A DNA stretch of 64,000 bases, taken from a virus. The stretch lies in the IMG/VR virus record IMGVR_UViG_3300047510_003392, positions 1 to 64,000 of that record; one strand, 5' to 3'. Below the pieces are notes generated by a model. The model saw only the letters and a list, made by a program, of their open reading frames with translations, was not told where the DNA came from and did not search any database. This document shows positions 1 to 64,000 of the stretch, piece by piece (the stretch's first letter is position 1; the number at the start of each line of letters is the position of its first letter). The translations under genes and the position numbers were made by a program.

Positions 1-364
1 CACACAACTTGCCTACGATGGGAATTTGAAACTCTCTTAGCCCCGTCGTCTGCTTAACCTGATAATCTTCAAGATTGCTCTGTGTAGGAATATCAATCTT
101 CTTAGCAGGATTATCTTGCCCAAAATCCTGACGAAAATCTGACTTATAAGTCTGCCATTCATATAATGCCCATTGATTGAGTTTGTTTTTTCCGATGCTA
201 TATCCCTGTGCCTTCAACTTTACTTTATTATTGTTCCAAAATACAAAAAACCCCTCAAGATAATCTTGAGGTATAACCCACCAGCGAACCCACTTTTGAC
301 CATACTTGGTGTATGTCTTGTTGGGTTCTGACCAGTTGATGAATAGTTTTTTGTCAGTTCCCAT
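1..364 (-). CDS. Hypothetical protein, N-terminal part; runs off the left edge
   Basis: Open frame reading leftward from ATG at 364 to the window edge (121 codons visible). It begins MGTDKKLFINWSEPNKTYTK and is rich in Trp and aromatic residues (WVRWWVIP, FFVFWNNN). I do not recognise the family. The start is supported by an 11-nt overlap with the stop of the upstream gene (354), the same arrangement seen at several other junctions in this window. A terminator-like hairpin lies inside the frame (253-271). Role unknown. Confidence 0.6.
   Translation of the reverse strand, partial: MGTDKKLFINWSEPNKTYTKYGQKWVRWWVIPQDYLEGFFVFWNNNKVKLKAQGYSIGKNKLNQWALYEWQTYKSDFRQDFGQDNPAKKIDIPTQSNLEDYQVKQTTGLREFQIPIVGKLC
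253..271 (-). terminator. Intragenic terminator-like hairpin
   Basis: CCTCAAGA and TCTTGAGG form a perfect 8-bp stem with a 3-nt loop. On the minus strand it is followed by GGTTTTTTG, so it resembles an intrinsic terminator. It lies inside the partial leftward gene, so it may attenuate transcription or be chance. Confidence 0.3.
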
Positions 365-671
365 GAACGTCTTTGCTGCGAATAAATCTGTCCGCTTCAA
401 AGATATTGCATTTTACAGGACTAGAGTCCTTGCGAATAACGCCAATATTGAAATATTGTTCCATCATTTCGTAAAATGCTCTGCCAGTAGGTTCGTCGGC
501 AGAATGACCAACACTTTCTGCATTGTTCATATATTGAGCACGAGTGTGCTTAAACTGACGCTGGCACATTACTTCTAAATGTTTAATAACGCCAGGTATG
601 CTTTCAAATAGCATTACTGGATTTTTGCCGTTCTGTTTGACGGTACTATCTACGATATAATATTTTGACAT
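354..671 (-). CDS. Hypothetical protein (105 aa)
   Basis: A 105-aa soluble protein starting MSKYYIVDSTVKQNGKNPVM. It has no signal peptide, membrane segment or motif I recognise. The N-terminal third suggests a small alpha/beta fold. Its stop overlaps the start of the next leftward gene by 11 nt, implying translational coupling. Phage hypothetical, function unknown. Confidence 0.6.
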   Translation of the reverse strand: MSKYYIVDSTVKQNGKNPVMLFESIPGVIKHLEVMCQRQFKHTRAQYMNNAESVGHSADEPTGRAFYEMMEQYFNIGVIRKDSSPVKCNIFEADRFIRSKDVHGN

Positions 672-693
672 ATGACCTTTGTATAAGTTGTTT

Positions 694-849
694 TTAGCCT
701 AACCTCAAATCGCCCGTGATCCTAACAAGATGCGTAACGTCGTTCTTGAGCCAAATATTACCATCCGCGTCAACATCTATTAGATTGAGATCAACAGCCT
801 GCTGAACAGTGATAGGATTGTTTTGATAATAGATTTGTCCGGTGTACAT
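694..849 (-). CDS. Small hypothetical protein (51 aa)
   Basis: Short frame from ATG at 849 to TAA at 694, product MYTGQIYYQNNPITVQQAVD and onward, ending RITGDLRLG. It fills an otherwise empty gap between the 105-aa gene and the divergent acetyltransferase gene and shares the strand of its neighbours. The acidic VDADGNIW segment could be a small beta hairpin. Not recognised; called from position and clean start and stop only. Confidence 0.4.
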   Translation of the reverse strand: MYTGQIYYQNNPITVQQAVDLNLIDVDADGNIWLKNDVTHLVRITGDLRLG

Positions 850-924
850 AGTGTGATATATATGGTTGTATATATAAGTATAAGCTTGAAAGCATAATGA
901 ACGTTGATAATGTGTTTGTCAACA

Positions 925-934
925 TATATTTATA
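925..934 (+). promoter_or_regulatory. TATATTTATA element before the acetyltransferase gene
   Basis: Exact TATATTTATA on the coding strand, 3 nt before the ATG at 938. It is one of ten exact copies in this window that all precede start codons in the same orientation; probably a phage-specific promoter or translation-start element. Confidence 0.45.
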
Positions 935-937
935 TAC

Positions 938-1339
938 ATGGCTTTACTAAAGAAAATACTAGAACAACAAGGTGGTGATATAGAAAATAAAGTGGCGGCA
1001 TTTGAACGCACACTGCAATCATCATACCCAGAGTTGGATAAAGTAGGAATGTATTATGATCGTAGTAATGGCAGTTTGTTTCTTAGCGACCTTTATGTAA
1101 AAGAAGAGCACAGAGGAACTGGAGTGGGCACAAAAGTAATGAATAGTATAACTAAGTTCGCAGATGCTGAAAACTTGCCTATTGTTCTAATACCGGAACC
1201 GGATGATGACAATATTTCACCAAAAAAGTTGATGGATTTTTATAAGAAGTTTGGATTTATAATAAACAAAGGCAAACGTATGGATTATACATTTAGTATG
1301 CCTTTTGCCACAACGATGTATAGAATGCCAAGAAGTTGA
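938..1339 (+). CDS. GNAT-family N-acetyltransferase
   Basis: A 133-aa protein of the usual single-domain GNAT length. The acetyl-CoA-binding motif A is visible at about residues 53-70 (YVKEEHRGTGVGTKVM, matching V..E.RGxGxG), followed by a helix and a strand containing VLIPEPD, and the C-terminal FYKKFGF typical of motif B. It would transfer an acetyl group from acetyl-CoA to an amine; the substrate cannot be told. It is a lone plus-strand gene among leftward genes, with its own TATATTTATA element, and ends one base before the stop of the convergent lipoprotein gene. Confidence 0.8.
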   Translation: MALLKKILEQQGGDIENKVAAFERTLQSSYPELDKVGMYYDRSNGSLFLSDLYVKEEHRGTGVGTKVMNSITKFADAENLPIVLIPEPDDDNISPKKLMDFYKKFGFIINKGKRMDYTFSMPFATTMYRMPRS

Positions 1340-2455
1340 TTACTTCTTTTTGGTTGTTAGCCTGCCGTATTCAGCAAGTTTTTGATCTATATACTTCTCA
1401 ATGGTCTTGTCTGCTACTTCAACAACTTCTCCACTCTTGTTGGTCTTGTATTTTGTATTCCATTCTTGCAGACTCTTTTTTACCTGACCATATGTTTCGC
1501 CGGAAGTTTCCTTGAGATCTTGTATGGCGTTTACCATATTATCATTACTTGTTTCAGCAATGTTATGTTTGTATAATACAAAACCAATAGCAGCGGCGGC
1601 TCCAACCAATCCAACGGTCAATACCATCCAAGGTTGAATATACATTATTGCCACGGCTACAAATGCCAACACAAATGATATAACTGCCAATCCACCCTTG
1701 CCAACCGGAGAATATACCGCACCCGCCATTGCTATTGCTGCTCCTATGCCACACCATATCATTATCTCGCGTTTAGTCTTTTCAAGTTTTTCGGCACTTT
1801 CGCGTCTTTCTTTTTCAGCAGCAATAGCGGCGGCGGATGAAGCAAGTGCTTCGCTGTTTGCTTGATTCACTTTTTCCTGTGCTACTGTTATTTGTTTAGC
1901 GGCAGTTTCTTTGATTTCTTCTTTTTGTACTTGAAGTTGTTTTACTTCTTGCTTTGCTTCTTCTGTAGTTTTTACCAGCACTCCTTTTTCCGCCAACAAC
2001 TTTTTGTTTTCTTCTTGTAGACGCTTTATTTCATCCTTGTTATCTTTATCAAAAGCATCAATATATTCTTGTAGTTTTTTTGGACCATTCAATATTTCGT
2101 CGATGGTTGGAGATTTACCAAGAGCAGCAAAGCCAAGTCCAGTTTCACGCTTTGAATACTCAAGTGCACCAAGCTTTGGAAAAAAAGCATATGCTTGATT
2201 TATAGAATATAACGAGTTTGCCGCACTCTGTATCTGTTTTTCTTGAGCGATTATAACGCTGTCTTTTGCGGATGATATACGTTCTTGAACTTCAATCAAA
2301 TCCTTGTTGTATTTGTCTTTTAGTTCTTTTAGTTGCGACTCTGCTTGTGCTTTTTTGACATATTTATCTTCCAGATCTTTCTGCGTCATTGCCACGTAAG
2401 ATTGGCAACCAGTCAGCATCAATAGCATCGCAAACAATAAAACCGTTGTTTTCAT
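1340..2455 (-). CDS. Predicted lipoprotein with coiled coil and two membrane segments
   Basis: A 371-aa protein. The N-terminus has a lipoprotein signal (hydrophobic stretch then LTGC, Cys17 as lipidation site). Residues about 20-225 are charged and heptad-like (EEIKETAAKQITVAQEKVNQ), a long coiled coil. Residues about 230-295 hold two or three hydrophobic segments rich in Gly/Ala. The tail is basic and polar. It is probably anchored in the cell envelope and could be a lysis-related or superinfection protein, but nothing proves this. It follows a 65-aa gene by 1 nt in the same leftward operon. Confidence 0.65.
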   Translation of the reverse strand: MKTTVLLFAMLLMLTGCQSYVAMTQKDLEDKYVKKAQAESQLKELKDKYNKDLIEVQERISSAKDSVIIAQEKQIQSAANSLYSINQAYAFFPKLGALEYSKRETGLGFAALGKSPTIDEILNGPKKLQEYIDAFDKDNKDEIKRLQEENKKLLAEKGVLVKTTEEAKQEVKQLQVQKEEIKETAAKQITVAQEKVNQANSEALASSAAAIAAEKERRESAEKLEKTKREIMIWCGIGAAIAMAGAVYSPVGKGGLAVISFVLAFVAVAIMYIQPWMVLTVGLVGAAAAIGFVLYKHNIAETSNDNMVNAIQDLKETSGETYGQVKKSLQEWNTKYKTNKSGEVVEVADKTIEKYIDQKLAEYGRLTTKKK

Positions 2456-2456
2456 A

Positions 2457-2654
2457 TTATTCTATAACATCTTCCTCTTTCATCGGAGGAGTTTCTTTTT
2501 TATTATGCGTATCAGTATCAAATGCTTTTATTGTCCAGCGACCAGACATATCGCTAGTAATACCGGCACGAGGTTCTTTTATATTTGAACCTCCCTCGTT
2601 TATTGCTTCCTGTATAAGAAAGCAATAATGGTCGATTGGATCATAGTTTACCAT
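2457..2654 (-). CDS. Hypothetical protein (65 aa)
   Basis: A 65-aa polar protein beginning MVNYDPIDHYCFLIQEAINE. No recognised motif. Its ATG overlaps the TAA of the upstream 336-aa gene (ATGGTAA), so it is probably translationally coupled. It sits directly before the lipoprotein gene. Function unknown. Confidence 0.6.
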   Translation of the reverse strand: MVNYDPIDHYCFLIQEAINEGGSNIKEPRAGITSDMSGRWTIKAFDTDTHNKKETPPMKEEDVIE

Positions 2655-3658
2655 TTTTCGTGAATACCTGCTTGGATTTGACTTGCGAAGTGGTTTAGTG
2701 GATCTGCTGGACCAGTGATGGTTGGTGTTTTCCCATATACCACCGTGTTCTTGTCATTGACTACCTTTGTTTCTGGTGCAGTTAGGTGTGTTGACTTCAA
2801 CGGAGCAGGAGCACCGGCTCCAAGACCAGAACTCTTGAGAGGCTTTTGAGCATCTACTTCTGGTCCAACCGGAGCAGCAAGAGTTACTACAGCGACCGTA
2901 GGAGTATCCATATCACCACATTCTTCAAGACCAGCAGCCTTGAGTTTGCTATAGTACTTTGGATCTTCTGCCAAATGATCCATGGCAATCTTCTTTGCTA
3001 GTGCTTCATCTTGAGTATGTTCTTTTTCAACTGCCATACCCATTTCTAGTTCTTTAGGGTCAACGTTTTCCATAATTTTTCCTTGTTTGTCTGATTTAAA
3101 ATACATATCCAAGTCGCTATAATACTTGGGATTGGTTTGTAGATTTTTGATTACGATTGGGCGGGCAACATCCTTGCTTGGATATTCCATATGTTTCATT
3201 TCCCAACGTAGTCCTGCCATTATTTCATCTGAATCAAATCTGTCATCCTTCAGGTCATCTTGAGTGATTGTATCATATAATGAACTACCAATCACGGTAT
3301 TGCCCTGCATATATGTGTATCTACGGCTTGCTGGATAATCTTTTAGGCGGCGTGATGTTTGATTGCTTGAGAACGTGCCTGCCCAGTTTGTTGGTGCTAC
3401 AGCACCTCCAGCCATTGCTCCGCCGCCATATCCAGCAGATTGACCAACGTAATATTCTATCAATGATATATCCGGTTCGGTCGGTTTCAAGTCTTGTATT
3501 CGTACCATCAAGCCGTCGTTTGTATCATCAAGTTTCACCAAGCAGTTTTCACCATTTATCTGTACTACCTTACCTGTTCTTTGGTGCCAATCCAAATCAT
3601 CCGGCGTATTGATTTCAACGTAGTCGCCAACTTTTATTGTGTTTTCAGTATCATCCAT
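2648..3658 (-). CDS. Phage protein with SH3-like N-terminus and DUF5661-like region
   Basis: About 336 aa from the ATG at 3658 (MDDTENTIKVGDYVEI). That start is preferred over the ATG at 3688 because AGGA lies 8 nt upstream and the overlap with the previous stop is then 8 nt, as at other junctions. Residues about 8-50 look like a KOW/SH3-type barrel (GDYVEI...RTGKVVQI). A central GYGGGAMAGGAV linker follows. Near residues 200-240, EMGMAVEKEHTQDEALAKKI then EDPKYYSKL matches the DUF5661 type found in phage and plant proteins. A related NPKYYSDL occurs earlier. The role is probably virion- or DNA-associated, by inference. Confidence 0.6.
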   Translation of the reverse strand: MDDTENTIKVGDYVEINTPDDLDWHQRTGKVVQINGENCLVKLDDTNDGLMVRIQDLKPTEPDISLIEYYVGQSAGYGGGAMAGGAVAPTNWAGTFSSNQTSRRLKDYPASRRYTYMQGNTVIGSSLYDTITQDDLKDDRFDSDEIMAGLRWEMKHMEYPSKDVARPIVIKNLQTNPKYYSDLDMYFKSDKQGKIMENVDPKELEMGMAVEKEHTQDEALAKKIAMDHLAEDPKYYSKLKAAGLEECGDMDTPTVAVVTLAAPVGPEVDAQKPLKSSGLGAGAPAPLKSTHLTAPETKVVNDKNTVVYGKTPTITGPADPLNHFASQIQAGIHEKW

Positions 3659-3944
3659 AAAGCATTCCTTTTTTGATTGTTGGCTCATTACGCACTCCCA
3701 TTTTTCCTTTCAGCATATTGAGTGCTGCTCTTGGATTCATCTTGCCAAAATTCACGCCAAGAATGCCGTGTTCATTACAAAATTTTTCCAGTTCCTTTAC
3801 ATCTTCAGGATTATATTCCATAGTGGCTGGTTCAGATGAACGATTCTTCAGCATATTTGTAATATCTGATAAAGATACTTCGTCCTTTGCTTTACCAGTT
3901 GGTCTAAGCATAGATGTATTTAGCATTGGCCAAGATTCATTCAT
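3651..3944 (-). CDS. Hypothetical protein (97 aa)
   Basis: A 97-aa protein beginning MNESWPMLNTSMLRPTGKAK. The C-terminal part (VNFGKMNPRAALNMLKGKMG) could be a short helical hairpin. No recognised family. A TATATTTATA element lies 13 nt upstream, so this may be the first gene of the leftward unit that includes the DUF5661-like protein, the 65-aa protein and the lipoprotein. Confidence 0.6.
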   Translation of the reverse strand: MNESWPMLNTSMLRPTGKAKDEVSLSDITNMLKNRSSEPATMEYNPEDVKELEKFCNEHGILGVNFGKMNPRAALNMLKGKMGVRNEPTIKKGMLYG

Positions 3945-3957
3945 ATATATGGTCTTA

Positions 3958-3967
3958 TATAAATATA
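3958..3967 (-). promoter_or_regulatory. TATATTTATA element
   Basis: Exact TATATTTATA on the minus strand, 13 nt before the ATG at 3944; same orientation relative to the gene as the other copies. Confidence 0.45.
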
Positions 3968-3998
3968 AACCAGAACATGTAATATGTCTTTTTATATA

Positions 3999-4091
3999 TC
4001 AAAAGAACATATCCAACATAACCAATACTATCCATATTATGAACACCATCGCCGCAACATTTTGGATTGCGTGTTTTAGTTTTTTTATCAT
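3999..4091 (-). CDS. Small membrane peptide (30 aa)
   Basis: ATG at 4091 overlaps the TGA of the metallopeptidase gene (ATGA), the classic coupled junction. The product has a short basic start (MIKKLKHAIQ) and one hydrophobic segment (MVFIIWIVLVMLDMFF) that would span a membrane. It fills the otherwise unexplained gap before the next gene. No family recognised; called from overlap and composition. Confidence 0.45.
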   Translation of the reverse strand: MIKKLKHAIQNVAAMVFIIWIVLVMLDMFF

Positions 4092-4513
4092 CTATAACTG
4101 CCAAGGCCCAACTTCTGCTTTTCTTCTGGAGTCAATATATTTTTTACAAAATGTTTGGTGATTCTGCCACTCATAGTATTTGCTTCATCTTCTATTGGCC
4201 CACCGATTTCAGGATATGGTTCATCTAGTTCGCCATTGATGTCCTGCTTCATATGAGTTAGTTCGTGAGCAATCGTTCTACAATAATCTACAAGATGTCG
4301 CCCGCCCGCTATACTACTTACTGTTTTATCTTTTGGACTATATGCCCCAGTAGTAATAGGTTCGTTTGGATTTGGTCCAAGTAATCTGATAGTAATAGGC
4401 GTATCATCCAATCCAAGTTGCTCAACAGCATATTTTACATACTTGGCAATAAGACGTTGACTATCTTCGTCTATTTTAGGGCATCCTTTGACTATTACTA
4501 ACTTAGCATTCAT
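4088..4513 (-). CDS. Zinc metallopeptidase-like protein (HExxH)
   Basis: About 141 aa from ATG at 4513 (MNAKLVIVKG). An upstream ATG at 4549 would add twelve hydrophobic residues encoded by the AT-rich promoter-like region and is not favoured. The motif AHELTHMKQ (HExxH) at about residue 85 and EDEANTMSG downstream, with a possible third ligand Glu, indicate a single-domain zinc protease of the type often seen in phages. Substrate unknown. The stop is coupled to a 30-aa membrane peptide gene. A near copy of the TATATTTATA element lies just upstream. Confidence 0.65.
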   Translation of the reverse strand: MNAKLVIVKGCPKIDEDSQRLIAKYVKYAVEQLGLDDTPITIRLLGPNPNEPITTGAYSPKDKTVSSIAGGRHLVDYCRTIAHELTHMKQDINGELDEPYPEIGGPIEDEANTMSGRITKHFVKNILTPEEKQKLGLGSYR

Positions 4514-4542
4514 AATAATAAATATATACCACTTTATATAAA

Positions 4543-4570
4543 TTGACACTTTTTTAGGTGCCCCTAAAAT
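4543..4570 (+). promoter_or_regulatory. Promoter of the GMP reductase gene with overlapping hairpin
   Basis: TTGACA at 4543-4548, 16-bp spacer, TAAAAT at 4565-4570, ATG 19 nt later. The spacer and -10 contain a perfect 7-bp inverted repeat (TTTTAGG 4552-4558, CCTAAAA 4563-4569), a possible operator. AGGTG at 4571-4575 may serve as a weak ribosome-binding site. Confidence 0.6.
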
Positions 4571-4589
4571 AGGTGACGTAAAATAAATT

Positions 4590-5669
4590 ATGCAAAAATC
4601 ACAATATCTATCATATCAGGACGTTTTTCTAAAGCCGCAATACTCAAAGTATCATTCTCGCTCAGAAGCAGATGTTTCTGTAGAATTTGGACCAAAGAAG
4701 TTCAAGTTGCCTGTTACTCCCGCTAATATGAAATGCACCATTGATGCCAAGACGGCAAAATGGATGAGTGAAAATGACTATTTTTATGTGATGCATCGCT
4801 TCAATATCAGCCATCACGACACTCCTAATACTGATAATATCAACTTCATTGAAAAAGCCAATGAAGAGAACTGGAAGAACATCAGCATCAGTCTTGGCGT
4901 AAAGCAGGAAGATATGGATCTGGTTGAGCATTGCATCAAAAAGAATCTTCGTATTGATTATATCACCATTGATATTGCTCACGCACACAGCATTAGAATG
5001 AGAGAGATGCTTGCTTATATTGTGCGTATGTATCGCAGCAGCATTTGTTCAGTTGAAAAGCCTTTTATTATCGCTGGAAATGTGGCAACATCCGCAGCGG
5101 TTGTTGATCTTGAAAACTGGGGAGCGGACAGCGTGAAGGTTGGTATTGCTCAAGGCGATGCCTGCACAACATATGGTCAGACCGGATTTGGTATGCCTAT
5201 GTTCACTTGTATGCTAGAATGTTCTGCTGCTGCCAGAAAGCCATTGGTCGCTGATGGTGGAATTAGAATGAATGGAGATATTGCCAAGGCTATTCGTGCT
5301 GGCGGTCAGATGGTTATGGTAGGCAGCGTGTTCGCTGCTTGTGTTGACTCTCCCGCCGAAACCATCCAGAAGGTCGTAAGAATGAACGAACTAAAAGAAA
5401 CAATGAAGGTCAGTCCAAAAGGAGTTCTTGAACAAAGTCTGGATGAAATGCTTGCCAAGAAAAAGTATAAGCAGTATTACGGCTCCGCTTCTGCCATCAA
5501 CAAGGGATCAAATACTCACGTCGAGGGAAGATTGGTTACGCTCGAATGTAATGGAGTTACATACGAACAGAAACTCAAGGAAATGACTGAGAGCCTACAA
5601 AGCAGTATGTCATATGCCGGTGGAGACATTCGCCTCGCCGATTGGGGTATTATCTACCACAAACACTAA
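4590..5669 (+). CDS. guaC: GMP reductase
   Basis: A 359-aa TIM-barrel protein of the IMPDH/GMP reductase family. It lacks the CBS pair of most IMPDHs, and its C-terminal half follows GMP reductase order: GIAQGDACTTYGQTGFG with catalytic Cys at about 192, ADGGIRMNGDIAKAI phosphate-binding segment near 219-233, then YYGSASAINKG near 300. It would convert GMP to IMP with NADPH and release ammonia, shifting guanine nucleotides towards adenine nucleotides. The usual GxGxGS before the Cys is altered to IAQGDA, which is unusual. Plus strand with its own promoter; the 3' end overlaps a convergent stop. Confidence 0.8.
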   Translation: MQKSQYLSYQDVFLKPQYSKYHSRSEADVSVEFGPKKFKLPVTPANMKCTIDAKTAKWMSENDYFYVMHRFNISHHDTPNTDNINFIEKANEENWKNISISLGVKQEDMDLVEHCIKKNLRIDYITIDIAHAHSIRMREMLAYIVRMYRSSICSVEKPFIIAGNVATSAAVVDLENWGADSVKVGIAQGDACTTYGQTGFGMPMFTCMLECSAAARKPLVADGGIRMNGDIAKAIRAGGQMVMVGSVFAACVDSPAETIQKVVRMNELKETMKVSPKGVLEQSLDEMLAKKKYKQYYGSASAINKGSNTHVEGRLVTLECNGVTYEQKLKEMTESLQSSMSYAGGDIRLADWGIIYHKH

Positions 5670-5839
5670 AGCAACTTGCGGAGAAAATCCAAGTGATTTA
5701 CTCCTTCATACTTGCTCAAATAATAACAAAACGCCGCTACAACAGCGGCGTTTTCTTTTTCTAGTTTTTGAGACAGTTCCAGATACTTAGCATCGCGGAA
5801 CAATTCAAGATAATCTACACATTTATCATCAACGCTCAT
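5666..5839 (-). CDS. Hypothetical protein (57 aa)
   Basis: A 57-aa helical protein starting MSVDDKCVDYLELFRDAKYL. The in-frame ATG at 5923 is rejected: the intervening codons are the out-of-frame reading of the upstream 53-aa gene. ATG at 5839 overlaps that gene's TGA by 11 nt. The sequence EKENAAVVAAFCYYLSKYEG contains the repeat-encoded hairpin described separately. Function unknown. Confidence 0.5.
   Translation of the reverse strand: MSVDDKCVDYLELFRDAKYLELSQKLEKENAAVVAAFCYYLSKYEGVNHLDFLRKLL
5728..5761 (+). terminator. Terminator of the GMP reductase gene, inside the convergent small gene
   Basis: ACGCCGCT and AGCGGCGT (5731-5738, 5744-5751) form a strong stem with loop ACAAC, extended by flanking A and T runs, then TTTTCTTTTT. 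It ends plus-strand transcription about 60 nt after guaC while encoding NAAVVAAF in the convergent gene. Confidence 0.65.
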
Positions 5840-5990
5840 CGTCTTCTTGATGAGCGTCTTTTTGTTTAGGCTTGTTCTTGCCTTTTTTCTTGGGACGAAA
5901 TTTTTCAAACTTTTCAGTTTCAATTTCGTCGAGTTCTTCTACGTCAATATTTGAATAATCTTCTTTGTATCTATAATTATTTTTGCTCAT
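5829..5990 (-). CDS. Small charged protein (53 aa)
   Basis: ATG at 5990 to TGA at 5829, product MSKNNYRYKEDYSNIDVEEL, then a Lys-rich stretch (RPKKKGKNKPKQK) and an acidic end. Highly charged and probably disordered or nucleic-acid binding. A TATATTTATA element lies 25 nt upstream and the gene is coupled to the next small gene, which supports it as real. Family not recognised. Confidence 0.5.
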   Translation of the reverse strand: MSKNNYRYKEDYSNIDVEELDEIETEKFEKFRPKKKGKNKPKQKDAHQEDDER

Positions 5991-6015
5991 GTTATTCTGC
6001 AATAAACTTTACAAA

Positions 6016-6025
6016 TATAAATATA
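6016..6025 (-). promoter_or_regulatory. TATATTTATA element
   Basis: Exact TATATTTATA on the minus strand, 25 nt before the ATG at 5990. Confidence 0.4.
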
Positions 6026-6054
6026 AGGTAAAAAATAAAACAATTAACTATAAA

Positions 6055-6708
6055 TTATAGTTTTACAATCAAAGTTTTGGAATAAGGATGAACTGTACCA
6101 GAATCATCTACAACACAAAGTCCTTTCATTCCACTTTCTTCATACTCATATATTTCACCATGAAAATTTCCCATATAAACTTCAACTTTTTCCATGTTGA
6201 GTTCTCCGGTTTTATTTTCCGCAAAAAACTTTTTAACGGTTGTTGCTTTTTTTAGCGTAAATTTTTTAAATTCCGGTTTGGATAGTATATCTGTTGACCC
6301 AAATCCGCCTCCGCCTCGCTGAGTATTATCCAAATTATTTGTTTCAACAAAATCAACGGGGTTATAAAACTCAAATATAATTTGAGCAATCTTATCTCCA
6401 ATAATTACATTGACATCTTCTTGACCGAGGTTGATAAGAATGACTCCAATTTCTCCACGATAATCTTCATCGATTACACCTGCCATAACATCTATACCCT
6501 TTTTGTATGCCAGACCGCTTCTTGGTGCGATTCTACCATACATCCCAGATGGAATAGACATAGATAATCCTGTCTTGAACAATTTTCTTTCACCAGGTTT
6601 CAATACATAAAACTCTGTAGTGTACAGGTCATACCCCGCTGCTCCAGTACTTCCTCGTGTGGGAATTATTGCCTTGCTTTCTAGTTTTGTAATAGATACT
6701 TTTTTCAT
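6055..6708 (-). CDS. dut: Trimeric dUTPase with C-terminal extension
   Basis: A 217-aa protein. The first 140 residues contain the five dUTPase motifs: GAAGYDLY (23-29), APRSGLA (61-67), GVIDEDYRGEI (77-87, with the uracil-binding loop), IAQIIF (107-112) and RGGGGFGST (131-139). The enzyme hydrolyses dUTP to dUMP and pyrophosphate, keeping uracil out of DNA and feeding dTMP synthesis. About 75 extra residues follow the last motif, unlike the usual 140-150-aa enzyme; that tail looks like a small beta domain and is unidentified. It follows a 102-aa gene by 6 nt in the leftward operon. Confidence 0.92.
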   Translation of the reverse strand: MKKVSITKLESKAIIPTRGSTGAAGYDLYTTEFYVLKPGERKLFKTGLSMSIPSGMYGRIAPRSGLAYKKGIDVMAGVIDEDYRGEIGVILINLGQEDVNVIIGDKIAQIIFEFYNPVDFVETNNLDNTQRGGGGFGSTDILSKPEFKKFTLKKATTVKKFFAENKTGELNMEKVEVYMGNFHGEIYEYEESGMKGLCVVDDSGTVHPYSKTLIVKL

Positions 6709-6714
6709 AAAATT

Positions 6715-7023
6715 TTAATATACACTAACTACCAAATCGGTATGTGTCAATCCATAATCACCTTTCCAACCTTCTTCACTAACTCCAAATATTATATGTT
6801 CTTCGGTTCCTTCAACTCGATATATCACCATATTTGGATGTTCTTCGGATGTTACTTTCTTGTATTTTACAAACTTGGCTATTTCTGGTTCTAGTAGGAA
6901 CTCATCAAACAACTTAGTAATCTGCTCCAACGGAGTTTTTCTTACAATAACAACTCCACGACCATTTCCTCCAAGATTGCGAACATATTCAACTGCGAAT
7001 ATAAAAAGATTTTTAGGGTTCAT
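6715..7023 (-). CDS. Hypothetical protein (102 aa)
   Basis: Start chosen at ATG 7023 (MNPKNLFIFAVEYVRNLGGN) because it overlaps the upstream sulfotransferase stop by 11 nt. The protein looks like a compact alpha/beta domain (GRGVVIVRKTPLEQITKLFD, EEHIIFGVSEEGW). No motif recognised. It lies between a sulfotransferase and dut with tight spacing. Confidence 0.55.
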   Translation of the reverse strand: MNPKNLFIFAVEYVRNLGGNGRGVVIVRKTPLEQITKLFDEFLLEPEIAKFVKYKKVTSEEHPNMVIYRVEGTEEHIIFGVSEEGWKGDYGLTHTDLVVSVY

Positions 7024-7624
7024 AATTAAATTTATCAAACATATACTTTTCGGTTTTATATATTATTTCTTTAGATTTATCGGATATACTTCTGTTGTAT
7101 TCTTGTCGGTTTTGACTATGTATCAACCTCTGGTCTTTGTTTACATTATCCACCAGAAACTTAAAATCATCATCCGAAAATTTTTCTTGGGCGTTTGTTA
7201 ATGCGATATGAAGGTCAGAAAAAAGATTTTCCGTTTTTCCAATAAAATTCATTTTTACATTTGAACTATATATTGGATCATCGCCTATATACCTCGACAC
7301 AAGTTTAGAATAATGTCCCATCCAAAAAGGGCCATAATCATTTATCCAAGTATCAAAATCTGGACATTCTCTTTCCATGAAACTAAATCTATCTTTTTTA
7401 CTCCATTGCCAAAAGGATGGCCACCAAGTGTAAGGATGTCTCACGAAACAAAAATTATATATGTTTTCACTTTCTACCATCTGGTGCAAAAATAAATGAC
7501 CATTCTGTGGTTCAGTATATCTCTTTAACCCAAGCTTTAACCTGAACAAAAAATTTTGTACTATAGACCCACCACATTTTGGAATGTGAATAAAGCTAGA
7601 TTTACGCAAAAGAATATTGCTCAT
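7013..7624 (-). CDS. Sulfotransferase family protein
   Basis: A 203-aa protein with both PAPS-binding signatures of the carbohydrate sulfotransferase family: FIHIPKCGGS at residues 11-20 (5'-phosphosulfate loop) and CFVRHPYTWWPSFWQW at about 59-74 (3'-phosphate motif). It would transfer sulfate from PAPS to a sugar hydroxyl. It overlaps the stop of the upstream glycosyltransferase by 4 nt, so the sulfated product is probably a glycan made by this island. An APS-kinase-like gene and a second sulfotransferase lie at 49.9-51.1 kb. Confidence 0.75.
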   Translation of the reverse strand: MSNILLRKSSFIHIPKCGGSIVQNFLFRLKLGLKRYTEPQNGHLFLHQMVESENIYNFCFVRHPYTWWPSFWQWSKKDRFSFMERECPDFDTWINDYGPFWMGHYSKLVSRYIGDDPIYSSNVKMNFIGKTENLFSDLHIALTNAQEKFSDDDFKFLVDNVNKDQRLIHSQNRQEYNRSISDKSKEIIYKTEKYMFDKFNYEP

Positions 7625-8805
7625 AACTTAATCAGCGACGGTGTAATGTCCTTTAATTCTCCAATCGTTTTCAGTTTAAATATCCCAAGCATCATTTCCG
7701 AATCTGGCTCATACCCTTCCGATATTATCGTACCAAGATTTTGTATGATGCTCATATTTTCCATAGGATTGTTAGCGATAAAATCCTTCTGTGAAAAATA
7801 CAATAGCATATTGTTTTTGTTTTGTTCAATATAATCGTGATTGAATATACGAGTTCTTAAATCTACGGTAGAATTTGGCTGTTCTCTGGCTATATATCGT
7901 TCTGCCAATATAGAGTTGTTGATATAGATGTGCGTAGCATATGGCTCTATATGATAAATAAAGTTTTCATCGGTAACATCTGTAACTACAAATCCAATAT
8001 TCAGTTTCTTTGATATGATTGGATGTTGGTATTGATTATTCTGAATCCAACTCTGCCACTTTCTCATATAATATCTGGCAGAACGATTTCGCATAGCATG
8101 AAACTTCGGATCTTGTGTTTGCTTTTCAACGCCATCTTGAAACTGCCCGCCTCTACAAGTAAAATGATATACAAGAGCATCCCACGATTGTATCATTTTA
8201 CATCCACTCAATATCATTCTCTGGAATATATCAGAGTCTTCATAATATGAATGCAGCGTTTCATCGTGCATACCAATATCTGTCAATGTCTTCTTGTATG
8301 TCAGCCACGGTGCAAATATTCCGTTGGTAATAGCATCCTTGTTTTTGACATTCAAGTTTGCGACATAAGCATCAAACTCGCTCTTCTTGAAATCTTCAGG
8401 ATACATTCCAAAGTGCTCTACTATCTTTTCCTTTCCCGCTGGATGTAATGGGGGTTCTATTCTAGTAGCCGCCACAACAGTATCTGCCTTTAGATGCTTT
8501 ATTAGATTAACATCAAATCCCTTGCCCATATACATATCAGCGTGAAACATACATACAACATCTGATGTAGATTGTTCTATACAGCGATTATATCCATAAG
8601 CAATACCTTTATACTCACTTGAAGTGTTCTTGGTATATTTTACTTCGGGAGCATTATACTTCAGCCATTCTTCTGTGCCGTCATTATCGGCATCAATATA
8701 CACAACTATTTCATATTGAAGTATAGAGTTCTCCTTGATAGATTGTATAGAACCCTTCAAATATCTAAGGTTGTTTTTTGTTGGCAGGCAGTATGATATT
8801 TTCAT
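7621..8805 (-). CDS. GT-A family 2-type glycosyltransferase
   Basis: A 394-aa protein. The N-terminal 250 residues are a GT-A domain: SYCLPTKNNLRYLKGSIQSI start, VVYIDADNDGTEEW, and a metal-binding CMFHADMY at about 86-92, then YYEDSDIFQRM where the catalytic base is expected. The C-terminal part is a second, unassigned domain. Predicted cytoplasmic. It resembles the 10002-10898 enzyme, which has IHSDMY in the same place. Coupled to the upstream 61-aa gene by an ATGA overlap and to the downstream sulfotransferase. Confidence 0.8.
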   Translation of the reverse strand: MKISYCLPTKNNLRYLKGSIQSIKENSILQYEIVVYIDADNDGTEEWLKYNAPEVKYTKNTSSEYKGIAYGYNRCIEQSTSDVVCMFHADMYMGKGFDVNLIKHLKADTVVAATRIEPPLHPAGKEKIVEHFGMYPEDFKKSEFDAYVANLNVKNKDAITNGIFAPWLTYKKTLTDIGMHDETLHSYYEDSDIFQRMILSGCKMIQSWDALVYHFTCRGGQFQDGVEKQTQDPKFHAMRNRSARYYMRKWQSWIQNNQYQHPIISKKLNIGFVVTDVTDENFIYHIEPYATHIYINNSILAERYIAREQPNSTVDLRTRIFNHDYIEQNKNNMLLYFSQKDFIANNPMENMSIIQNLGTIISEGYEPDSEMMLGIFKLKTIGELKDITPSLIKL

Positions 8806-8987
8806 GTTTTTCCGTGTTCTATACCAACTACATCAAGTAGTTGTTGTTCTTTTTCAGTCATTTCGTTGTATACTCTATACATTTCTTTTCGCGTCTTGTT
8901 GGCAAGCAAACCATCCTTCTCGCCTTCATCAATGCAGCGTTGTAGTTTATAATACAACTCAAAATATTTTTTAGCAGCTTCTGTCAT
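8802..8987 (-). CDS. Hypothetical protein (61 aa)
   Basis: A 61-aa helical protein (MTEAAKKYFELYYKLQRCID) ending in a charged segment. Its start overlaps the 3' end of the homing-endonuclease gene by 17 nt and its stop overlaps the glycosyltransferase start (ATGA). No recognised family. Confidence 0.5.
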   Translation of the reverse strand: MTEAAKKYFELYYKLQRCIDEGEKDGLLANKTRKEMYRVYNEMTEKEQQLLDVVGIEHGKT

Positions 8988-9810
8988 ATAATTTTAGTTC
9001 TTTTGTTCTCTCGTTGTATCTGTAAAATCTACAGCCAGTATACTGTATGATTTTGTTCATTCTGTCAATATCTTTTTGTTTTAGTTTTCCTCCACTATAA
9101 TGATGTCTCTCATCATACTCCACTACAATATTTCGTTCCTTATCATATCCGTCCACAAAATATCTTTTTATCAAACATTCTCCCCCGTTTTCCGCGTGCT
9201 GTAAATTCCACCCCATTTCTTCGGACAATTTATTCAAATATAAACAAGCATTTTTATTATATCTGTGTGGTATAGATGATGATACTCTTGCTGCATCTTT
9301 GCGTTCCTCCGACCAATTTTGTCTGTAATTCGGATTATTTTTTCCGTATCTGTGTATTCCGTGCATCGGATTGTTCTTCCCAGATGCAGCGAAAGGATTT
9401 TTCTTGTAATATTCTTTTCTATGTCCGCTTATCAGTTGCCGCGTGCTTTGTGAAAAAATCCTTCCCTTGTTGCTCTGTGATATTTTACGTTTTACAATTT
9501 TTGCTTTGTTCTTACCAAGCCGTTCTTCAAACGATTTTCCCTTATATGCTTCGGAAGTTTGATTTGATTGGCACGACTTACATACCGTCATTTTTCTGTC
9601 AGCCACACGCTTTGCTTTTATTTCTTTATAAAATATTTGACATCTACACTTCGGACATTTTCTCGACAGTTCTTCTTCGGTATATACAACTTTGGTTCGT
9701 CGGCTATTTAATTTATATCCACATTCTTGACATAGACATTTAGATTTTATCAAACATTTACTCTTTGTCCATATATCCTTGTTGCATTCAGGACAGCTTC
9801 TTCTCCACAT
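8971..9810 (-). CDS. Homing endonuclease: zinc-finger/NUMOD3 repeats plus Vsr-like nuclease domain
   Basis: Start set at ATG 9810 (MWRRSCPECNKDIWTK): TGGAGG lies 7 nt upstream, and the frame before it is the out-of-frame reading of a separate 51-aa gene. The product is about 279 aa. Cys pairs CPECN, CQECG, CPKCR and CKSC form two zinc-ribbon modules (residues 6-95). NUMOD3-like pieces follow (KISQSNKGRIFSQSTRQLIS). The C-terminus VDGYDKERNIVVEYDERHH and later FYRYNE resemble the Vsr/EDxHD fold used by some phage homing enzymes. It probably cuts a sequence near its insertion site between glycosyltransferase genes. Confidence 0.75.
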   Translation of the reverse strand: MWRRSCPECNKDIWTKSKCLIKSKCLCQECGYKLNSRRTKVVYTEEELSRKCPKCRCQIFYKEIKAKRVADRKMTVCKSCQSNQTSEAYKGKSFEERLGKNKAKIVKRKISQSNKGRIFSQSTRQLISGHRKEYYKKNPFAASGKNNPMHGIHRYGKNNPNYRQNWSEERKDAARVSSSIPHRYNKNACLYLNKLSEEMGWNLQHAENGGECLIKRYFVDGYDKERNIVVEYDERHHYSGGKLKQKDIDRMNKIIQYTGCRFYRYNERTKELKLYDRSC

Positions 9811-9943
9811 TTTTATTCCTCCAGTATCTTTCCATAGCGGCTGCGTTGAGTCGCTCTTTATGCTTATCGTAATATCGCTTGGCTCTTGCTCGTTGCTGCT
9901 CAAGGAGTTCGTCTTTTGTCTTATGTAATTTTTTTCGTCCCAT
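9788..9943 (-). CDS. Small basic protein MGRKKLH type (51 aa), cassette 1
   Basis: ATG at 9943 to TGA at 9788 gives MGRKKLHKTKDELLEQQRAR and a Lys/Arg/Tyr-rich helix (RYYDKHKERLNAAAMERYW). AGGAG lies about 10 nt upstream. It overlaps the endonuclease start by 23 nt in another frame. A clear homologue sits in the same position before the GIY-YIG gene at 11 kb, so the pair is a conserved unit. The sequence looks DNA-binding and resembles the N-terminal tags of some phage HNH proteins; function unknown. Confidence 0.65.
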   Translation of the reverse strand: MGRKKLHKTKDELLEQQRARAKRYYDKHKERLNAAAMERYWRNKNVEKKLS

Positions 9944-9956
9944 TTGTTCATACTCC

Positions 9957-10006
9957 TATAAATATAACGTCATAGAATAAAACGTCATAAAAATAGTTAT
10001 TTTATT
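9957..10006 (-). repeat. Leader repeat of homing-endonuclease cassette 1
   Basis: This 50-nt segment matches 11783-11832 at about 41 of 50 positions. It includes an exact TATATTTATA (minus strand), an identical block ATAAAACGTC, and TTATTTTATT covering the stop of the upstream glycosyltransferase. Two GACGTT copies 14-16 nt apart look like an operator. Confidence 0.6.
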
Positions 10007-10898
10007 TTATTATTTCTTCGTAGTCCCCGACTAAATATTTATCTCTGTTTTTCTTGTATATTTCACGCATATTATCAGTTACTTGGATAAATCCCAACGA
10101 GTCAAATTTTGGACTTTCCCCCCAAATTTTTAGCCATCGGTGATAATTTCGTGACTCTGTTATCCTTTGGCGGTCAGATGTCCCCAGTAGTTTGTCGTGT
10201 TGCCCAAGAAAATGACTGCTGCGTGCTCCAAAGTGCCATACAAGTGCTTTTGAAGTAACCACAAAGTCGTATCCTTCGAGTTGCATTCTTACACTCTGGT
10301 CGTGGTCTTCATAAGATGTGGGACGCCAAGCATCTGAATTTTTCATAAAATACTTGGTTCGCATCATATATGATACGCCTTCTACTTTTCTAAAACCAGA
10401 TGGGTTTGGAGATTGTACGAAATGATCGGCCCAATATAAAAACTCCTCTTTTAGAAAATCGTGATGATATACACCAAACCCACCATTTACTGGGGCAAAC
10501 ATTGTTCCAACCCTATCTTCGTTATTGAATATGTTGGGTTCCAGACGCCAAGCACAAGCAACTAACGGTTTTTCTGTGCTTGAAACAAGATCATACAGCG
10601 GAGCATCGTATTTTTTTGATATATACATGTCCGAGTGTATCAAAGAAAATATGTCAGTTTTTACTTTTGACACCGCAACATTTACACCTCCACCAATTCC
10701 TCTTGGAACTTCATTTCTTTCATATATAGTTTCAATATCCGGTTGCTGTTTCAACCATTCGTAGGTTTCCTCGTCATTCTCACAAAATACAATTATTGGT
10801 TGGTTTTTATAAAAAGAGTTGTCTCTTATGGACTCCACGGCGAGCCGTAAGTAAGGCAAACTTTTATATGTGTTCAAGACCCATGTAAATTTACTCAT
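10002..10898 (-). CDS. GT-A family 2-type glycosyltransferase
   Basis: A 298-aa single-domain enzyme. FTWVLNTYKSLPYLRLAVES begins the GT-A fold, ENDEETYEWL follows, LIHSDMY at about 86-92 supplies the metal-binding acid, and TSYEDHDQSVRMQLEGYD near 200 fits the acceptor/base region. It is related to the 7621-8805 enzyme. The donor is probably an NDP-sugar; the acceptor is unknown. Its ATG overlaps the stop of the GIY-YIG gene by 8 nt (ATGAGTAA). Confidence 0.8.
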   Translation of the reverse strand: MSKFTWVLNTYKSLPYLRLAVESIRDNSFYKNQPIIVFCENDEETYEWLKQQPDIETIYERNEVPRGIGGGVNVAVSKVKTDIFSLIHSDMYISKKYDAPLYDLVSSTEKPLVACAWRLEPNIFNNEDRVGTMFAPVNGGFGVYHHDFLKEEFLYWADHFVQSPNPSGFRKVEGVSYMMRTKYFMKNSDAWRPTSYEDHDQSVRMQLEGYDFVVTSKALVWHFGARSSHFLGQHDKLLGTSDRQRITESRNYHRWLKIWGESPKFDSLGFIQVTDNMREIYKKNRDKYLVGDYEEIIK

Positions 10899-11631
10899 TG
10901 TTCTTTTTTCCTAATTTATATTCTTTTATTTCACTTTCTGTGGCTGTTCCGAATTGTATTTTCGTGGCCAAAGATAATTTTCGCTTTGTTTCTTCGCTAT
11001 GTGGCTTTCTCTTCTTGCCCATTCTAGACAATGCCATATTTTTTATCCATTCTGGGGATAATTTCCTTCCTTTTATTGAATTTGACATGTTTCGTCGCAT
11101 TTCATCTGTCCATTTCCTACCAGTCATTGCTGCGGATAATTTTTCTCTAGTTTCATCTGTAATAACCCAATCTCTGCTTACTTTTTTCTGCGAGTCTGAC
11201 ATTTTTTTCTTACTTTCTTCGGAAAAAATTCGTCCTTTCAACTTTTTAGAGCGTTTTGCTCTGGACTCTATAGATTGCTTTGCGTTATTTCCTCCGTCGG
11301 TAAGATTGTATCCTAGCGGGTTGTCATTTACAAATGTGCTAAACATTTTTATATAAAATCTTTCCAGTTCATTCAATCTACCAATGTCGGTATTATGCTC
11401 TAAAATATAACATTTGAACCTTTTCGGATATTTCCTCAATTTTCGTTGAAACAAATAGGCTTTTTGCTTTCTTATATGCGAAATACATCTGCTTTTTATT
11501 TTTTGATATGTCTGTCCAACATAACAAGGATACTCCACCCCATCTCTTGTTTCTGTCCATAGATATACTACGTGGGACTTGTTGTCTCCAAGATATTCGC
11601 CAGTCTCTCCATTGTAGCAAAGTTTATACAT
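10891..11631 (-). CDS. GIY-YIG homing endonuclease with NUMOD3 repeats
   Basis: Start set at ATG 11631 (MYKLCYNGETGEYLGDNKSH), whose ATGTATAA overlaps the stop of the small upstream gene. About 246 aa. The GIY-YIG core is VVYLWTE...CYVGQT at residues 21-40, with R48 and a later NELERFYIK supplying the conserved Arg and Glu. The C-terminal half carries four NUMOD3-type repeats (SEESKKKMSDSQK, TDEMRRNMSNSIKGRK, SEETKRKLS). It is typically a site-specific DNA cutter that spreads its own gene. Inserted between two glycosyltransferase genes. Confidence 0.85.
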   Translation of the reverse strand: MYKLCYNGETGEYLGDNKSHVVYLWTETRDGVEYPCYVGQTYQKIKSRCISHIRKQKAYLFQRKLRKYPKRFKCYILEHNTDIGRLNELERFYIKMFSTFVNDNPLGYNLTDGGNNAKQSIESRAKRSKKLKGRIFSEESKKKMSDSQKKVSRDWVITDETREKLSAAMTGRKWTDEMRRNMSNSIKGRKLSPEWIKNMALSRMGKKRKPHSEETKRKLSLATKIQFGTATESEIKEYKLGKKNNE

Positions 11632-11767
11632 CCAATTTAGACTTCCAATAGCGTGCCATGCGTTCATCATTGAGCCGCTTCTTATTTCTTTCATAGAACC
11701 GCTTGGATCGCTGGCGTTGCTGCTCAAGCAACTCTTCTCTTGTTCTGTGTAGTTTCTTTCGTCCCAT
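11624..11767 (-). CDS. Small basic protein MGRKKLH type (47 aa), cassette 2
   Basis: ATG at 11767 to TAA at 11624 gives MGRKKLHRTREELLEQQRQR followed by SKRFYERNKKRLNDERMARY. It is about 60 percent identical to the 51-aa protein at 9788-9943 and is likewise placed just before an endonuclease gene, with an 8-nt stop/start overlap. Basic and helical; probably nucleic-acid binding. It may regulate or be co-mobilised with the endonuclease. Confidence 0.65.
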   Translation of the reverse strand: MGRKKLHRTREELLEQQRQRSKRFYERNKKRLNDERMARYWKSKLDV

Positions 11768-11782
11768 ATAGTATTCATCAAC

Positions 11783-11832
11783 TATAAATATAGCGTTGTG
11801 ACATAAAACGTCGTATAAATACTTATTTTATT
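11783..11832 (-). repeat. Leader repeat of homing-endonuclease cassette 2
   Basis: Homologue of 9957-10006 (about 41/50). Contains TATATTTATA on the minus strand at 11783-11792, the shared ATAAAACGTC, and TTATTTTATT across the stop of the upstream glycosyltransferase. It suggests the two endonuclease cassettes share a common mobile unit that starts at the glycosyltransferase stop codon. Confidence 0.6.
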
Positions 11833-12602
11833 TCATATTTTTCTGCCTCTGCTCTAAGAGCCATATAATCGTTGTACATATTTGTTTTTACAAAGAAATT
11901 CTTCATTCCAGTTTCAGCAAGGCGACAATATGTTGGAATATCCAATCCAGCCACACCTCTTTTTACCGTGAGAGAATTATGATGTAGAATACAGGCTCTA
12001 TCAACTACACCAATCTTATATCCAAGTTTTTTAGCGGTCAGAGCAAACAGCCAATCTGGTCCCCATCCATACATAAGGTCCGAATCTATACTTCCAACCG
12101 CCTCAATCAATCTGCGAGAAATTAGAGGACATTGAAAATCAGAATATACAACTTGTCTTATTTCCTTAGAACATCTGCTATGCATTCCTTTCCAATGACA
12201 TTGTTGGTTTGGCTCTATGTTGTAAAAAGATGGAGCAACTATATCGTATTCTATATCGGTGTACGCTACCGGAAACTCTAGATACACCAGCTTAAACATT
12301 TCTTCGCGTAATGTTTTAACAAAATTGTATGGATGAACTGTAAGGTCGTTACTAAGAAACAATAAAGAATCATATTGCGGATTTTCTTTTACAAACTCCA
12401 TCGAGGCATTCAATCCACCGCCAAAATATACGTTTGTTTCCAACTGAAATGAAGTATATTTACTTCTACCTTCAGGTTTAGATGCGTTATCTAATACAAA
12501 CAACTCATAATCGTCTCTTTCATACGGCTTTAGAGACTCATACAGCATATCTGTATAGTCTGGCATATTATGATTTAGAATAATTGCGGCGGTTTTACCC
12601 AT
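11823..12602 (-). CDS. GT-A family 2 glycosyltransferase (rhamnosyltransferase-like)
   Basis: Start set at ATG 12602 (MGKTAAIILNHNMPDYTDML) because GGAGG lies 8-12 nt upstream and the ATG overlaps the previous stop by 8 nt. About 259 aa. ELFVLDNAS, then NVYFGGGLNASM, then LLFLSNDLTVHP (acidic site near residue 88) match the GT2 group that includes rhamnosyltransferases. YGWGPDWLFALTAKKLGYKI fits the C-terminal acceptor region. Confidence 0.8.
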   Translation of the reverse strand: MGKTAAIILNHNMPDYTDMLYESLKPYERDDYELFVLDNASKPEGRSKYTSFQLETNVYFGGGLNASMEFVKENPQYDSLLFLSNDLTVHPYNFVKTLREEMFKLVYLEFPVAYTDIEYDIVAPSFYNIEPNQQCHWKGMHSRCSKEIRQVVYSDFQCPLISRRLIEAVGSIDSDLMYGWGPDWLFALTAKKLGYKIGVVDRACILHHNSLTVKRGVAGLDIPTYCRLAETGMKNFFVKTNMYNDYMALRAEAEKYEIK

Positions 12603-13020
12603 AACTGGTTCCTCCATTGAATATTTTCATTTTGATACTTTTACCAGACATCTCGGCGGGTTCTATAAAGAACTTTTTGTCTGGCGCTGTAATGCTAAAG
12701 AATAGTTCAAGTTCTTCTTCGTCATCCGCAAACATCATAAACGATTCTTCTGTGCCACTCTCTCTACACTTAAACAAGTTGTATTTTGTAGTGGTCACAG
12801 TAGTATATCCTTCTCTGTGTTTCATTGCCTCGGATATAATCATAAATTCGGCTGCGATGATTGCCGCTACTTGTATAGTTGTTACAATATTAGTACGCCA
12901 AGTGTCATTCAGTATAGCGTCCTTTATATAGAACAAAGACATAACCATTAGTGGCAGGCCAATGATGGAAAATACAACCATCAAATAAAAATATAAACTT
13001 TTTTTAGGCTTAGAAGTCAT
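12595..13020 (-). CDS. Two-pass membrane protein (141 aa)
   Basis: A 141-aa protein with a basic N-terminus (MTSKPKKSLYFY), hydrophobic segments at about 12-34 and 46-64, and a cytoplasmic or periplasmic C-terminal domain with an acidic FADDEEELELFF segment. No family recognised. It is the first gene of a unit driven by a TTGACA-type promoter whose predicted start site falls at or beside the ATG. The stop overlaps the glycosyltransferase start by 8 nt. Confidence 0.55.
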   Translation of the reverse strand: MTSKPKKSLYFYLMVVFSIIGLPLMVMSLFYIKDAILNDTWRTNIVTTIQVAAIIAAEFMIISEAMKHREGYTTVTTTKYNLFKCRESGTEESFMMFADDEEELELFFSITAPDKKFFIEPAEMSGKSIKMKIFNGGTSYG

Positions 13021-13027
13021 TTTTAAT

Positions 13028-13055
13028 ATGATAGAGCATTTAACTAATCTGTCAA
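13028..13055 (-). promoter_or_regulatory. Promoter with near-zero leader
   Basis: Minus strand: TTGACA (13050-13055), 16-bp spacer, TATCAT (13028-13033). The ATG at 13020 is 7 nt after the -10, so the mRNA would be leaderless. Confidence 0.65.
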
Positions 13056-13742
13056 TTAATTAAATGTCATTCCGTGCTTTAAAAAGATTTCTTTCAATGC
13101 ATATTTTAATGGAAGATGTCTAATCAGCAATCGTTCTAGCATTTTTAGGTCATATGGATATACTTTTTCCAGACTACACTGTGTATAAGGATCGGTAGCT
13201 CCTTGTTCTATGATACCATACGGTCCCCAATGTGCCTGAACTAAAAATCCTCCACTATCTATTGCCCTACGAAGTTGTTTTCGTGTTAGTACCCAACAAG
13301 CTTGGTGTTGGTTGGCAGCTACCCATTTTTTCTCGTATGCTTTTTGAACCATTGGGCCATAATATTCGCACAAATTTACTATAATTTTTTTGTCCTCTTT
13401 CTGCTCATACAATAAAAATCCAGCAACTTGATTATCTGGCAGCGTGTAGTTATATTCCAAAAATGCATCTAAATTATCTTCGGTGATAAGGATGTCATTT
13501 TCCGTGTATATAAACAAATCAAAATCGTCTATGGCATCTGCCATTTCCCACCTACAAGGATAGGGCAATCCTTGTGTAATTTCTTCAGGGTGTATGACCT
13601 GCTTTTCCTTCATCAGCGGAACCGTCGTGTGTATAGTTATGTCCGCTTTATATTTTTTCATGGATCGGTATTCTTTTAGTACTTGGTCCAAATACTGTAA
13701 TTGAGTTTTGCCAAAGTTATTTACACATATTTTTGTTTTCAT
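13056..13742 (-). CDS. Glycosyltransferase-like protein (GT-A type)
   Basis: A 228-aa protein. IYTENDILITEDNLDAFLEY at about residues 76-95 looks like the acid/metal site and following helix of a GT-A enzyme, and the start KTKICVNNFGKTQLQYLDQV fits a nucleotide-sugar-binding strand. The remaining sequence (HQACWVLTRKQLRRAI) is typical of uncharacterised glycan-island transferases. The stop almost meets the downstream promoter at 13028-13055. Specific function unknown; it overlaps the upstream GT gene by 4 nt. Confidence 0.55.
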   Translation of the reverse strand: MKTKICVNNFGKTQLQYLDQVLKEYRSMKKYKADITIHTTVPLMKEKQVIHPEEITQGLPYPCRWEMADAIDDFDLFIYTENDILITEDNLDAFLEYNYTLPDNQVAGFLLYEQKEDKKIIVNLCEYYGPMVQKAYEKKWVAANQHQACWVLTRKQLRRAIDSGGFLVQAHWGPYGIIEQGATDPYTQCSLEKVYPYDLKMLERLLIRHLPLKYALKEIFLKHGMTFN

Positions 13743-14608
13743 AGGATGTTGATAATTTGTTGAGCACGAGTTTCTGCACGATGGTATACATTTACTTTAC
13801 TATATATTCTTTCCGATAAAGTTTCACGAACATATTCATTGTTCAGTAAATATTCTATTTTCTCGACGGCTTCTTTTGGGTTAGAATAATACATTATGTC
13901 TCTACCGTCCACGAAAAGATCATATATCCCTGTGGATGTAGATATTCTATTTGTAACTACGGCAAGTTTGCAGCCGCCTGCTTCAAATAATCTACGAGTT
14001 ACTTCGTCATATCTGGCATACTGAAACGCTATAGTACCAGAATTATAAAATGATGTATTTTCTTGAGCAGGTATTTTTTTGTTTATGAACTTATCTCCAA
14101 GAGCAGATTGAATATAATCAACGCCGGGTCTATCTCCACAGGTTGTGATACATACGTTTTTCCTTGGCACTTCTTCTTTATATTTGAATAAAAACTCATC
14201 TCCCCAATGGTTGAGCCAATATACGTTTTTAAATCCCATCTCCTTGTATCTTGCACAACATCTCGCGTCCGGTGTATATATCGCATCCGCTATTTTTGCT
14301 CTTTCAAATCCTTGCCCAAATGTTTGTGGCTCGTCTCCCATATCAAGTATTAGTTTTGTTTTACTGATAGTTTTTAGTTTCTTTAGAGAGATATCTAGAG
14401 AAGGTGATGCCCAAGGCCAAAAAGCACCTATGAAATCATATTTATCTGCATTAGGATACAATCTATCCAAATTACAATTGCCAGCATCAAACTTATATAC
14501 ATCTACATTATGTCCCAACCGTTTGAAAGCAAATGAAAGTCCGAGAGGGCAATTCCAATAGTCCTCCGGTTGACTTTCATCTCCGTGCCATAACATTGCT
14601 ATGTTCAT
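13739..14608 (-). CDS. GT-B glycosyltransferase (CgeB-like / group 1)
   Basis: A 289-aa protein. MNIAMLWHGDESQPEDYWNC starts an N-terminal Rossmann half (GLSFAFKRLGHNVDVYKFD). The C-terminal half contains RLFEAGGCKLAVVTNR (residues 206-221) and FVDGRDIMYYSNPKEAVEKI (232-251), the nucleotide-sugar-binding layout of Glyco_trans_1_2/CgeB proteins. Cytoplasmic. Coupled by ATGA overlap to the epimerase gene upstream. Confidence 0.75.
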   Translation of the reverse strand: MNIAMLWHGDESQPEDYWNCPLGLSFAFKRLGHNVDVYKFDAGNCNLDRLYPNADKYDFIGAFWPWASPSLDISLKKLKTISKTKLILDMGDEPQTFGQGFERAKIADAIYTPDARCCARYKEMGFKNVYWLNHWGDEFLFKYKEEVPRKNVCITTCGDRPGVDYIQSALGDKFINKKIPAQENTSFYNSGTIAFQYARYDEVTRRLFEAGGCKLAVVTNRISTSTGIYDLFVDGRDIMYYSNPKEAVEKIEYLLNNEYVRETLSERIYSKVNVYHRAETRAQQIINIL

Positions 14609-15429
14609 AGTTTTTCAAGTATTTTATCCACCGCTTGGAATATATTGTATTTTTGACGAAAGCCAAGATTTCTTATCTTTTCACAATCCATAAAGAAGTT
14701 CGGCGCTTGAACTATTTGATGAAACTCTGGTACGTCAACATATGTTATTTTACTCGTTGAGCCAGTCTTTTTGATTACATAGTCTAGAATATCTATCAGC
14801 TTTATACTTTCTTCCGCGCCTATGTTATATATTTCATTAAACTTTCCACTATATGTCGCCAAGTTTATGGCCGCACATACATCTTCAACGTGCATAAAGT
14901 TTCTGTAATTGTCGCCCTTGTATATGCTTACTGGATCGTTTCTGACAATGTTTCCGATGAGATACTCCAGTGCGTTTTTCTTTTTTCCTGCACCAACATC
15001 TCCGCCAATTACATTACACAAACGTAATATTCTATAATTTCTGTGGAATGTGCGGCAAAACGATTCTGTCAGATCTTCGGCGGTTTTTTTAGTTATTGAA
15101 TAAAATCCCTTGGGATTGCACGGATCTCCTTCTTTGGCTGGGCGATACTTGGTATACCCCTCACCATATACAAACCAACTACTTACAAAGTTGAATGTGC
15201 CTTGAACATTTGGCAATACATCCATTAGCTTATTTAGATTAGTATTGATATCCTTATGGAGATCGTCGAATAAATGATAGTTGTGAGTGGTGCTAATAAG
15301 ATATAGCACATCTCTCATATTCTCAGACCAATTTTCATCACGAGGCATTATTATGCTTTTTTGTGGATATAGTTTGGCAAAATTACTGCCAACAAATCCT
15401 GAACCGCCAAATATTGTTAGTTCGTCCAT
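14605..15429 (-). CDS. NAD-dependent epimerase/dehydratase
   Basis: Start set at ATG 15429 (MDELTIFGGSGFVGSNFAKL) giving 274 aa; the nucleotide-binding GGSGFVG then sits at residues 8-14, where the extended SDR fold needs it, and the ATG overlaps the previous stop by 13 nt. The catalytic pair appears as YSITK (YxxxK, about 115-119). EIYNIGAEESIKL and FHQIVQAPNFFMDCEKI are late-family features. Directly downstream of the RfbH-type gene, so it probably reduces or epimerises the 3-deoxy sugar product. Confidence 0.8.
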   Translation of the reverse strand: MDELTIFGGSGFVGSNFAKLYPQKSIIMPRDENWSENMRDVLYLISTTHNYHLFDDLHKDINTNLNKLMDVLPNVQGTFNFVSSWFVYGEGYTKYRPAKEGDPCNPKGFYSITKKTAEDLTESFCRTFHRNYRILRLCNVIGGDVGAGKKKNALEYLIGNIVRNDPVSIYKGDNYRNFMHVEDVCAAINLATYSGKFNEIYNIGAEESIKLIDILDYVIKKTGSTSKITYVDVPEFHQIVQAPNFFMDCEKIRNLGFRQKYNIFQAVDKILEKL

Positions 15430-16727
15430 GTTGATAATACAGTTTCGATATGATTTAGATTGTCCGACGATATTGTTGGTGCACATCCCACGAAGAATAC
15501 AAGATCAAGAACTTTATTTGATTCTGGGTATTTCTTATAGTCGTCAAGATGTTTGTATCCATTATGCACGAGCAGGTTTCCAGCAAAATAGTTTCTCGTC
15601 TGTACCCCATTCTTTTCCAAGAATGCAACAAGCGTTTCTTTTTGCTTTCTATCTCTGCAAATAATTGGGACACCAAAAGGAACCCAATCTGTTTCGGCGA
15701 ATGTGTTTGGAAAATTCAAACCGTCAACATATTTCTTCAATGTAGATTGTATTGCATCCTTATTAGATTGTCTTGTCTTACAGATATAATCAAGTTTCTT
15801 CAACTGCTCCAAACCTATAGCAGCTTGTAGGTCCAATGGTTTCAGGTTCCAACCAATTCTGTTGAATACATATTTGTGGTCGATGATAAGCTCTGGGAAC
15901 TCTGGTAGCCAGTTTGAGAATCTCTTATTACACGAACCATTGCACAGCAAGTTTGCTGCCCCCACGCAATAGCAATCTCTACCCCAAGTACCAAAGCTTC
16001 TGGCCAAGTCAACAATTTCCTGTATATCCGAGGATACCATTCCACCTTCAAGTGTTGTTATTTCGTGTGCTGGATAAAAAGAACAACTGGAAGCTATGGC
16101 GTATTCGTTTAGATATTTTCCGCGCCACTTGGAACCGAGAGAATCGCAATTATCCAAAAGGAGTCTCAGGTTATGCTTTTTAGTAATAGCAAGCATTTCA
16201 TCCATGTCAGGAGGATTTCCCAATACTGGACTCAAAAATACTGCCTTGGTTTTTTCAGTTATCTTTTCTTCGATCTTTACCAAATCAAAATTCAATGTAG
16301 ACCATTCAATGTCTATAAATACGGGCTTTAGATTATTATGTACAATTGCAGATACGGTGGTTGGAAATCCTACCGCAGAAACAATGATCTCATCCCCATC
16401 TTTCCATCCAAAATATTCCTTGCACGCCGCAATAAGCAATAAGTTGGCACTCGATCCGCTATTGCAGAAGAATGAAAACTTGTTATTGATATGTCTTCCG
16501 AACTCTCTTTCAAATCTTGCACAAGTTTCTCCGGAAGAAGACCACTTTCCAAATAACAGTGTTTCTATGGCAGCTACCAGTTCGCTGTTATCAAAGTATG
16601 GACCTGAATAGTATACCTTCTTTTTGTCTTTTGCCACTATATTGTGAGCAAACTTTGGCACAAATCCATATTTGGATGTCATGCTTTCTATGAATTTAGA
16701 AATATCTTCTTTTTGATTGTTTTCCAT
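15417..16727 (-). CDS. rfbH: CDP-4-keto-6-deoxyglucose-3-dehydrase (E1, RfbH/DdhC type)
   Basis: A 436-aa protein of the PLP aminotransferase fold. The usual PLP lysine is His221 (SFYPAHEITTLEGG), the hallmark of the 3-dehydrase branch. The cysteines C194, C252, C254 and C262 give C-X57-C-X1-C-X7-C, exactly the spacing reported for the [2Fe-2S] centre of E1. GRDCYC...NKRF and DHKYVFNRIGWNLKPLDLQA follow the family. It would remove the C3 hydroxyl of CDP-4-keto-6-deoxyglucose on the way to 3,6-dideoxyhexoses, O-antigen tip sugars. A flavin reductase (E3) is not in the window. Confidence 0.88.
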   Translation of the reverse strand: MENNQKEDISKFIESMTSKYGFVPKFAHNIVAKDKKKVYYSGPYFDNSELVAAIETLLFGKWSSSGETCARFEREFGRHINNKFSFFCNSGSSANLLLIAACKEYFGWKDGDEIIVSAVGFPTTVSAIVHNNLKPVFIDIEWSTLNFDLVKIEEKITEKTKAVFLSPVLGNPPDMDEMLAITKKHNLRLLLDNCDSLGSKWRGKYLNEYAIASSCSFYPAHEITTLEGGMVSSDIQEIVDLARSFGTWGRDCYCVGAANLLCNGSCNKRFSNWLPEFPELIIDHKYVFNRIGWNLKPLDLQAAIGLEQLKKLDYICKTRQSNKDAIQSTLKKYVDGLNFPNTFAETDWVPFGVPIICRDRKQKETLVAFLEKNGVQTRNYFAGNLLVHNGYKHLDDYKKYPESNKVLDLVFFVGCAPTISSDNLNHIETVLSTWTN

Positions 16728-16731
16728 AAAT

Positions 16732-17460
16732 TTAAAAATAATTGCAGGTTTTATTATATACTTCTTCCCAATTTACTACTGGACTCATATATTTTGGTTC
16801 GCAGTGAGTAGAATATCCAGGTATAGAATTTATTAGAGTTTTTCCTTCTTTTGCAAGATGTCTGAATTTATCAAAATCTCTAGTTAATCCTTTCTGGATA
16901 TCGCAGTATTTTACGTGTATGGCGAAATCTCTTCGCAACGTACTTCCTTTGCACGCATATGTGTTGGTAGTATTTGGTATCGTGCGCCAATGAGCGCTGG
17001 GCGTGCATCCAACCTTTGATACCAAGTCTTCATACATTTCATAAAAATATTTATCGTTATGATCGTATAATGTTATGTAATCCACGTCAATATATTTAAA
17101 TCCTTCTCTCAATATTTTTGGCCAACCAACATTGTGTAAATAATCATCCTCTACAAAATATAATATGTCTTCGTCGGAAAAGTCGGATGCGATAGCTGTA
17201 TCCAGTAGATTCAAGAAGCTTTGGGCGTCGCTGCCACCTGTTTTTTCATATAAATTGAACTTTCCCTTGTATTTTTCATTTTCCAAGAAATGTCCGCTTC
17301 CAGAAAGAACACCATCAAAGCATACATTGAGTTCGCAGTGCTCATCTATAGTATTAAGAAAACTATTAAAGCATCCTTCCCTACTAAAGAAGGATGGTCT
17401 TTCTTTGTTGGCAGAATTGCTGGAGAACTTGCAGTGTCTGGCAAATATTTTTATTTTCAT
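16732..17460 (-). CDS. Putative glycosyltransferase (242 aa)
   Basis: A 242-aa protein beginning MKIKIFARHCKFSSNSANKE. ILYFVEDDYLHNVGWPKILR at about residues 99-118 looks like a GT-A acid cluster (EDD) with its following helix. AHWRTIPNTTNTYACKGSTL could be the acceptor loop. Known as a hypothetical glycosyltransferase in many glycan islands. It abuts rfbH (4-nt gap) and overlaps the upstream GT gene by 4 nt. Confidence 0.55.
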   Translation of the reverse strand: MKIKIFARHCKFSSNSANKERPSFFSREGCFNSFLNTIDEHCELNVCFDGVLSGSGHFLENEKYKGKFNLYEKTGGSDAQSFLNLLDTAIASDFSDEDILYFVEDDYLHNVGWPKILREGFKYIDVDYITLYDHNDKYFYEMYEDLVSKVGCTPSAHWRTIPNTTNTYACKGSTLRRDFAIHVKYCDIQKGLTRDFDKFRHLAKEGKTLINSIPGYSTHCEPKYMSPVVNWEEVYNKTCNYF

Positions 17461-18218
17461 TCTATCTTTAAGTTTAGATAAGGTTCTACGGTATTATACT
17501 CGAACCCAAAAATAACATCTTTTCCACGGAATGGCTCAGAAAACTCTTGATGCACGAGTGCTGTCCAGTCCTTGTCCTTGTTATGACTCCAGCAACTTAC
17601 CTTCTTTAACATAGTTTCTTTGGATCTCACCCAAGAGTAGTGATGAATGAACGGCTTTCCTTTGTATGTAACATTTCGTGCTTTGCTGTCGTATGGCACA
17701 TAGTCAAATACGCCAGAACGTTCATTTTCGTGCATTATGAACTGGTCGGCAGTGTATGTACCTTTTTCTACGAGCGCGATAGAATCTTGCCAATCTTTGC
17801 ATTGATACTTGAAATCTCTGAAATAGAAATAATTTGCCAACTTATAACTCATTAGAGGTCCGCTCTGCTGCTCTGTCCACCAAGCGTTGAATTCTTCCGG
17901 CACAATTATTTCGTCTGTATCAAGAAACATAAAATAATCTGTGTCATCTGGGGCAACTTCTATTCCTATCTTACGTGAAATATTACAATGCCAACGAGAA
18001 CTTTCTGTGCTACAATAATCGAATTCAATAAACTCGGCATCTGGATTTTCTCCCGCCGATCTAAGCAATAATGCTCGGTCCTGTTCAGTTCCATCGTGAA
18101 AATGAGTGCAGAATGGAACGATGACTTTGTGAGAAACCTTGAGTGCAGCGTCTACGCACGGTTTAAGAAACACATAATCGTTTGTGCAGTAGTTTATAAT
18201 CGTAGTTATTTTCTTCAT
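17457..18218 (-). CDS. GT-A glycosyltransferase-like protein
   Basis: A 253-aa protein. ITTIINYCTNDYVFLKPCVD opens a GT2-like fold, and FMFLDTDEIIVPEEF at about 97-111 holds the DxD metal site (D100, D102). Aromatic-rich C-terminal part (YFYFRDFKYQCKDW, HHYSWVRSKE) as in glycosyltransferase family 2/92-like proteins. Cytoplasmic, sugar donor unknown. One nucleotide separates it from the FkbM gene. Confidence 0.7.
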   Translation of the reverse strand: MKKITTIINYCTNDYVFLKPCVDAALKVSHKVIVPFCTHFHDGTEQDRALLLRSAGENPDAEFIEFDYCSTESSRWHCNISRKIGIEVAPDDTDYFMFLDTDEIIVPEEFNAWWTEQQSGPLMSYKLANYFYFRDFKYQCKDWQDSIALVEKGTYTADQFIMHENERSGVFDYVPYDSKARNVTYKGKPFIHHYSWVRSKETMLKKVSCWSHNKDKDWTALVHQEFSEPFRGKDVIFGFEYNTVEPYLNLKIE

Positions 18219-18219
18219 A

Positions 18220-19041
18220 TTAGTTGTTTATGGTGTAGCTGCTGTAGTTGATATCTCTTTGCCAATCGGTTCGTTCAAACTTCAACGACACAGATTTTGC
18301 ATCTATAATGTCTACAGGATGTCCAACATCTTTCATTATTTCATCAATGTCTCCCATTTTCTCTCTCGGTATAGCAACGTGATCGCAGGGATATTCTGTA
18401 TTAATTCTTACCAATACATACCCCAGCGACAATATTTTGTTCAATAGCATTTCAGAGTTTTTTCCAAATGAATTCAGCCACTGGTTTTCCACTTCTATAA
18501 ACATTATTGGTCTAGAATTGCGAATCATTGTGTCTGCACCCTCTAACAAAAAGATTTCAGAACCTTGTACATCTATTTTCACGAAAGAAGCTCCGGAATT
18601 TATGACATTATCAATTTTTATCATTTCTACCATATCACCACCAACACCGACTTTAGTTGCTCCTATATTGATTCCCTGTGGTCTATCCACATCAACATAG
18701 TCCATTTGAATCATTTTATTTTCATTTCCTAATGCCACATTGAAACAAAATACATTTCTAAGGTCGTTTATGAATACATTACCACATAGCTGTTGATATA
18801 TTACTCGCAATGGCTCGAATGATATCACTTTCCCACTACTTCCTGCCAATTTTGCCATTGTTATTGTATGATATCCAAGATTGGCACCACAGTCTAAACA
18901 AATATCGCCAAATTTTATTACATTTTTTGCTACATTATAGAAATGCGGCTCAAAATCATTTTTTTGAATCAGTGCTTGTCCAAGAGCATCGTTGGGCAAG
19001 ACCATAAACTTACCGTGTACTGTATCTGTTATTGCTGGCAT
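18220..19041 (-). CDS. FkbM-family methyltransferase
   Basis: A 273-aa class I SAM methyltransferase. The SAM site is CLDCGANLGYHTITMAKLAG (about 49-68) with SFEP at 76-79, and the family signature FVKIDVQGSEIFLLEGA (153-169). FkbM enzymes O-methylate sugars and polyketides; in a glycan island it probably caps or decorates a residue. It sits between a GT-A gene and the two tandem GT-B genes. Confidence 0.85.
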   Translation of the reverse strand: MPAITDTVHGKFMVLPNDALGQALIQKNDFEPHFYNVAKNVIKFGDICLDCGANLGYHTITMAKLAGSSGKVISFEPLRVIYQQLCGNVFINDLRNVFCFNVALGNENKMIQMDYVDVDRPQGINIGATKVGVGGDMVEMIKIDNVINSGASFVKIDVQGSEIFLLEGADTMIRNSRPIMFIEVENQWLNSFGKNSEMLLNKILSLGYVLVRINTEYPCDHVAIPREKMGDIDEIMKDVGHPVDIIDAKSVSLKFERTDWQRDINYSSYTINN

Positions 19042-19042
19042 A

Positions 19043-19990
19043 TTATTTTATAAAAACTTCGTTAAACTTATTCATTACATTCCGAGGAGAGTATCTTTCT
19101 GAATATACATCATAATTTACCTTGGGGTCAATTATATTTTTAATATTTTCGAATATATAATCTATTTGTTCTTTGTTAGAATAATATATTCCAGCATCTC
19201 TTAATATTTCTATATGCTGTCGTTCTCTGCTATCAAAATATGTTATAACTGGTTTATTTGCACAAGAAAACTCTGCTATGGCAAGTCCAAAAGTTTCTCC
19301 TCTGTGTCTGGCGTGTATCATGGCATCACAAGTGTTAATAAACATTCCCTTGATTGACATATCATATGTAAATGGAAAATGAATTATATTAGGCAAATTT
19401 TTACAAAACGGTCTAGCACCAACAAACAGAAAGTATGTATTTTTATTTTTTCGTGCACATTCATACACAGATTCTTGTACAAATTTAATGTCAAAACTAT
19501 CAGCGCCTCCATGATATCCAAATACAAACGAATCGTTCGGAATACCAAGGGTTCCTCGTAAATTTCTGTTCTCCGGATTCTTTTCTACCATATACGGGAC
19601 ATAAGGCATATTTCCTCTGTAGCAAAAGTTGGATAGCCATTCCGAAATATATGCGTACACTTCTCCGTGAGGTTCTTTCGCCGGAAAAACTGCGTGCACG
19701 GCGGTTTTGCATGATTTGCAAATTTTTTTGTCGTTTTCTCCAGATTTTGTTATGTAAAATAAATCTACTTTATTTTTTTCACATATCTTATCTACATTTG
19801 AAAAATCATCATACAGTTCAACTTTAAACCTAGTTTTAAATTTATTGTACGCAGAAAGCTTCGACGGTTCAGAGTGTGCGATTATGATCGATTGATTGCC
19901 CAATATTTCTTCGTTATATTTTGCATAATCGTACATGGCAACTTCTGTACCTCTGTATCCCAATTGTTCGCTATGAAATGCTATTTTCAT
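19043..19990 (-). CDS. GT-B glycosyltransferase, tandem paralogue A
   Basis: A 315-aa protein. N-terminal MKIAFHSEQLGYRGTEVAMY binds the acceptor; the C-terminal half has FVFGYHGGADSFDI and HARHRGETFGLAIAEFSCAN with the EX7E-like acidic pair used for the donor sugar. It is a clear paralogue of the next upstream gene (same RGT/RGC, KIC/GLL, HARxxGETFGLA and SPRNVM/SPKNVM landmarks), so a tandem duplication. Overlaps that gene by 20 nt. Confidence 0.78.
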   Translation of the reverse strand: MKIAFHSEQLGYRGTEVAMYDYAKYNEEILGNQSIIIAHSEPSKLSAYNKFKTRFKVELYDDFSNVDKICEKNKVDLFYITKSGENDKKICKSCKTAVHAVFPAKEPHGEVYAYISEWLSNFCYRGNMPYVPYMVEKNPENRNLRGTLGIPNDSFVFGYHGGADSFDIKFVQESVYECARKNKNTYFLFVGARPFCKNLPNIIHFPFTYDMSIKGMFINTCDAMIHARHRGETFGLAIAEFSCANKPVITYFDSRERQHIEILRDAGIYYSNKEQIDYIFENIKNIIDPKVNYDVYSERYSPRNVMNKFNEVFIK

Positions 19991-20933
19991 TATCTATGAA
20001 TACTTGTTTAAACTGTTTCATTACATTTTTTGGGGAGAACTTGGTTGAATAACAATCCCAATTCACATCTTTCACATAATTTTTATCTATCTGCATTAAA
20101 TATGCAATCAAATCGTTTCCATCTTTGTATAGCAGAGCTTTTTCTCCCAAGATATCTATATGTGCTCTCATATACCACCAATAAGGAGCATCGTAAGTAA
20201 AAATTGGCTTATTTCTTGAAGAAAATTCCGCAACCGCTAGTCCGAATGTTTCTCCATCAGATCTTGCGTGCAACATCGCATCACAAGTGTTAATAAATTT
20301 TGTTTTATAAAAATTACTTGGATTATACGGTAAGAACTTTACACGCGGATGTTCTACAAACTTTTCCGTGTTCAAGAATATTGCCCACATATCTTTTCTA
20401 TTTTGTAGTGCATACATCAACGCCTGCTTTGCAAATATTAAATCAAATTGCTTACTTCCACCCAATCTGCCGACAACAAACGCATCCATTGGAATTCCTA
20501 GTTCTTCGTGGAGCGTTTCATTGGTGTCGGGCAAATTTACCATATGAGGAACCCATTCTTTTCTATCAAACCTTTTTGCCAACCATTCACTAACTCCAGC
20601 ATATACGTCGCCGTGAGGTTCCTCCATGCTAAAAATACAATGTATAGCATTTTTACAATTCGTTGGAAGCAATCCTTCGCTTCTTCCACCAGCTTTTGCA
20701 GTATAAAATAAGTCTATATTTTCTTTATCAATTATATATGGAATTTCCGACTCACTTTCATATAGCTCACACTTGAATTCTGTATATTTTTCTATGGGAG
20801 ATGTTGATTCCGGTCTAGAACTTATGATTACGGGCTCAATCCCAAGATGGTCTCTTATACCGGCGGAATAGTCATAGGCAACCGTGCCACAGCCTCTTTG
20901 GTCCAGTTGTTTTACGTGTACTGCTATTTTCAT
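19971..20933 (-). CDS. GT-B glycosyltransferase, tandem paralogue B
   Basis: A 320-aa protein: MKIAVHVKQLDQRGCGTVAY, VSEWLAKRFDRKEWVPHMV, FVVGRLGGSKQFDLIFAK, and HARSDGETFGLAVAEFSSRN as donor-binding region. It differs from paralogue A mostly in the acceptor-side half, which suggests a related donor and a different acceptor. ATGA-type overlap with the SDR gene upstream. Confidence 0.78.
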   Translation of the reverse strand: MKIAVHVKQLDQRGCGTVAYDYSAGIRDHLGIEPVIISSRPESTSPIEKYTEFKCELYESESEIPYIIDKENIDLFYTAKAGGRSEGLLPTNCKNAIHCIFSMEEPHGDVYAGVSEWLAKRFDRKEWVPHMVNLPDTNETLHEELGIPMDAFVVGRLGGSKQFDLIFAKQALMYALQNRKDMWAIFLNTEKFVEHPRVKFLPYNPSNFYKTKFINTCDAMLHARSDGETFGLAVAEFSSRNKPIFTYDAPYWWYMRAHIDILGEKALLYKDGNDLIAYLMQIDKNYVKDVNWDCYSTKFSPKNVMKQFKQVFIDNENSIS

Positions 20934-21667
20934 GGTACGATTCTCCGAAGCGTATGCATTTCTGGAGACAAATTCTTAAGGTTTTTCCAGTCATCCCATT
21001 TTGCACTTATGAATTTACCAGAAACTCCATCACTTTTTTCAGAAATCAACCATTCTACTAGTTGCATTGCAGGTTCTGGGTCGTCTCCATTTTCACTTTG
21101 GCGCTTTGCCTTTTCATACTCTTGAATGCCGATTATTTCTGGTCCCGCATTTATTGGCCCGTCCACAATTCCAGTTTTTATTGCACCAGGAGCTACAGCA
21201 TTAATATCCAAGGTCGGCTCTTCCAAGGCCATCGTTTCTACCAACCTAACTACAGCAGTTTTTGCTACTGCGTATGCAGAAAAATATGCTCTGCCATTTC
21301 CGGCACCACCTCCAGCCATACATACTATCTTTTGCCGCTTGTCGGTGCGCATCAATGGATAAAATTCTCTCAAAACATTATATGTTCCGTCCAAGTTTAT
21401 TCTTATTGTTTGTGACCAATTTTCCGGATTTGTCTTTGATACTTTACCCAGTTCACCCTGCGTCCCAGCACACGTAATGATTGCATCAAAATAAACATCG
21501 CAATCAAGAAAGTAGTTAGCCCATCCACGTACTTCTTCTATATTTGATACATCGCAAGGATATTTTGAAGAACGAGAAAGACCATAGACATTGTGTCCAT
21601 TTTTCTCAAACCTATCAGATAGCATCTTTCCAATACCAAAAGTATTACCTGTTATTAGAATGTTCAT
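20930..21667 (-). CDS. Short-chain dehydrogenase/reductase
   Basis: Start set at ATG 21667 (MNILITGNTFGIGKMLSDRF) so that TGNTFGIG (TGxxxGxG) falls at residues 6-13; 245 aa, normal SDR length. Catalytic YAVAK (YxxxK) near 139-143 is preceded by a serine-poor strand (GGGAGNGRAYFSA), so the usual catalytic Ser may be shifted. APGAIKTG follows. In a sugar island it is probably a nucleotide-sugar ketoreductase. Overlaps the UGDH-like gene by 23 nt. Confidence 0.78.
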   Translation of the reverse strand: MNILITGNTFGIGKMLSDRFEKNGHNVYGLSRSSKYPCDVSNIEEVRGWANYFLDCDVYFDAIITCAGTQGELGKVSKTNPENWSQTIRINLDGTYNVLREFYPLMRTDKRQKIVCMAGGGAGNGRAYFSAYAVAKTAVVRLVETMALEEPTLDINAVAPGAIKTGIVDGPINAGPEIIGIQEYEKAKRQSENGDDPEPAMQLVEWLISEKSDGVSGKFISAKWDDWKNLKNLSPEMHTLRRIVP

Positions 21668-22388
21668 CGTTCGATTTCTTAATTGATGGAATGAGAGACA
21701 GGCCAAGATTGTATTTTTGGTCCAATTGAATCAGATTGTGTATTTCTCTTCCGAGTGTGTCATTGGTATATGGTCCACCAGCTTTTAGATAAGACAACTT
21801 ACCTATACGTTTATCTGTTTGCAATCCTGCGGTTATATCTGACGAATTTGCTCCCACCGCCTTTGCAACTTTATCTATTTCATTTATAAATGCAATAGAC
21901 ATCGCCAAATATGAATTCAATGCGTGTTTTACCATTTCAGCAGACTCCAAACTCATCCAAATTATATCGGAAGACAATGGACGAAACAATTCGGTAAGTA
22001 CATCTTTTGAGAATCTATCGCATCCAACAACAATTCGTTCTGGGTTCAGAAAATCATTTATTGCTCTACCTCGCCTTAGATTTTCTGGAGAACAGGCAAT
22101 TCTGATATCTGTATATACGTTCTCCAGCATTCTGCACGTTCCAACTGGAACTTGGGTGGATATCAAAGCAATAGCATTATTTTTGGCAAATGGAAGTACT
22201 CTTCCCAACCATTCAAATATAATTTTTGAATCTGGCTTTCCGTCTTTATCAACCGGCGTGTCATAGCAAACCCAAATAACGTCACTATCTCCAACCTTAG
22301 AATCATCAACATTTACTTGATGAAATTGTTCCATACAAGCGGCAGTTATATATGCCAAATGTCCGTGTCCTATTACTGATATTTTCAT
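21645..22388 (-). CDS. UDP-glucose/GDP-mannose dehydrogenase-like protein, truncated
   Basis: A 247-aa protein against about 400-450 for normal UGDH. N-terminal VIGHGHLAYITAACME is the NAD site, VCYDTPVDKDGKPD and ALISTQVPVGTCRMLENVY are conserved family blocks, and SPENLRRGRAINDFLNPERI is the sugar-binding segment. It ends soon after LKAGGPYTNDTLGREI, where active enzymes have a GGxCxPKD loop: the catalytic Cys is replaced and the C-terminal UDP-binding domain is missing. Either a simplified oxidoreductase or an inactive relative. Confidence 0.7.
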   Translation of the reverse strand: MKISVIGHGHLAYITAACMEQFHQVNVDDSKVGDSDVIWVCYDTPVDKDGKPDSKIIFEWLGRVLPFAKNNAIALISTQVPVGTCRMLENVYTDIRIACSPENLRRGRAINDFLNPERIVVGCDRFSKDVLTELFRPLSSDIIWMSLESAEMVKHALNSYLAMSIAFINEIDKVAKAVGANSSDITAGLQTDKRIGKLSYLKAGGPYTNDTLGREIHNLIQLDQKYNLGLSLIPSIKKSNDEHSNNR

Positions 22389-22391
22389 AAT

Positions 22392-23075
22392 TTATCCTTG
22401 TCCCATGTTGGCTTGTTTAGACCAGTTTTGGTTATAAAACAAGTTTTGCGCACGTTGCCTGTCTATTGTTTTATCATGAATGATAGCCCAATCTACTTCT
22501 TTTGGAAGCATGGTGACATATTCCGCACCCATCACAGTTTCGTGTAGTGGCTTTTGCCATTGTATCTTTAGACTATTTTTGTATATACGAGATTGATAAT
22601 CGCCGTGATTCCAATTTATTATTGGTTCATTGCCAAAATATTCCGGTAATGTACTAAGATGCCATCCCCACATCGCGGCATCTTGCTGAGTTGCTCCTCG
22701 TACAATATTTACTCTCGGGACTCTATATAATTCAACTTTTGGGTTTGATTTTATCAACTCTTGCATATTTTGCAACAGTTCGGGCCGCAGATACTCGTCT
22801 GCGTCAAGCTGAACAATATAATCTCCAACACAACGCTTGCTACCATAATTTTTATGTTCTGCGAAGTTTTTATTTAGCGCGTGTTGAATTACACTAAATC
22901 CGTAGCTTTTTCCTTTTTCGAGTATCTTTTTGGTATCCTCGTTGTCGGAAAAATCATCGAGAATAACAACTTCGTCGCTAGAAGCATTTGACTCGATGTG
23001 AGTGTTGAGCCTCTCAACTAACCCAAGAAGCTCAACAGTCTCATTCTTACATGTAACCAAATAACTTATTTTCAC
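22392..23075 (-). CDS. GT family 2 glycosyltransferase
   Basis: A 227-aa enzyme with a GTG start whose GTGA overlaps the upstream stop. SYLVTCKNETVELLGLVERL, VVILDDFSDNEDTKKIL and YIVQLDADEYLRPELL (DAD at 91-93) define the GT-A fold; RIYKNSLKIQWQKPLHETVM is a common GT2 acceptor feature. Cytoplasmic. Donor unknown. Confidence 0.85.
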   Translation of the reverse strand: MKISYLVTCKNETVELLGLVERLNTHIESNASSDEVVILDDFSDNEDTKKILEKGKSYGFSVIQHALNKNFAEHKNYGSKRCVGDYIVQLDADEYLRPELLQNMQELIKSNPKVELYRVPRVNIVRGATQQDAAMWGWHLSTLPEYFGNEPIINWNHGDYQSRIYKNSLKIQWQKPLHETVMGAEYVTMLPKEVDWAIIHDKTIDRQRAQNLFYNQNWSKQANMGQG

Positions 23076-24370
23076 GATGTCGTCGGAGTTATTTTTTTGA
23101 ATTTTGGAAGCGTAATTCCTACCTTCTTTTCGAAGACGGGAAGATGTTTGTCTAACACATCTACTAGTACTTTCCCAGCAGCTTCAAGACTAAACTTTTC
23201 TGCATTTTGAACACGCAGTTTTTCGGCGTTTGGAATATAGTTTATATAGTTTGTGTATATATCTTCCAACTTCTGTGCAGCAACGCTGTAGTTTGCATTA
23301 AACCACTGACCTTCTTTTACCAGCCATTCGTTGCACGCACTTGGAGGTACGTTTACCATTGTACCAGGTAACAAGTTTGCAAGATTCTCTGGAAGAAAAT
23401 CTACGTGACCACTCCAATTAGTAGTAAGTAGCGGTTTTCCGCTTAGAGTTGCCTCTAGCAACGGTCTTCCAAATCCTTCACCGTGCGTAAGGCTTACGTG
23501 AGCTTTTACCTTTGGATGATTATATAAACGATTCAACTCTGTAGTAGTCAGTTCACCGTGTATTAGGTATATATTAGGAAGAGTTCCAGATATAGGCGCA
23601 CGAATGTCGTTTATTTTTTTAAGTATTTCGGTTTTATCTATCTTCGAGAATGTTGCCCCGCTAGTCTTGAGAATCAACGCTGGTGCATTTTTCTTGTTCT
23701 TAAATACTTCACTAAATATCTTTACAAGCATTCCGACATCTTTTCTGTCTGCGCCAAGGTCGCCTTGAATCCAATGTCCTACGAACAGATAGCAGAATGT
23801 TTCTGGTATTGCATTTAGTGCAGAATCTATTTCTTCGGACGGTTCGTTCGTTTTCTTGTAAATACTTGTATCTACCCCCTCGAATACAACTTCAATCGGT
23901 TTATTAAGTTGAATTTTCTCTACTACCCCAGTTCTTTCGTCTCTGCGGTCATAAACAGTTTTTACAAATACTTCTTTGGCAAAATTAGAAGGAACGATAT
24001 TCAAGTTCATTCTATTAAGACCTTCCAACCACTCTGGTTTTGGTACAGTACTTTCAATACCCGCCGTCACTCCGATATTATATTTTCCTCGTGGCTGGAA
24101 TTCGTTTGGAATGGATACTTGCACAAACAATTCGGGTTGTGCAGTTAGTTGTGTGGTCAATATTCTATTCTTGATTTCTCTAACCATAGGACGGCTTTCG
24201 TCGTCCAACATGGTATTGGGGCATACTCCCCATCGCATTGGTACGATCTTAACGTCGAACTTATCATACTTGATAATGTCAGCCGCTAATGCGAAGCAAT
24301 GGTCGCCATATCCAGAGCGCGATGCTATTGGACCTTGTATGACACATACTGGTTTAATTTCGTTACTCAT
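23072..24370 (-). CDS. GT-B (group 1/GT4) glycosyltransferase
   Basis: A 432-aa enzyme. The N-terminal half starts VCVIQGPIASRSGYGDHCFA. The C-terminal Rossmann half shows FVGHWIQGDLGADRKDVGM and HVSLTHGEGFGRPLLEATLS with the EX7E donor motif, then NWSGHVDFL. Related in layout to the 492-aa enzyme at 24590. The small coiled-coil gene lies between them. Confidence 0.85.
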   Translation of the reverse strand: MSNEIKPVCVIQGPIASRSGYGDHCFALAADIIKYDKFDVKIVPMRWGVCPNTMLDDESRPMVREIKNRILTTQLTAQPELFVQVSIPNEFQPRGKYNIGVTAGIESTVPKPEWLEGLNRMNLNIVPSNFAKEVFVKTVYDRRDERTGVVEKIQLNKPIEVVFEGVDTSIYKKTNEPSEEIDSALNAIPETFCYLFVGHWIQGDLGADRKDVGMLVKIFSEVFKNKKNAPALILKTSGATFSKIDKTEILKKINDIRAPISGTLPNIYLIHGELTTTELNRLYNHPKVKAHVSLTHGEGFGRPLLEATLSGKPLLTTNWSGHVDFLPENLANLLPGTMVNVPPSACNEWLVKEGQWFNANYSVAAQKLEDIYTNYINYIPNAEKLRVQNAEKFSLEAAGKVLVDVLDKHLPVFEKKVGITLPKFKKITPTTS

Positions 24371-24389
24371 TTATATAACCTTTTGTTTG

Positions 24390-24581
24390 TTATGGTGCTG
24401 TACCCGGCGTGTTTTGACCTTCTTGTTCTTGAATAATAGCTTCCATCTCAGATTTAACATCGTTGATGCGATCTTTGAAGTCAGTCATAACAACTCGCTT
24501 TTCCATTTCGATTTCACGAAGTTGCTTGGCAAGTTCGTAGATTTTTGTCTTTGCTTCTTCTTTAGTCAATGCTTTAGCCAT
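24390..24581 (-). CDS. Small coiled-coil protein (63 aa)
   Basis: MAKALTKEEAKTKIYELAKQ and onward: a charged amphipathic helix of about 50 residues followed by a Pro/Gly/Thr tail (NTPGTAP). No catalytic motif. It is flanked by two GT-B genes with 8-20 nt gaps and could scaffold a glycosyltransferase complex, though this is only inference. Confidence 0.6.
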   Translation of the reverse strand: MAKALTKEEAKTKIYELAKQLREIEMEKRVVMTDFKDRINDVKSEMEAIIQEQEGQNTPGTAP

Positions 24582-24589
24582 AATGTTCC

Positions 24590-26068
24590 TTATTTGTTAT
24601 ATTTTTTTAGTACTTCATCCTTGTTGATCTTTGGAATTGGAAATCCAAGACTGTTATTTGGCATGTTGTGCCCAACATATTCGTCGTGACGATGAAGATT
24701 AAATCTTTCGCGACCTTTCCAGTTTGCCATCATATTTTCTAAGCCAGATGCCATTTTTTCACACATGCTTTCTGCACTTAGTCCACCAACTCCGCACATC
24801 CATTCTCTACCTTCCAGTGCATACTCACGGCGCTTTTCCTTGCTGGTCAAATACCAATACATAAATGCTTCAGCACAATCTTCCCACTTGGCATAATCGG
24901 CAAGAATATATGGAGTAGGAATACTACCTTGCATCATTCTTGCACCCGGAAAGATTGGTGTAACCCATCTACCGTGTTTCTTATATCTACCATCGGCATT
25001 AGTTCCCCATCCATTTTCAAATTGGACAGGATTTCCGGCATCGTCTGTAAATCCGCACTGGTCCTGAAGTCCTCCCGTAACCGTAACGATGATTGGAGTA
25101 CCCGCCATTACACTCTCCGCAGTAGCAATACCAAATCCCTCGTTGTCGGAAAGATTTACCGTCACATCTGCCATGTTGTAGAGTTGATTCATTCTTTCTG
25201 GTAGAACCTTTTCAACGCTGAATATCACATCATAGTTCGGGCAAAATGCCTGCTTACACGCGGGCAAATCAGTGCCTGCTTCATCTACTGGGTGTGTATG
25301 TAGAAACAATACGCACTTTGCTGCTTCTTCTTTTGGTAGATTGTCGCAGAATGCTCTGTAGGCAAGCATTATTGTACTGGTTTGCTTACGACGAATATTT
25401 CTATTGTTATAGAATATTACAAACTTATAGTCCTTCTTGAAATACTGTCTGCGTATTAGTTGCAGTTCACTTAGTTCAGCATCTGTGGTCAACGGTCTAA
25501 ACATCTTGCGATTGATGCCGTGCGGTACATACGATACAGTTGTAGGATTATTTAGTGTAGTTCCAAGAATATTCTTTACGATATTTTCTGTCTGCTTGCT
25601 GATACAACCAATCCAATCGCACGATTCATAATATGGACGATTATACATAGGATATGGAAGATCGTCCCAGATGCTATAGAACCCGATTGGAATCTTCTGA
25701 CGCAATTCACGCTCGATTTGATATAACCAGATCCAAAAACGCGGATCAGTAAAATGAAGCAGCGCATCAGGCTTTTCCATCTTAATAACTTCGTTTAGAA
25801 GATTGGCGTCGCCATAACCATCAACCGGATATAGGCGAACGTATGCGTCGTCTATGCCAGCAACTTGGTTGGTGGCTTGGTCAAGATTCATTATCTTGCC
25901 TTTTTCAGGATGCGTAACGCTACCTGCCATTTGTACCCAGTTGTATTTGCCTGCCAAGCCTGTAACAAACTCTCTTGCCATTGTAGCAATACCAGAATGC
26001 ATTCTCAGGTCATCGCAAAGCAGTATAATCTTCTTTCTGTCCTTCTGAGGAATATAACTATTTACCAT
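24590..26068 (-). CDS. GT-B (group 1/GT4) glycosyltransferase
   Basis: A 492-aa enzyme starting MVNSYIPQKDRKKIILLCDD. N-terminal MHSGIATMAREFVTGLAGKY, central HGINRKMFRPL and FVIFYNNRNIRRKQTSTIML, and donor site NLSDNEGFGIATAESVMAGT (EX7E) followed by VTVTGGLQDQ are all typical. First gene of the long leftward glycan operon; it has a TTGACA-type promoter immediately upstream and AAGG 8 nt before the ATG. Confidence 0.85.
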   Translation of the reverse strand: MVNSYIPQKDRKKIILLCDDLRMHSGIATMAREFVTGLAGKYNWVQMAGSVTHPEKGKIMNLDQATNQVAGIDDAYVRLYPVDGYGDANLLNEVIKMEKPDALLHFTDPRFWIWLYQIERELRQKIPIGFYSIWDDLPYPMYNRPYYESCDWIGCISKQTENIVKNILGTTLNNPTTVSYVPHGINRKMFRPLTTDAELSELQLIRRQYFKKDYKFVIFYNNRNIRRKQTSTIMLAYRAFCDNLPKEEAAKCVLFLHTHPVDEAGTDLPACKQAFCPNYDVIFSVEKVLPERMNQLYNMADVTVNLSDNEGFGIATAESVMAGTPIIVTVTGGLQDQCGFTDDAGNPVQFENGWGTNADGRYKKHGRWVTPIFPGARMMQGSIPTPYILADYAKWEDCAEAFMYWYLTSKEKRREYALEGREWMCGVGGLSAESMCEKMASGLENMMANWKGRERFNLHRHDEYVGHNMPNNSLGFPIPKINKDEVLKKYNK

Positions 26069-26080
26069 ATATAACCTTGT

Positions 26081-26108
26081 ATTATGTTTTAAATCTGCGT
26101 TATGTCAA
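26081..26108 (-). promoter_or_regulatory. Promoter of the glycan operon
   Basis: Minus strand: TTGACA (26103-26108), 16-bp spacer, CATAAT (26081-26086), ATG 12 nt later at 26068, giving a leader of about 5 nt. Confidence 0.6.
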
Positions 26109-26113
26109 ATTAT

Positions 26114-26323
26114 TTAAAATGCAGAACCGCTGATTTGTAAAGAATTTTCTTCGTTGAGCTTCTTTCTGAACTCTGGATCGTTGATATAAAGATATACACA
26201 GCGATTTACGAGTTTTTGCAGCGTCATTCCGCTTGATACACCTGCTTCCTTGAAAGCAGTATATTTGTCCTTGAACAGGTGTACAGAAGTGAATGATGTT
26301 TCGTGGCTAGTTTTTAGTTTCAT
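26114..26323 (-). CDS. Ribbon-helix-helix-type DNA-binding protein (69 aa)
   Basis: MKLKTSHETSFTSVHLFKDK gives a short N-terminal beta strand (TSVHLF), then two helices (KYTAFKEAGV and TLQKLVNRCVYLYI), the order and size of Arc/MetJ-type repressors. The C-terminal tail is polar. It is likely a dimeric transcription regulator. A 16-bp perfect inverted repeat covers its start codon, which suggests autoregulation, and it lies just upstream of the glycan operon promoter, so it may control that operon. Confidence 0.6.
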   Translation of the reverse strand: MKLKTSHETSFTSVHLFKDKYTAFKEAGVSSGMTLQKLVNRCVYLYINDPEFRKKLNEENSLQISGSAF

Positions 26324-26367
26324 ATATATGATTGTTAGATTTCTCTATATACATATATATGAAACTA
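26315..26367. promoter_or_regulatory. 16-bp inverted repeat over the RHH gene start (candidate operator)
   Basis: TAGTTTCATATATATG (26315-26330) and its exact reverse complement (26352-26367) are separated by 21 nt. The left arm includes the ATG and codons 2-3 of the RHH gene. A TTTTTATATATACG element (26375-26388, minus strand) lies just upstream. Confidence 0.6.
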
Positions 26368-26388
26368 GGTTTTCCGTATATATAAAAA

Positions 26389-27504
26389 TTATGCATCTAT
26401 GATTTTTGGTTCTTTTACATTGCCCCGTTTCCATAGTAACCACTCACTTTCCCAAATATATTTAATGTTGTATCCCAGAAGCTTCAATTTATCAAAGCGT
26501 TCAAACGTTTTTTTATATGCTTCAGACGCGGTCTGACCACCACGGCAACGTATTTTTGTGTTACCGTCATATGTTTTTGGGTTGCCGTGCCAATAATCTC
26601 CCAGATATTCAAAAATAGTTTTTGTTCTTTTATCAAGCCCATCAACTACATATTTCGTTGATGGTATTGAAAAATTTCTAAACTTTTTAGGTATTTTACA
26701 ATAATCTAAAAACTCGGACTCTCCTCTCGATGTCATTCCGGCATCAAAACATTTTCTACAACCTCTCGGTCCATCTTTGCGCAAATGAGAATGCGGCGTC
26801 ATAAAAAAAGGACCGTGTTTCTTGCATATAATTACTACTTTGTCCGCACTAGTTTTATATTCAACCTTGGAATAGTCATATTTGTCCCCGTGAAGTTTAA
26901 TTGCATTTTTTATAAATTCTTCCTTGGTTCCCTTCCTACATTCCAAACAATTAAATCCAGCCAAATGTGCCTTTGGTAGTTGCTCAACCACCCCATGTCG
27001 CTTACATATTATTTTTACTTTTTTTGAAGAGTGGATGTATTTTGCCAGTGAATAGTCGTATCTGTCACCGTGTATTTTTTTGGACTCTATAATAAACTCG
27101 TCGGTCGTATAACTCAACTTCTCATGTCCACACTTTCTGCACCCAAACCCTCTGAGGTGGGTGACCGCTTTTTGTTCAAATTTCCCGTGAACTTTACATA
27201 TTATTTTTATCTTACTTGCCGCAGATTTATATTTGACCAGCGAGTAATCATATTTTTCTCCGTGAATTAATTTTGCTTTATCCAAAAATTCATATAATGA
27301 AAACCGTAAATTGTCATGTTGACATTTTGAACAGCCTTTTCCTCTAGAATGATTGGTTGCCGACTGTTGGAACACGCCGTGGATTTTACATACAATTTTT
27401 ACGCGATCAAATGCAGTTCTATATTGAACCAAAGAGTAATCATAAGTATCCCCGTGCACCCTGCGAGCATCCGTTATAAATTCTGCGGTTGTTTTCCGGC
27501 GCAT
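26389..27504 (-). CDS. Four DUF723-like zinc repeats plus Vsr-like endonuclease domain
   Basis: A 371-aa protein. Four 60-residue repeats (about 7-62, 70-124, 131-186, 192-250) each carry HGDxYDYSxVxY, then ICKxHG and a terminal GCxKC, giving zinc-binding Cys/His sets. The C-terminal 110 residues (YVVDGLDKRTKTIFEYLGDY, then IKYIWESEWLLWK) look like a Vsr/PD-(D/E)XK nuclease. This architecture is common in phages as free-standing homing-type endonucleases that bind DNA through the repeats. It sits alone between the RHH gene and the RecB-like nuclease. Confidence 0.75.
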   Translation of the reverse strand: MRRKTTAEFITDARRVHGDTYDYSLVQYRTAFDRVKIVCKIHGVFQQSATNHSRGKGCSKCQHDNLRFSLYEFLDKAKLIHGEKYDYSLVKYKSAASKIKIICKVHGKFEQKAVTHLRGFGCRKCGHEKLSYTTDEFIIESKKIHGDRYDYSLAKYIHSSKKVKIICKRHGVVEQLPKAHLAGFNCLECRKGTKEEFIKNAIKLHGDKYDYSKVEYKTSADKVVIICKKHGPFFMTPHSHLRKDGPRGCRKCFDAGMTSRGESEFLDYCKIPKKFRNFSIPSTKYVVDGLDKRTKTIFEYLGDYWHGNPKTYDGNTKIRCRGGQTASEAYKKTFERFDKLKLLGYNIKYIWESEWLLWKRGNVKEPKIIDA

Positions 27505-27512
27505 AAAAACTA

Positions 27513-28523
27513 TTAGCCTTCTTTTCCATTACAATAAAGTTCTCCGGTATCGTTCTTGAGTGTCTTGAAGATACAATACTTGCAGTTTTTGCGGCCCTTG
27601 CCAGGATTCTTTAGAAACACAGCGTCTTTATTATATTCGCCGTTGTCATCAAAACCATTTTTTATAAAGTCAAGAAAAGCAGATTCTACTTCTTTCATGT
27701 TCATCTTTCCATCTGGTGGCGATATACGTTGAATACGCTGCTGCGGAAACTCAGCATCTTCAAGCAACTTACGCTTGACTACAAAGAACTCAACTTCTAT
27801 ATCAGACATAGGCACCTTGAATACCTGATGATAAAATCTCTTATATAGCAATAGTTGATCAATCTTTGTTCTATCTGCCTTTTGATATTTGTTCCAGCCA
27901 AGACGACTTGTCTTGAAATCTAAAATAAGTATCTTGTTGGTCGTTTTATCCTTGAACACGATATCCAGAAAGCCTTTGTATGTTATAGTATTGTTCTTTA
28001 GCGGTATTTCAAGCGGTAGTTCTATTCCCACTACATCATACTTCTTTGACGGAAAATGCTTGCTGCGTATGGCATAACTGGTTACGTGGTCAAGAATAGT
28101 TCTGCCATCCGACTTGAACTCTGCTACTTGAGATGGCGTAACCAATCCAAGTTCTTCTATATCTTCAGCAGACAATGTAGATACTTGCTCATCAGTTGCC
28201 AGTTTGAGTTGTTTTAGTTCTTCATCAAACGCTGATATGAACTTAGCATAACAATCAAACTCATCTGCTGCCGACGAGCCTACATTATATAACAATCTAA
28301 GATATTCTTGTAATGCTTCATGAATGCCAGTTCCAAACGCAGTATTGATATTGGCTTCATATGGTGCCAACTTGTCTATATACGACAACTTCCATTGCTG
28401 CGGGCACTTTAGCCACATAGCATATTGAGAAAAACTTACGGTCTTGTTCTTCTTCTTTTCTTCAGTTGGAGTTACAGTAGGCACTTCTGCTACTGGTTCG
28501 GCGTAAAAATCATTTATAGACAT
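27513..28523 (-). CDS. RecB/Cas4-like PD-(D/E)XK exonuclease with Fe-S cysteines
   Basis: Start set at ATG 28523 (MSINDFYAEPVAEVPTVTPT), 336 aa, because the -10 of its promoter ends 6 nt before that ATG. AMWLKCPQQW gives Cys in the first motif, FGTGIHEAL supplies the His, ILILDFKTSRLGW is the D-x-K catalytic core, and QLLLYKRFY is motif QxxxY. The end NCKYCIF...LYC adds three Cys, so the four-Cys iron-sulfur fold of AddB/Cas4 nucleases is complete. It probably resects DNA ends in replication or recombination. Confidence 0.82.
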   Translation of the reverse strand: MSINDFYAEPVAEVPTVTPTEEKKKNKTVSFSQYAMWLKCPQQWKLSYIDKLAPYEANINTAFGTGIHEALQEYLRLLYNVGSSAADEFDCYAKFISAFDEELKQLKLATDEQVSTLSAEDIEELGLVTPSQVAEFKSDGRTILDHVTSYAIRSKHFPSKKYDVVGIELPLEIPLKNNTITYKGFLDIVFKDKTTNKILILDFKTSRLGWNKYQKADRTKIDQLLLYKRFYHQVFKVPMSDIEVEFFVVKRKLLEDAEFPQQRIQRISPPDGKMNMKEVESAFLDFIKNGFDDNGEYNKDAVFLKNPGKGRKNCKYCIFKTLKNDTGELYCNGKEG

Positions 28524-28529
28524 AAAATC

Positions 28530-28557
28530 AGTATATATCAAGTATTGTTGATGTCAA
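28530..28557 (-). promoter_or_regulatory. Promoter giving a leaderless mRNA
   Basis: Minus strand: TTGACA (28552-28557), 16-bp spacer, TATACT (28530-28535). The ATG at 28523 is 6 nt further, so transcription would start at or next to its A. Confidence 0.7.
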
Positions 28558-28604
28558 TTGTAAAGAGTTTATATTTATTTACATAAACAAAAAATATATC
28601 ATAT

Positions 28605-29069
28605 ATGGATAATAAAACATTCACACACATTCTACAGAAAAAGGGAGTATTGCGTACTTTTTCGGTGGCAAAGGTTGTAAAGAAGAAAGACATAGATGAG
28701 TTAAAAACTTTGATCAAAAGTATTGCGTCGAATGATGAAGAGTATAATCAGATGCTAAAAGAAGAAATGGCTAAACTATCTGATATGCATAGCGATAAAA
28801 ATCCAATACCTGGCATCATATACAATAATGATGAGTTGTCAGCACGCAGAAACTTGATATATGCCATCGCAAACAAGTTCTCAAAAAATATCAAGAGCAT
28901 GAACTTTGATAAGGGAGAACTTGCTTTCTTGATTTCTTCCATCGTGGCTAAACTTGAGTTAGAGCACGAAGATTTTATCAAACTAAGTGAAGAACTTGAT
29001 AATGAACTTGGCGAAGATGGCGACGAAGATGATGAAGATCAAGAAGATGGCGATGAATACAAATACTAA
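28605..29069 (+). CDS. Hypothetical protein with acidic tail (154 aa)
   Basis: A 154-aa protein, basic and helical at the N-terminus (MDNKTFTHILQKKGVLRTFS) and ending in a run of Asp/Glu (GEDGDEDDEDQEDGDEYKY). Acidic tails of this sort occur on phage single-strand-binding and head-maturation factors, but the body matches nothing I recognise. A near copy of the TATATTTATA element lies about 25 nt upstream. Plus strand, convergent with the dNMP kinase gene (stops overlap by 4 nt). Confidence 0.6.
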   Translation: MDNKTFTHILQKKGVLRTFSVAKVVKKKDIDELKTLIKSIASNDEEYNQMLKEEMAKLSDMHSDKNPIPGIIYNNDELSARRNLIYAIANKFSKNIKSMNFDKGELAFLISSIVAKLELEHEDFIKLSEELDNELGEDGDEDDEDQEDGDEYKY

Positions 29070-29683
29070 AACTTTTGTATCCAGATCTTCATAAACTTTT
29101 CTACGTGTTCGTTCAGTTTTGGATTTAGCAATAGTTCCTCAGTAGTCATCTTGCCTTCATCTTCCCACTCAATCCGATGTTGTGCGGCGGATTTGATTTT
29201 TGGATTGTTGGCTTCTTCGTGGTCATTGGCGGGCAATACAAACTTCTTTACGCCATCAACGATGCTATACTTGCTGATATGACACAGCACTCCTTTGGTT
29301 TCATTCTTCAAGAAGTATAGTTCATCTTTCTCGTATACATCATATCGCACATCCGTAACGATATAAAAGTCATAGTCTGATTCATCAATCGTTTTCTTGG
29401 CAAGATCAATCCAGTATCTGCCATTAGTACGCTTGCGTTGAGCATCGCCATACCATACAAGCATAGGACGAATAAGAACTTTTTCTTCAGGAACTTGTGT
29501 AAAAGCAGATATGCCAAGGTTTTCCAATAAAAACTTATCGCAATGCTGCTTTAGCGGGTCAGCAAATGCGACCTTCTTGACGCTATAACCAGCCTGCTGT
29601 AGTTTCATTTCTACAATAGAAGCAAATGTATCTTTACCGCTGCGGGCTGCGCCTCCAACTCCTATAACATTTTTATTAGACAT
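29066..29683 (-). CDS. Deoxynucleoside monophosphate kinase (T4 gp1-like)
   Basis: Start set at ATG 29683 (MSNKNVIGVGGAARSGKDTF) so that the P-loop GGAARSGKDT is at residues 10-19; about 205 aa. KVAFADPLKQHCDKFLLENL is the nucleotide-monophosphate-binding region, and QRKRTNGRYWIDLAKK plus FYIVTDVRYDVYEKDEL fit the T4-type dNMP kinase. It phosphorylates dGMP, dTMP or modified dCMP for phage DNA synthesis. Leftward, four nt after a conserved phage hypothetical gene. Confidence 0.8.
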   Translation of the reverse strand: MSNKNVIGVGGAARSGKDTFASIVEMKLQQAGYSVKKVAFADPLKQHCDKFLLENLGISAFTQVPEEKVLIRPMLVWYGDAQRKRTNGRYWIDLAKKTIDESDYDFYIVTDVRYDVYEKDELYFLKNETKGVLCHISKYSIVDGVKKFVLPANDHEEANNPKIKSAAQHRIEWEDEGKMTTEELLLNPKLNEHVEKFMKIWIQKF

Positions 29684-29687
29684 ATGT

Positions 29688-30122
29688 TTATTCCCATTTA
29701 CGGTGATCTTCTGCCACCCATTCCCAACCATCATATTCAGCAATATGCCATTTTACATCGTCGGGCACTTCAACGATTTTTATTTTACAACTGCTTCCAC
29801 TTGCTGCCTCTGATCCAAGTTCTTCAATCGCCTCAATCAAAAACTTATTGGTTCTGTCATCTGTAAACCCGTCGCCTATGCGATAATCATGTGGATTTTT
29901 TTGCTCTTGAGGATTTGGTATAGAAAACGCAAGATTGTCGCGGCTATATTTTCCATGGTCAGTCAGATCATATGCAGGAACAAGTTTGCTCCTGAGCGTG
30001 GGTTCAGTAGTATATTCATACTTGAAGAAATAACAACTTATGCCTGCTTTTTCGCAGTATAGTTTTAGTGCTTCAGGTGATAGACCAAACCCTCCATAAG
30101 ATGCGTTGATGGCTACTTTCAT
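29688..30122 (-). CDS. Conserved phage hypothetical protein (144 aa)
   Basis: MKVAINASYGGFGLSPEALK is the characteristic start of a widespread phage family, here 144 aa. The body is acidic, with FSIPNPQEQKNPHDYRIGDG and a Trp-rich end (VPDDVKWHIAEYDGWEWVAE). Biochemical role not known to me. It lies between the clamp-loader subunit and dNMP kinase, so it probably belongs to the replication/nucleotide unit. Confidence 0.65.
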   Translation of the reverse strand: MKVAINASYGGFGLSPEALKLYCEKAGISCYFFKYEYTTEPTLRSKLVPAYDLTDHGKYSRDNLAFSIPNPQEQKNPHDYRIGDGFTDDRTNKFLIEAIEELGSEAASGSSCKIKIVEVPDDVKWHIAEYDGWEWVAEDHRKWE

Positions 30123-30125
30123 ATG

Positions 30126-30596
30126 TTATGCCTCCATTAGTTCTTTGATTTGCTTTTCGTTATATCCGTATTTGCCAACAATGCCAACAATATCAGCCTT
30201 TGTCAAGATGGATATATACTCAAGCACATTTCTTTCGCTGTCTTGAAAATGGTTGGATAGCAGAGTGAGTAGAGCAGGATTATACTTCTCACTCTTGCTC
30301 TTGATATATGGATAAAATGCCTTACGCTTTGGCACAAAAGCAATCAGAACCTTATAAAACTCTTTGGGAGATAATACGCCGCTATATTTCTGTACGTGAT
30401 TCAATGTATCAATAAGTTCAGGTTGCATGCTTAGAAAACGGCATACCATAAAGTTGGACCAACTCTTTTTGTCGGCGTCGGTAAGTTTGTCAAAATAATC
30501 AATGTCCTGCTTTTCGCGAACATGATTGATATGATCAAACAATCCCTTGGGCTTTGTTATGGCAGCAATAGTTTCTGTTGCTTTTTTTCTTGGCAT
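30126..30596 (-). CDS. DNA polymerase clamp-loader small subunit (T4 gp62-like)
   Basis: Start set at ATG 30596 (MPRKKATETIAAITKPKGLF), which abuts the preceding TAA; 156 aa. GLFDHINHVREKQDIDYFDK, KKSWSNFMVCRFLSMQPEL and DTLNHVQKY match the phage clamp-loader A (gp62) pattern of helices. In T4 it partners gp44 ATPase to load the gp45 clamp on DNA. Gene 44 is not in the window. This is one of the better marks of a T4-like replisome here. Confidence 0.75.
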   Translation of the reverse strand: MPRKKATETIAAITKPKGLFDHINHVREKQDIDYFDKLTDADKKSWSNFMVCRFLSMQPELIDTLNHVQKYSGVLSPKEFYKVLIAFVPKRKAFYPYIKSKSEKYNPALLTLLSNHFQDSERNVLEYISILTKADIVGIVGKYGYNEKQIKELMEA

Positions 30597-30597
30597 T

Positions 30598-30807
30598 TTA
30601 GGATTTAGTCCAGACACGCTTATCGTATTGTACAAAGGTTGTCAATCCAAAGCCATTCTTGGCATTGGACCATACACCAGCATCATTTTTTGACGATGTA
30701 ATCTTTGTAAATACAGCAGAAGTTGATTCTACAGGCTTAGTCAAGTAAAACTTGCTGCCAATAGCCAACTTGCCAAACTCAATCTGCTTTGTTGTTTCGT
30801 CGCTCAT
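30598..30807 (-). CDS. Hypothetical protein (69 aa)
   Basis: Start set at ATG 30807 (MSDETTKQIEFGKLAIGSKF), inside the preceding gene's 3' end (29-nt overlap). A short beta-rich domain (FYLTKPVESTSAVFTKI, VQYDKRVW) of a kind common in phages. Function unknown. Followed directly by the clamp-loader subunit. Confidence 0.55.
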   Translation of the reverse strand: MSDETTKQIEFGKLAIGSKFYLTKPVESTSAVFTKITSSKNDAGVWSNAKNGFGLTTFVQYDKRVWTKS

Positions 30808-31123
30808 TTTTGTTTTCCTCTTTTGGTAGTTCAACCGGTTCTTTGTCCTTTGATAAAAGACGCTGAACGTGCTGTTCTAATCTATGAAATCGTGATTGAT
30901 ATTCTGTATGTTTGCCTGATAGTTTATCCAACTTGCTGGTTTGACGCTTTAGATTGTCAAATATTATTCTTAGTGTTTCTGTGATGGCGTTGCCATTTTC
31001 AACTATAGTAGTTTTATTTGTCTTGTCCATCTTCTTTATCATAAGATAAAACTTATAACAAGAATACGCCAGACACAACTCAATAATGAATACCGCAGCC
31101 AGAAGTATATAAAAAAAGGTCAT
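30779..31123 (-). CDS. Single-pass membrane protein with coiled coil (114 aa)
   Basis: N-terminal hydrophobic segment (residues 2-28, MTFFYILLAAVFIIELCLAY) followed by a charged coiled coil (RQTSKLDKLSGKHTEYQSRF, RLEQHVQRLL) and a basic tail. Such phage proteins are usually inner-membrane with the coil in the cytoplasm. First gene of its unit, with a promoter and overlapping inverted repeat upstream. Confidence 0.55.
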   Translation of the reverse strand: MTFFYILLAAVFIIELCLAYSCYKFYLMIKKMDKTNKTTIVENGNAITETLRIIFDNLKRQTSKLDKLSGKHTEYQSRFHRLEQHVQRLLSKDKEPVELPKEENKNERRNNKAD

Positions 31124-31129
31124 AAATAA

Positions 31130-31168
31130 ATACCCCGATAATATAAATCAGGGTATTGTTGTTGTCAA
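31130..31168 (-). promoter_or_regulatory. Promoter with overlapping inverted repeat
   Basis: Minus strand: TTGACA (31163-31168), 17-bp spacer, TATATT (31140-31145), ATG 16 nt later. The inverted repeat ATACCC...GGGTAT (31130-31156) spans the -10 and could be an operator; it is not followed by a T run in a useful place, so not a terminator. Confidence 0.55.
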
Positions 31169-31824
31169 GATGCTATTTCTTGCCTTATTTCGGTAACATT
31201 ATCCAAGAAATGTATCCAACTTGGATGATGTGCGATTTGTATGGTTGAACTTACTGGCACAGCCCTTGGTGCCTTTGGCTTGCGAATAAGTTTTAGCCCA
31301 GCCTGCTCTGGTGTTTTATCACCTTTCTTGCTGTTTATTTCTTTATGACACCATACCATATTCTCAAACGTATTCTTGCCACCCTTGGTTCTAGGAATAA
31401 CGTGGTCAATGTTGCCGTCTTTCCAAGAAATCTGACGACCCGTATATTGACATACTCCACCATCACGCTTACGAATGCTTTCTTTGGTCGGACGAGGAGT
31501 AACTACAGGCATCTTGCTATAGTTTGGCTGAATAATGACACGCGGAGCCCGAATAGTCATATTAGAGGTATGTATAGCAAGATCATAATCTCTTATAGGC
31601 AGATTCTTCCAAGTTTCCCAATCAACCGGCTGAACATATTCTGGATTATCCCAATCCACGCTGCCATTTTCATCCACAGGAAAGTTCATATCTATGGCAA
31701 GAGCAGGCGGATTATTGCCATCAACCCCGCCCAGCATAGAAATAAGAGCCTCCTTGACAGTCTTTGTATTCAAAGCCTGCCATAAGTTATTTAGGCACAA
31801 TACTGGTTGGGAGATAACATTCAT
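31165..31824 (-). CDS. HNH endonuclease
   Basis: A 219-aa protein. MNVISQPVLCLNNLWQALNT opens a domain common to phage and bacterial HNH proteins. The HNH core is DGGVCQYTGRQISW, IDHVIPRTKGGKNTFENMVW, then CHKEINSKKGDKTPEQAGL, with one zinc Cys pair reduced (CQYTG without a second Cys). It may be a nicking or packaging-related nuclease. SD AAGGA lies 8 nt before the ATG. Confidence 0.8.
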   Translation of the reverse strand: MNVISQPVLCLNNLWQALNTKTVKEALISMLGGVDGNNPPALAIDMNFPVDENGSVDWDNPEYVQPVDWETWKNLPIRDYDLAIHTSNMTIRAPRVIIQPNYSKMPVVTPRPTKESIRKRDGGVCQYTGRQISWKDGNIDHVIPRTKGGKNTFENMVWCHKEINSKKGDKTPEQAGLKLIRKPKAPRAVPVSSTIQIAHHPSWIHFLDNVTEIRQEIAS

Positions 31825-31876
31825 AATATATCCTTTCAGATATAACTATGACTACAATAATATAAAAAGTCAAGTG

Positions 31877-32080
31877 TTATTTCTTGGCAGGTATAACTTT
31901 TTCAATCCTGAAGTATGGGTCAAAGTCAATCTCCATATCATCATCAAATAATACAACGGTTCTATTGGCCTTTTGTATTACCGTGGTTACTTTCATTTTT
32001 TTACCTGTTGAAGATATTACAACATCTCCAACTTCAAGACGCTTGGCGATTTTGTCTGTATGTGCTGTTTTTGTCATCAT
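31877..32080 (-). CDS. Small beta-barrel-like protein (67 aa)
   Basis: MMTKTAHTDKIAKRLEVGDV, then VISSTGKKMKVTTVIQKANR, VVLFDDDMEIDFDPYFRIE. The pattern of five short strands with VGDVV at the first turn suggests an SH3-like/KOW barrel. Two ATG codons lie at the start; the first is used here. Function unknown. Confidence 0.5.
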   Translation of the reverse strand: MMTKTAHTDKIAKRLEVGDVVISSTGKKMKVTTVIQKANRTVVLFDDDMEIDFDPYFRIEKVIPAKK

Positions 32081-32089
32081 AAATAAATA

Positions 32090-32275
32090 TTAGTATTTTG
32101 TAGAAAGATGCCAATATCCGCAATAGCTACATTTGTATGGTGTTCTATCACTACGATACTCTGTCAGTATTCTTTTAGCATCACGAATCGCATCGTTGCG
32201 AGATTCATAGTTTGTTTTAGTTTCGCAAGATAGTTTATGATGGTTATTGAGTTTGGTAATATGCTTTCTTTTCAT
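32090..32275 (-). CDS. Zinc-finger-like small phage protein (61 aa)
   Basis: A 61-aa protein. Basic N-terminus, Tyr/Asp helix (YESRNDAIRDAKRILTEYRS), then YKCSYCGYWHLSTKY with CxxC and His, a half or single zinc finger common in phage genomes. Promoter TTGACA-16-TAATAT ends 3 nt before the ATG. Confidence 0.6.
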   Translation of the reverse strand: MKRKHITKLNNHHKLSCETKTNYESRNDAIRDAKRILTEYRSDRTPYKCSYCGYWHLSTKY

Positions 32276-32278
32276 AAC

Positions 32279-32306
32279 ATATTATGCGAAGAATATATAG
32301 TGTCAA
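32279..32306 (-). promoter_or_regulatory. Promoter abutting the start codon
   Basis: Minus strand: TTGACA (32301-32306), 16-bp spacer, TAATAT (32279-32284), ATG at 32275 only 3 nt after the -10. Confidence 0.6.
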
Positions 32307-32310
32307 TAAA

Positions 32311-32339
32311 AAATCCCCCAAAGTAACTTGGGGGATTTT
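32311..32339 (-). terminator. Intrinsic terminator
   Basis: AATCCCCCAA and TTGGGGGATT form a strong stem (loop about 5 nt); minus strand continues TTTTTTATT. It ends transcription of the 68-aa gene to its right and lies just before the next promoter. Confidence 0.75.
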
Positions 32340-32361
32340 GTTACAGCTATGCTTCTTATCG

Positions 32362-32568
32362 TTAGGCAATGACCGAACGAAGAGCAGCAACCTGGCGACC
32401 AGTCAAGCGGATACGGGTGAACTTACCAGTTTCCGGATTTGTGCCACCAAGAGTGAGAAACGTAGAAACGCTCTTCTTGTTAGCCTTAGAGAAGTACAGA
32501 GCAAAACCATCGTTGATGACGGTAGTAGCAGTCTTCTTACCATTGTGTGTCTTTGTAACCTTTTTCAT
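32362..32568 (-). CDS. Hypothetical protein (68 aa)
   Basis: MKKVTKTHNGKKTATTVIND, then FALYFSKANKKSVSTFLTLG and FTRIRLTGRQVAALRSVIA. Lys-rich start, possible beta sheet then a C-terminal helix; may bind nucleic acid. Isolated between an intrinsic terminator and uvsE, so it is probably its own transcription unit. Not recognised. Confidence 0.5.
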   Translation of the reverse strand: MKKVTKTHNGKKTATTVINDGFALYFSKANKKSVSTFLTLGGTNPETGKFTRIRLTGRQVAALRSVIA

Positions 32569-32634
32569 ATGTTTATGTAGTTTGTTTTGTGTTTTATTAT
32601 TCTTATGTTGAATAAGATAAATACATTATGTAGA

Positions 32635-33585
32635 TTACTCGCAGATTGTCAATAGATTTTCGCGAGAAATCTTAGTTATAGCGAGTTCTTTCTGCTTAAA
32701 CTCGAAGTCAAGGTGTAGATTACCTTTGTAATTGGCATAAATGGACGGCATCATAGTGGGAAAGTCGGCGTGAGCACGCGGATTTTTACCGGGCAATGAC
32801 TCGCTGAAATGAAACAATGGAATAACGCCAGTTGGCCAAGTTGATATTGCCGTCTCAAAAGCAAACTCCTCACTGGTTGAGTCGGGATTACACATATGAT
32901 GAAGATTGTCAAATGTGATTGGAATGCCCAGCCGCTTGTATGTGTTTTCATACAATGCCATTACACTCCAACTCTTTAGCTTATCTTCGTTCTCCAACAC
33001 TAAACGACTACGCACACCGTCGCTCATATTATGATATACTTTCTGAAATCTATCTGTTGTTTCGGCGTAGTTACCGTTGTTATAACAGTTCATATGAATA
33101 TTGATAGGAGCTTCATAGCTTCGTGGAAGCTCAAGCATATCCATAATCATAGCGTGTTGATCCAAGTCTCGTATAGAGTTTTCAACAACTTTTGGATTTG
33201 GACTGGCAGGCACAACAAACTGGTCCGGATGCATGCTACAACGAATGCTGTGTTTCTTGATGGTGTTTGCCGCAGCACTAAACTCGGCGTATATAGCATC
33301 AGCATTGTAAAAATCATCCACACCAAAACTCAAATCTGGATGTGTCATTAGCGGAAACACATTACTACCGATACGATAGTTCCAGTTATTGACCGCACAT
33401 TCTTTTAGAATAGCATGAATAGTTTTGATATTGTTATATGAACGGTCAGCAAGAACTTTCATTGCTTGCTTCTTGCCCAACTTTTTATATTGGGCATATG
33501 TCATTACATTGAACTTGGTTTCTTGCTCTTGTAGTCCTACGTGGATACAACAAAGAGATGGAGTAATATTAGATGGTAAAATCAT
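32635..33585 (-). CDS. uvsE: UV-damage endonuclease UvsE/UVDE
   Basis: A TIM-barrel repair enzyme of 316 aa using ATG at 33585, 7 nt after the -10 (the ATG at 33594 overlaps the -10). Landmarks: VGLQEQETKFNVMTYAQYKK, YRIGSNVFPL, CSMHPDQFVVPASPNP, INIHMNCYNNGNY, LVLENEDK, ITFDNLHHMCNP, and LFHFSESLPGKNPRAHADF, which supply the metal ligands. It nicks DNA 5' of UV photoproducts. Phages of sunlit water often carry it. Confidence 0.9.
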   Translation of the reverse strand: MILPSNITPSLCCIHVGLQEQETKFNVMTYAQYKKLGKKQAMKVLADRSYNNIKTIHAILKECAVNNWNYRIGSNVFPLMTHPDLSFGVDDFYNADAIYAEFSAAANTIKKHSIRCSMHPDQFVVPASPNPKVVENSIRDLDQHAMIMDMLELPRSYEAPINIHMNCYNNGNYAETTDRFQKVYHNMSDGVRSRLVLENEDKLKSWSVMALYENTYKRLGIPITFDNLHHMCNPDSTSEEFAFETAISTWPTGVIPLFHFSESLPGKNPRAHADFPTMMPSIYANYKGNLHLDFEFKQKELAITKISRENLLTICE

Positions 33586-33592
33586 GACATAC

Positions 33593-33620
33593 ATATTATA
33601 CCATAAAATGTTGTTGTCAA
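33593..33620 (-). promoter_or_regulatory. Promoter of uvsE
   Basis: Minus strand: TTGACA (33615-33620), 16-bp spacer, TAATAT (33593-33598). With ATG 33585 the mRNA is leaderless. Confidence 0.65.
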
Positions 33621-33622
33621 AG

Positions 33623-33639
33623 CAATAAAAAAGAGCCTC
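33623..33639. repeat. 17-bp direct repeat, left copy
   Basis: CAATAAAAAAGAGCCTC is identical to 34283-34299. The right copy is half of a terminator; here the second half is missing. The pair flanks the FkbM gene. Confidence 0.6.
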
Positions 33640-33665
33640 TAAATAACTTAATAACAGCCAGTCGC

Positions 33666-34250
33666 TTATTCTATATTTGTAAGTTTAAAACTCGCCATTC
33701 CGCCGTAGGAAATTTTTTCCCACGCATAGTTTTTATATTTTTCTTTGATTTTTTGGAGCATCACTTCTCCGGTTTTATGCAAGTTATCCATGTCATCGTT
33801 TTCGTGCGGCCATTCTTCAAAAATTATTTCTCTAATTTTTATTTTGTTTAAGTCTATAGATTCTAGTATTTCACAATCTAATCCCTCGGTATCTATGGAT
33901 AATTGAAAAATTTCATTTATTTCCAGTAACTCGCACATAGTACTAAACTTGACAGTTTCTATCGTGATAGACCCAGATAAATGCGGATACGTTTTTCTGC
34001 GCATTAAACTGCTCAATCCACTGTGTCCATATAGGTGCAAATTCGCTTCGCCTTCTTTAACTGATATCCCTTTATTAAAATATATAATATTGTGTTTTTT
34101 ACTCAACGTAGAATAATTTGATTGTAATTCATTTAATAGTTGAACATTTGGTTCCACCAAAACAACACGCACACTTTCTGTCAATCCTTCTATCATCCGC
34201 TGAAATTCGTCGTTTCCTACATTGGCACCAATTTGAACATATGTATTCAT
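33666..34250 (-). CDS. FkbM-family methyltransferase (194 aa)
   Basis: NTYVQIGANVGNDEFQRMIE (about residues 2-21) is the SAM site, VVLVEPNVQLLNELQ follows, and FQLSIDTEGLDCEILESIDL matches the FkbM signature. Shorter than the 273-aa island member. It probably O-methylates a sugar. It is isolated from the island and flanked by a 17-bp direct repeat, a sign of insertion. Confidence 0.8.
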   Translation of the reverse strand: MNTYVQIGANVGNDEFQRMIEGLTESVRVVLVEPNVQLLNELQSNYSTLSKKHNIIYFNKGISVKEGEANLHLYGHSGLSSLMRRKTYPHLSGSITIETVKFSTMCELLEINEIFQLSIDTEGLDCEILESIDLNKIKIREIIFEEWPHENDDMDNLHKTGEVMLQKIKEKYKNYAWEKISYGGMASFKLTNIE

Positions 34251-34282
34251 TTAATAATATATATAAAGGATTGGCATAAAAC

Positions 34283-34299
34283 CAATAAAAAAGAGCCTC
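34283..34299. repeat. 17-bp direct repeat, right copy
   Basis: CAATAAAAAAGAGCCTC, identical to 33623-33639; here it is the 5' half of the porin terminator. Confidence 0.6.
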
Positions 34300-34312
34300 G
34301 TTGGAGGCTCTT
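34291..34312 (-). terminator. Terminator of the porin gene
   Basis: AAGAGCCTC and GAGGCTCTT, loop GTTG; minus strand continues TTTTTTATT. Confidence 0.75.
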
Positions 34313-34340
34313 GTTTATAACCAAGTTGTGGTATGTTATA

Positions 34341-35057
34341 TTAGAACTTGACGGTAACAAATCCACCAACCCAACTATCGTTGGTTGTGACAGAGTTATT
34401 GAGGTAATTATGGCGATAGCCAGCACCAACAACGACATTCTGTGCTTCATACACCAAGTCAAGCTTACCAGTTACATAATAATACGAATCCTTGACAGTA
34501 GGACCACGACGCTCGGGCAGAGCATCCTTGGCACCAACCCATCCAAGGGTAGCGGCAGGAACCAACTTGAAACCCTTAGCAAGCAAGAAAAGGTTGATTG
34601 GCTGGCTGAGAGAGCCTTCGGCAAACACCTGACGTAGATTCAGGTCATAGCCTGCGGCTACGGTTGGGCTCAAGAAAGCATCATAAGCCAGAGAGCCAAA
34701 CACTTCAACGCTATAATTTGTTTCGCCTTTTGCTGGTGCAGCCTTGGGATAAAAATATCCAACGCCACCGACCTTGAGGGTGGTTGCCTTGTCAATAGCA
34801 TATCCCTGCGTCAAGGCCACGTCAAGCTCGCGAACGGTTGTATTCAAATTGTCGAAGTTCCATAGACCAAGCACAGTCAAACTGGTCTTGGATGGCAGAT
34901 TGACGGTGACTTCGGAAGTACCTACATTGGTTCCTCCAGCAACTCCGCGAAACACATAGTCACTCTCAAATCCAGCAGTAGCCGATACTGTCTGGGAAAA
35001 AGAAACCGATGTGATTGCAATCAATCCTACGATTAGTTTAGTAATATATTTCTTCAT
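34341..35057 (-). CDS. TorF-type outer-membrane porin
   Basis: A 238-aa protein with a Sec signal (MKKYITKLIVGLIAITSVSF, cleavage near SFSQ) and a mature GFESDYVFRGVAGGTNVGTS start typical of the TorF putative porin family. Alternating hydrophobic strands continue to a C-terminal aromatic residue (VTVKF), the BAM recognition end. It would form a beta-barrel in the outer membrane. Porins are rare in phages; likely acquired from the host, with its own terminator. Confidence 0.75.
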   Translation of the reverse strand: MKKYITKLIVGLIAITSVSFSQTVSATAGFESDYVFRGVAGGTNVGTSEVTVNLPSKTSLTVLGLWNFDNLNTTVRELDVALTQGYAIDKATTLKVGGVGYFYPKAAPAKGETNYSVEVFGSLAYDAFLSPTVAAGYDLNLRQVFAEGSLSQPINLFLLAKGFKLVPAATLGWVGAKDALPERRGPTVKDSYYYVTGKLDLVYEAQNVVVGAGYRHNYLNNSVTTNDSWVGGFVTVKF

Positions 35058-35135
35058 ATTTATTTTATATTTAGTTATTGTTTCTTCACGTTTTTCGCAA
35101 AGTACCGATAACTATACGATATAAAATCTTTTATG

Positions 35136-35825
35136 TCAATATATAAAATCCGGGTTGGTTCGCGTGGAATATTTTCTAATATAATCTTTTGATTTAAAAA
35201 AAGGATGCAATCTAGCATAACTTCCATTTGTTATTTGTAAATTCAACACATTTTTTCCGACGAGCCTATCTGCTTCCCAAGCTCCAAATTTTTTTGCAAA
35301 GTCGATGATCTTCTTCGATCCAGAAGGCGAAATTATATACGCATAGCATCCAGCAAAATGTTCTCCGGTAAATTCTCTATCTGAGGTCCATTTGTTGGAG
35401 TTTAAAAAATCTTTTACTCCCGTTGGGTGTTCCTTGGAAAGTATTTCATTATAATTGCTTCTATATGGTCTGCTAGGATCTAAATGACACACATCTTGTA
35501 TTTGATCTATAATGTCGTCTATATTTCTTAGCAATAATCCATCGTGTTCTAGTATTAGAACTTTCTCATTTATATCTACACACTTTTGCCACAAACAATA
35601 ATGACTCGCAAAGCAAGCTTGTGTGGCAAGTTCTGTTGCTTTTTTTATCATAAACTCTTCGGACATTTTTACATCATATTCCGAAAAAAATTTATTTAGT
35701 GTTTTTGGTACTATGGCATCAAAGTAACACGCATCTATACCAAATTTAATACAAGATTCGTATGCATCTTTTGCAAGTTTAGTCGAAAATTCATGACCTA
35801 ATATACGAATAATAAAACCTTTCAT
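35136..35825 (-). CDS. GT25-type glycosyltransferase
   Basis: A 229-aa protein. ACFASHYCLWQKCVDINEKV and LILEHDGLLLRNIDD near residues 72-100 match the conserved H/W and ED blocks of glycosyltransferase family 25 (LOS-type galactosyltransferases), with His in place of the usual second acid (EHD). HFAGCYAYIISPSGSKKIID fits the later family block. The product may be a host-surface sugar. Last gene before the tmRNA. Confidence 0.72.
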   Translation of the reverse strand: MKGFIIRILGHEFSTKLAKDAYESCIKFGIDACYFDAIVPKTLNKFFSEYDVKMSEEFMIKKATELATQACFASHYCLWQKCVDINEKVLILEHDGLLLRNIDDIIDQIQDVCHLDPSRPYRSNYNEILSKEHPTGVKDFLNSNKWTSDREFTGEHFAGCYAYIISPSGSKKIIDFAKKFGAWEADRLVGKNVLNLQITNGSYARLHPFFKSKDYIRKYSTRTNPDFIY

Positions 35826-35829
35826 AAAA

Positions 35830-36210
35830 TGGTGGACGTGAGGGGAGTTGAACCCCTGTGCTGTATAATATAACTACAACCATATACATGCTTATCTCTT
35901 ATAATCCGACTAAGTTTGGTAGAGCACCACTTAGAAGTTGAGGACTCGTGTTTCTCGCTGTTGTTACGACCCTCGTCCTTACAACAGCAAGCAGATGGTC
36001 GAGCGTTTTATTCTATATATCTGCGTCAATAGATAAAACGGGTAGCAACTTAGGCTACAGCAACTTCGCTCTTACGGCTTACGCTTAGGAACGATGTCTT
36101 AGCAAGATTTCTCTTAGCATTTATTTTTTCCAACGGGTATTATACAGAGACATTAGACTCTGTGCATGCGGACTGCATCTACACTATATAGTAGAATCCA
36201 GAACACGCCC
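35830..36210 (-). ncRNA. ssrA: Transfer-messenger RNA (tmRNA)
   Basis: 381 nt. The 5' end GGGCGTG pairs with CACGTCC to form an acceptor stem with G3-U70, the alanine identity pair, followed by ACCA. GGGGTTCAACTCCCC is the T arm. TTCTGGATTC near the 5' end is the conserved tmRNA start. The likely tag frame begins GCT at 36118 and ends TAA at 36050: 22 residues AKRNLAKTSFLSVSRKSEVA plus VA, longer than the usual 10 but with a hydrophobic degradation end. It would rescue stalled ribosomes and tag products for proteolysis. Confidence 0.88.
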
Positions 36211-36228
36211 ATAATAAAAAATAGAAAA

Positions 36229-36399
36229 CGTGTAGGGGCTAGGTGTTTGGGCACCGGCACCGGAAATACATTCGGGTATTTCATCCTATCCCAACAACTT
36301 CGGCTATTTAGACAAGAATAAAACTTGATGCCTACTATGATGTTATGTGAGAATAGTCGCAAGTTTTACAAACAACGACTCTTTTAACTACCCTACACG
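36229..36399 (-). ncRNA. Candidate structured RNA upstream of tmRNA
   Basis: A 9-bp helix closes the element: CGTGTAGGG (36391-36399, as read on the minus strand) with CCCTACACG (36229-36237). Inside are the hairpins GAAATAC/GTATTTC and AGTCG/CGACT. The 3' arm is followed by TTTTCTATTTTTT. It holds no credible ORF. It may be a regulatory leader or an independent small RNA; family unknown. The region 36400-36430 around it contains no other feature. Confidence 0.4.
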
Positions 36400-36430
36400 C
36401 TTCTAAAAGTGATTCAAAGAACGACAACTA

Positions 36431-36458
36431 TAATTATCTAGATATATCGTCTTGTCAA
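36431..36458 (-). promoter_or_regulatory. Promoter for the structured RNA and tmRNA
   Basis: Minus strand: TTGACA (36453-36458), 16-bp spacer, TAATTA (36431-36436). Divergent from the plus-strand promoter at 36501. Confidence 0.5.
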
Positions 36459-36500
36459 TACTTTTTATTTGAGGAAATTTTTATAAAAATTATATTCTGG

Positions 36501-36528
36501 TTGACATATACAATACTTAGAATAATAT
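36501..36528 (+). promoter_or_regulatory. Promoter of the RNA-processing-like trio
   Basis: TTGACA (36501-36506), 16-bp spacer, TAATAT (36523-36528), ATG 9 nt later at 36538, so the leader is only about 2 nt. Confidence 0.65.
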
Positions 36529-36537
36529 TTTATTTTT

Positions 36538-36891
36538 ATGTATAAACTATTTCTTGATGATGTAAGAGAACCGGAACAAGTGACTTGGGTAAAACTACCA
36601 GATGGTCCTTGGGAAATTGTGCGTAACTATGGTCAATTCGTTGAGCATATCTCAAAGAATGGTATTCCATCATTTGTTGCCTTTGACCACGACCTTGCGG
36701 AAGAGCATTATGGTGCTAACCCAAGAAGTGAATTCAAAGAGAAAACGGGATATCATTGTGCCAAGTGGCTGATTGAAAAGTGTATGAACGAAGACACAAA
36801 CTTTCCGCACTATGTTGTTCATAGCATGAATCCCGTAGGAAAGATGAATATCACCAGTTTGGTTGAAAACTTCAAGAATACCATCAAGTGA
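36538..36891 (+). CDS. Cyclic-phosphate-processing receiver-like (cPPRec) protein
   Basis: A 117-aa protein: KLFLDDVREP at the start, VAFDHDLAEEHYG in the middle (FDHDL, Asp/His metal-type site) and YVVHSMNPVGKMNI at the end, the set of motifs in the receiver-like family proposed to process cyclic phosphates in RNA repair. Receiver fold length fits. It is first of three coupled plus-strand genes, with the next start overlapping its stop (GTGA). Confidence 0.72.
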   Translation: MYKLFLDDVREPEQVTWVKLPDGPWEIVRNYGQFVEHISKNGIPSFVAFDHDLAEEHYGANPRSEFKEKTGYHCAKWLIEKCMNEDTNFPHYVVHSMNPVGKMNITSLVENFKNTIK

Positions 36892-37553
36892 AGAAGTTAT
36901 CATTCAAGAGTTCTGAGCAAAAGATATGGTTTGTGTCCGACTTACACGTTGGACACAACAAGCCATTTATATTAAACCCTCGCTTTTACAATAATGTAAA
37001 TGAGGCAGTTCAGCACACTTTTGATATGATGTATAGTCATATTGGTCCAGATGATATACTATTCAATCTTGGCGATATGGTATGCGGTGCAGGCCAAGCT
37101 TCAGAAGAATATGCCAAAAGAGTGGTAAATATACCTTGTAAGCAACATTACTATATTTGGGGCAATCATAGTGCTGGCATCAAGGGGTTATATGACAAAG
37201 TAAGAAATGATATTGGCTTGCTTGCAGATGACATTGATATGTATCCTCTTCCATATCCAAATAGTCCATTTATTTTTCTTGGACATTATGCGGAAGTATT
37301 CATTGATAGCACGCCAGTTGTATTGACTCATTATCCTATTGCTTCGTGGAATCATATGGGGGATGGTGGGTATAATATCCACGGTCATTGTCATAGAAGC
37401 ATGAAAGAGGATAATAGTCTTAAGCGTCTTGATGTAGGATGGGATTGGAAAAAGCGACCTGTTGAATGGAATGAGATTGTGCGAGAACTTAAATCAAACA
37501 AGTTTAGCCCAGTGGATCATCATGGTGCAGACACCAGTTCTTTTTTTGAATAA
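36888..37553 (+). CDS. Calcineurin-like metallophosphoesterase
   Basis: A 221-aa protein with GTG start overlapping the previous TGA. IWFVSDLHVGH, ILFNLGDMVCG, YIWGNHSAG, and IHGHCHRS supply the usual D-x-H, GD, GNH and GHxH metal ligands of this phosphoesterase family. Substrate unknown; the neighbours suggest a nucleotide or RNA cyclic phosphate, ADP-ribose derivative, or similar. Cytoplasmic. Confidence 0.8.
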   Translation: MKKLSFKSSEQKIWFVSDLHVGHNKPFILNPRFYNNVNEAVQHTFDMMYSHIGPDDILFNLGDMVCGAGQASEEYAKRVVNIPCKQHYYIWGNHSAGIKGLYDKVRNDIGLLADDIDMYPLPYPNSPFIFLGHYAEVFIDSTPVVLTHYPIASWNHMGDGGYNIHGHCHRSMKEDNSLKRLDVGWDWKKRPVEWNEIVRELKSNKFSPVDHHGADTSSFFE

Positions 37554-37558
37554 AATTT

Positions 37559-38041
37559 ATGAAAAAACTAATACACAAAGATGGTAATCTGCTTACAGCA
37601 ACGGACGTTGAAGTAATTGCTCATCAAGCCAACTGCCAAAACATATTTGGAGCAGGTATTGCCAAAAGCATAAAAGAAATGTATCCCAAGGCATATCACG
37701 CAGATACTATGGCATACAAGGATGGTAAGGCAGTGCTTGGAAGTTATAGTTTTTGTCATATGGATGGAAATCCTTTCAAGAAGATTTTCAACCTATATGG
37801 TCAAAATTTGTATGGCTCAAAGACTAGAATGACAAACTACAATGCGTTGTATGATGCTCTTGAAGGTATGAAGAACTATCTTGTAGACAATGACGAAGAT
37901 TTGCCAGTTCCGAATATTGGATTTCCATATCTTATGGGATGTGGACTTGGCGGTGGCGATTGGAGAATAGTAGAAAGATTGATTGAAGTCGCCTTTCACA
38001 ACTATGAAGGTGATATAGTAATATATAAATTAAAAGGATAA
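37559..38041 (+). CDS. Macrodomain protein (ADP-ribose-1''-phosphate phosphatase-like)
   Basis: A 160-aa single macrodomain. VIAHQANCQNIFGAGIAKSI with AHQANC, GAGIAK, and the C-terminal PNIGFPYLMGCGLGGGDW follow the Poa1/TARG-like class that binds ADP-ribose and removes its 1''-phosphate or hydrolyses ADP-ribose esters. Five nt after the phosphoesterase gene in the same unit. Ends at a strong terminator. Confidence 0.82.
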   Translation: MKKLIHKDGNLLTATDVEVIAHQANCQNIFGAGIAKSIKEMYPKAYHADTMAYKDGKAVLGSYSFCHMDGNPFKKIFNLYGQNLYGSKTRMTNYNALYDALEGMKNYLVDNDEDLPVPNIGFPYLMGCGLGGGDWRIVERLIEVAFHNYEGDIVIYKLKG

Positions 38042-38044
38042 CAA

Positions 38045-38070
38045 AAAAGCCCCGAGAAATCGGGGCTTTT
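38045..38070 (+). terminator. Terminator of the plus-strand trio (bidirectional)
   Basis: AAAAGCCCCGA and TCGGGGCTTTT around loop GAAA, then TGTTTTTTT. The flanking A run also makes it a terminator for the leftward fibre gene. Confidence 0.85.
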
Positions 38071-38093
38071 GTTTTTTTACTAAATTTGCTTAT

Positions 38094-38780
38094 TTACCAA
38101 ACAAGCGTTACCATTCCTGCACCGCCGGTTCCCTCGGTTTTGACAGGAGTACTGCTTTCTCCGGAGTATCCGCCGCCACCACCGCCGCCTGGCAAATCGC
38201 CATCGGTTGCGGTAATGAGCCTTGAACATGGGCCAGCATCGTAATATGCGGCATTTCCGCCGTTACCTCCACCCGCTGCTGCACCAGATGCACCAAGAGA
38301 CCCGGTCAGAGAGTGACCAAATTGGGAGAAAGATGCACCCGTATCAAGTCCATCTCCTGCGGAGATTCCATTTCCTAGTCCGCCAGCCGCCGATCCGCCA
38401 CCAGCAGCGCCATAATTTCCATACGCACCCAAGAACGTTCCTCCGGTTCCTCCTGTGTATTTTGTACTTCCGGTGTTAAATGCCGTTTGACCGGTAATTG
38501 TTCCATCGGATCTTCCACCAGCAGCTTGAAGAACGATTACGCTGGCAGATATAAAATTTGATACTCCTCCGTTGCCAAGACCATCCGCATTGGGTTGGCC
38601 TATGTTTATGGTGTATGACCCAGATTCGACGCTGAACGACTTTACGGCATAAGAGGCACCAGATCCTCCAGTACCATTAGGATTTCCATTTCCACCGGCT
38701 CCCCAGCAGGAAGCAGTGATATTTCTCAGAGATTCCGTAACGGCTAATATTCCGGACGTGTAGTATGTTGTTGTAGGCAT
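38094..38780 (-). CDS. Glycine-rich fibre adhesin-like protein
   Basis: A 228-aa protein with long Gly-rich runs (GAGGNGNPNGTGGSGASYAV, GGTGGTFLGAYGNYGAAGGG, DLPGGGGGGGYS). This composition is that of T4 gp38-type adhesins and related glycine-rich tail-tip domains in which Gly-rich loops contact the receptor. Ends in AGMVTLVW, a usual closing strand. It lies next to fibre genes. No signal peptide, consistent with a virion protein. Confidence 0.65.
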   Translation of the reverse strand: MPTTTYYTSGILAVTESLRNITASCWGAGGNGNPNGTGGSGASYAVKSFSVESGSYTINIGQPNADGLGNGGVSNFISASVIVLQAAGGRSDGTITGQTAFNTGSTKYTGGTGGTFLGAYGNYGAAGGGSAAGGLGNGISAGDGLDTGASFSQFGHSLTGSLGASGAAAGGGNGGNAAYYDAGPCSRLITATDGDLPGGGGGGGYSGESSTPVKTEGTGGAGMVTLVW

Positions 38781-38857
38781 AATTTATAATATGATTATTG
38801 TTCAGTTATAATTATAATATATTTTCAATAAAACTTAACTTTTATCATATATAAGAA

Positions 38858-38881
38858 AAATCCCACCGCAGGGTGGGATTT
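38858..38881 (-). terminator. Intrinsic terminator
   Basis: AAATCCCACC and GGTGGGATTT with loop GCAG; minus strand continues TTCTTAT. Ends the fibre operon. Confidence 0.7.
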
Positions 38882-38885
38882 TATT

Positions 38886-39308
38886 TTATACATCAGTTGG
38901 TGATGGAGTAGGAGTTGGTGTAGGAGATAATGGATCAAATGTAGGTTCTGGAGTTGGTGTAGGTGTTGCCCAAGGAGGTGGCAAATATGCAATTGGAGGA
39001 TTTATTAAGTTATCAATTTGTTGATCTATCGACGAGCGCATTGATGCAAGTTTTTCTGCACCCAGAGATTCTTCCACCCATTCCTGAACAATAGCTTCTG
39101 TAAGTTGTTCGTATGGTATAAATGGACGACTGCCAGAAACAAATGGAGATATTGTTTGTGCTCCAAACATTTGATAGCTATGACTTCCAGAGTCAGGACT
39201 GCAATTTCCGGTATAATACCAGTGTACTATATATACCACATTTTCTAAACCCTCTTGATGTGTATATGTTTGTAATGTAGGAAATGTCCAAGTATATGTA
39301 TTTGCCAT
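38886..39308 (-). CDS. Virion-associated protein with Pro/Thr-rich tail (140 aa)
   Basis: N-terminal domain of about 105 residues (MANTYTWTFPTLQTYTHQEG), resembling small phage structural proteins that follow fibre genes; a low-complexity TPTPTPEPTFDPLSPTPTPT tail completes it. Likely a fibre or baseplate accessory protein. Eight nt after the 1247-aa gene. Confidence 0.55.
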   Translation of the reverse strand: MANTYTWTFPTLQTYTHQEGLENVVYIVHWYYTGNCSPDSGSHSYQMFGAQTISPFVSGSRPFIPYEQLTEAIVQEWVEESLGAEKLASMRSSIDQQIDNLINPPIAYLPPPWATPTPTPEPTFDPLSPTPTPTPSPTDV

Positions 39309-39316
39309 AATGTTAT

Positions 39317-42300
39317 TTAAAATAAATATGTTGTTCCAGAAGTTCTATTATTACCAACAAACGGTATAGGATATGATGAAGCACTGGGGTTATAATTTGT
39401 ATATATGTCAATTGATTCTATTACTGCGCCTGCTCGTGGGAATCCTCCAGTTTGACTGCTGTATTGATTGGTCAAATTTACTTGTGCTCGCACAATACTT
39501 CCAGATCGTATATTCTCGCCGTGTATCCACGCTGTTCCTGTACCATAGCCTGCTACTTTTATTTGACCTTGTGTAATTGAGCCAGAATAAAAAGATATTG
39601 CCTCTATACTTGCAGTTATTAATGAACTTTGGCCATTTATTCTTTCACCAACAACAAAATTAGTGGTCATGTTTTGGAATTCTACCCAGTATCCATTTGG
39701 TTGTATTCTTACCTCAAAATCAAATTCAGTTGGCAACACTTCGGCGGAAAGATTTGCTGCGGTTAGTGCCTTAAAAGTACCTCCATTGATACTATAATCT
39801 ACATCAAGTGAAGCTGGCTTTGTAAGTCTGAACTGTTCAGTTTGATTTCCTGTGAGAAGATGATAATATCTTGGTTCTTGTGCTCTAAACCCTGTTATAT
39901 TTCTACATTTCCAAGGTAGTTTAAACGATGCAGAACCAAATAGTCCCGCCGTTCTTAGCCGCCCGTCTCCAGTAAATCCAAATGAACCAGAAGTAATAGT
40001 TTTTAAATCCGTTGTTTTTTCTGTACCATTGAATCGTAAAGCAAGCAGTCCGTTTCCATTGCCTTGATTAAGCTCAAACCAATTAGTGTCTGCGACTTGT
40101 GTCCAAAATCTTGCGACTCCTAATCCTTGACCGACAGAAGCTCCTGATACAATAGAAAAATTATATGGATCATATCCACCGTCAACATTTCTAACTATCC
40201 AATTGGACAAGCCAAAACTGTTTCCTGCTCCTTGAAATCCTCTTGTATAAAGACCGCCGTGTCTAACATTTTGATAATATATATTTTTATTATCGTTGCT
40301 TCCTACCGCAGGTGTTGGTTGATTTTGATTTATAGAGCCAAGCCAGCCTTCTATCATAGGCACGGCGTCCAAGTTATCTATGACTAAACCGTCCGTGGTG
40401 CTACCTACACTAAATGTTCTCATGCAGTTTTTCCACTGCCCATTAGTTTTTACATTTGTTATTACAACATTTTTAATCGTACCAGTGTTCAGTCCTCCAT
40501 AAAATCTTTGTGCATCATTTTCTGATGCTGGATATATATGGTCATATGGATGATGCTCATAGTTTTTTATTACACAGTTTGTGAATACTGAAAAAGTTGG
40601 AGCACGAGTACCGTTGCTATATATTCCCCACGACATCATATTTTCAAACGTAGGTTCAAACGCAGCAGATTGTGTAGATACATGCAGAGCTTTGAATGGA
40701 TTGTGTTGATTTTGAGCCCAGTAAGCAAATGTAGAATAGAATGTTCCAATTGCCATGTTTGGCCATTGCCATTCAACATATGGTCGCAATATACTGCCCG
40801 TAAGCGGCGCAGTTGCTCCTGTATTTATAATGGTTCTTGCCAAAGAGCCGCTATCCAAGTTTGCTCCATTTGTAAATATTATACTAGATGATGGAAATAC
40901 ATCTGCTCTACCACTTACATTACCTATACTACACGTTAAATACGATACTCCCGCCGGTAATGTAACCGACGCTGTGCATAGCGTCCAACTGCCACCAAGA
41001 TTATAACTTGATGAAATTATAGTTGAACCATATTGTACAGCAACTTCCACAGATCCCGTTGTTAGCATATTACACAATAGTGTACACAAGGTATATGTGC
41101 TATTAGGCAACAACCCAGATACCGTTTGAGATACTCTAGCATTAGACCCAGTAGAATTTAATCTGTCAACTGTTAGATTAGTATTATCTATGATTGAATA
41201 TGGATATGTAACATCCGACGCCACATTTACCGCATTTTTTGTCCACGTTGCATCGCTGAAAGTAGTTCCCCATCTTAAAAACTGATATAGCGAATGTGTA
41301 AATTTTGGTATTGCTTCATGTATAGGAGAATCTTCAAACGTACCATTCTGATAATGTCTGCGATATATATAATAGTACGGCGTGTTGTTGACTACAGATC
41401 TATCTTCCCACGATTGTGATACAAACGGGAAGGTGCCAATACTGTTTCCAGCACTTGGTGTAAATACTGAACTTGTACTTTTAAATATTTGAGAAGGAAA
41501 TGTGGCGTTGTTTCCCGCTACTCCGACATTATCGTTTGTCCAAACTATCCACACCGACGCACTACTAGGCTCAAATCTAAGTCTTGCTGGAAAACTTTGG
41601 CTAACTGGCATGAATGGTACAATATTGAATACATTTTCACTTTCTACTCCCATCAAGTAGTTATTATCTTTATATGTCTTTGCCTTGAAATAATATTTTT
41701 GACCAAGCTGCCAATTATTTCCATAATGGTCGCTTCTAAATCTTTGTACCGGGTCTGATGTAAATCTAAAAGCATTTGCTCTGTTCCAATAACCAGATGA
41801 ATGTGAAAATACAAGTCCATCTATAGTACAATCCGAAAAATTTTCCCAAACTGAAGAAGCTCCATAAATTTTTATATTCTTTAGTGTAGTATTGTTGAAA
41901 TATCTCCAATAAGTTTCGTATGTGAGTTGATGAATAGGAAATATTTGCTGAAATTTTAGGTCTTGTATATAGCAGTTTTTGAAAGCATCAAAAGATTGTC
42001 CATAAGTCGAGCCACCATATCGGTAATGGTTATATGCCGTAACAATGAATATATTTTTAAAAACAGAATTAATTTGACTTCCCATGAATGGACTACCGTC
42101 CGGATTTCTTCTGTCTGTATTGACATCCATGTATTTATTTGGCACACCAGTACCTGGAATATAAAAGTGTGCCATCGGAATTGTTCTGATGAAATTTATT
42201 ACTGACGCATTTCTGTTTTCCGAAAATGTATTGAACGTATAGGTTCCTTGTGCAACATTCAGTACATCCAAATTTCTCGCCTGCACACAGCTAAAATATG

Positions 42301-43060
42301 GATAACTAATCAAACAATTTCTCATTACTACGCAGCCTTTTTCGTCTGTATTGATACCACTCATATTAATACGATCCGTCCATCTTGCTTCGGAATAATC
42401 CGTTATTACTATGTTTGGTATAAATACTTTACATCCATTCGGTACTGCTGCTCCTCCACTCGCTATGCTGCCTCCAAAATATACTTGGTTGGTAAAATAG
42501 TCTGCAAATGTAGAACCAGTATGTATTGTATTTTCATCGGTACAACCCTGCTTAAAAAAATAACCTCTGTCGTCGTTAGCGGTATATTGTATAAGATCTG
42601 GGTATGGTCCCCAAGAAAATCCATTTGGTCTTACTGTTACATTTGCCCACAAATTAAATCTATCTTCTGGCAATGAAGCCGTGGCAGAGCCTGGACTTTT
42701 TTCTATAAATAATCCTGGTATATAATCTGTACACCACGCCGTAAACGTTTGACCCGGCTGACCATTCCCAGTTCCTAAACTAATAAGCTCGCCTTCTACT
42801 CGCAATGTTCCACCGTCGTCAATATTGATCAATGAGGCATTTGTATTTAATGCACCTCTGCCCAATCCAACTCTTATACCAGAACCAGTACTTTCATTTT
42901 TTATGAGTAGTGTTCCCTGTATCACATTCATGTTTAACCACCATTTTGTTTGGGTAGTGTTTATGGTTGCCACTGCACCGTTGTATATATCCAAGGTGTC
43001 GTTATTTGCCCAAGGAAGAGTATCTAAGTTTAGACTCGATGTAACTAGAAATGTTGCCAT
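39317..43060 (-). CDS. Large tail-fibre/adhesin-like protein (1247 aa)
   Basis: 1247 residues with no signal peptide. The N-terminus (MATFLVTSSLNLDTLPWAND) and long Thr/Ser/Asn/Gly-rich stretches suggest repeating beta-solenoid rungs. A central region around residues 500-590 (FPARLRFEPSSASVWIVWTN, PYYYIYRRHYQNGTFEDSP) looks fibronectin-III-like. The repeated TGxG and INxxR patterns are typical of phage fibres that read surface glycans. It is the largest gene in the window and probably sets host range. Confidence 0.65.
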   Translation of the reverse strand: MATFLVTSSLNLDTLPWANNDTLDIYNGAVATINTTQTKWWLNMNVIQGTLLIKNESTGSGIRVGLGRGALNTNASLINIDDGGTLRVEGELISLGTGNGQPGQTFTAWCTDYIPGLFIEKSPGSATASLPEDRFNLWANVTVRPNGFSWGPYPDLIQYTANDDRGYFFKQGCTDENTIHTGSTFADYFTNQVYFGGSIASGGAAVPNGCKVFIPNIVITDYSEARWTDRINMSGINTDEKGCVVMRNCLISYPYFSCVQARNLDVLNVAQGTYTFNTFSENRNASVINFIRTIPMAHFYIPGTGVPNKYMDVNTDRRNPDGSPFMGSQINSVFKNIFIVTAYNHYRYGGSTYGQSFDAFKNCYIQDLKFQQIFPIHQLTYETYWRYFNNTTLKNIKIYGASSVWENFSDCTIDGLVFSHSSGYWNRANAFRFTSDPVQRFRSDHYGNNWQLGQKYYFKAKTYKDNNYLMGVESENVFNIVPFMPVSQSFPARLRFEPSSASVWIVWTNDNVGVAGNNATFPSQIFKSTSSVFTPSAGNSIGTFPFVSQSWEDRSVVNNTPYYYIYRRHYQNGTFEDSPIHEAIPKFTHSLYQFLRWGTTFSDATWTKNAVNVASDVTYPYSIIDNTNLTVDRLNSTGSNARVSQTVSGLLPNSTYTLCTLLCNMLTTGSVEVAVQYGSTIISSSYNLGGSWTLCTASVTLPAGVSYLTCSIGNVSGRADVFPSSSIIFTNGANLDSGSLARTIINTGATAPLTGSILRPYVEWQWPNMAIGTFYSTFAYWAQNQHNPFKALHVSTQSAAFEPTFENMMSWGIYSNGTRAPTFSVFTNCVIKNYEHHPYDHIYPASENDAQRFYGGLNTGTIKNVVITNVKTNGQWKNCMRTFSVGSTTDGLVIDNLDAVPMIEGWLGSINQNQPTPAVGSNDNKNIYYQNVRHGGLYTRGFQGAGNSFGLSNWIVRNVDGGYDPYNFSIVSGASVGQGLGVARFWTQVADTNWFELNQGNGNGLLALRFNGTEKTTDLKTITSGSFGFTGDGRLRTAGLFGSASFKLPWKCRNITGFRAQEPRYYHLLTGNQTEQFRLTKPASLDVDYSINGGTFKALTAANLSAEVLPTEFDFEVRIQPNGYWVEFQNMTTNFVVGERINGQSSLITASIEAISFYSGSITQGQIKVAGYGTGTAWIHGENIRSGSIVRAQVNLTNQYSSQTGGFPRAGAVIESIDIYTNYNPSASSYPIPFVGNNRTSGTTYLF

Positions 43061-43070
43061 ATATTTTTAT

Positions 43071-43499
43071 TTATGCATTTACATTAAGTTGTAATGTACA
43101 TTTTTGTATGTTTGTGGCCGCAGTTGGCACATAAAACGAAATAATGTCATTAGCAGCAATAGAAGATGTGCTCCATGTAGTAACATCATCACTTGAAGCC
43201 TTTAATGAGCCACTAATAGTTGGATATCTGCTAGAAGAACCTGGCATAGAGTTATTTTCTGTTGGTGGATAATTGTCATATGTTGTTTTCCATATATCAA
43301 TTGATATAACTCCGGTTTGGTCGGCAAACATTTTCCAAGATTTTATTACACACGCTCTTGGAACTTGAATAAATCCATAAGTTCCAGGTGCAATAGGAAA
43401 CCCGCCCCCATCAAGTGATATACCAATTCCGTTCAAGCCGGGCGACATAGTATAACTTGATGTTGCTGCGTATTTGGATGCGATGGGAACTATGCTCAT
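43071..43499 (-). CDS. Phage fibre/hinge-type protein (142 aa)
   Basis: Start set at ATG 43499 (MSIVPIASKYAATSSYTMSP). An ATG at 43550 would prepend residues encoded by AT-rich control DNA. GSFxLGIxxGxxPIxxGTYG-type core: LDGGGFPIAPGTYGFIQVPR, then CVIKSWKMFADQTGVISIDI WK, close to collar or receptor-binding modules. A TATATTTATA element lies 17 nt upstream. Leads the fibre operon. Confidence 0.6.
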   Translation of the reverse strand: MSIVPIASKYAATSSYTMSPGLNGIGISLDGGGFPIAPGTYGFIQVPRACVIKSWKMFADQTGVISIDIWKTTYDNYPPTENNSMPGSSSRYPTISGSLKASSDDVTTWSTSSIAANDIISFYVPTAATNIQKCTLQLNVNA

Positions 43500-43516
43500 A
43501 TTATAGTAATAATATA

Positions 43517-43526
43517 TATAAATATA
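43517..43526 (-). promoter_or_regulatory. TATATTTATA element before the fibre operon
   Basis: Exact TATATTTATA on the minus strand, 17 nt before the ATG at 43499. Confidence 0.5.
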
Positions 43527-43533
43527 AAAAAAT

Positions 43534-43557
43534 AGGGCAGATTTTATCATCTGCCCT
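43534..43557 (-). terminator. Terminator of the exonuclease gene
   Basis: GGGCAGAT and ATCTGCCC with loop TTTTAT-type; minus strand continues ATTTTTTTA. Confidence 0.75.
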
Positions 43558-43577
43558 TTTTATATTTTATCTATTCA

Positions 43578-44432
43578 CTAAAACTTCCTGTTTCTGAAGC
43601 GTTTTGCTGCTTGTCCTTGAAACTTTCTTATGTCTGCTCCCGCATTTGCCTTCAAGAACTCTATGATCTTTTTCAACACTTGCATAAGCATTTTGACATC
43701 TTCTTTGGCATCGTGCCAGCCATCGATCTTTACTCCAAGTGCTTGTCCTAACTTACCAAGACTTGAGCTATAGCTTTTGTATTTTGTTTTAGCCAGCAAG
43801 CCATCTAATACCTTCTTGGCTTCTGGGTTTGTTTCTAATGCTTGTAATGCTGGGATGAAAAAGAATCTGGATATATTCACTGTATCTAACACAGGATATT
43901 TCTTCATTGGCGGCAAACCGTGCAGTTTTCGCCTTGCTGCAATAACTTTCATATCAAATGTAGCATTGTGGGCTAATATCACAACATTCTGAAATCCATC
44001 TAAAAACTTCTCAAACTCAATCAGTGCTTCTTTTTCGTCAAGCTTTTCTGCGTTTGGCACATCATAGCCAGTCATCTTGAGTGCGTCTCTTGGATGAAGG
44101 TCTGGCTTACCATACTTCTTTTGTCTGCGTGCCATTTCTTTATCAAGATGTTTTGCTTCAGCACTATTTGGATCATTCAATGCGTTGTTTAGTGCAGGTC
44201 CAATATTTATCTTTTTGCTAAACTCGCCGATTTCATTGAATGTTGAACCATCATATACCATAGCAGCAATATGTGTTACTTGAATATATGATGTGTTTGG
44301 TTCTAAGCCAACGGTTTCTGTGTCAAACAATACTATTGTTTTACCGTCAAACTGCAAAAACTTTTCTAATACTTCACGTATATTAAAGGAATATAGCTTG
44401 GCTTCTTTTAGTATGTCTTTGAGTTTGATCAT
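43578..44432 (-). CDS. DEDD 3'-5' exonuclease (DnaQ-like)
   Basis: Start set at ATG 44432 (MIKLKDILKEAKLYSFNIRE), 284 aa: the TATATTTATA element ends 3 nt before it, and the ATG at 44477 would add residues read from the terminator. IVLFDTETVGLEP (DxE, exo I), VVILAHNATFDMKVI (exo II) and WHDAKEDVKML (exo III, HxxxxD) are all present. It could proofread, degrade host DNA or process RNA. Stand-alone unit. Confidence 0.85.
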   Translation of the reverse strand: MIKLKDILKEAKLYSFNIREVLEKFLQFDGKTIVLFDTETVGLEPNTSYIQVTHIAAMVYDGSTFNEIGEFSKKINIGPALNNALNDPNSAEAKHLDKEMARRQKKYGKPDLHPRDALKMTGYDVPNAEKLDEKEALIEFEKFLDGFQNVVILAHNATFDMKVIAARRKLHGLPPMKKYPVLDTVNISRFFFIPALQALETNPEAKKVLDGLLAKTKYKSYSSSLGKLGQALGVKIDGWHDAKEDVKMLMQVLKKIIEFLKANAGADIRKFQGQAAKRFRNRKF

Positions 44433-44435
44433 ATC

Positions 44436-44445
44436 TATAAATATA
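44436..44445 (-). promoter_or_regulatory. TATATTTATA element before the exonuclease gene
   Basis: Exact copy on the minus strand, 3 nt before the ATG at 44432, the tightest spacing with an ATG together with the copy at 925. Confidence 0.5.
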
Positions 44446-44458
44446 ATGATATAAAAAA

Positions 44459-44482
44459 AGAGGGTGGATTTCTCCACCCTCT
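44459..44482 (-). terminator. Intrinsic terminator after the small peptide gene
   Basis: AGAGGGTGGA and TCCACCCTCT; minus strand continues TTTTTTTATAT. Confidence 0.75.
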
Positions 44483-44503
44483 ATGGTTTTCTTTTTTATT
44501 GGC

Positions 44504-44575
44504 TTATTTTGAGTAATCTTGATCAAAAATAATGACCAAGCCCAAAATAGCCCAACATACAACGGCTGCTACCAT
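44504..44575 (-). CDS. Small membrane peptide (23 aa)
   Basis: ATG at 44575, with AGGAGAA 9 nt upstream, encodes MVAAVVCWAILGLVIIFDQD and SK: one hydrophobic helix with a short polar end. A hairpin (AGCCAC/GTGGCT with inner AACCCTAGGGT, 44595-44621) sits before the RBS and a terminator follows, so it appears to be a real short transcript end or attenuator after pstS. It may be co-transcribed with the phosphate genes. Function unknown. Confidence 0.45.
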   Translation of the reverse strand: MVAAVVCWAILGLVIIFDQDYSK

Positions 44576-44594
44576 GATATGTTTCTCCTATCTT

Positions 44595-44649
44595 AGAGCC
44601 ACAGACCCTAGGGTTTGGTGGCTGTTATAACTGAGCATATAACTATATG
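44595..44649 (-). other. Paired hairpins between pstS and the 23-aa gene
   Basis: The inverted repeat AGCCACAGACCCTAGGGTTTGGTGGCT folds into one hairpin (44595-44621), and GCATATA..TATATGC (44634-44649) into another. There is no T run, so these may be mRNA-stability or attenuation elements between pstS and the downstream small gene. Confidence 0.4.
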
Positions 44650-44712
44650 CCCGATATTATAATAAATAGAGAAAATACATCGCCGAGAATATATTGTTGT
44701 TATAAAAAGTGC

Positions 44713-45519
44713 TTATTCTGGTGCAATAAATCCAACCTTCTCCACGATTTCTTTACCTTTTGGACTTAGTGTAAACTCTATAAACTTTGCTGCTTGAGGA
44801 CTTGGTGCTGCATTTACATAATAAAATGTTGGACGAGCATATGGATATGTTTTCTTTAGTATAGACTCCTTGGTTGGCAAAGCATTATCAATCGGCACAA
44901 CTTTTATGCCGGGTGATTTGATATATGCCAATCCAACATAACCAATGGCATTTGGATTTTTACTTACTTCAGCGAGGATTTGTTCATTGCCAGCCAACTT
45001 TTGTGATGACTTTACATAATCACGCTTGTTCATTGCCATTTCCTTGAAGTCGGAATATGTGCCAGAAGATGTATTTCTGGTATAGATTGAAATCTTACCT
45101 TGCTTTCCACCAATCATAGCCCAATCAGTTACATCGCCTGTAAATATTTGTTCTATTTGGCGGCGAGATAGTTTGGCTATTGGATTTTTTGCATTCACGA
45201 TTATAGCCATTCCATCATATGCGACGATGATTGGCTTTAGTGTGACGCCTTTTGATGCTGCGGTAGACATTTCGGTTGCCTTTGCTCTACGAGAACTCAT
45301 TCCAATGTCTGCTGTGCCATCAATAATAGCAGACAATCCAGTTGTAGAACCTTCGGCGGCAATTTCAAATGCAACATCTTTGTTGAATGTTTTGTACTCT
45401 TCAGCAAGTGTAGGCACAAGCTTTGCTCCAAGCGTATCTGATCCTTTGATAATCAGTTTCTGGGAATAGCCTATTGGGGCGATTAGCAATGCGATTAGTG
45501 ATATTAGTATTTTCTTCAT
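44713..45519 (-). CDS. pstS: Phosphate-binding protein PstS
   Basis: A 268-aa periplasmic protein with a Sec signal (MKKILISLIALLIAPIGYSQ). KGSDTLGAKLVP, EGSTTGLSAIIDGTADIGMS, and IYTRNTSSGTYSDFKE hold the residues that coordinate phosphate in this family; the TSSGT block is diagnostic. It captures phosphate for the host PstCAB transporter. Just 6 nt after the phosphate porin gene, so both are expressed from the same Pho-box-like region. Known as an auxiliary gene in some cyanophages. Confidence 0.9.
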   Translation of the reverse strand: MKKILISLIALLIAPIGYSQKLIIKGSDTLGAKLVPTLAEEYKTFNKDVAFEIAAEGSTTGLSAIIDGTADIGMSSRRAKATEMSTAASKGVTLKPIIVAYDGMAIIVNAKNPIAKLSRRQIEQIFTGDVTDWAMIGGKQGKISIYTRNTSSGTYSDFKEMAMNKRDYVKSSQKLAGNEQILAEVSKNPNAIGYVGLAYIKSPGIKVVPIDNALPTKESILKKTYPYARPTFYYVNAAPSPQAAKFIEFTLSPKGKEIVEKVGFIAPE

Positions 45520-45525
45520 AATATA

Positions 45526-46761
45526 TTAGAACTGAATTTGTAGTTGCGAACGAACTCCGCGTGTTGTGGCTTTGGTTGTATTATTCTTTACTTCGCCAGA
45601 TAATGCCCCAAGTTGGAACTTCATATCTTGACCTCTGATATACCAGTTTGCTCCAACATAATATTCATTGAAAAGGTTCATATTTGCTGAAGCTGGTGCT
45701 GAACGAACAACATCGCTTAGATTTACTCCACGGTTGTCTGTATCAAGACGCTGATATCTAAAAACAAACTCAATGGTTTCATTGAAATATACCGTAGGTT
45801 GAACAAACCAACCATATGGGCTTGCATCATTATTTCCTGCACCTTTGTCAATATTGGCATACAGATATTCTGCCATCAGAGTATATCTTAGATATGATAC
45901 GTCAAGATATAAAGAGTGTATGCTCAAATCATATCCCTTTCCTATGTTGGATACTCCAAATCCACCTTGGTCTGGTAATATACCTATGCCATATCCAATA
46001 ATAGCATTTCCATTTTCAGGCAGCTTGGCGGTAAATCCAACATTTCCCCATAATGCCTTTTTGTTGTTGCCTGCATTTCCAGATGAAGAAGCACCAGCAA
46101 ATGTTTCATCTCTTTGTGGGTTTGTTATTGCCGCACTATATACAAGACCATATTTGTTTGTTAGTTCTTTTTTACCATCAACAAATACTCCTATACGATA
46201 GCTTGCTGCACCCAATCTTCTGCCATTGTTGCTTTCAACGAAATATCTTGTTACTCCAGAACGTTCTATTGAACGTAGATTGCCGCTGGTTGCTCTTTCT
46301 TCGTATGCGACATTTACTTTTCTAAGACCAAAGTTAAAAGTCAAATCTGGCGTTGGTTTATATTCTACAATAGCGTCGTCATATCCACCACTCGCAAAAT
46401 CATACGTCATTGTTGCTCCCCAGCCAGCACCTACGCCAGCCTTGAGTGTAAAATACATACGGCGTGTAAAAAACTGGTCAGTATATGCTGGCTTGGCTGC
46501 GGTATGAACATCTGTGCTTAGATTAGCATACTGAAGTTGCATTCTCATACCTACGCTCAATCTATCCGTGGATTTTCCGCCAGCGATGGCTTGTGATGGT
46601 ATTGTATTATTTTCTCGCACCAAATCAGCACGTATATCTTCTGCCTCCTGATTGGTTAGAATACCTTTTCGTATAAGTGCTTCAATAAGAGCACCGCTGT
46701 CTTGAGCGAGAGAAGGTATGATTAGCAACGCAAATATCAATGGATATAGAATTTTCTTCAT
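45526..46761 (-). CDS. Phosphate-selective porin (OprP/OprO family)
   Basis: Start set at ATG 46761 (MKKILYPLIFALLIIPSLAQ, signal peptide), 411 aa. After a short helix (ALIEALIRKGILTNQEAEDI) comes the barrel: FTLKAGVGAGWGATMTYDFA, LRKVNVAYEERATSGNLRSI, MAEYLYANIDKGAGNNDA and a C-terminal QLQIQF strand. The layout is that of the porin O/P family, which admits phosphate across the outer membrane. It precedes pstS and has the Pho-like repeat upstream. Confidence 0.82.
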   Translation of the reverse strand: MKKILYPLIFALLIIPSLAQDSGALIEALIRKGILTNQEAEDIRADLVRENNTIPSQAIAGGKSTDRLSVGMRMQLQYANLSTDVHTAAKPAYTDQFFTRRMYFTLKAGVGAGWGATMTYDFASGGYDDAIVEYKPTPDLTFNFGLRKVNVAYEERATSGNLRSIERSGVTRYFVESNNGRRLGAASYRIGVFVDGKKELTNKYGLVYSAAITNPQRDETFAGASSSGNAGNNKKALWGNVGFTAKLPENGNAIIGYGIGILPDQGGFGVSNIGKGYDLSIHSLYLDVSYLRYTLMAEYLYANIDKGAGNNDASPYGWFVQPTVYFNETIEFVFRYQRLDTDNRGVNLSDVVRSAPASANMNLFNEYYVGANWYIRGQDMKFQLGALSGEVKNNTTKATTRGVRSQLQIQF

Positions 46762-46777
46762 ACATCCATACATAGCG

Positions 46778-46817
46778 ATTATAAAAATCTGTGACTATGC
46801 TGTCACTAACTTGTAAC
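46778..46817 (-). promoter_or_regulatory. Pho-box-like promoter of the porin-pstS operon
   Basis: Three 7-mers at 11-bp steps on the plus strand: CTGTGAC (46789), CTGTCAC (46800), TTGTAAC (46811). On the minus strand this reads TTACA, TGACA and TCACA direct repeats in the -35 region. TATAAT lies 5 bp downstream (46778-46783). The 11-bp period and motif match the PhoB/PhoP box layout. Confidence 0.65.
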
Positions 46818-46837
46818 ACGTTCTGAGAAAAATATTT

Positions 46838-47446
46838 TTATCTGACTACTAAACTTGTAGTTTCACTTTTTACAAGTCCAGCAGTATTGCGTGCTTCTAC
46901 TTTATAGTTTCCTGAATCAGCAGTTGTAATATTGGCTAGTTTTAGGCTTGCATTTGTTTTGCCCGCTAAAACTACATTATTTTTATACCATACAAATCTT
47001 AATGGCCCAGTTGCAGCAGCATCAACATTTGCTTTTATAGTAATATCATCGCCAACATATGCATCTGCTTGTAGACTATATAAATCACCTTCAAGCAACC
47101 AAAAGTTTCTGCTTATTCTGGTTAGTTTCCATTGCGAACCCATTTTTCGCGTTCTAAAAGCATCATCTGATTGTAGTATAACTACGCCATTTTCACCAAC
47201 AATATTTATTGTACCATCTGATAATGCTGTGCCATATATTTCTGTACCCGTGCCAAATACATTAGTTCTTTCAAATGGCACAACAAATCTAACCGTCGAG
47301 TTATTTGGCGTTTGCATCGCAATCAAATAACCAGAATCTCTGTTTGTTATTTTATATTCAGTGTTTGTGCTTATGGTTTTTACATCCAAAGCATATGATG
47401 TAAGAGCAACTGTCAAGAATGTCAGTAGTAGAAATATCTTTTTCAT
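46838..47446 (-). CDS. Secreted Ig-like surface protein (202 aa)
   Basis: Sec signal (MKKIFLLLTFLTVALTSYAL), a beta-rich body and a C-terminal Ig-like domain with WYKNNVVLAGKTNASLKLAN then TADSGNYKVEARNTAG, the conserved ADSGxY strand of bacterial immunoglobulin-like modules found in Verrucomicrobiota surface proteins. Only one Ig repeat. It probably acts at the cell surface; role in infection unknown. It lies upstream of the porin-pstS operon with a separate promoter region bearing an inverted repeat. Confidence 0.65.
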   Translation of the reverse strand: MKKIFLLLTFLTVALTSYALDVKTISTNTEYKITNRDSGYLIAMQTPNNSTVRFVVPFERTNVFGTGTEIYGTALSDGTINIVGENGVVILQSDDAFRTRKMGSQWKLTRISRNFWLLEGDLYSLQADAYVGDDITIKANVDAAATGPLRFVWYKNNVVLAGKTNASLKLANITTADSGNYKVEARNTAGLVKSETTSLVVR

Positions 47447-47509
47447 ATGCCATATAACTATAATATATATGGCATGAAAATGTTATAAACCGTTGATTAG
47501 TTTCTAATC
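47447..47509. promoter_or_regulatory. Inverted repeats upstream of the Ig-like gene
   Basis: ATGCCATATA (47447-47456) and TATATGGCAT (47466-47475) form a 10-bp inverted repeat with 9-nt spacer, directly before the ATG at 47446. A second pair, GATTAG/CTAATC (47495-47500, 47504-47509), lies further up. The TTTCATAT ends resemble the arms of the RHH operator at 26.3 kb. Confidence 0.4.
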
Positions 47510-47564
47510 ATGCTGACTATTCACATCACTAATATATGGCGTGAATAATCAAACCTCAATAATT

Positions 47565-47909
47565 TTATCCGCGAATAATCTGAATCTTTACTTGATTAGG
47601 AGCAACTGGCGTAACAACAACAATAGCAAGTGTATCACTATCAGCAGTGCCCCAGTTATTGGTTGCACGTAGCTTGTATGTGCCTGCATCTGTTAGAGCA
47701 ATGGCGTTGAATACAAGATTTGCACCAGTAGCAACTTGCACATCATTCTTGAACCACGCATAAGTGATAGGTGCAGTACCTTGTGCTTCACCAGCAAGTG
47801 TGATCTTTGTGCCAGTGTATTCTGTCGATGATGCAGGAGTTGTTTGAGCAAACAAACTCGTAACCGAAACTAACAATGCGAATATGCCTGAGAATAGTAG
47901 TTTTTTCAT
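47565..47909 (-). CDS. Secreted Ig-like protein (114 aa)
   Basis: Sec signal (MKKLLFSGIFALLVSVTSLF), then a single Ig-like domain: YTGTKITLAGEAQGTAPITY, AWFKNDVQVATGANLVFNAI, LTDAGTYKLRATNNWGTADS. Relative of the 202-aa neighbour in its last domain. Preceded by an identical TTTTTATATATACG element at 47961-47974. Function unknown; probably a surface-exposed beta domain. Confidence 0.65.
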   Translation of the reverse strand: MKKLLFSGIFALLVSVTSLFAQTTPASSTEYTGTKITLAGEAQGTAPITYAWFKNDVQVATGANLVFNAIALTDAGTYKLRATNNWGTADSDTLAIVVVTPVAPNQVKIQIIRG

Positions 47910-47960
47910 AATTTATGGATTTTATCTTTCAACCATAAATATGTGCGTATATATGAAAAA

Positions 47961-47974
47961 CGTATATATAAAAA
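47961..47974 (-). promoter_or_regulatory. TTTTTATATATACG element
   Basis: Exact 14-mer on the minus strand, 51 nt before the ATG at 47909. Identical copies at 26375-26388 (-), 56475-56488 (+) and 63423-63436 (-) each precede a gene. Confidence 0.4.
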
Positions 47975-47987
47975 CTTATTGGAAAAA

Positions 47988-48149
47988 TCACCAACGATGT
48001 ATTACGCCAGCAATAATAAACATATTGGTGATGATATAAAAAAGTACAATGATGGTGCGAATAAATGCAACTTTATCTGCTTCACAATTATCTTCACTTG
48101 CTTTTTCACCAAGTGATTTTGCCCATATTCTCCAAAATGATTTTAGCAT
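47988..48149 (-). CDS. Small membrane protein (53 aa)
   Basis: ATG at 48149 to TGA at 47988: MLKSFWRIWAKSLGEKASED then NCEADKVAFIRTIIVLFYII TNMFIIAGVIHRW. One charged helix followed by one or two hydrophobic helices; small proteins of this form are widespread in T4-like phages. It directly follows tRNA-Leu(UAA). Confidence 0.55.
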   Translation of the reverse strand: MLKSFWRIWAKSLGEKASEDNCEADKVAFIRTIIVLFYIITNMFIIAGVIHRW

Positions 48150-48156
48150 AAATTAT

Positions 48157-48246
48157 TGGTGGGCATAGTCGGACTCGAACCGACACGGACAATTTAACGT
48201 CCAAGAGTTTTTAAGACTCTTGTGGCTCCCATTACACCATATGCCC
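48157..48246 (-). tRNA. trnL(UAA): tRNA-Leu (UAA)
   Basis: 90 nt with GGGCATA/TATGCCC acceptor stem, anticodon loop CTTAAAA (anticodon TAA), long variable arm GGACGTTAAATTGTCC and encoded CCA. Reads TTA codons, abundant in this phage. Confidence 0.9.
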
Positions 48247-48253
48247 AAAAAAC

Positions 48254-48330
48254 TGGTGGTCGCGAGGGGACTTGAACCCCTGACACCATCGATGTAAACG
48301 ATGTGCTCTAACCAACTGAGCTACGCGACC
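48254..48330 (-). tRNA. trnV(UAC): tRNA-Val (UAC)
   Basis: 77 nt, GGTCGCG/CGCGACC acceptor, D stem GCTC/GAGC, anticodon loop TTTACAT (TAC), T stem AGGGG/CCCCT, encoded CCA. Reads GTA. Seven nt after tRNA-Leu (UAA). Confidence 0.92.
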
Positions 48331-48335
48331 AAATA

Positions 48336-49208
48336 TTAAATTTTTCCAAATTGTTTTTTCTGCCAATATCCTACAGGTTTTGTTTGTATTTCATATGTCT
48401 TACACCATTTTCTAACAGCATTTCCAGATACTCCATATTGTTTTCCGATGCTTTCTATTGGAACAGAATCTATCAGATTTGTCAAGTGCTCTTTTGAGGG
48501 ACGTTCTACTTTTCTACAATAATGCTTTGGTTTTGTTCTCCAGTTGGGGTCTTTAGGAATTTTGGGAACCCGTTCAATTTCTACTTTATCCAGATAAGAC
48601 AATAACTTTATTCCGTTCTTTTCTGCAACCTTTCTTATTCTACTGTAATATCTAGAACCCTTTTGTGTGCTTATTGCTTTTGCTATATCTGTTATGCAAT
48701 TGTATTTTTTACACGCCTCCAATATTTGCTCATCGCCAACTTTCATATTTTTTCTATGAGAAGTTTCTGTTTGTGAGTGGCAGTTAGGACACAAAAATCG
48801 GAGATTTTCTCTTCTATTATCTCTCCAATTTCCATCTTTGTGGTCTACTTCTAGTGTTATTGGAAGGTCGTTATAAGAATTTATATTACATTTTTCACAC
48901 TTATATTCTCGTCCAATTTCTCGCAATGCTCTTGTTAAGATATTTCCGTGAACTCTTTTATCTCGCGTCGAAAATATCAATATTTCATTGGCAGATTTTC
49001 TTGTATTTTCTGCTCTTCTTTTAGCTCCTTTCAACATCCCCGCCACACTTGATTGGAAGTGTGAAGTGTCAATACCATATTCTTTTATTTTTCGACTGAT
49101 ATGGTTATGTCCTCCGCCCGACATTGGGCAATTTACAATACGCATTACTTCTGTGACCGATTTCGCTTTTTTTGCGGCATCTTCTAATATTTGTTTAGTG
49201 TATTTCAT
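48336..49208 (-). CDS. HNH homing endonuclease inserted in a tRNA cluster
   Basis: Start set at ATG 49208 (MKYTKQILEDAAKKAKSVTE), 290 aa. N-terminal HTH/zinc-poor segment (CPMSGGGHNHISRKIKEYGI), then the HNH core: YKCEKCNINS, LEVDHKDGNWRDNRRENLRF, CPNCHSQTETSH, with four zinc Cys. C-terminal ISKQYGVSGNAVRKWC-type helix-turn-helix. The layout is that of phage HNH homing enzymes. It sits only 5 nt from tRNA-Val, between tRNA genes, a common landing site. Confidence 0.8.
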   Translation of the reverse strand: MKYTKQILEDAAKKAKSVTEVMRIVNCPMSGGGHNHISRKIKEYGIDTSHFQSSVAGMLKGAKRRAENTRKSANEILIFSTRDKRVHGNILTRALREIGREYKCEKCNINSYNDLPITLEVDHKDGNWRDNRRENLRFLCPNCHSQTETSHRKNMKVGDEQILEACKKYNCITDIAKAISTQKGSRYYSRIRKVAEKNGIKLLSYLDKVEIERVPKIPKDPNWRTKPKHYCRKVERPSKEHLTNLIDSVPIESIGKQYGVSGNAVRKWCKTYEIQTKPVGYWQKKQFGKI

Positions 49209-49264
49209 ATACAATAAATAGTATACACGATACAAAAAACATCACCCGTTTACTATTTTTTTAA

Positions 49265-49356
49265 TGGTAGCATCGGTGGGGCTCGAACCCACACGGGAAT
49301 ATTTCACCCATCGGTTTTTGAGACCGACCTGTTTGACCAATTACAAGCACGATGCC
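49265..49356 (-). tRNA. trnL(CAA): tRNA-Leu (CAA)
   Basis: 92 nt, GGCATCG/CGATGCT acceptor with a G1-U72 pair, anticodon loop CTCAAAA (CAA), variable arm GGGTGAAATATTCCC, encoded CCA. Reads TTG. Confidence 0.88.
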
Positions 49357-49363
49357 AAAAGAA

Positions 49364-49452
49364 TGGTGGGCGAGACAGGACTCGAACCTGCACTCCATAA
49401 TATAAGGAAAAAGTTCCTAAGACTTTCGCGGCTACCGTTACGCCACTCGCCC
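49364..49452 (-). tRNA. trnL(UAG): tRNA-Leu (UAG)
   Basis: 89 nt, GGGCGAG/CTCGCCC acceptor, anticodon loop CTTAGGA (TAG), variable arm with TTCCTTATATTATGGAG, encoded CCA. Reads CTA and other CTN codons. Confidence 0.88.
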
Positions 49453-49486
49453 AATTCAAAGAACACCTACACTCTACACACTTTAT

Positions 49487-49840
49487 TTATTTCGTCAAGA
49501 ACTTTCTACGATAAACTGCATATCCCAATCCAATCATTCCTGCAAACAATGCATATGTAGACGGTTCAGGTACAGCAGGACCGCAATAATCTTTATCATA
49601 ACCACCTCCGCCGCCATAATATGGACGCTTGTATTTATCGTCATCATCGTCATCATCGTCATCATCTTCATCGTCATCATCCCAATCATAACTGCTGCTC
49701 ATACTAATCATCTGCACAGGGTCTGTATATGACGGCTGAAATGTGCTCATAATATCATAATTACCAAAATCTACAACAGAGTCATTGGCAAAAATGCCGC
49801 TAACAAACATAGTAAAGATAAACAATAGTTTCTTATTCAT
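49487..49840 (-). CDS. PEP-CTERM protein with Asp-rich region (117 aa)
   Basis: Signal peptide (MNKKLLFIFTMFVSGIFA), a stretch of about fifteen near-contiguous Asp at roughly residues 53-68, a Gly/Tyr run, then VPEPSTYALFAGMIGLGYAV and RRK. The VPEPSTYALFAG + helix + basic end is the PEP-CTERM sorting signal recognised by exosortase in Verrucomicrobiota and Proteobacteria. Here it predicts membrane/surface processing by host exosortase. The acidic run could bind calcium. Its mRNA is predicted leaderless (-10 TATAGT ends 8 nt before the ATG). Confidence 0.8.
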   Translation of the reverse strand: MNKKLLFIFTMFVSGIFANDSVVDFGNYDIMSTFQPSYTDPVQMISMSSSYDWDDDDEDDDDDDDDDDKYKRPYYGGGGGYDKDYCGPAVPEPSTYALFAGMIGLGYAVYRRKFLTK

Positions 49841-49848
49841 ATAACATA

Positions 49849-49876
49849 ACTATACAGATTTTTGTGCTATACTCAA
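49849..49876 (-). promoter_or_regulatory. Promoter of the PEP-CTERM gene
   Basis: Minus strand: TTGAGT (49871-49876), 16-bp spacer, TATAGT (49849-49854), ATG 8 nt later. Confidence 0.6.
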
Positions 49877-49907
49877 GCATAAAATCTATAATAAGTAAAA
49901 CAACGTA

Positions 49908-50354
49908 TTATATCTTATAATCTTCGTGCTGTATGCTCTTTAGATTATTGTGTATATAATCTACCCAATAATCAAGTTCGTGTGATTCATCTACTTTCAA
50001 ATGATATTCATTTGGTTGCGTAAACAACTTTGTTGTATCACTAAAATCTCGCACCGGTTTTCTTGCCATTAATATTACATAAGCATCTTTGGCTCCAAAT
50101 GCTTCTCGTGCTGCTGCTGTAGGACATACAAAATCTGCTATGGCATATACACCTGTTCTATTTACGATATCGCACAATATGCCCATTCTTTTTGCGTGTT
50201 CTATTCTATCAGCTACATCAAAAGTAAGATCTTTATTTATTTTGGCTCTTATTTCATCGGCATTGAAATGAACAGCGTTCATTGCTTTTGCCAACGCAGT
50301 AGATAATGTTGTTTTGCCCGAACCGGGTAGTCCCATAACAAGTATTTTTTTCAT
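49908..50354 (-). CDS. APS-kinase-like P-loop kinase
   Basis: A 148-aa protein. ILVMGLPGSGKTTLSTAL is the P-loop (G8-T16), FNADEIRAKINKDLTFDVAD matches the Asp/Arg substrate segment of APS kinase (CysC), and IADFVCPTAAAREAFGAKDA fits its DFSP-type block, though the family's usual cysteine and lid residues are not complete. CysC makes PAPS from adenylyl sulfate. It is followed after 43 nt by a sulfotransferase, so PAPS supply is an attractive role; a nucleotide or polynucleotide kinase is an alternative. Confidence 0.6.
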   Translation of the reverse strand: MKKILVMGLPGSGKTTLSTALAKAMNAVHFNADEIRAKINKDLTFDVADRIEHAKRMGILCDIVNRTGVYAIADFVCPTAAAREAFGAKDAYVILMARKPVRDFSDTTKLFTQPNEYHLKVDESHELDYWVDYIHNNLKSIQHEDYKI

Positions 50355-50397
50355 AATATTTAAAATATAAATTATTTTTTAATTCTTCAATTTATAA

Positions 50398-51102
50398 TTA
50401 CATCCACTTGCCATAAATTTTATAATCTTCCGCATATCTTTTTTTTACAAATTCTTCTATAATTTTTGATGTCTCGTACTTCTCTACTTTGTTGCTATTG
50501 AAATGAAATTTTGGTAATGACTTTGCACTTTTTTCTTCCATATATTTTTTAACCTTATCCATTTCATTGATATTGAATATATCCGAAAACACAGTTGGAT
50601 CTCTGCCAATACTCTGTACAATAGAGTTGGTGTGACTGATTGCTTTTTTCCAAGCCATTTCACGATCTGAGGTTTTTGTTTTTATTCCACGAATAAATTC
50701 TTCTACACTTATATATTTTCCAAACACATTATGTCGCATCACAAGATGAGTATATGCACTATAAAATCTAGAAAGAGGGTCACGGATAACACAAAAAGAT
50801 TTGGTACTGTCGTTTTTTTTACGACGACGAGGTATTTCCAAATGCTGCAATCGCTTGATTATTCTTCTTTGGATTGGAGATTTTCTTTTTAGCATCGCTC
50901 TGTCAACCGCACCATTATAAGTGGAAAATTCCACATTCATGTCAGATATTTTTTCGTTATTGACTTTGGCAATTGCCTCTATTTCTTTATATACTCCATC
51001 ATCGTTAATGAGTTCAATCCATCCATTGATGGTAGTGTTACCACATTTAAACAAACGATAATACAAAAGTTCATCGGGTATTACTTGAATTATTTTTGGC
51101 AT
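50398..51102 (-). CDS. Sulfotransferase family protein
   Basis: A 234-aa protein. LFKCGNTTINGW (about 18-29) fits the PAPS 5' loop, and SFCVIRDPLSRFYSAYTHLV (about 102-121) the 3'-phosphate loop with the RDPxSR signature. FHFNSNKVEKYETSKIIEEF is a common C-terminal segment. It would sulfate a sugar from PAPS. Neighbours are the APS-kinase-like gene and a glycosyltransferase (12 nt upstream). Confidence 0.75.
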   Translation of the reverse strand: MPKIIQVIPDELLYYRLFKCGNTTINGWIELINDDGVYKEIEAIAKVNNEKISDMNVEFSTYNGAVDRAMLKRKSPIQRRIIKRLQHLEIPRRRKKNDSTKSFCVIRDPLSRFYSAYTHLVMRHNVFGKYISVEEFIRGIKTKTSDREMAWKKAISHTNSIVQSIGRDPTVFSDIFNINEMDKVKKYMEEKSAKSLPKFHFNSNKVEKYETSKIIEEFVKKRYAEDYKIYGKWM

Positions 51103-51114
51103 GTTTAATATATA

Positions 51115-52014
51115 CTATCCATCTTCTCTTCTATCTCTAAAATATTGTAGAATTAGTTCTGTATTATAAGTATTGTTGTTTGCTAGTTCGAGTATTCCTT
51201 GCGAGTTAATATATATGTCTTTTAGAGTTAATTCGGGAACGGACGAATATCGCGTTTTATATTTTCTGTGTTCGAAGTTTCCGTGCCATTCGTGATAAAT
51301 TATACCATTTATATATGCTACATCATTTAGTATGTAATCTTTTATTGCAGTTTTCCAATTTATATATTGATGGCTATCGTCGTGAATTTTTGAATTTACT
51401 ATATCTCGAATGCGGTCTGTTTTTGGTGTATCAAATATGCTGTGAACGAACATATTATCTCCTCCGCCTAAAAAACAATATGGATATAATCCACCGTGTT
51501 TCCACATTTCTCTTCTAGCCGCCCAAGCATAACCAACACTCCCATTAACTTGCAAATTATTATGCGAGATAAATGCTCGGTGTATCAAATTATTCATAAA
51601 AGATTGGCGTACTTCTTTTATTTTTCCATACTCATCTGTGACGGATACTTTGTTATACATCTGCACTAATTTGACACTATTCAACGCGATAGAAGTTTGA
51701 TCGTACCAGTCATCGTTTGAAAAAAATATGTCGTGGTCAATCCACGCAATTTTGCTATATTTTTCGGGTATATAATCGACGCAAGAATTTATGCACGCCT
51801 CTTTTTGAAAGAATATATTTTTCTCTGAAACTTTTATTTTCCTTATGGAATCTATATCTTTGGTCTCAAAAGAATCGGACAGCGACAATTCTATTCCATA
51901 TAAAGGTATATTTTTTGATTTTATATATCTTAAAAATCTATGTAAATTTCTAGACAATGATTTATAACCTACCCAGTTATAGTGGACTACTACTATTGCC
52001 ATATCGTTTTCCAT
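51115..52014 (-). CDS. Glycosyltransferase-like protein (GT-A type, 299 aa)
   Basis: MENDMAIVVVHYNWVGYKSL start; IAWIDHDIFFSNDDWYDQT at about 88-106 has the DHD metal-site pattern of galactosyltransferase-like GT-A enzymes, and VNGSVGYAWAARREMWKHGG with GGGDN fits the acceptor-binding loop of that family. Cytoplasmic. Forms a unit with the sulfotransferase and kinase. The ATG at 52002 is an alternative start. Confidence 0.65.
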   Translation of the reverse strand: MENDMAIVVVHYNWVGYKSLSRNLHRFLRYIKSKNIPLYGIELSLSDSFETKDIDSIRKIKVSEKNIFFQKEACINSCVDYIPEKYSKIAWIDHDIFFSNDDWYDQTSIALNSVKLVQMYNKVSVTDEYGKIKEVRQSFMNNLIHRAFISHNNLQVNGSVGYAWAARREMWKHGGLYPYCFLGGGDNMFVHSIFDTPKTDRIRDIVNSKIHDDSHQYINWKTAIKDYILNDVAYINGIIYHEWHGNFEHRKYKTRYSSVPELTLKDIYINSQGILELANNNTYNTELILQYFRDRREDG

Positions 52015-52070
52015 ATCAATATATATAAAATTTATATATAATGGTTAACCCGAGTAGTAGTATTTATATT

Positions 52071-52156
52071 TGGTGCTAGGGGCGGGATTCGAACCCGCGA
52101 AGCCTTACGGCGAGAGCTTATGAAACTCCTTGTTTTAGCCACTTACCTACCCTAAC
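52071..52156 (-). tRNA. tRNA with CAU anticodon and an extended variable arm
   Basis: 86 nt, acceptor GTTAGGG/CCCTAGC, anticodon loop TTCATAA (CAT), T arm GCGGG/CCCGC, encoded CCA. The variable arm GCC-GTAA-GGC is class II, unlike the usual class I Met or Ile2. The D arm is weak. It may be Met or Ile2, or a class II identity with a changed anticodon. Confidence 0.6.
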
Positions 52157-52160
52157 AATT

Positions 52161-52254
52161 TGGTAGTCCCAGAGGGAATCGAACCCCCGCTCGGCACTAA
52201 TCAGGTGCGCACAGGTTATAAATCTGTCGGTGCTTCCAGTTACACTATGGGACC
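52161..52254 (-). tRNA. tRNA with UAU anticodon (Ile-type) and a long variable arm
   Basis: 94 nt, acceptor GGTCCCA/TGGGACT, D stem GTGT/GCAC, anticodon loop TTTATAA (TAT, A31-C39 mismatch), variable arm GCGCACCTGATTAGTGCC, encoded CCA. Would read ATA, common in this AT-rich genome, but normal tRNA-Ile(UAU) has a short variable loop. Confidence 0.6.
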
Positions 52255-52305
52255 AAAAGTAAAGAACGATGATAAGTATGGATATTTTTCGTCAGAAGTC
52301 AATAA

Positions 52306-53298
52306 CTATTTTTCAATTAAGTTTTGTTTGAATATTTTCCAGCAGTTTTCCCAAGTCCAATATGAACCATTCATCGCAACTATATCACGGTTTAGTTTTA
52401 GCGATTTGTTGATACAATCTTCAAGATTATCTCCCATATATCCAGTCAATCCATCTTGAACAATATCTATTGGACCAGAAACAGGATATGCTGCTATTGG
52501 CGTGCCTAAACTCATTGCTTCTATCAAAACTATACCAAATGTGTCTGTTTTGCTGGGAAAACAAAATACATCCGCGTTTATATATTCATTTGCTAAATCT
52601 TTTCCGGTTTTGTATCCAAGGAACTTTACATTTTTATATTTTTTCTCTAAATGTTTTCTATATGGGCCATCACCAACCAAGCGAACTTCATATTTGTCTT
52701 GTAGAACACACAAGTCATCCAGATTTTTTTCAAGGGATATTCTGCCAACATATAGCACAACAGGAACTTCATTATTTTTTCTTTGCGTTGTTGGCGTCAG
52801 CAGATTTTTATCAACACCTCTTGTCCATATAACCATATCAACGTCAAAATTGTTTTTACTCAGTTCATTCATCATTGACTTGGTAGTAACCAATACTCTG
52901 CCAGAATGTTTATGAAACCATCTTACATAAGAATATGTGATACACTTTGGTATTTTATACATTTCATTCACATACTCTGGAAACTTTGTGTGATATGAAG
53001 TGTTGTATTTGTATTTCTTACTATCACAATATAGTTTGGCGAAAAGTCCAAGCGGACCTTCGGTGGAAATATGAATATAGTCTGGATTGTATTCTTCTAT
53101 CTTTTTTCCTAATCCGAATGGCAGGCTCATTTTTACTTCTGGATATCTTGGCATACTAAAATGCTTATACATTTCCGGTGAAATAAAGCATACCGTATAT
53201 CCATCATTTTCCGCCTGTATCTTTATATTCTTGTATGTAGTTACAACGCCGTTTATTTGCGTGAAAAGATTATCCGTTACTATTAGTATCTTTTTCAT
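52306..53298 (-). CDS. agt: GT-B glycosyltransferase, Agt-like (phosphate-stress glycolipid synthesis)
   Basis: A 330-aa enzyme: NLFTQINGVVTTYKNIKIQA, ISTEGPLGLFAKLY, YHTKFPEYV, RWFHKHSGRVLVTTKSMMNE, WTRGVDKNLL, and donor site CFPSKTDTFGIVLIEAMSLG then PVSGPIDIV. This run of motifs is that of the DgdA/SqdX/Agt class that glycosylates diacylglycerol or a similar lipid. It overlaps the PlcP-like gene by 29 nt. Membrane association is not obvious from sequence; it probably docks peripherally at the inner membrane. Confidence 0.72.
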   Translation of the reverse strand: MKKILIVTDNLFTQINGVVTTYKNIKIQAENDGYTVCFISPEMYKHFSMPRYPEVKMSLPFGLGKKIEEYNPDYIHISTEGPLGLFAKLYCDSKKYKYNTSYHTKFPEYVNEMYKIPKCITYSYVRWFHKHSGRVLVTTKSMMNELSKNNFDVDMVIWTRGVDKNLLTPTTQRKNNEVPVVLYVGRISLEKNLDDLCVLQDKYEVRLVGDGPYRKHLEKKYKNVKFLGYKTGKDLANEYINADVFCFPSKTDTFGIVLIEAMSLGTPIAAYPVSGPIDIVQDGLTGYMGDNLEDCINKSLKLNRDIVAMNGSYWTWENCWKIFKQNLIEK

Positions 53299-54037
53299 TA
53301 TAGTGTATCAACTCAAATGTTCCATTATGGTGTTCTACTATGGCGGTCAATGATTCTACCCAATCGCCGCAGTTCATATAATGAACATCATTTATATGTT
53401 TCATTTCTGGATGATGTATATGACCGCATATTACGCCAACATATCCTTTTCTTTTACAATGATTGGATATATTAGTCTCAAACTTGAATATGAAATCAAC
53501 GGCCTTTTTGACGCGATGTTTTAGATATTTGCTGAAACTCCAATAACCAAATCCAAGTTTATGTCTTATCCAGTTATATTTTGTATTTAGTGCAAGAATA
53601 AAGTCATATCCTTTGTCTCCAAGAAAACTAAGCCACGGAGCCAATCTTGTTATACCATCAAATAAATCTCCGTGAACAACAAGATATTTTTCACCATATA
53701 CACTAATATGTTCTATTTCATTACATAACTTGATGTTTCCTACTTCAAGTTCATATGGCAGCATCAACCTGAAAAACTCATCGTGATTGCCAATAACATA
53801 TACTATTTTGGTATCATTACGATGTAGTTTCAACAATCGTCTAATAACTTCAGAATGGCTGTTTTTCCATTTTGACCTGTTTTGCTGAAACTTCCAACCG
53901 TCTATGACATCACCGACAAGATATAGAGTCTCGCAACTGTTACATTTTAGAAAATTTTCTACCTCTTTCGCCTTGCTATTTTTAGAACCGAGATGCAGGT
54001 CGGATATAAAAATAGAGCGATATTTAGGTAGTTTCAT
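53270..54037 (-). CDS. plcP: PlcP-like metallophosphoesterase (phospholipase C, lipid remodelling)
   Basis: A 255-aa calcineurin-fold protein. FISDLHLGSKNSKAKEVENF, TLYLVGDVIDGWKFQQ, IVYVIGNHDEF, LVVHGDLFDGITR, GVICGHIHHPEMKH and YMNCGDWVESLTAIVEHHNG follow the PlcP family (D-x-H, GD, GNHDE, HGD, GHxH); LpxH lacks the CGDWVES end. PlcP cleaves phosphatidyl lipids to diacylglycerol, saving phosphate; the adjacent Agt then makes glycolipid. Coupled to agt and, upstream, to a small T4-like gene. Confidence 0.75.
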   Translation of the reverse strand: MKLPKYRSIFISDLHLGSKNSKAKEVENFLKCNSCETLYLVGDVIDGWKFQQNRSKWKNSHSEVIRRLLKLHRNDTKIVYVIGNHDEFFRLMLPYELEVGNIKLCNEIEHISVYGEKYLVVHGDLFDGITRLAPWLSFLGDKGYDFILALNTKYNWIRHKLGFGYWSFSKYLKHRVKKAVDFIFKFETNISNHCKRKGYVGVICGHIHHPEMKHINDVHYMNCGDWVESLTAIVEHHNGTFELIHYNEKDTNSNG

Positions 54038-54340
54038 TTAGTCCGCTTTATCTCCAAACATAAACTTGTTGGCAATAACATCTATGTTATGAAATGCTAT
54101 GCTAACCTTATCTATCATCCAAGGGTCTAACTTTACAGTTTCACTTGCCATAATCTCTTTTATACGCTTACACTTTTCTTCTATGGCAGTTAGTTGATAT
54201 TCAATCATATCCTGCTGGCGTTCTGGATTTAGTTCAACGTCATCCTTTATCATTTTCTGTCCCTTGAACCAGTCCTGATCCATTGCGGCTGTTTCTTCTA
54301 CAATTTCACGAATAAGTGCTTTAAGTTCTGATTTCTTCAT
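54038..54340 (-). CDS. Conserved phage protein, MKKSELKALIREIVEE type (100 aa)
   Basis: Start set at ATG 54340 (MKKSELKALIREIVEETAAM): the longer frame from 54475 would cross a terminator and the promoter-like element. The N-terminal motif is very common in T4-like phage proteins of unknown role, often structural or scaffold-related. The rest is helical and acidic. It precedes plcP without a gap, so they may be co-expressed. Confidence 0.6.
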   Translation of the reverse strand: MKKSELKALIREIVEETAAMDQDWFKGQKMIKDDVELNPERQQDMIEYQLTAIEEKCKRIKEIMASETVKLDPWMIDKVSIAFHNIDVIANKFMFGDKAD

Positions 54341-54368
54341 ATAATAATAAATATATACACCAAACAAA

Positions 54369-54394
54369 AAAACCCAGCATTTACGCTGGGTTTT
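54369..54394 (-). terminator. Terminator of the FHA-like gene
   Basis: AAAACCCAGC and GCTGGGTTTT, loop ATTTAC; minus strand continues TTTGTTTGG. Confidence 0.8.
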
Positions 54395-54419
54395 CGTGAG
54401 TTGATATATATTAACTATA

Positions 54420-56384
54420 TCAAGGCTTTGGAGGCAGGAATGTGCCTGTACCAGCATTGACTGGATATACTCCACTCAAGTTGGCAGCAAAACTCAATGC
54501 ACTCAAATCTGTTACTCCCTTGGCATTGAATGTAAGTGCCGAGGTCTTTAGCAGATTGGACAGCGTGATACTGCCACCCGCAGTCAGGGTCAAGGGGCCG
54601 ACCACAGAGTTGGTCGCCTGTGCAGATGTATTGAAGATGTCCGCACCGCTGGTGACGCTAGTAACGCCGCCGTTCAATAGACCAATGTTAGCAGAAGCAA
54701 GTTCAACAACATTGATTGCACCGGTACCAGTAGTGATAGAGATCAAGCCAAAGTTGTTGTTTGGCTGAGTCAGTGCCACTTCAGCATTGTTGGTGTTTAC
54801 AGTAACATTACCACGAACATCAGCAGATGTAGCAGGTACTTGAGTAACTGTGGAGCCCTCAAGACCAACTGTAGATACAGTCAAGTTACCACCAACAACG
54901 GTAGTACCAAGAACTGTGCTGCGAGCCTGTGTGATATTAGCATCAGCAGTAGCAGTTAGCGTAACATTACCGAGGTTGTTTAGACCAGCAGGGTCGTTAA
55001 GAGTAACATTGCCACCAGACAGATTGCTAGTAGCAGCAGTCACACGGCTAGTAGCCAGCAACTGTACGATGTCGTTCTTGCTAGCAGCAACCAGATTGCC
55101 AGTAACAGCAACACGGTTCAAGTTCAGCGTAGCGTCTTCAAGGATAGTAGCATTACCACCAACGGTCAGACTTACAGGACCAAAACTGTGCTTGGCGCGT
55201 GTAATATTAGTGTCGCCAGTTGTAACAAAGGCTGTTGGACCGTATACGAACAGTCCTTCAGCACCATCAACGATGCTAGGAGCGGTGAATGTAGTGTTAC
55301 CTGTGCTAGCAATAGCAACCTTATTCAGCGAGACGCGGGAGTTGGCAGATACATTAGTATCACCAGTTCCGCTGCTGGCAACATCAGTAAGATTTACCAT
55401 GTTACCAGACAATGTCAGGTTACCAGAAGCAAGTGCGGTATAGTTAGTAGTAGCAGCAGTGCTGGCTACAACAATATTGTTACCAGACACAGTCACATTT
55501 GTGCTAGAAACTCTGGGTAGAGAAATGTCCTTACCAGACACAGCCAGATTAGCAACATTGAGTGTACCAGTTCCCTGCGTAACTGCACCAGCAGCAATAT
55601 TACCGGTGGCATTGATAGTGATGTTACCCGTGGATGTAATAAATCCATTCGGAGCAATCACGACGCTTCCGCCAGATGTAGACACATCAGTCTTGCCGTT
55701 GAGCACCATGGGAGCAGATGCAGACGAGCCAATCGTGGCTGTGCCACCATAGGTATTGACAACAAGGTTACCAGTTACTACAGCACCACCGATATTAGCA
55801 GCACGCGAAGCAATTGTGATGCTGTCACCAACAGACTGAATGATGGCACCATCATTTACAGTGACACCGTTAACCAGAACGCTGGTGGGTAGATTGTCTT
55901 GGCTGGGCAACTTACCATTGGTATTCCAGTATCCAAGAGATACAGTGGGATCATCCACAGTGCTAACATACAGTCCAGCAACATTGATGGTGCTGGTGCC
56001 GCCGATCAAAACGCCGCCCGGATTAAGGATAAACACTTTGCCATTGGACTCAATAGCACCGTTGATTGTAGATGCTGCTCCGCCAGTAACAATGTTTAGA
56101 ACAGATGAACCGGCAGACGGCAGTGTATATTCGATGCGTTCACCCGTATTGAATGTGCTTGTACCGCTACCAAATGCCTGCCAAGACAACACGGCCTTGT
56201 TTGGTGCAGAAACATTCAGCGTGGTCGCTGTTCCTGTTACATTTACACCCGTTGTGGTTTGTAGATTGCTGACATCAATGCTAGGAATAGCAAAGACATA
56301 ACCAGCGAATACAAACGCCATGAACAAAGAAAAAGTCTTTGTCCAAAACGAGTTATTTCGTGTATTAGTATTATTGTATTTCAT
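54420..56384 (-). CDS. Filamentous-haemagglutinin (TPS-domain) exoprotein (654 aa)
   Basis: Signal/N-terminal region (FWTKTFSLFMAFVFAGYVFA), then the TPS/hemagglutinin domain: TSTFNTGERIEYTLPSAGSS, INGAIESNGKVFILNPGGVL, IGGTSTINVAGLYVST, followed by a long beta-helix of Val/Thr/Asn repeats (NITVSGNNIV, GNLTLSGNMVNL). This is the secreted half of two-partner secretion or a cell-surface adhesin; no transporter (TpsB) is in the window, so the host would supply one. Unusual for a phage; possibly taken from a Verrucomicrobiota host. Confidence 0.72.
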   Translation of the reverse strand: MKYNNTNTRNNSFWTKTFSLFMAFVFAGYVFAIPSIDVSNLQTTTGVNVTGTATTLNVSAPNKAVLSWQAFGSGTSTFNTGERIEYTLPSAGSSVLNIVTGGAASTINGAIESNGKVFILNPGGVLIGGTSTINVAGLYVSTVDDPTVSLGYWNTNGKLPSQDNLPTSVLVNGVTVNDGAIIQSVGDSITIASRAANIGGAVVTGNLVVNTYGGTATIGSSASAPMVLNGKTDVSTSGGSVVIAPNGFITSTGNITINATGNIAAGAVTQGTGTLNVANLAVSGKDISLPRVSSTNVTVSGNNIVVASTAATTNYTALASGNLTLSGNMVNLTDVASSGTGDTNVSANSRVSLNKVAIASTGNTTFTAPSIVDGAEGLFVYGPTAFVTTGDTNITRAKHSFGPVSLTVGGNATILEDATLNLNRVAVTGNLVAASKNDIVQLLATSRVTAATSNLSGGNVTLNDPAGLNNLGNVTLTATADANITQARSTVLGTTVVGGNLTVSTVGLEGSTVTQVPATSADVRGNVTVNTNNAEVALTQPNNNFGLISITTGTGAINVVELASANIGLLNGGVTSVTSGADIFNTSAQATNSVVGPLTLTAGGSITLSNLLKTSALTFNAKGVTDLSALSFAANLSGVYPVNAGTGTFLPPKP

Positions 56385-56474
56385 ATTTATTTTTATGTAT
56401 TTGTCTTTTACGACTTTGAACCGATAAATATGCAGATTTATACGACTAAATCAAGCAAAAACTTCTTATATATA

Positions 56475-56488
56475 TTTTTATATATACG
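56475..56488 (+). promoter_or_regulatory. TTTTTATATATACG element
   Basis: Exact 14-mer on the plus strand, 21 nt before the ATG of the SNase gene. Confidence 0.4.
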
Positions 56489-56509
56489 ATTTGATATATA
56501 TTATCACTT

Positions 56510-56935
56510 ATGTACACATATAAATGCCGCATCAACAAAGTTTTAGACGGTGACACCGTTGAAATAGATTTGGACTTGGGTTTCAATACGACTCTTGCTA
56601 ACCAAAAAGTAAGATTGCTTGGTATAGACGCACCAGAGTCTCGTACAACAAATAAAGAAGAAAAAGTGCGTGGTAATATTTCTAAAAAGAAACTACAAGA
56701 AAAACTACCTATAGGCTGTTCTGTAAAGATTATTACTCACAAAAACGACAACAACGACGACAAGTTTGGTCGCATACTTGGCGAGTTTATTCTTGATGAT
56801 GGCACCAATCTAAACAAATGGATGATAGAGAATAACTATGCTGTTCCTTATCTTGGTGAAAATAAGGAACTGGTGCAAGAAGCACATCAAATCAATAAGA
56901 AGAAACTTATTGAGCGTGGCGAGTTGACTGCTTAA
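56510..56935 (+). CDS. Thermonuclease-family (SNase) nuclease
   Basis: A 141-aa protein with the staphylococcal nuclease fold: NKVLDGDTVEIDLDLGFNTT (catalytic DGDT, about residues 10-13), VRLLGIDAPESRT (RLxGIDAPE), KIITHKNDNNDDKFGRILGE (DKFGR Arg), and NLNKWMIENNYAVPYLGENK. Cleaves DNA or RNA with calcium. No signal peptide, so intracellular. Lone plus-strand gene, convergent with the beta-helix gene. Confidence 0.88.
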   Translation: MYTYKCRINKVLDGDTVEIDLDLGFNTTLANQKVRLLGIDAPESRTTNKEEKVRGNISKKKLQEKLPIGCSVKIITHKNDNNDDKFGRILGEFILDDGTNLNKWMIENNYAVPYLGENKELVQEAHQINKKKLIERGELTA

Positions 56936-57612
56936 CTATCCAACTCTCTTGGGTCGATTATATTCCAGCCATCTGGCTTGCGGGTGTCACCGAACTTACG
57001 ATTATACATCCAATATAGTTTGGTGATTATTTCTGGCCATACAAACACTTTTGCGTTTGTGCCAATCAACTTGAGTGTGCTCTTATCAAAATATCTTCCG
57101 CGAATAATGATTGGACCGCCATCTTTGTTTTTACAGTTGATAAAAGTAAATCTGCGTGTCTTTGGACGATCTTGCTGGTCATAGATGCTATAATCACCAA
57201 GTAGTATGTCGTTGAATACACAACTGCTAAAAGTAACATCGTGTACGCCGCCCTTTATACCAATATCACATACTTCATTTAATGCATATGGCGATTTGAT
57301 TGTTTGACGCACACCATCATTTACAAATGTGCAATCTGTAAAAGCAACATTAGCTCCACGAACCATATCAAATGCTCGTGCGGTTCCATTTTTGAATATA
57401 CAGTTCTTATATTCAAGACCAAACGTTAGTGATGCTTTACCGCCCCACCTAGTGTCTTGACCGTCTATAGTGCAGTTGTTTACAGCACTATCATCATTTT
57501 GACTAAAGCAGAAAACAGATAATCCGTCGGTTCTGTTGTCTGGTGTATCTGGATTAAACGTGTTTGATTTATCAAACGTTTGATTTTCTATTACGATATT
57601 TGTTGTAGCCAT
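56932..57612 (-). CDS. Right-handed beta-helix protein, tail-spike-like (226 aa)
   Basis: Repeats of the form NCTID, NCIFKNG, DCTFVNDG, SCVFNDILL mark successive rungs of a pectate-lyase-type helix, starting MATTNIVIENQTFDKSNTFN. Short, with no signal peptide, so likely a virion or glycan-cleaving module. A TATATTTAT-type element is upstream. May contact or trim surface polysaccharide. Confidence 0.6.
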   Translation of the reverse strand: MATTNIVIENQTFDKSNTFNPDTPDNRTDGLSVFCFSQNDDSAVNNCTIDGQDTRWGGKASLTFGLEYKNCIFKNGTARAFDMVRGANVAFTDCTFVNDGVRQTIKSPYALNEVCDIGIKGGVHDVTFSSCVFNDILLGDYSIYDQQDRPKTRRFTFINCKNKDGGPIIIRGRYFDKSTLKLIGTNAKVFVWPEIITKLYWMYNRKFGDTRKPDGWNIIDPRELDS

Positions 57613-57653
57613 AATGGCTATAAATATCGTTTTTGAGGAAAAATTTACACGGC

Positions 57654-57902
57654 TTAGTTTGTAGGTGCGCTACTTGGTGTTACTTCGGGCGTAGCCATCG
57701 GAAATTCGACATTATTTTCAAGTTTCTTGCTTGATGCAAAATAACTAGCAACTTCTGTCATAGTCAATCCAGTAGACTCCAACAATGGATGTAAATAGTC
57801 TACTCTATTTTGACGAGTGTTTTTGTGACCGCCCAATTTATCCAAAAGATGTGCCATGTTCCAAGAAGAGCTGGCCATAGCGATGAGTTCTTGCGAGTTC
57901 AT
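57654..57902 (-). CDS. Small helical protein, paralogue of 58766-59029 (82 aa)
   Basis: MNSQELIAMASSSWNMAHLL then DKLGGHKNTRQNRVDYLHPL LESTGLTMTEVASYFASSKK and a TPEVTPSSAPTN tail. The order EL...L, KxTR, YLxxLL, LTxTEV, S-K-K and Pro/Thr tail is shared with the 87-aa gene at 58.8 kb. LTMTEVASYF fits a helix-turn-helix. TATATTTATA lies 11 nt upstream. Confidence 0.5.
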   Translation of the reverse strand: MNSQELIAMASSSWNMAHLLDKLGGHKNTRQNRVDYLHPLLESTGLTMTEVASYFASSKKLENNVEFPMATPEVTPSSAPTN

Positions 57903-57913
57903 ATTTTATTTAA

Positions 57914-57923
57914 TATAAATATA
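57914..57923 (-). promoter_or_regulatory. TATATTTATA element
   Basis: Exact TATATTTATA on the minus strand, 11 nt before the ATG at 57902. Confidence 0.45.
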
Positions 57924-57977
57924 AGCCAGTTAACATAAAATATAATCATAGATTATAAATTATTTTTATGATAAAAA

Positions 57978-58676
57978 CTAAGGTTTAGTCACAGAATACA
58001 GAAATTTGTTTTTAAACCCAAAAAATTTAAATTCAGATTCTTGTACAAGATCTCTAGTGTGTATTATTTTTACATCAAACCCAGCAGAAACGAGTTTGTT
58101 AAAAAAATCTTGTTTTCCATACAACCTTACTCTGTTTACTTGTCCGTATAATTCTTTTCTTTGTTCCGGAGTATTTGCGCTTTCATGATATATGGTAGTA
58201 TCTCCTTTAGTTGGTATTACAAATATTCCGTTTCCTCCAACTTTCAGCGTTCTGAACATTTCGGAAATTGCGGCAGTATCGTTTTGTATATGTTCTAGTA
58301 CATGACTGCAATATATAAAATCAAAATAGTTATCTTCTATATCCAAACTTGTTAACGCCGAATGATCACAACCAAATTTAAGTTTTAAATCAATCGCGTG
58401 ATAGTTTCTCATTCCAATTTTTTTCAACAAAGGTTCGATGGAATCTTCAGGGCATATATGTAATATTTTTGCTCGCGGAAATAGCCATTTTTCTTGAGAT
58501 GTTATATATTTCCAAGAAAATCTGTGGCGTTCGAGTGAACCACATTTTGGACATTTAGCTTTTGGTCTGGGAGGATTTCCGTGAGGTATAAACTGTTTTA
58601 TTTTGCAATTGCAAATTGTGCAAAATCCTTTTGCGGTAGAGTCGTTTATAGCGTTTTTAATAAAAATTGGAGACAT
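57978..58676 (-). CDS. Zinc-ribbon class I SAM methyltransferase (232 aa)
   Basis: N-terminal zinc ribbon (CTICNCKIKQF, CPKCGSLERHR) then a Rossmann methyltransferase: ILHICPEDSIEPLLKKIG, HAIDLKLKF, FDFIYCSHVLEHIQNDTAAI (VLEH) and LKVGGNGIFVIP. Members with this ribbon often act on sugars or lipopolysaccharide. Probably a glycan or lipid methylase. Confidence 0.75.
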   Translation of the reverse strand: MSPIFIKNAINDSTAKGFCTICNCKIKQFIPHGNPPRPKAKCPKCGSLERHRFSWKYITSQEKWLFPRAKILHICPEDSIEPLLKKIGMRNYHAIDLKLKFGCDHSALTSLDIEDNYFDFIYCSHVLEHIQNDTAAISEMFRTLKVGGNGIFVIPTKGDTTIYHESANTPEQRKELYGQVNRVRLYGKQDFFNKLVSAGFDVKIIHTRDLVQESEFKFFGFKNKFLYSVTKP

Positions 58677-58714
58677 ATATATACATATATACGAATTATA
58701 AAACTAATCAAGAA

Positions 58715-58748
58715 AAAAAAAGAGCAACCCGTCAGGTTGCTCTTTTTT
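58715..58748 (-). terminator. Strong intrinsic terminator
   Basis: AAAAAGAGCAACC and GGTTGCTCTTTTT; minus strand continues TTTTCTTGAT. Confidence 0.8.
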
Positions 58749-58765
58749 GATAAATGGCTAAACTA

Positions 58766-59029
58766 TCAAGCCGCAGGAGTTGTTGCTGGGGTATTAGCTG
58801 CCTTGGCTGCCAAAATTTCTGCTTTCTTTTGAAGCTGGGCTGCTCTCTTTTGTGGATTGAATGCCGCCAACAATTGCGTCTTTGTTATGCTGTGCTGCGT
58901 CAGTAATGTTTTCAAATACGCGGCAGCTTCTTCCAAAGTTGCTTTATTGGCTTGTCGCTTTAGTTTTTTTGTTAGCGCAAGTCTTCCGCCACAAGTACCA
59001 GCGAGTAATAGTAGTTCTTCTTTAGTCAT
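58766..59029 (-). CDS. Small helical protein, paralogue of 57654-57902 (87 aa)
   Basis: From ATG 59029: MTKEELLLLAGTCGGRLALT, KKLKRQANKATLEEAAAYLK TLLTQHSITKTQLLAAFNPQ, KRAAQLQKKAEILAA and a TPATTPAA tail. An upstream TTG at 59053 has TATATTTATA one nt before it and is an alternative start. Helical, basic, with ITKTQLLAAF as a possible HTH. Its relative lies 1 kb left. Confidence 0.5.
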   Translation of the reverse strand: MTKEELLLLAGTCGGRLALTKKLKRQANKATLEEAAAYLKTLLTQHSITKTQLLAAFNPQKRAAQLQKKAEILAAKAANTPATTPAA

Positions 59030-59054
59030 AGGTTCTAAAATTTGATTGTTCAAC

Positions 59055-59064
59055 TATAAATATA
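59055..59064 (-). promoter_or_regulatory. TATATTTATA element
   Basis: Exact TATATTTATA on the minus strand, ending 1 nt before an in-frame TTG (59053) and 25 nt before ATG 59029. Confidence 0.4.
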
Positions 59065-59143
59065 ATTAAGAAGTACAAAATAGCCAAAAATTAAAGTATT
59101 TTATTTTTAATAGTCTAATAAACTATCGCACCATTGCTCTTGG

Positions 59144-59833
59144 TTATACGATACCCTGCGAGTGGTTTGTAAAAAATAATTCAACGCAATTTCTTATTTT
59201 TCTCGGCACATCAACCGCATAAATTTTTCCCATCTTATTATGGTCGTGTATCACCCATCTAACTAGACCATATTCGTTTATAATAACAACTCTGGGTATG
59301 AGTTTGAACATTTCTTGATGTGCTGCTTGATGTATCCAAAACTGTGGAGTTTTTTGACACACCGATATAAATCCCATTCCTGCACATCGCGTGGTGTTCA
59401 CCGCTTCCACCGGGTTCTCCGCGTCGGGAATATAATATTCCTTTTTGGATTTAAGATCATACTTGGTTCCTACAGCATATACAATAAACGACTCGTATTT
59501 ATCTTTGTTTTCTGAATACGTATTTTGTATTTTCTCTATGTATGTTGGACCCATATAATCGTCACAGTCTTGCCTTGTTTGAACATCAAATTTTATTGCA
59601 TTAGATTTTAATTCTCCCATTCTAGAAAATAATGAATAATTTTTTATTCCGTACTTCTCCAGTTCGGTTTTAATGAAAAATCTATGCATGTCTCGCACAC
59701 AAATAAGAAGATGAAAATTTTTATTTGTCTGCTGGTGCAAACTTGGAAAATATACACTCTTCATCAATTCAAAATAATTATTGAAGGCGATGTCGTCTTC
59801 TAAATTTATTCTCGTTATAATTGCGTGATTCAT
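59144..59833 (-). CDS. Putative rhamnosyltransferase-like GT-A protein
   Basis: A 229-aa protein. AIITRINLEDDIAFNNYFEL, PSLHQQTNKNFHLLICV and TRQDCDDYMGPTYIEKI (RxDCDD, about residues 85-90) match the group annotated as putative rhamnosyl transferase. YSLFSRMGELKS and WIHQAAHQEMFKLIP follow. GT-A fold, cytoplasmic. Next to a tRNA-Ser gene. Confidence 0.65.
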   Translation of the reverse strand: MNHAIITRINLEDDIAFNNYFELMKSVYFPSLHQQTNKNFHLLICVRDMHRFFIKTELEKYGIKNYSLFSRMGELKSNAIKFDVQTRQDCDDYMGPTYIEKIQNTYSENKDKYESFIVYAVGTKYDLKSKKEYYIPDAENPVEAVNTTRCAGMGFISVCQKTPQFWIHQAAHQEMFKLIPRVVIINEYGLVRWVIHDHNKMGKIYAVDVPRKIRNCVELFFTNHSQGIV

Positions 59834-59856
59834 CGTAAAATATAATTATCCGATAT

Positions 59857-59946
59857 TGGCGGAAGAGGTGAGATTCGAACTCACGGTGACATTACTGCCA
59901 CGACGGTTTTCAAGACCGTTGCCTTAAACCACTCAGCCACTCTTCC
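59857..59946 (-). tRNA. trnS(UGA): tRNA-Ser (UGA)
   Basis: 90 nt, GGAAGAG/CTCTTCC acceptor, anticodon loop CTTGAAA (TGA), variable arm CGTGGCAGTAATGTCACC, discriminator G with encoded CCA. Reads TCA. Confidence 0.92.
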
Positions 59947-59956
59947 ATACAAATAA

Positions 59957-60706
59957 TTATATAACAATTGAAGTTTGCATATGTGCTTGAATATATATTT
60001 CTTCCGTCCATTCGTCAATGAAAATTTTATTATGAAGACCCATACCTTGCCGTATGTTGTTTTCGCACATTCTAGAATACGCTATTTTAGCTTTATCGAT
60101 ATGGTATGAATACGATAATCTCCTATAGTGAAGAAGTTTTAACACGTCCTCGCCATATTTTGATGGAATAACTTCTCCGACGGGGCTGGCATCATGACTG
60201 CCCGCAGACCATCGCATATCGGTTATTTTTTGTGGATTAAAAATTACATTTTTTGTATATGCAATAGACCGTTTTCCTCTTTTAACTTGGCGTGTAATAG
60301 GAAATTTTGGGTCCGGAAAATCGAGGGAAGCCATATCATATCCAACTACATTCGGATATGTTACCCGTTGGGCTTTAAATTGTAAAAGAATATCATATAT
60401 TTTTGGATGATACAACAACTCATCATTATCACACACAATCATCCAATCAAAATTTTCCGCACCATCTTTCCATGCGCTGTTTCTTATTTCTCCCAAAAGA
60501 ACGTCGTCTACGTATTGCCCGGTATCTTTTGACCACGTTTGTATTTTTGTTTTACCTTTTCCTAAATCTAAGGCAATTTCAACACTTCTATCCGAACTGT
60601 GGCCATCTATTATAAGAATTTCATCGACCCAAGGTTCGTAATGGTTGATGAAGAACGGCATAATCCGTTCTTCATCTTTGCATACTGTTACTACTTTTAT
60701 TTTCAT
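59957..60706 (-). CDS. GT family 2 glycosyltransferase, tandem paralogue A
   Basis: A 249-aa enzyme: MKIKVVTVCKDEERIMPFFI, EILIIDGHSSDRSVEIALDL (D-x-SSD), WMIVCDNDELLYHP (DND metal site at 93-95). The C-terminal half (SHDASPVGEVIPSKYGEDVL, LLHYRRLSYSY) binds the acceptor. It is a close copy of the next gene, ending in TSIVI. Between two tRNA-Ser genes. Confidence 0.82.
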   Translation of the reverse strand: MKIKVVTVCKDEERIMPFFINHYEPWVDEILIIDGHSSDRSVEIALDLGKGKTKIQTWSKDTGQYVDDVLLGEIRNSAWKDGAENFDWMIVCDNDELLYHPKIYDILLQFKAQRVTYPNVVGYDMASLDFPDPKFPITRQVKRGKRSIAYTKNVIFNPQKITDMRWSAGSHDASPVGEVIPSKYGEDVLKLLHYRRLSYSYHIDKAKIAYSRMCENNIRQGMGLHNKIFIDEWTEEIYIQAHMQTSIVI

Positions 60707-60735
60707 GCAATTTAGTCGCGACTCAATAAAAATAA

Positions 60736-61482
60736 TTATATAACAATTGAAGTTTTCGAATATTCTTGGACATATGTTTCTTCAGACCACTCAATAATTT
60801 CTTTGTAATGATGCCCCATATTATATCGTATGTTATTTTCGGACAGCTTAGAGTGCCTTATTTTAGCTTTATTAATATAATATGAATAAGACAATCTGCT
60901 ATAATGAAGAAGTTTTAACACATCGTCTCCATATTTTGGATAAATAATCTCCCCCACCGGTGCGCTGTTATGACTGCCCTCGCTCCACCCCATGCTTGAT
61001 ATTTTTTTTGGGTTGAATATTATATTTTTTGTATAATTGCGAGACCTTATTCCGGTTTTGATTTGGTCCACAATCGGTAAATTGCAATCTGGAAAATCCA
61101 GCGAAGCCATATCATATCCTACTACATTTGGTATCGTTATACCTCGTTTATTAAAATCTAGGAGCGTATCATATATTTTTGGATGATACAACAACTCATC
61201 GTTGTCGCAGACAACCATCCAATCAAAATTTTCTGCGCCATCTTTCCACGCAGTGTTTCGTATTTCTTGTAGAACAATATCATCTAAGTAATGTCCAGTA
61301 TCTTTTGACCACGTTTGTATTTTTGTTTTACCTTTTCCTAAATCTAAGGCAATTTCAACACTCTTATCTGTACTATACCGGTCGATTACAAGTATTTCGT
61401 CTACCCATGGTTCGTAATTTTTAATAAAAAACGGCATAATCCGTTCTTCATTTTTACACACCGTTACTACTTTGATTTTCAT
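60736..61482 (-). CDS. GT family 2 glycosyltransferase, tandem paralogue B
   Basis: A 248-aa enzyme: MKIKVVTVCKNEERIMPFFI, EILVIDRYSTDKSVEIALDL, WMVVCDNDELLYHPKIYDTL, LLHYSRLSYSY, ending TSIVI. The GHSSDR to RYSTDK change and a freely varied acceptor half suggest divergence after duplication. Same strand, 30 nt apart. Confidence 0.82.
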   Translation of the reverse strand: MKIKVVTVCKNEERIMPFFIKNYEPWVDEILVIDRYSTDKSVEIALDLGKGKTKIQTWSKDTGHYLDDIVLQEIRNTAWKDGAENFDWMVVCDNDELLYHPKIYDTLLDFNKRGITIPNVVGYDMASLDFPDCNLPIVDQIKTGIRSRNYTKNIIFNPKKISSMGWSEGSHNSAPVGEIIYPKYGDDVLKLLHYSRLSYSYYINKAKIRHSKLSENNIRYNMGHHYKEIIEWSEETYVQEYSKTSIVI

Positions 61483-61496
61483 ATAATTTATAAACT

Positions 61497-61588
61497 TGGC
61501 GGTGAGTATAGGATTTGAACCTATGGTAGGATTTTACTCCTACAACGCTTTAGCAAAGCGCCGCTATAGACCACTCAGCCAACTCACC
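61497..61588 (-). tRNA. trnS(GCU): tRNA-Ser (GCU)
   Basis: 92 nt, GGTGAGT/ACTCACC acceptor, anticodon loop TTGCTAA (GCT), variable arm TGTAGGAGTAAAATCCTACC, discriminator G with encoded CCA. Reads AGC and AGT. Confidence 0.9.
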
Positions 61589-61598
61589 ATATAACAAA

Positions 61599-61625
61599 AG
61601 AACCCTACGATATAAGTAGGGTTCT
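61599..61625 (-). terminator. Terminator before tRNA-Ser (GCU)
   Basis: AGAACCCTAC and GTAGGGTTCT; minus strand continues TTTGTTAT. Ends the 127-aa gene. Confidence 0.7.
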
Positions 61626-61650
61626 GTCAAGATTATAAATTTATTATATC

Positions 61651-62034
61651 TTATTTAGAAGTACTTACTTCTATAGCATCTAATGGCGTAGGTGCTGTTG
61701 TATAACCCGGCTTTTTTGTTTCTCTTGCTCTACAACAATCATCGCATTTGCAGGTAGTTGAACTGCCGCCGCCAACAAAAAATCCATATTCATGTTTTTC
61801 TGTGTTGGCAAAGATGCCAACTTCTTTTCTGCCACCAAGCAACAACAATCCGCATAGCAGAATAACAAGCAGTAGTATTACAACAGGAGTAATCTTTGTT
61901 TTACATCTGCCATCGCAATCTGGTTCAGACACAAACAATGATACAATAAATGCCCATATTGCCAAAATGACATTACGAACTGCACGAACAACACTGCCAA
62001 TTAATCCTAATATATAGTTTATTATAGTTTTCAT
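61651..62034 (-). CDS. Membrane protein with Cys-rich tail (127 aa)
   Basis: N-terminal hydrophobic segment (YILGLIGSVVRAVRNVILAI), a DCDGRCK loop, then a second segment (VVILLLVILLCGLLLL) and a C-terminal Cys cluster CKCDDCCRARE. Two membrane passes place the Cys cluster on one side, where it could bind a metal. No family recognised. Likely host-envelope associated. Confidence 0.6.
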   Translation of the reverse strand: MKTIINYILGLIGSVVRAVRNVILAIWAFIVSLFVSEPDCDGRCKTKITPVVILLLVILLCGLLLLGGRKEVGIFANTEKHEYGFFVGGGSSTTCKCDDCCRARETKKPGYTTAPTPLDAIEVSTSK

Positions 62035-62046
62035 ATGTGTAAAAAG

Positions 62047-62757
62047 TTATATTCTACCACCTTGACTCATAATCCAGTTTTGTGCAACTCTATTTCGTGG
62101 TAGTATTTTTGCCCACGAGTTTATCTTTCCATACAACCCACTCGCAATAGTACCGGCATTAGCTGCTCTACTTTCGCTATTATCAATGATAATCATATTC
62201 TGCCCACCAAATAATCCTTGAAAATGACCTATATTACTTTGAACTTCTTGCCACATTTTTTCTACTTGTGTGGGAGGCAATGTACGAACTCGGTTTGCAT
62301 TTCTTTCTTGAGCAGTTTCCAAGTCTGTATTCACCATCACCATCATTGTATCATAACCAAACTGTTTTAGCCACGCATTTGTTTTTGATATTTTGTTATA
62401 ATCTTTACCCGTTCCATCTATTACAATACCAAGTCTTCCATCTACCCAATCTTCTTCTCTTTGGTATGTTAGTTCTTTTGCTCTGCCTCTAATTTGCTGC
62501 CCCTTTGGGGAATATATAGAATCTGGCGTCAGTGGCATTCCAGCTTTTTTCATCAATGTTTCATATACAATATCAGAATTCAATATTTTGAATCCCATAC
62601 CTTCAAATCCAATCTGTCTTACAATATAACTTTTACCAGAACCTGGTCCGCCTGCCATAAATACTGCCTTGAATATAATAGGATCATCTACACCTTCATT
62701 GATACCAAGGCTTTCGAGCATCAACTTTTTATGCTTTTCAAATGTGTTTATATCCAT
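62047..62757 (-). CDS. Zeta-toxin-like P-loop kinase
   Basis: A 236-aa protein. FKAVFMAGGPGSGKSYIVRQ (P-loop near 35-45), ILNSDIVYETLMKKAG, REEDWVDGRLGIVIDGTGKD, and NTDLETAQERNANRVRTLPP are the motifs of phage zeta-type kinases. Some of these phosphorylate nucleotide sugars, others RNA or DNA ends; this lacks the antitoxin partner. A frequent phage gene of unclear substrate. Confidence 0.7.
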   Translation of the reverse strand: MDINTFEKHKKLMLESLGINEGVDDPIIFKAVFMAGGPGSGKSYIVRQIGFEGMGFKILNSDIVYETLMKKAGMPLTPDSIYSPKGQQIRGRAKELTYQREEDWVDGRLGIVIDGTGKDYNKISKTNAWLKQFGYDTMMVMVNTDLETAQERNANRVRTLPPTQVEKMWQEVQSNIGHFQGLFGGQNMIIIDNSESRAANAGTIASGLYGKINSWAKILPRNRVAQNWIMSQGGRI

Positions 62758-62795
62758 ATCTTATTATAAGTATAAGGATATATACGAAGTAAACA

Positions 62796-63392
62796 CTATT
62801 TTTTCCACGCAAACCCGATACCAAGATCGTCTGCATCATTATCACAAGCATTTGGTGTTACATTCCAAATATCCAAATTTAGATTATTTATAAATTTATT
62901 TGGACCATAATGATACGCCGTGTCGTGAAACCCAACAATTCCAGCACCTGAAAGGTATTTTGTATATTCCCAGTCGTTTAGAACTTGATTGATGCTGTGG
63001 TTTCCATCTATGAATATAAAATCAAACTGCGTTATTCCGATTGAATTCGCATATTTCATCACAACATCAATATTGGATGAGTTTTCTCTGATGGTGTATA
63101 TGTTTTCATCCTTATTGTTCAAGAACGTCTTTTCCACAATATCAACGCCAAGATAAGCGGTTTCTTTCAGCTTGTTTTTTAGCAATATCTGTGTGAATGA
63201 ATCTTGACCGTTTCTGTTAACTCCAATTTCAAGGATTGACTTGCAATATGGCTTGACTCTTGAAAAATAACTAAGCAACGCAGCCTTGTTTCCCTCCGTA
63301 ATTTCGCGAGGGCAATTTTTTGTACAGCCGTCGATTTCATCAAACGGCGAATGAGTGCGTATATCAATTACTAAATCAGTGTTCCATTGCAT
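62796..63392 (-). CDS. Class I SAM methyltransferase (Methyltransf_24-like)
   Basis: A 198-aa protein: SILEIGVNRNGQDSFTQILL is motif I, YLGVDIVEKTFLNNK motif II, FDFIFIDGNHSINQVLNDWE motif IV (DGNH), and AGIVGFHDTAYHYGPNKF late. The family methylates glycans and small molecules. An upstream TTTTTATATATACG and a TATATTTATA element precede it. Cytoplasmic. Confidence 0.75.
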   Translation of the reverse strand: MQWNTDLVIDIRTHSPFDEIDGCTKNCPREITEGNKAALLSYFSRVKPYCKSILEIGVNRNGQDSFTQILLKNKLKETAYLGVDIVEKTFLNNKDENIYTIRENSSNIDVVMKYANSIGITQFDFIFIDGNHSINQVLNDWEYTKYLSGAGIVGFHDTAYHYGPNKFINNLNLDIWNVTPNACDNDADDLGIGFAWKK

Positions 63393-63412
63393 AATGTATA
63401 TCTATATTTTAT

Positions 63413-63422
63413 TATAAATATA
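63413..63422 (-). promoter_or_regulatory. TATATTTATA element
   Basis: Exact copy on the minus strand, 20 nt before the ATG at 63392, just downstream of a TTTTTATATATACG (63423-63436). Confidence 0.45.
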
Positions 63423-63436
63423 CGTATATATAAAAA

Positions 63437-63604
63437 CTATTTATCTAATCTTGTGTATCTAGAATATACAGATTCTGGTACAGAGTTCTGTTTTAGGAAC
63501 TTATCTGCCATCTTAGCAATTTTTTTGTGGGATACTCCATCATAAAATGCATCAGATATTTCTTTGGCAGTTATTGGCTTTATGGACTTTTTCTTTTTTG
63601 GCAT
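63437..63604 (-). CDS. Small basic protein (55 aa)
   Basis: ATG at 63604 to TAG at 63437: MPKKKKSIKPITAKEISDAF YDGVSHKKIAKMADKFLKQN then SVPESVYSRYTRLDK. Basic, helical, with a possible HTH (DGVSHKKIAKMADKF). Starts 4 nt after the FkbM stop and fills the gap. Likely DNA-binding. Confidence 0.5.
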   Translation of the reverse strand: MPKKKKSIKPITAKEISDAFYDGVSHKKIAKMADKFLKQNSVPESVYSRYTRLDK

Positions 63605-63607
63605 ATA

Positions 63608-64000
63608 TCACCGCACATAAAGTGCGTCTCCCCACCGACAATGGGTTATTTCGGTTTCTACTCTGGAAAATCCGAATGAGCTAAGATAATTGTCCATTTC
63701 ATGGATTAAACAGCAATTTTTATATAAAGGCTCTTCATTTACCTCGGAATATATGTATTTTATTGAGTCCATTATTTTTCCACAACCTTTTAGTGCCAAA
63801 AGTTCAGCACCCTGTATATCAAGGTTGATAAAATTTCTAGAACTAAATGATATATTATTTTCAGTAAATAATGTATCAAGTCTTTTGGTATTGAATTCTT
63901 TTACTTCGGTAACTTGTATTCCAGGATAGTAATCTTTATGTGTTCCAAATTCAAGAATTGAAGACGATTGCCCATTGTTTGTTATATAAAACTTTGTTGG
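63608..64000 (-). CDS. FkbM-family methyltransferase, C-terminal part; runs off the right edge
   Basis: Open to the window edge: 130 residues visible, continuing PTKFYITNNGQSSSILEFGT to the stop. FINLDIQGAELLALKGCG is the diagnostic FkbM signature (compare FVKIDVQGSEIFLLEGA in the 18-kb gene), and LIHEMDNYLSSFGFSRVETE is the usual C-terminal helix and strand. The SAM-binding half lies beyond the window. Third member of this family here. Confidence 0.75.
   Translation of the reverse strand, partial: PTKFYITNNGQSSSILEFGTHKDYYPGIQVTEVKEFNTKRLDTLFTENNISFSSRNFINLDIQGAELLALKGCGKIMDSIKYIYSEVNEEPLYKNCCLIHEMDNYLSSFGFSRVETEITHCRWGDALYVR

What the first reader, a model, noticed from the sequence alone, without database searches (positions are those of the whole stretch)
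52306..54037. Phage-encoded PlcP-Agt pair: phospholipid-to-glycolipid replacement
The 255-aa phosphoesterase carries the full PlcP motif set including the CGDWVES end, and overlaps a GT-B gene with DgdA/Agt-type motifs. In alphaproteobacteria and other bacteria this pair swaps phospholipids for glycolipids under phosphate starvation. Together with pstS and a phosphate porin in the same phage it suggests infection-time phosphorus recovery from host membranes. I know of no established phage example, so this may be new.
Basis: partly seen in the sequence, partly recalled or inferred. Interest (0 to 1): 0.9.

Follow-up and report, generated by a model that had tools for sequence, protein, structure and literature searches.

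The report
Phage genes swapping phospholipids for glycolipids
This bacterial virus, like many other large uncultured viruses, carries the two-gene kit that bacteria use to strip phosphorus-containing lipids from their membranes and replace them with sugar lipids when phosphate is scarce, which suggests that the viruses mine the host membrane for phosphorus during infection.

Summary
Confirmed and extended. The window is part of a 73-kb IMG/VR virus record. ORF 53270-54037(-) is a PlcP-family metallophosphoesterase: 49% identical to a P. aeruginosa PA3219-type PlcP, inside the PlcP tree, with E. coli LpxH far outside. ORF 52306-53298(-) overlaps it by 29 bp and is an Agt-type GT4 glycosyltransferase: 37% identical over 329 aa to P. 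aeruginosa Agt1, and carrying all 14 residues that mutagenesis showed to matter in the SAR11 enzyme. The pair is not a one-off. Of the 80 best IMG/VR PlcP loci, 73 have a glycosyltransferase directly downstream, either this Agt-type GT4 (29) or an unrelated GT2 (44). In the reverse search, 64 of 80 GT4 and 75 of 80 GT2 loci have PlcP directly upstream. About 20 records carrying the pair, many of 125-372 kb, also carry terminase. pstS lies within a few kb in 29 loci, and here pstS and a phosphate porin lie about 6 kb from the pair. Viral PlcP and viral Agt each form one clade, and both genes are under strong purifying selection. No phage PlcP-Agt report was found in the open-access library held; viral copies are catalogued as 'lpxH'. 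Enzyme activity and the phosphorus-recovery purpose are inferred, not shown.

The parts
53270..54037 (-). plcP: PlcP-family metallophosphoesterase (predicted phospholipase C releasing diacylglycerol), 255 aa
   Evidence: 48.8% identity over 246 aa to P. aeruginosa PlcP; inside PlcP tree, LpxH outside; metal-ligand and GNHDE/CGDWVES residues conserved; AlphaFold model pLDDT 82, best PDB folds all LpxH-type phosphoesterases
52306..53298 (-). agt: Agt/GTcp-type GT4 glycosyltransferase (predicted diacylglycerol glycosyltransferase), 330 aa, overlaps plcP by 29 bp
   Evidence: 36.8% over 329 aa to P. aeruginosa Agt1; Agt clade 100/100; 14/14 GTcp functional residues present; AlphaFold pLDDT 93, GT-B fold, nearest folds BshA/MshA/PimB-type GT4
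54038..54340 (-). small leader ORF (100 aa, MKKSELKALIRE...) whose stop codon abuts the plcP start codon; probable first gene of the same transcription unit
   Evidence: sequence; homologue directly upstream of plcP in L002-L009
54347..54355 (-). promoter-like motif TATATTTAT just upstream of the leader ORF start codon (54340)
   Evidence: 13 copies in the window vs 3.0 expected, 0 of 100 shuffles as high; same element at the same place in L002-L009
54368..54395 (-). intrinsic-terminator-like hairpin separating the unit from the upstream gene
   Evidence: equivalent hairpin with T-run at the same place in L002-L009
44713..45519 (-). pstS: phosphate-binding protein (TIGR02136 family)
   Evidence: over NCBIfam cut-off, 1e-68
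45526..46773 (-). phosphate-selective porin O/P-like outer-membrane protein, 6 bp from pstS
   Evidence: PF07396 over cut-off
43071..43550 (-). virion structural protein-like gene carrying the same TATATTTAT motif at its 5' end (43518-43526), a hint of late co-expression
   Evidence: phrog_10330 4.5e-14; motif

Best explanation
A phage-encoded lipid-remodelling operon. PlcP cleaves host phospholipids (PE and/or PG) to diacylglycerol (DAG) plus a phosphorylated head group. [quoted passage not shown] Membrane phospholipid is thereby replaced by glycolipid, the bilayer is kept intact, and its phosphorus is freed for phage DNA synthesis. The phage's own PstS and phosphate porin would raise phosphate import at the same time. 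Shown here: family identity, conservation of catalytic residues, the overlapping gene order, purifying selection, near-obligate pairing across many phage lineages, and repeated linkage to pstS. Inferred: catalytic activity in the phage proteins, the acceptor and sugar, expression during infection (probably late, from a phage promoter rather than PhoB), and phosphorus recovery as the benefit.
For: PlcP is 49% identical to P. aeruginosa PlcP and 43-44% to the S. meliloti PlcP next to sinI/sinR-like genes. P. aeruginosa PlcP and Agt1 are genetically and biochemically validated (PMC8528852), as is the SAR11 Agt (PMC4796936, PMC8231724). In the tree, 26 dereplicated IMG/VR PlcPs form one clade (93/90) inside PlcP. 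Viral GT4s form one clade (100/100) inside Agt. All 14 GTcp functional residues are present. Pairing: 73 of 80 viral plcP loci have a GT directly downstream. In reverse, 64 of 80 GT4 and 75 of 80 GT2 loci have plcP directly upstream, the rest mostly contig ends or one inserted gene. The partner changed class at least 4 times on the viral tree while the order was kept. pstS lies next to or within a few kb of the pair in 29 loci, and a DesA-type fatty acid desaturase lies nearby in 13 of the first 80. The same order occurs in bacteria: 38 of 80 cellular loci. Terminase-bearing large records carry the pair.
Against: No enzyme assay, transcript or lipid profile exists for any phage copy. The phage PlcP model has low confidence (pLDDT below 50) in the lid region 128-144 that would bind lipid. 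No Pho box lies at the operon, so regulation differs from the bacterial pathway. PstS is linked in a minority of loci. PlcP frees a phospho-head group rather than free phosphate, so a further host step is needed. The host is unknown, and it may already make glycolipids.
Confidence: 0.74

Rival explanations
1. Same two enzymes, different purpose: the phage rebuilds the membrane (charge, curvature, surface) to block superinfection, change lysis, or make membrane for phage compartments. Phosphorus release is a by-product.
For: The pair is strictly kept together, whereas pstS is linked in only a minority of loci. A fatty-acid desaturase accompanies some pairs, which points to membrane properties. 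Lipid type affects phage attachment in Ruegeria (PMC9938194).
Against: pstS and a phosphate porin in this phage, and direct plcP-GT-pstS or pstS-plcP-GT runs in other phages, tie the module to phosphorus.
Confidence: 0.17
2. The PlcP homologue makes DAG, but the GT acts on something else (phage surface glycans, LPS, DNA), like the many other GTs in this window; the two are merely neighbours.
For: The window is full of glycosyltransferases of other kinds, and about 44 of 80 viral loci use a GT2 of unknown acceptor instead.
Against: Agt clade membership and conserved functional residues; reciprocal adjacency with plcP; the same order in bacteria with proven DAG glycosyltransferases.
Confidence: 0.05
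3. The phosphoesterase is an LpxH (UDP-2,3-diacylglucosamine diphosphatase) that modifies lipid A, as GenBank and virome annotations say.
For: Same fold; best NCBIfam models are LpxH; phage homologues are annotated so.
Against: Scores far below both curated LpxH cut-offs; GNHDE instead of the GNRD of LpxH; tree with LpxH on a separate very long branch; genuine P. aeruginosa PlcP scores equally low against LpxH.
Confidence: 0.03

Closest known systems
PlcP-Agt1 (PA3219-PA3218) of Pseudomonas aeruginosa
   Same: Same gene order on one strand, overlapping or abutting; full-length homology of both proteins (49% and 37%)
   Different: Bacterial, PhoB-regulated with a Pho box (PMC8528852); the phage copy has no Pho box and a phage-type promoter-like motif
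PlcP-GTcp/Agt of Candidatus Pelagibacter sp. HTCC7211 (SAR11)
   Same: SAR11 Agt relatives are among the cellular GTs most similar to the phage GT (47%, L119); all 14 tested functional residues shared
   Different: Cellular gene under host control; phage proteins form their own clades
PlcP of Sinorhizobium meliloti and Phaeobacter sp. MED193
   Same: Same PlcP family, 43-44% identity to the S. meliloti copy
   Different: The S. meliloti plcP locus examined has no Agt neighbour
Phage phosphorus genes already known (pstS, phoH, phoA in cyanophages and pelagiphages; general knowledge)
   Same: Phage-carried host-like genes that raise phosphorus supply
   Different: Known ones improve uptake or sensing; this module would mine the membrane itself. 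Mosig carries plcP beside pstS but has no Agt next to it
LpxH
   Same: Same metallophosphoesterase fold, 16-22% identity
   Different: Different clade and active-site motif; different pathway

Membership tests
PlcP (Mn-dependent phospholipase C of lipid remodelling) | Groups with characterised PlcPs to the exclusion of LpxH | tested here: met
   inside the family with P. aeruginosa and S. meliloti PlcP; E. coli LpxH outside
PlcP (Mn-dependent phospholipase C of lipid remodelling) | Dinuclear metal site (D, H, D, N, H, H, H) and PlcP motifs GNHDE, CGHIHH, GDWVES | tested here: met
   D13 H15 D46 N84 H122 H206 H208, GNHD and GDWVE invariant in 36 sequences
PlcP (Mn-dependent phospholipase C of lipid remodelling) | Hydrolyses PE/PG to DAG with Mn2+ | not testable with these tools
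   needs an enzyme assay
PlcP (Mn-dependent phospholipase C of lipid remodelling) | PhoB/Pho-box control under phosphate starvation (a trait of bacterial copies, not definitional for the enzyme) | tested here: not met
   No Pho-box-like site near the operon; 11 sites in the window vs 11.2 expected
Agt/GTcp (GT4 diacylglycerol glycosyltransferase) | Encoded directly downstream of plcP | tested here: met
   29-bp overlap; same in 29 of 80 viral and 38 of 80 cellular plcP loci
Agt/GTcp (GT4 diacylglycerol glycosyltransferase) | Falls in the Agt clade, apart from other GT4s | tested here: met
   100/100
Agt/GTcp (GT4 diacylglycerol glycosyltransferase) | Catalytic, donor-site and DAG-site residues shown by mutagenesis in GTcp | tested here: met
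   14/14 present: G17 G81 G84 H103 T159 R160 R186 K191 D252 T253 F254 G255 E260 W316
Agt/GTcp (GT4 diacylglycerol glycosyltransferase) | Transfers Glc, Gal or GlcA from UDP-sugar to DAG | not testable with these tools
   needs an enzyme assay
LpxH | Passes curated LpxH models and has GNRD motif | tested here: not met
   56 of 134 and 42.8 of 190 bits; GNHDE vs GNRD in E. coli LpxH
Phage-borne gene (not host contamination) | Pair present in records with phage hallmark genes | tested here: met
   Terminase in G004, G007, G012, G023, G026, G031 and others up to 372 kb. The window's own 73-kb fragment has no Terminase_6N match, only weaker hallmarks

The most novel reading that the evidence does not exclude
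Large phages carry an ancient, modular membrane-mining system. One viral PlcP lineage is kept together with whichever sugar-lipid synthase it acquires (GT4 Agt or an unrelated GT2, exchanged several times), often with pstS and a desaturase. During infection it converts host phospholipid into glycolipid to pay the phosphorus cost of large genomes and to retune the membrane. Virome surveys have overlooked it because PlcP is labelled LpxH.
Probability: 0.6. Interest if true: 0.85.

Novelty: new variant of a known kind. Interest (0 to 1): 0.77.

Why it matters
Phage phosphorus genes known so far act on uptake or sensing. A widespread phage pathway that harvests phosphorus from the host's own membrane would add a nutrient source to models of infection. 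It would predict that infected cells in phosphate-poor water turn into glycolipid cells, and it would give lipid chemistry a virus signal. It also suggests that 'viral lpxH' in virome catalogues needs re-reading as plcP. The exchange of GT4 for an unrelated GT2 at the same position names a candidate new class of glycolipid synthase, testable by simple expression.

Tried and rejected
LpxH and YfcE identity: rejected by cut-offs, motif and tree. Host contamination of the viral collection: rejected for the family because about 20 records carry terminase; one 'phage' record with plcP (MT836169) was set aside because its neighbours are bacterial housekeeping genes. Terminase in the window's own record: none found. 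A shared exonuclease was sought to tie the window to the terminase-bearing records and was found only in its close relatives. The T4-type late promoter TATAAATA was only mildly enriched (18 vs 9.4) and absent from the 45 nt upstream of starts; TATATTTAT is the better motif. Pho box: none at the operon. A nucleotide-sugar dehydrogenase next to plcP in L021 and L026 suggested a UDP-glucuronate supply, but it is confined to a few loci without a GT and was not built upon. The single-sequence GT scan found mostly near-identical copies, so it was repeated with an alignment. The host could not be determined.

Full report
What is there. The window is bases 1-64000 of a 73,233-base IMG/VR virus record, 37% GC, densely coding, with a tmRNA, eight tRNAs and many glycosyltransferases. 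Two ORFs on the minus strand overlap by 29 bp: 53270-54037 (255 aa) and 52306-53298 (330 aa). They are preceded by a 100-aa ORF (54038-54340) whose TAA abuts the plcP ATG, by a TATATTTAT motif and by a terminator-like hairpin. The motif occurs 13 times in the window against 3.0 expected, including at the 5' end of a virion-structural-protein homologue. The arrangement hairpin, motif, small ORF, plcP, agt is conserved in relatives L002-L009, whose PlcP is down to 72% identical. This is best read as one phage transcription unit, possibly late. The lateness is an inference.

The phosphoesterase is a PlcP. It is 49% identical over 246 aa to the PlcP of a P. aeruginosa plasmid copy of the PA3219-PA3218 region and 43-44% to the S. 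meliloti homologue beside sinI/sinR-like genes. P. aeruginosa PlcP and Agt1 have been validated by mutants and, for Agt1, by heterologous expression (PMC8528852). The phage protein scores 56 and 42.8 bits against LpxH models whose cut-offs are 134 and 190; the genuine P. aeruginosa PlcP scores the same way, so the database name 'UDP-2,3-diacylglucosamine diphosphatase' is inherited, not earned. LpxH has GNRD where this family has invariant GNHD. In maximum-likelihood trees E. coli LpxH sits on a separate, very long branch. Folding gives an LpxH-type phosphoesterase core with an uncertain lid.

The glycosyltransferase is Agt-like. It matches P. aeruginosa Agt1 at 37% over its whole length and a Pelagibacteraceae Agt relative at 47%. 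Viral GT4s form one clade (100/100) within the Agt group, while four GT4s that merely lie in the same contigs as plcP fall outside (100/100). In SAR11 GTcp, mutagenesis identified donor, catalytic and DAG-site residues (PMC8231724). All 14 are present at the aligned positions of the window protein; numbering was taken from Pelagibacteraceae protein L144, which carries the expected letter at all 14.

It is a widespread phage module. A scan of IMG/VR gave 133 relatives of the phosphoesterase, 80 kept at 61-99% identity. In 29 of the 80 an Agt-like GT4 follows directly. In 44 a GT2-family enzyme (PF00535) follows instead: 43 directly, and L012 after a spurious opposite-strand ORF. The other 7 comprise 5 without a GT and 2 at a contig end or before an opposite-strand gene. 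Searching from the other side, 64 of the 80 best GT4 loci have plcP directly upstream, 10 within about 1.3 kb (in some cases behind a homing-type endonuclease or another inserted gene), 5 are at contig ends and 1 lacks it. For the GT2, 75 of 80 have it directly upstream and 4 are contig ends. A second, Mosig-type set of viral PlcPs shows 45 GT4 and 14 GT2 partners among 80. These are phages: terminase is found in six of the pair-bearing records and over the cut-off in 14 more records (drawn from the GT4, GT2 and Mosig-type sets), up to 372 kb.

Evolution. Twenty-six dereplicated viral PlcPs form a single clade (93/90), the closest cellular sequence being a Methylotenera MAG on a long branch. 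GT4 and GT2 partners are interleaved on this clade, needing at least four exchanges. Keeping the position while swapping enzyme class is hard to explain unless the second enzyme does the same kind of job, using the DAG that PlcP makes. Selection is purifying: dN/dS about 0.05-0.06 for plcP and 0.11 for the GT between close relatives.

Link to phosphorus and membranes. The window carries pstS and a phosphate porin as neighbours about 6 kb from the pair. Elsewhere pstS lies next to or within a few kb of plcP in 29 loci, often plcP-GT-pstS or pstS-plcP-GT on one strand. In the cultured Pelagibacter phage Mosig, plcP lies beside pstS. A DesA-type fatty acid desaturase is near the pair in 13 of the first 80 loci. 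As arithmetic, one 369-kb genome contains about 738,000 phosphorus atoms, so a burst of tens of genomes needs tens of millions, a similar order to the phospholipid molecules in a bacterial cell (general knowledge, not measured here).

Mechanism. Most likely PlcP removes head groups from PE/PG, and Agt turns the DAG into glycolipid. The membrane survives while phosphorus is released as phospho-head groups for further host or phage use. Shown: identity, pairing, selection, linkage. Inferred: activity, sugar, timing, benefit.

Prior knowledge. PlcP-Agt is known in bacteria (PMC4796936, PMC8231724, PMC8528852). Nine searches of 5.39 million open-access papers found no report of a phage PlcP or PlcP-Agt pair; subscription papers and preprints were largely not searched. 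'lpxH' is listed as a viral auxiliary gene in offshore waters (PMC10653327) and in Lake Baikal (PMC9611531, alongside stearoyl-CoA desaturase); these are probably this family, which was not verified. No isolate in the phage collection carries the pair: the GT scans found nothing close, and only Mosig and S-SRM01 carry the phosphoesterase at convincing identity.

Noticed in passing
L052:4829-5542, L018:8746-9456, L057:8737-9444, L077:8904-9623 and about 40 more loci: A 236-240 aa GT2-family glycosyltransferase replaces Agt directly downstream of viral plcP; 75 of its 80 best viral relatives have plcP directly upstream. Candidate new class of diacylglycerol glycosyltransferase, no solved close relative.
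   Followed up: partly
L077:8001-10687 (320-kb record) and L078: plcP - GT2 - pstS run on one strand in a very large phage.
   Followed up: yes
L030:7200-7946, L044:10234-10935 and others: DesA-type fatty acid desaturase close to phage plcP-GT2, a second lipid-modifying gene.
   Followed up: partly
window TATATTTAT sites, e.g. 43518-43526, 44437-44445, 54347-54355, 63414-63422: TATATTTAT is 4-fold over-represented and sits just upstream of many genes, several times directly after a terminator hairpin; probable phage (late?) promoter element.
   Followed up: partly
window 35830-36210: Phage-encoded tmRNA with tag AKRNLAKTSFLSVSRKSEVAVA, next to a GT25 gene.
   Followed up: no
window 36888-37553: A second phosphoesterase (phrog_547) on the plus strand, distinct from plcP.
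   Followed up: no
window 50398-51102, 49908-50354 and L181:5041-5793: Sulfotransferase-family and APS-kinase-like genes near the pair; hints of sulphated glycans or lipids, or simply nucleotide-kinase relatives.
   Followed up: no
window 54420-56384 and 49487-49840: TPS-secretion-domain (filamentous haemagglutinin-like) protein and a small protein with a PEP-CTERM-like tail in a phage.
   Followed up: no
window 15417-16727: RfbH/PseC-type sugar aminotransferase among a large block of glycosyltransferases and methyltransferases (about 7000-27500).
   Followed up: no
L206:2381-3001: Homing-endonuclease-like gene (GIY-YIG type by its sequence) inserted exactly between plcP and agt in a 372-kb phage.
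   Followed up: partly
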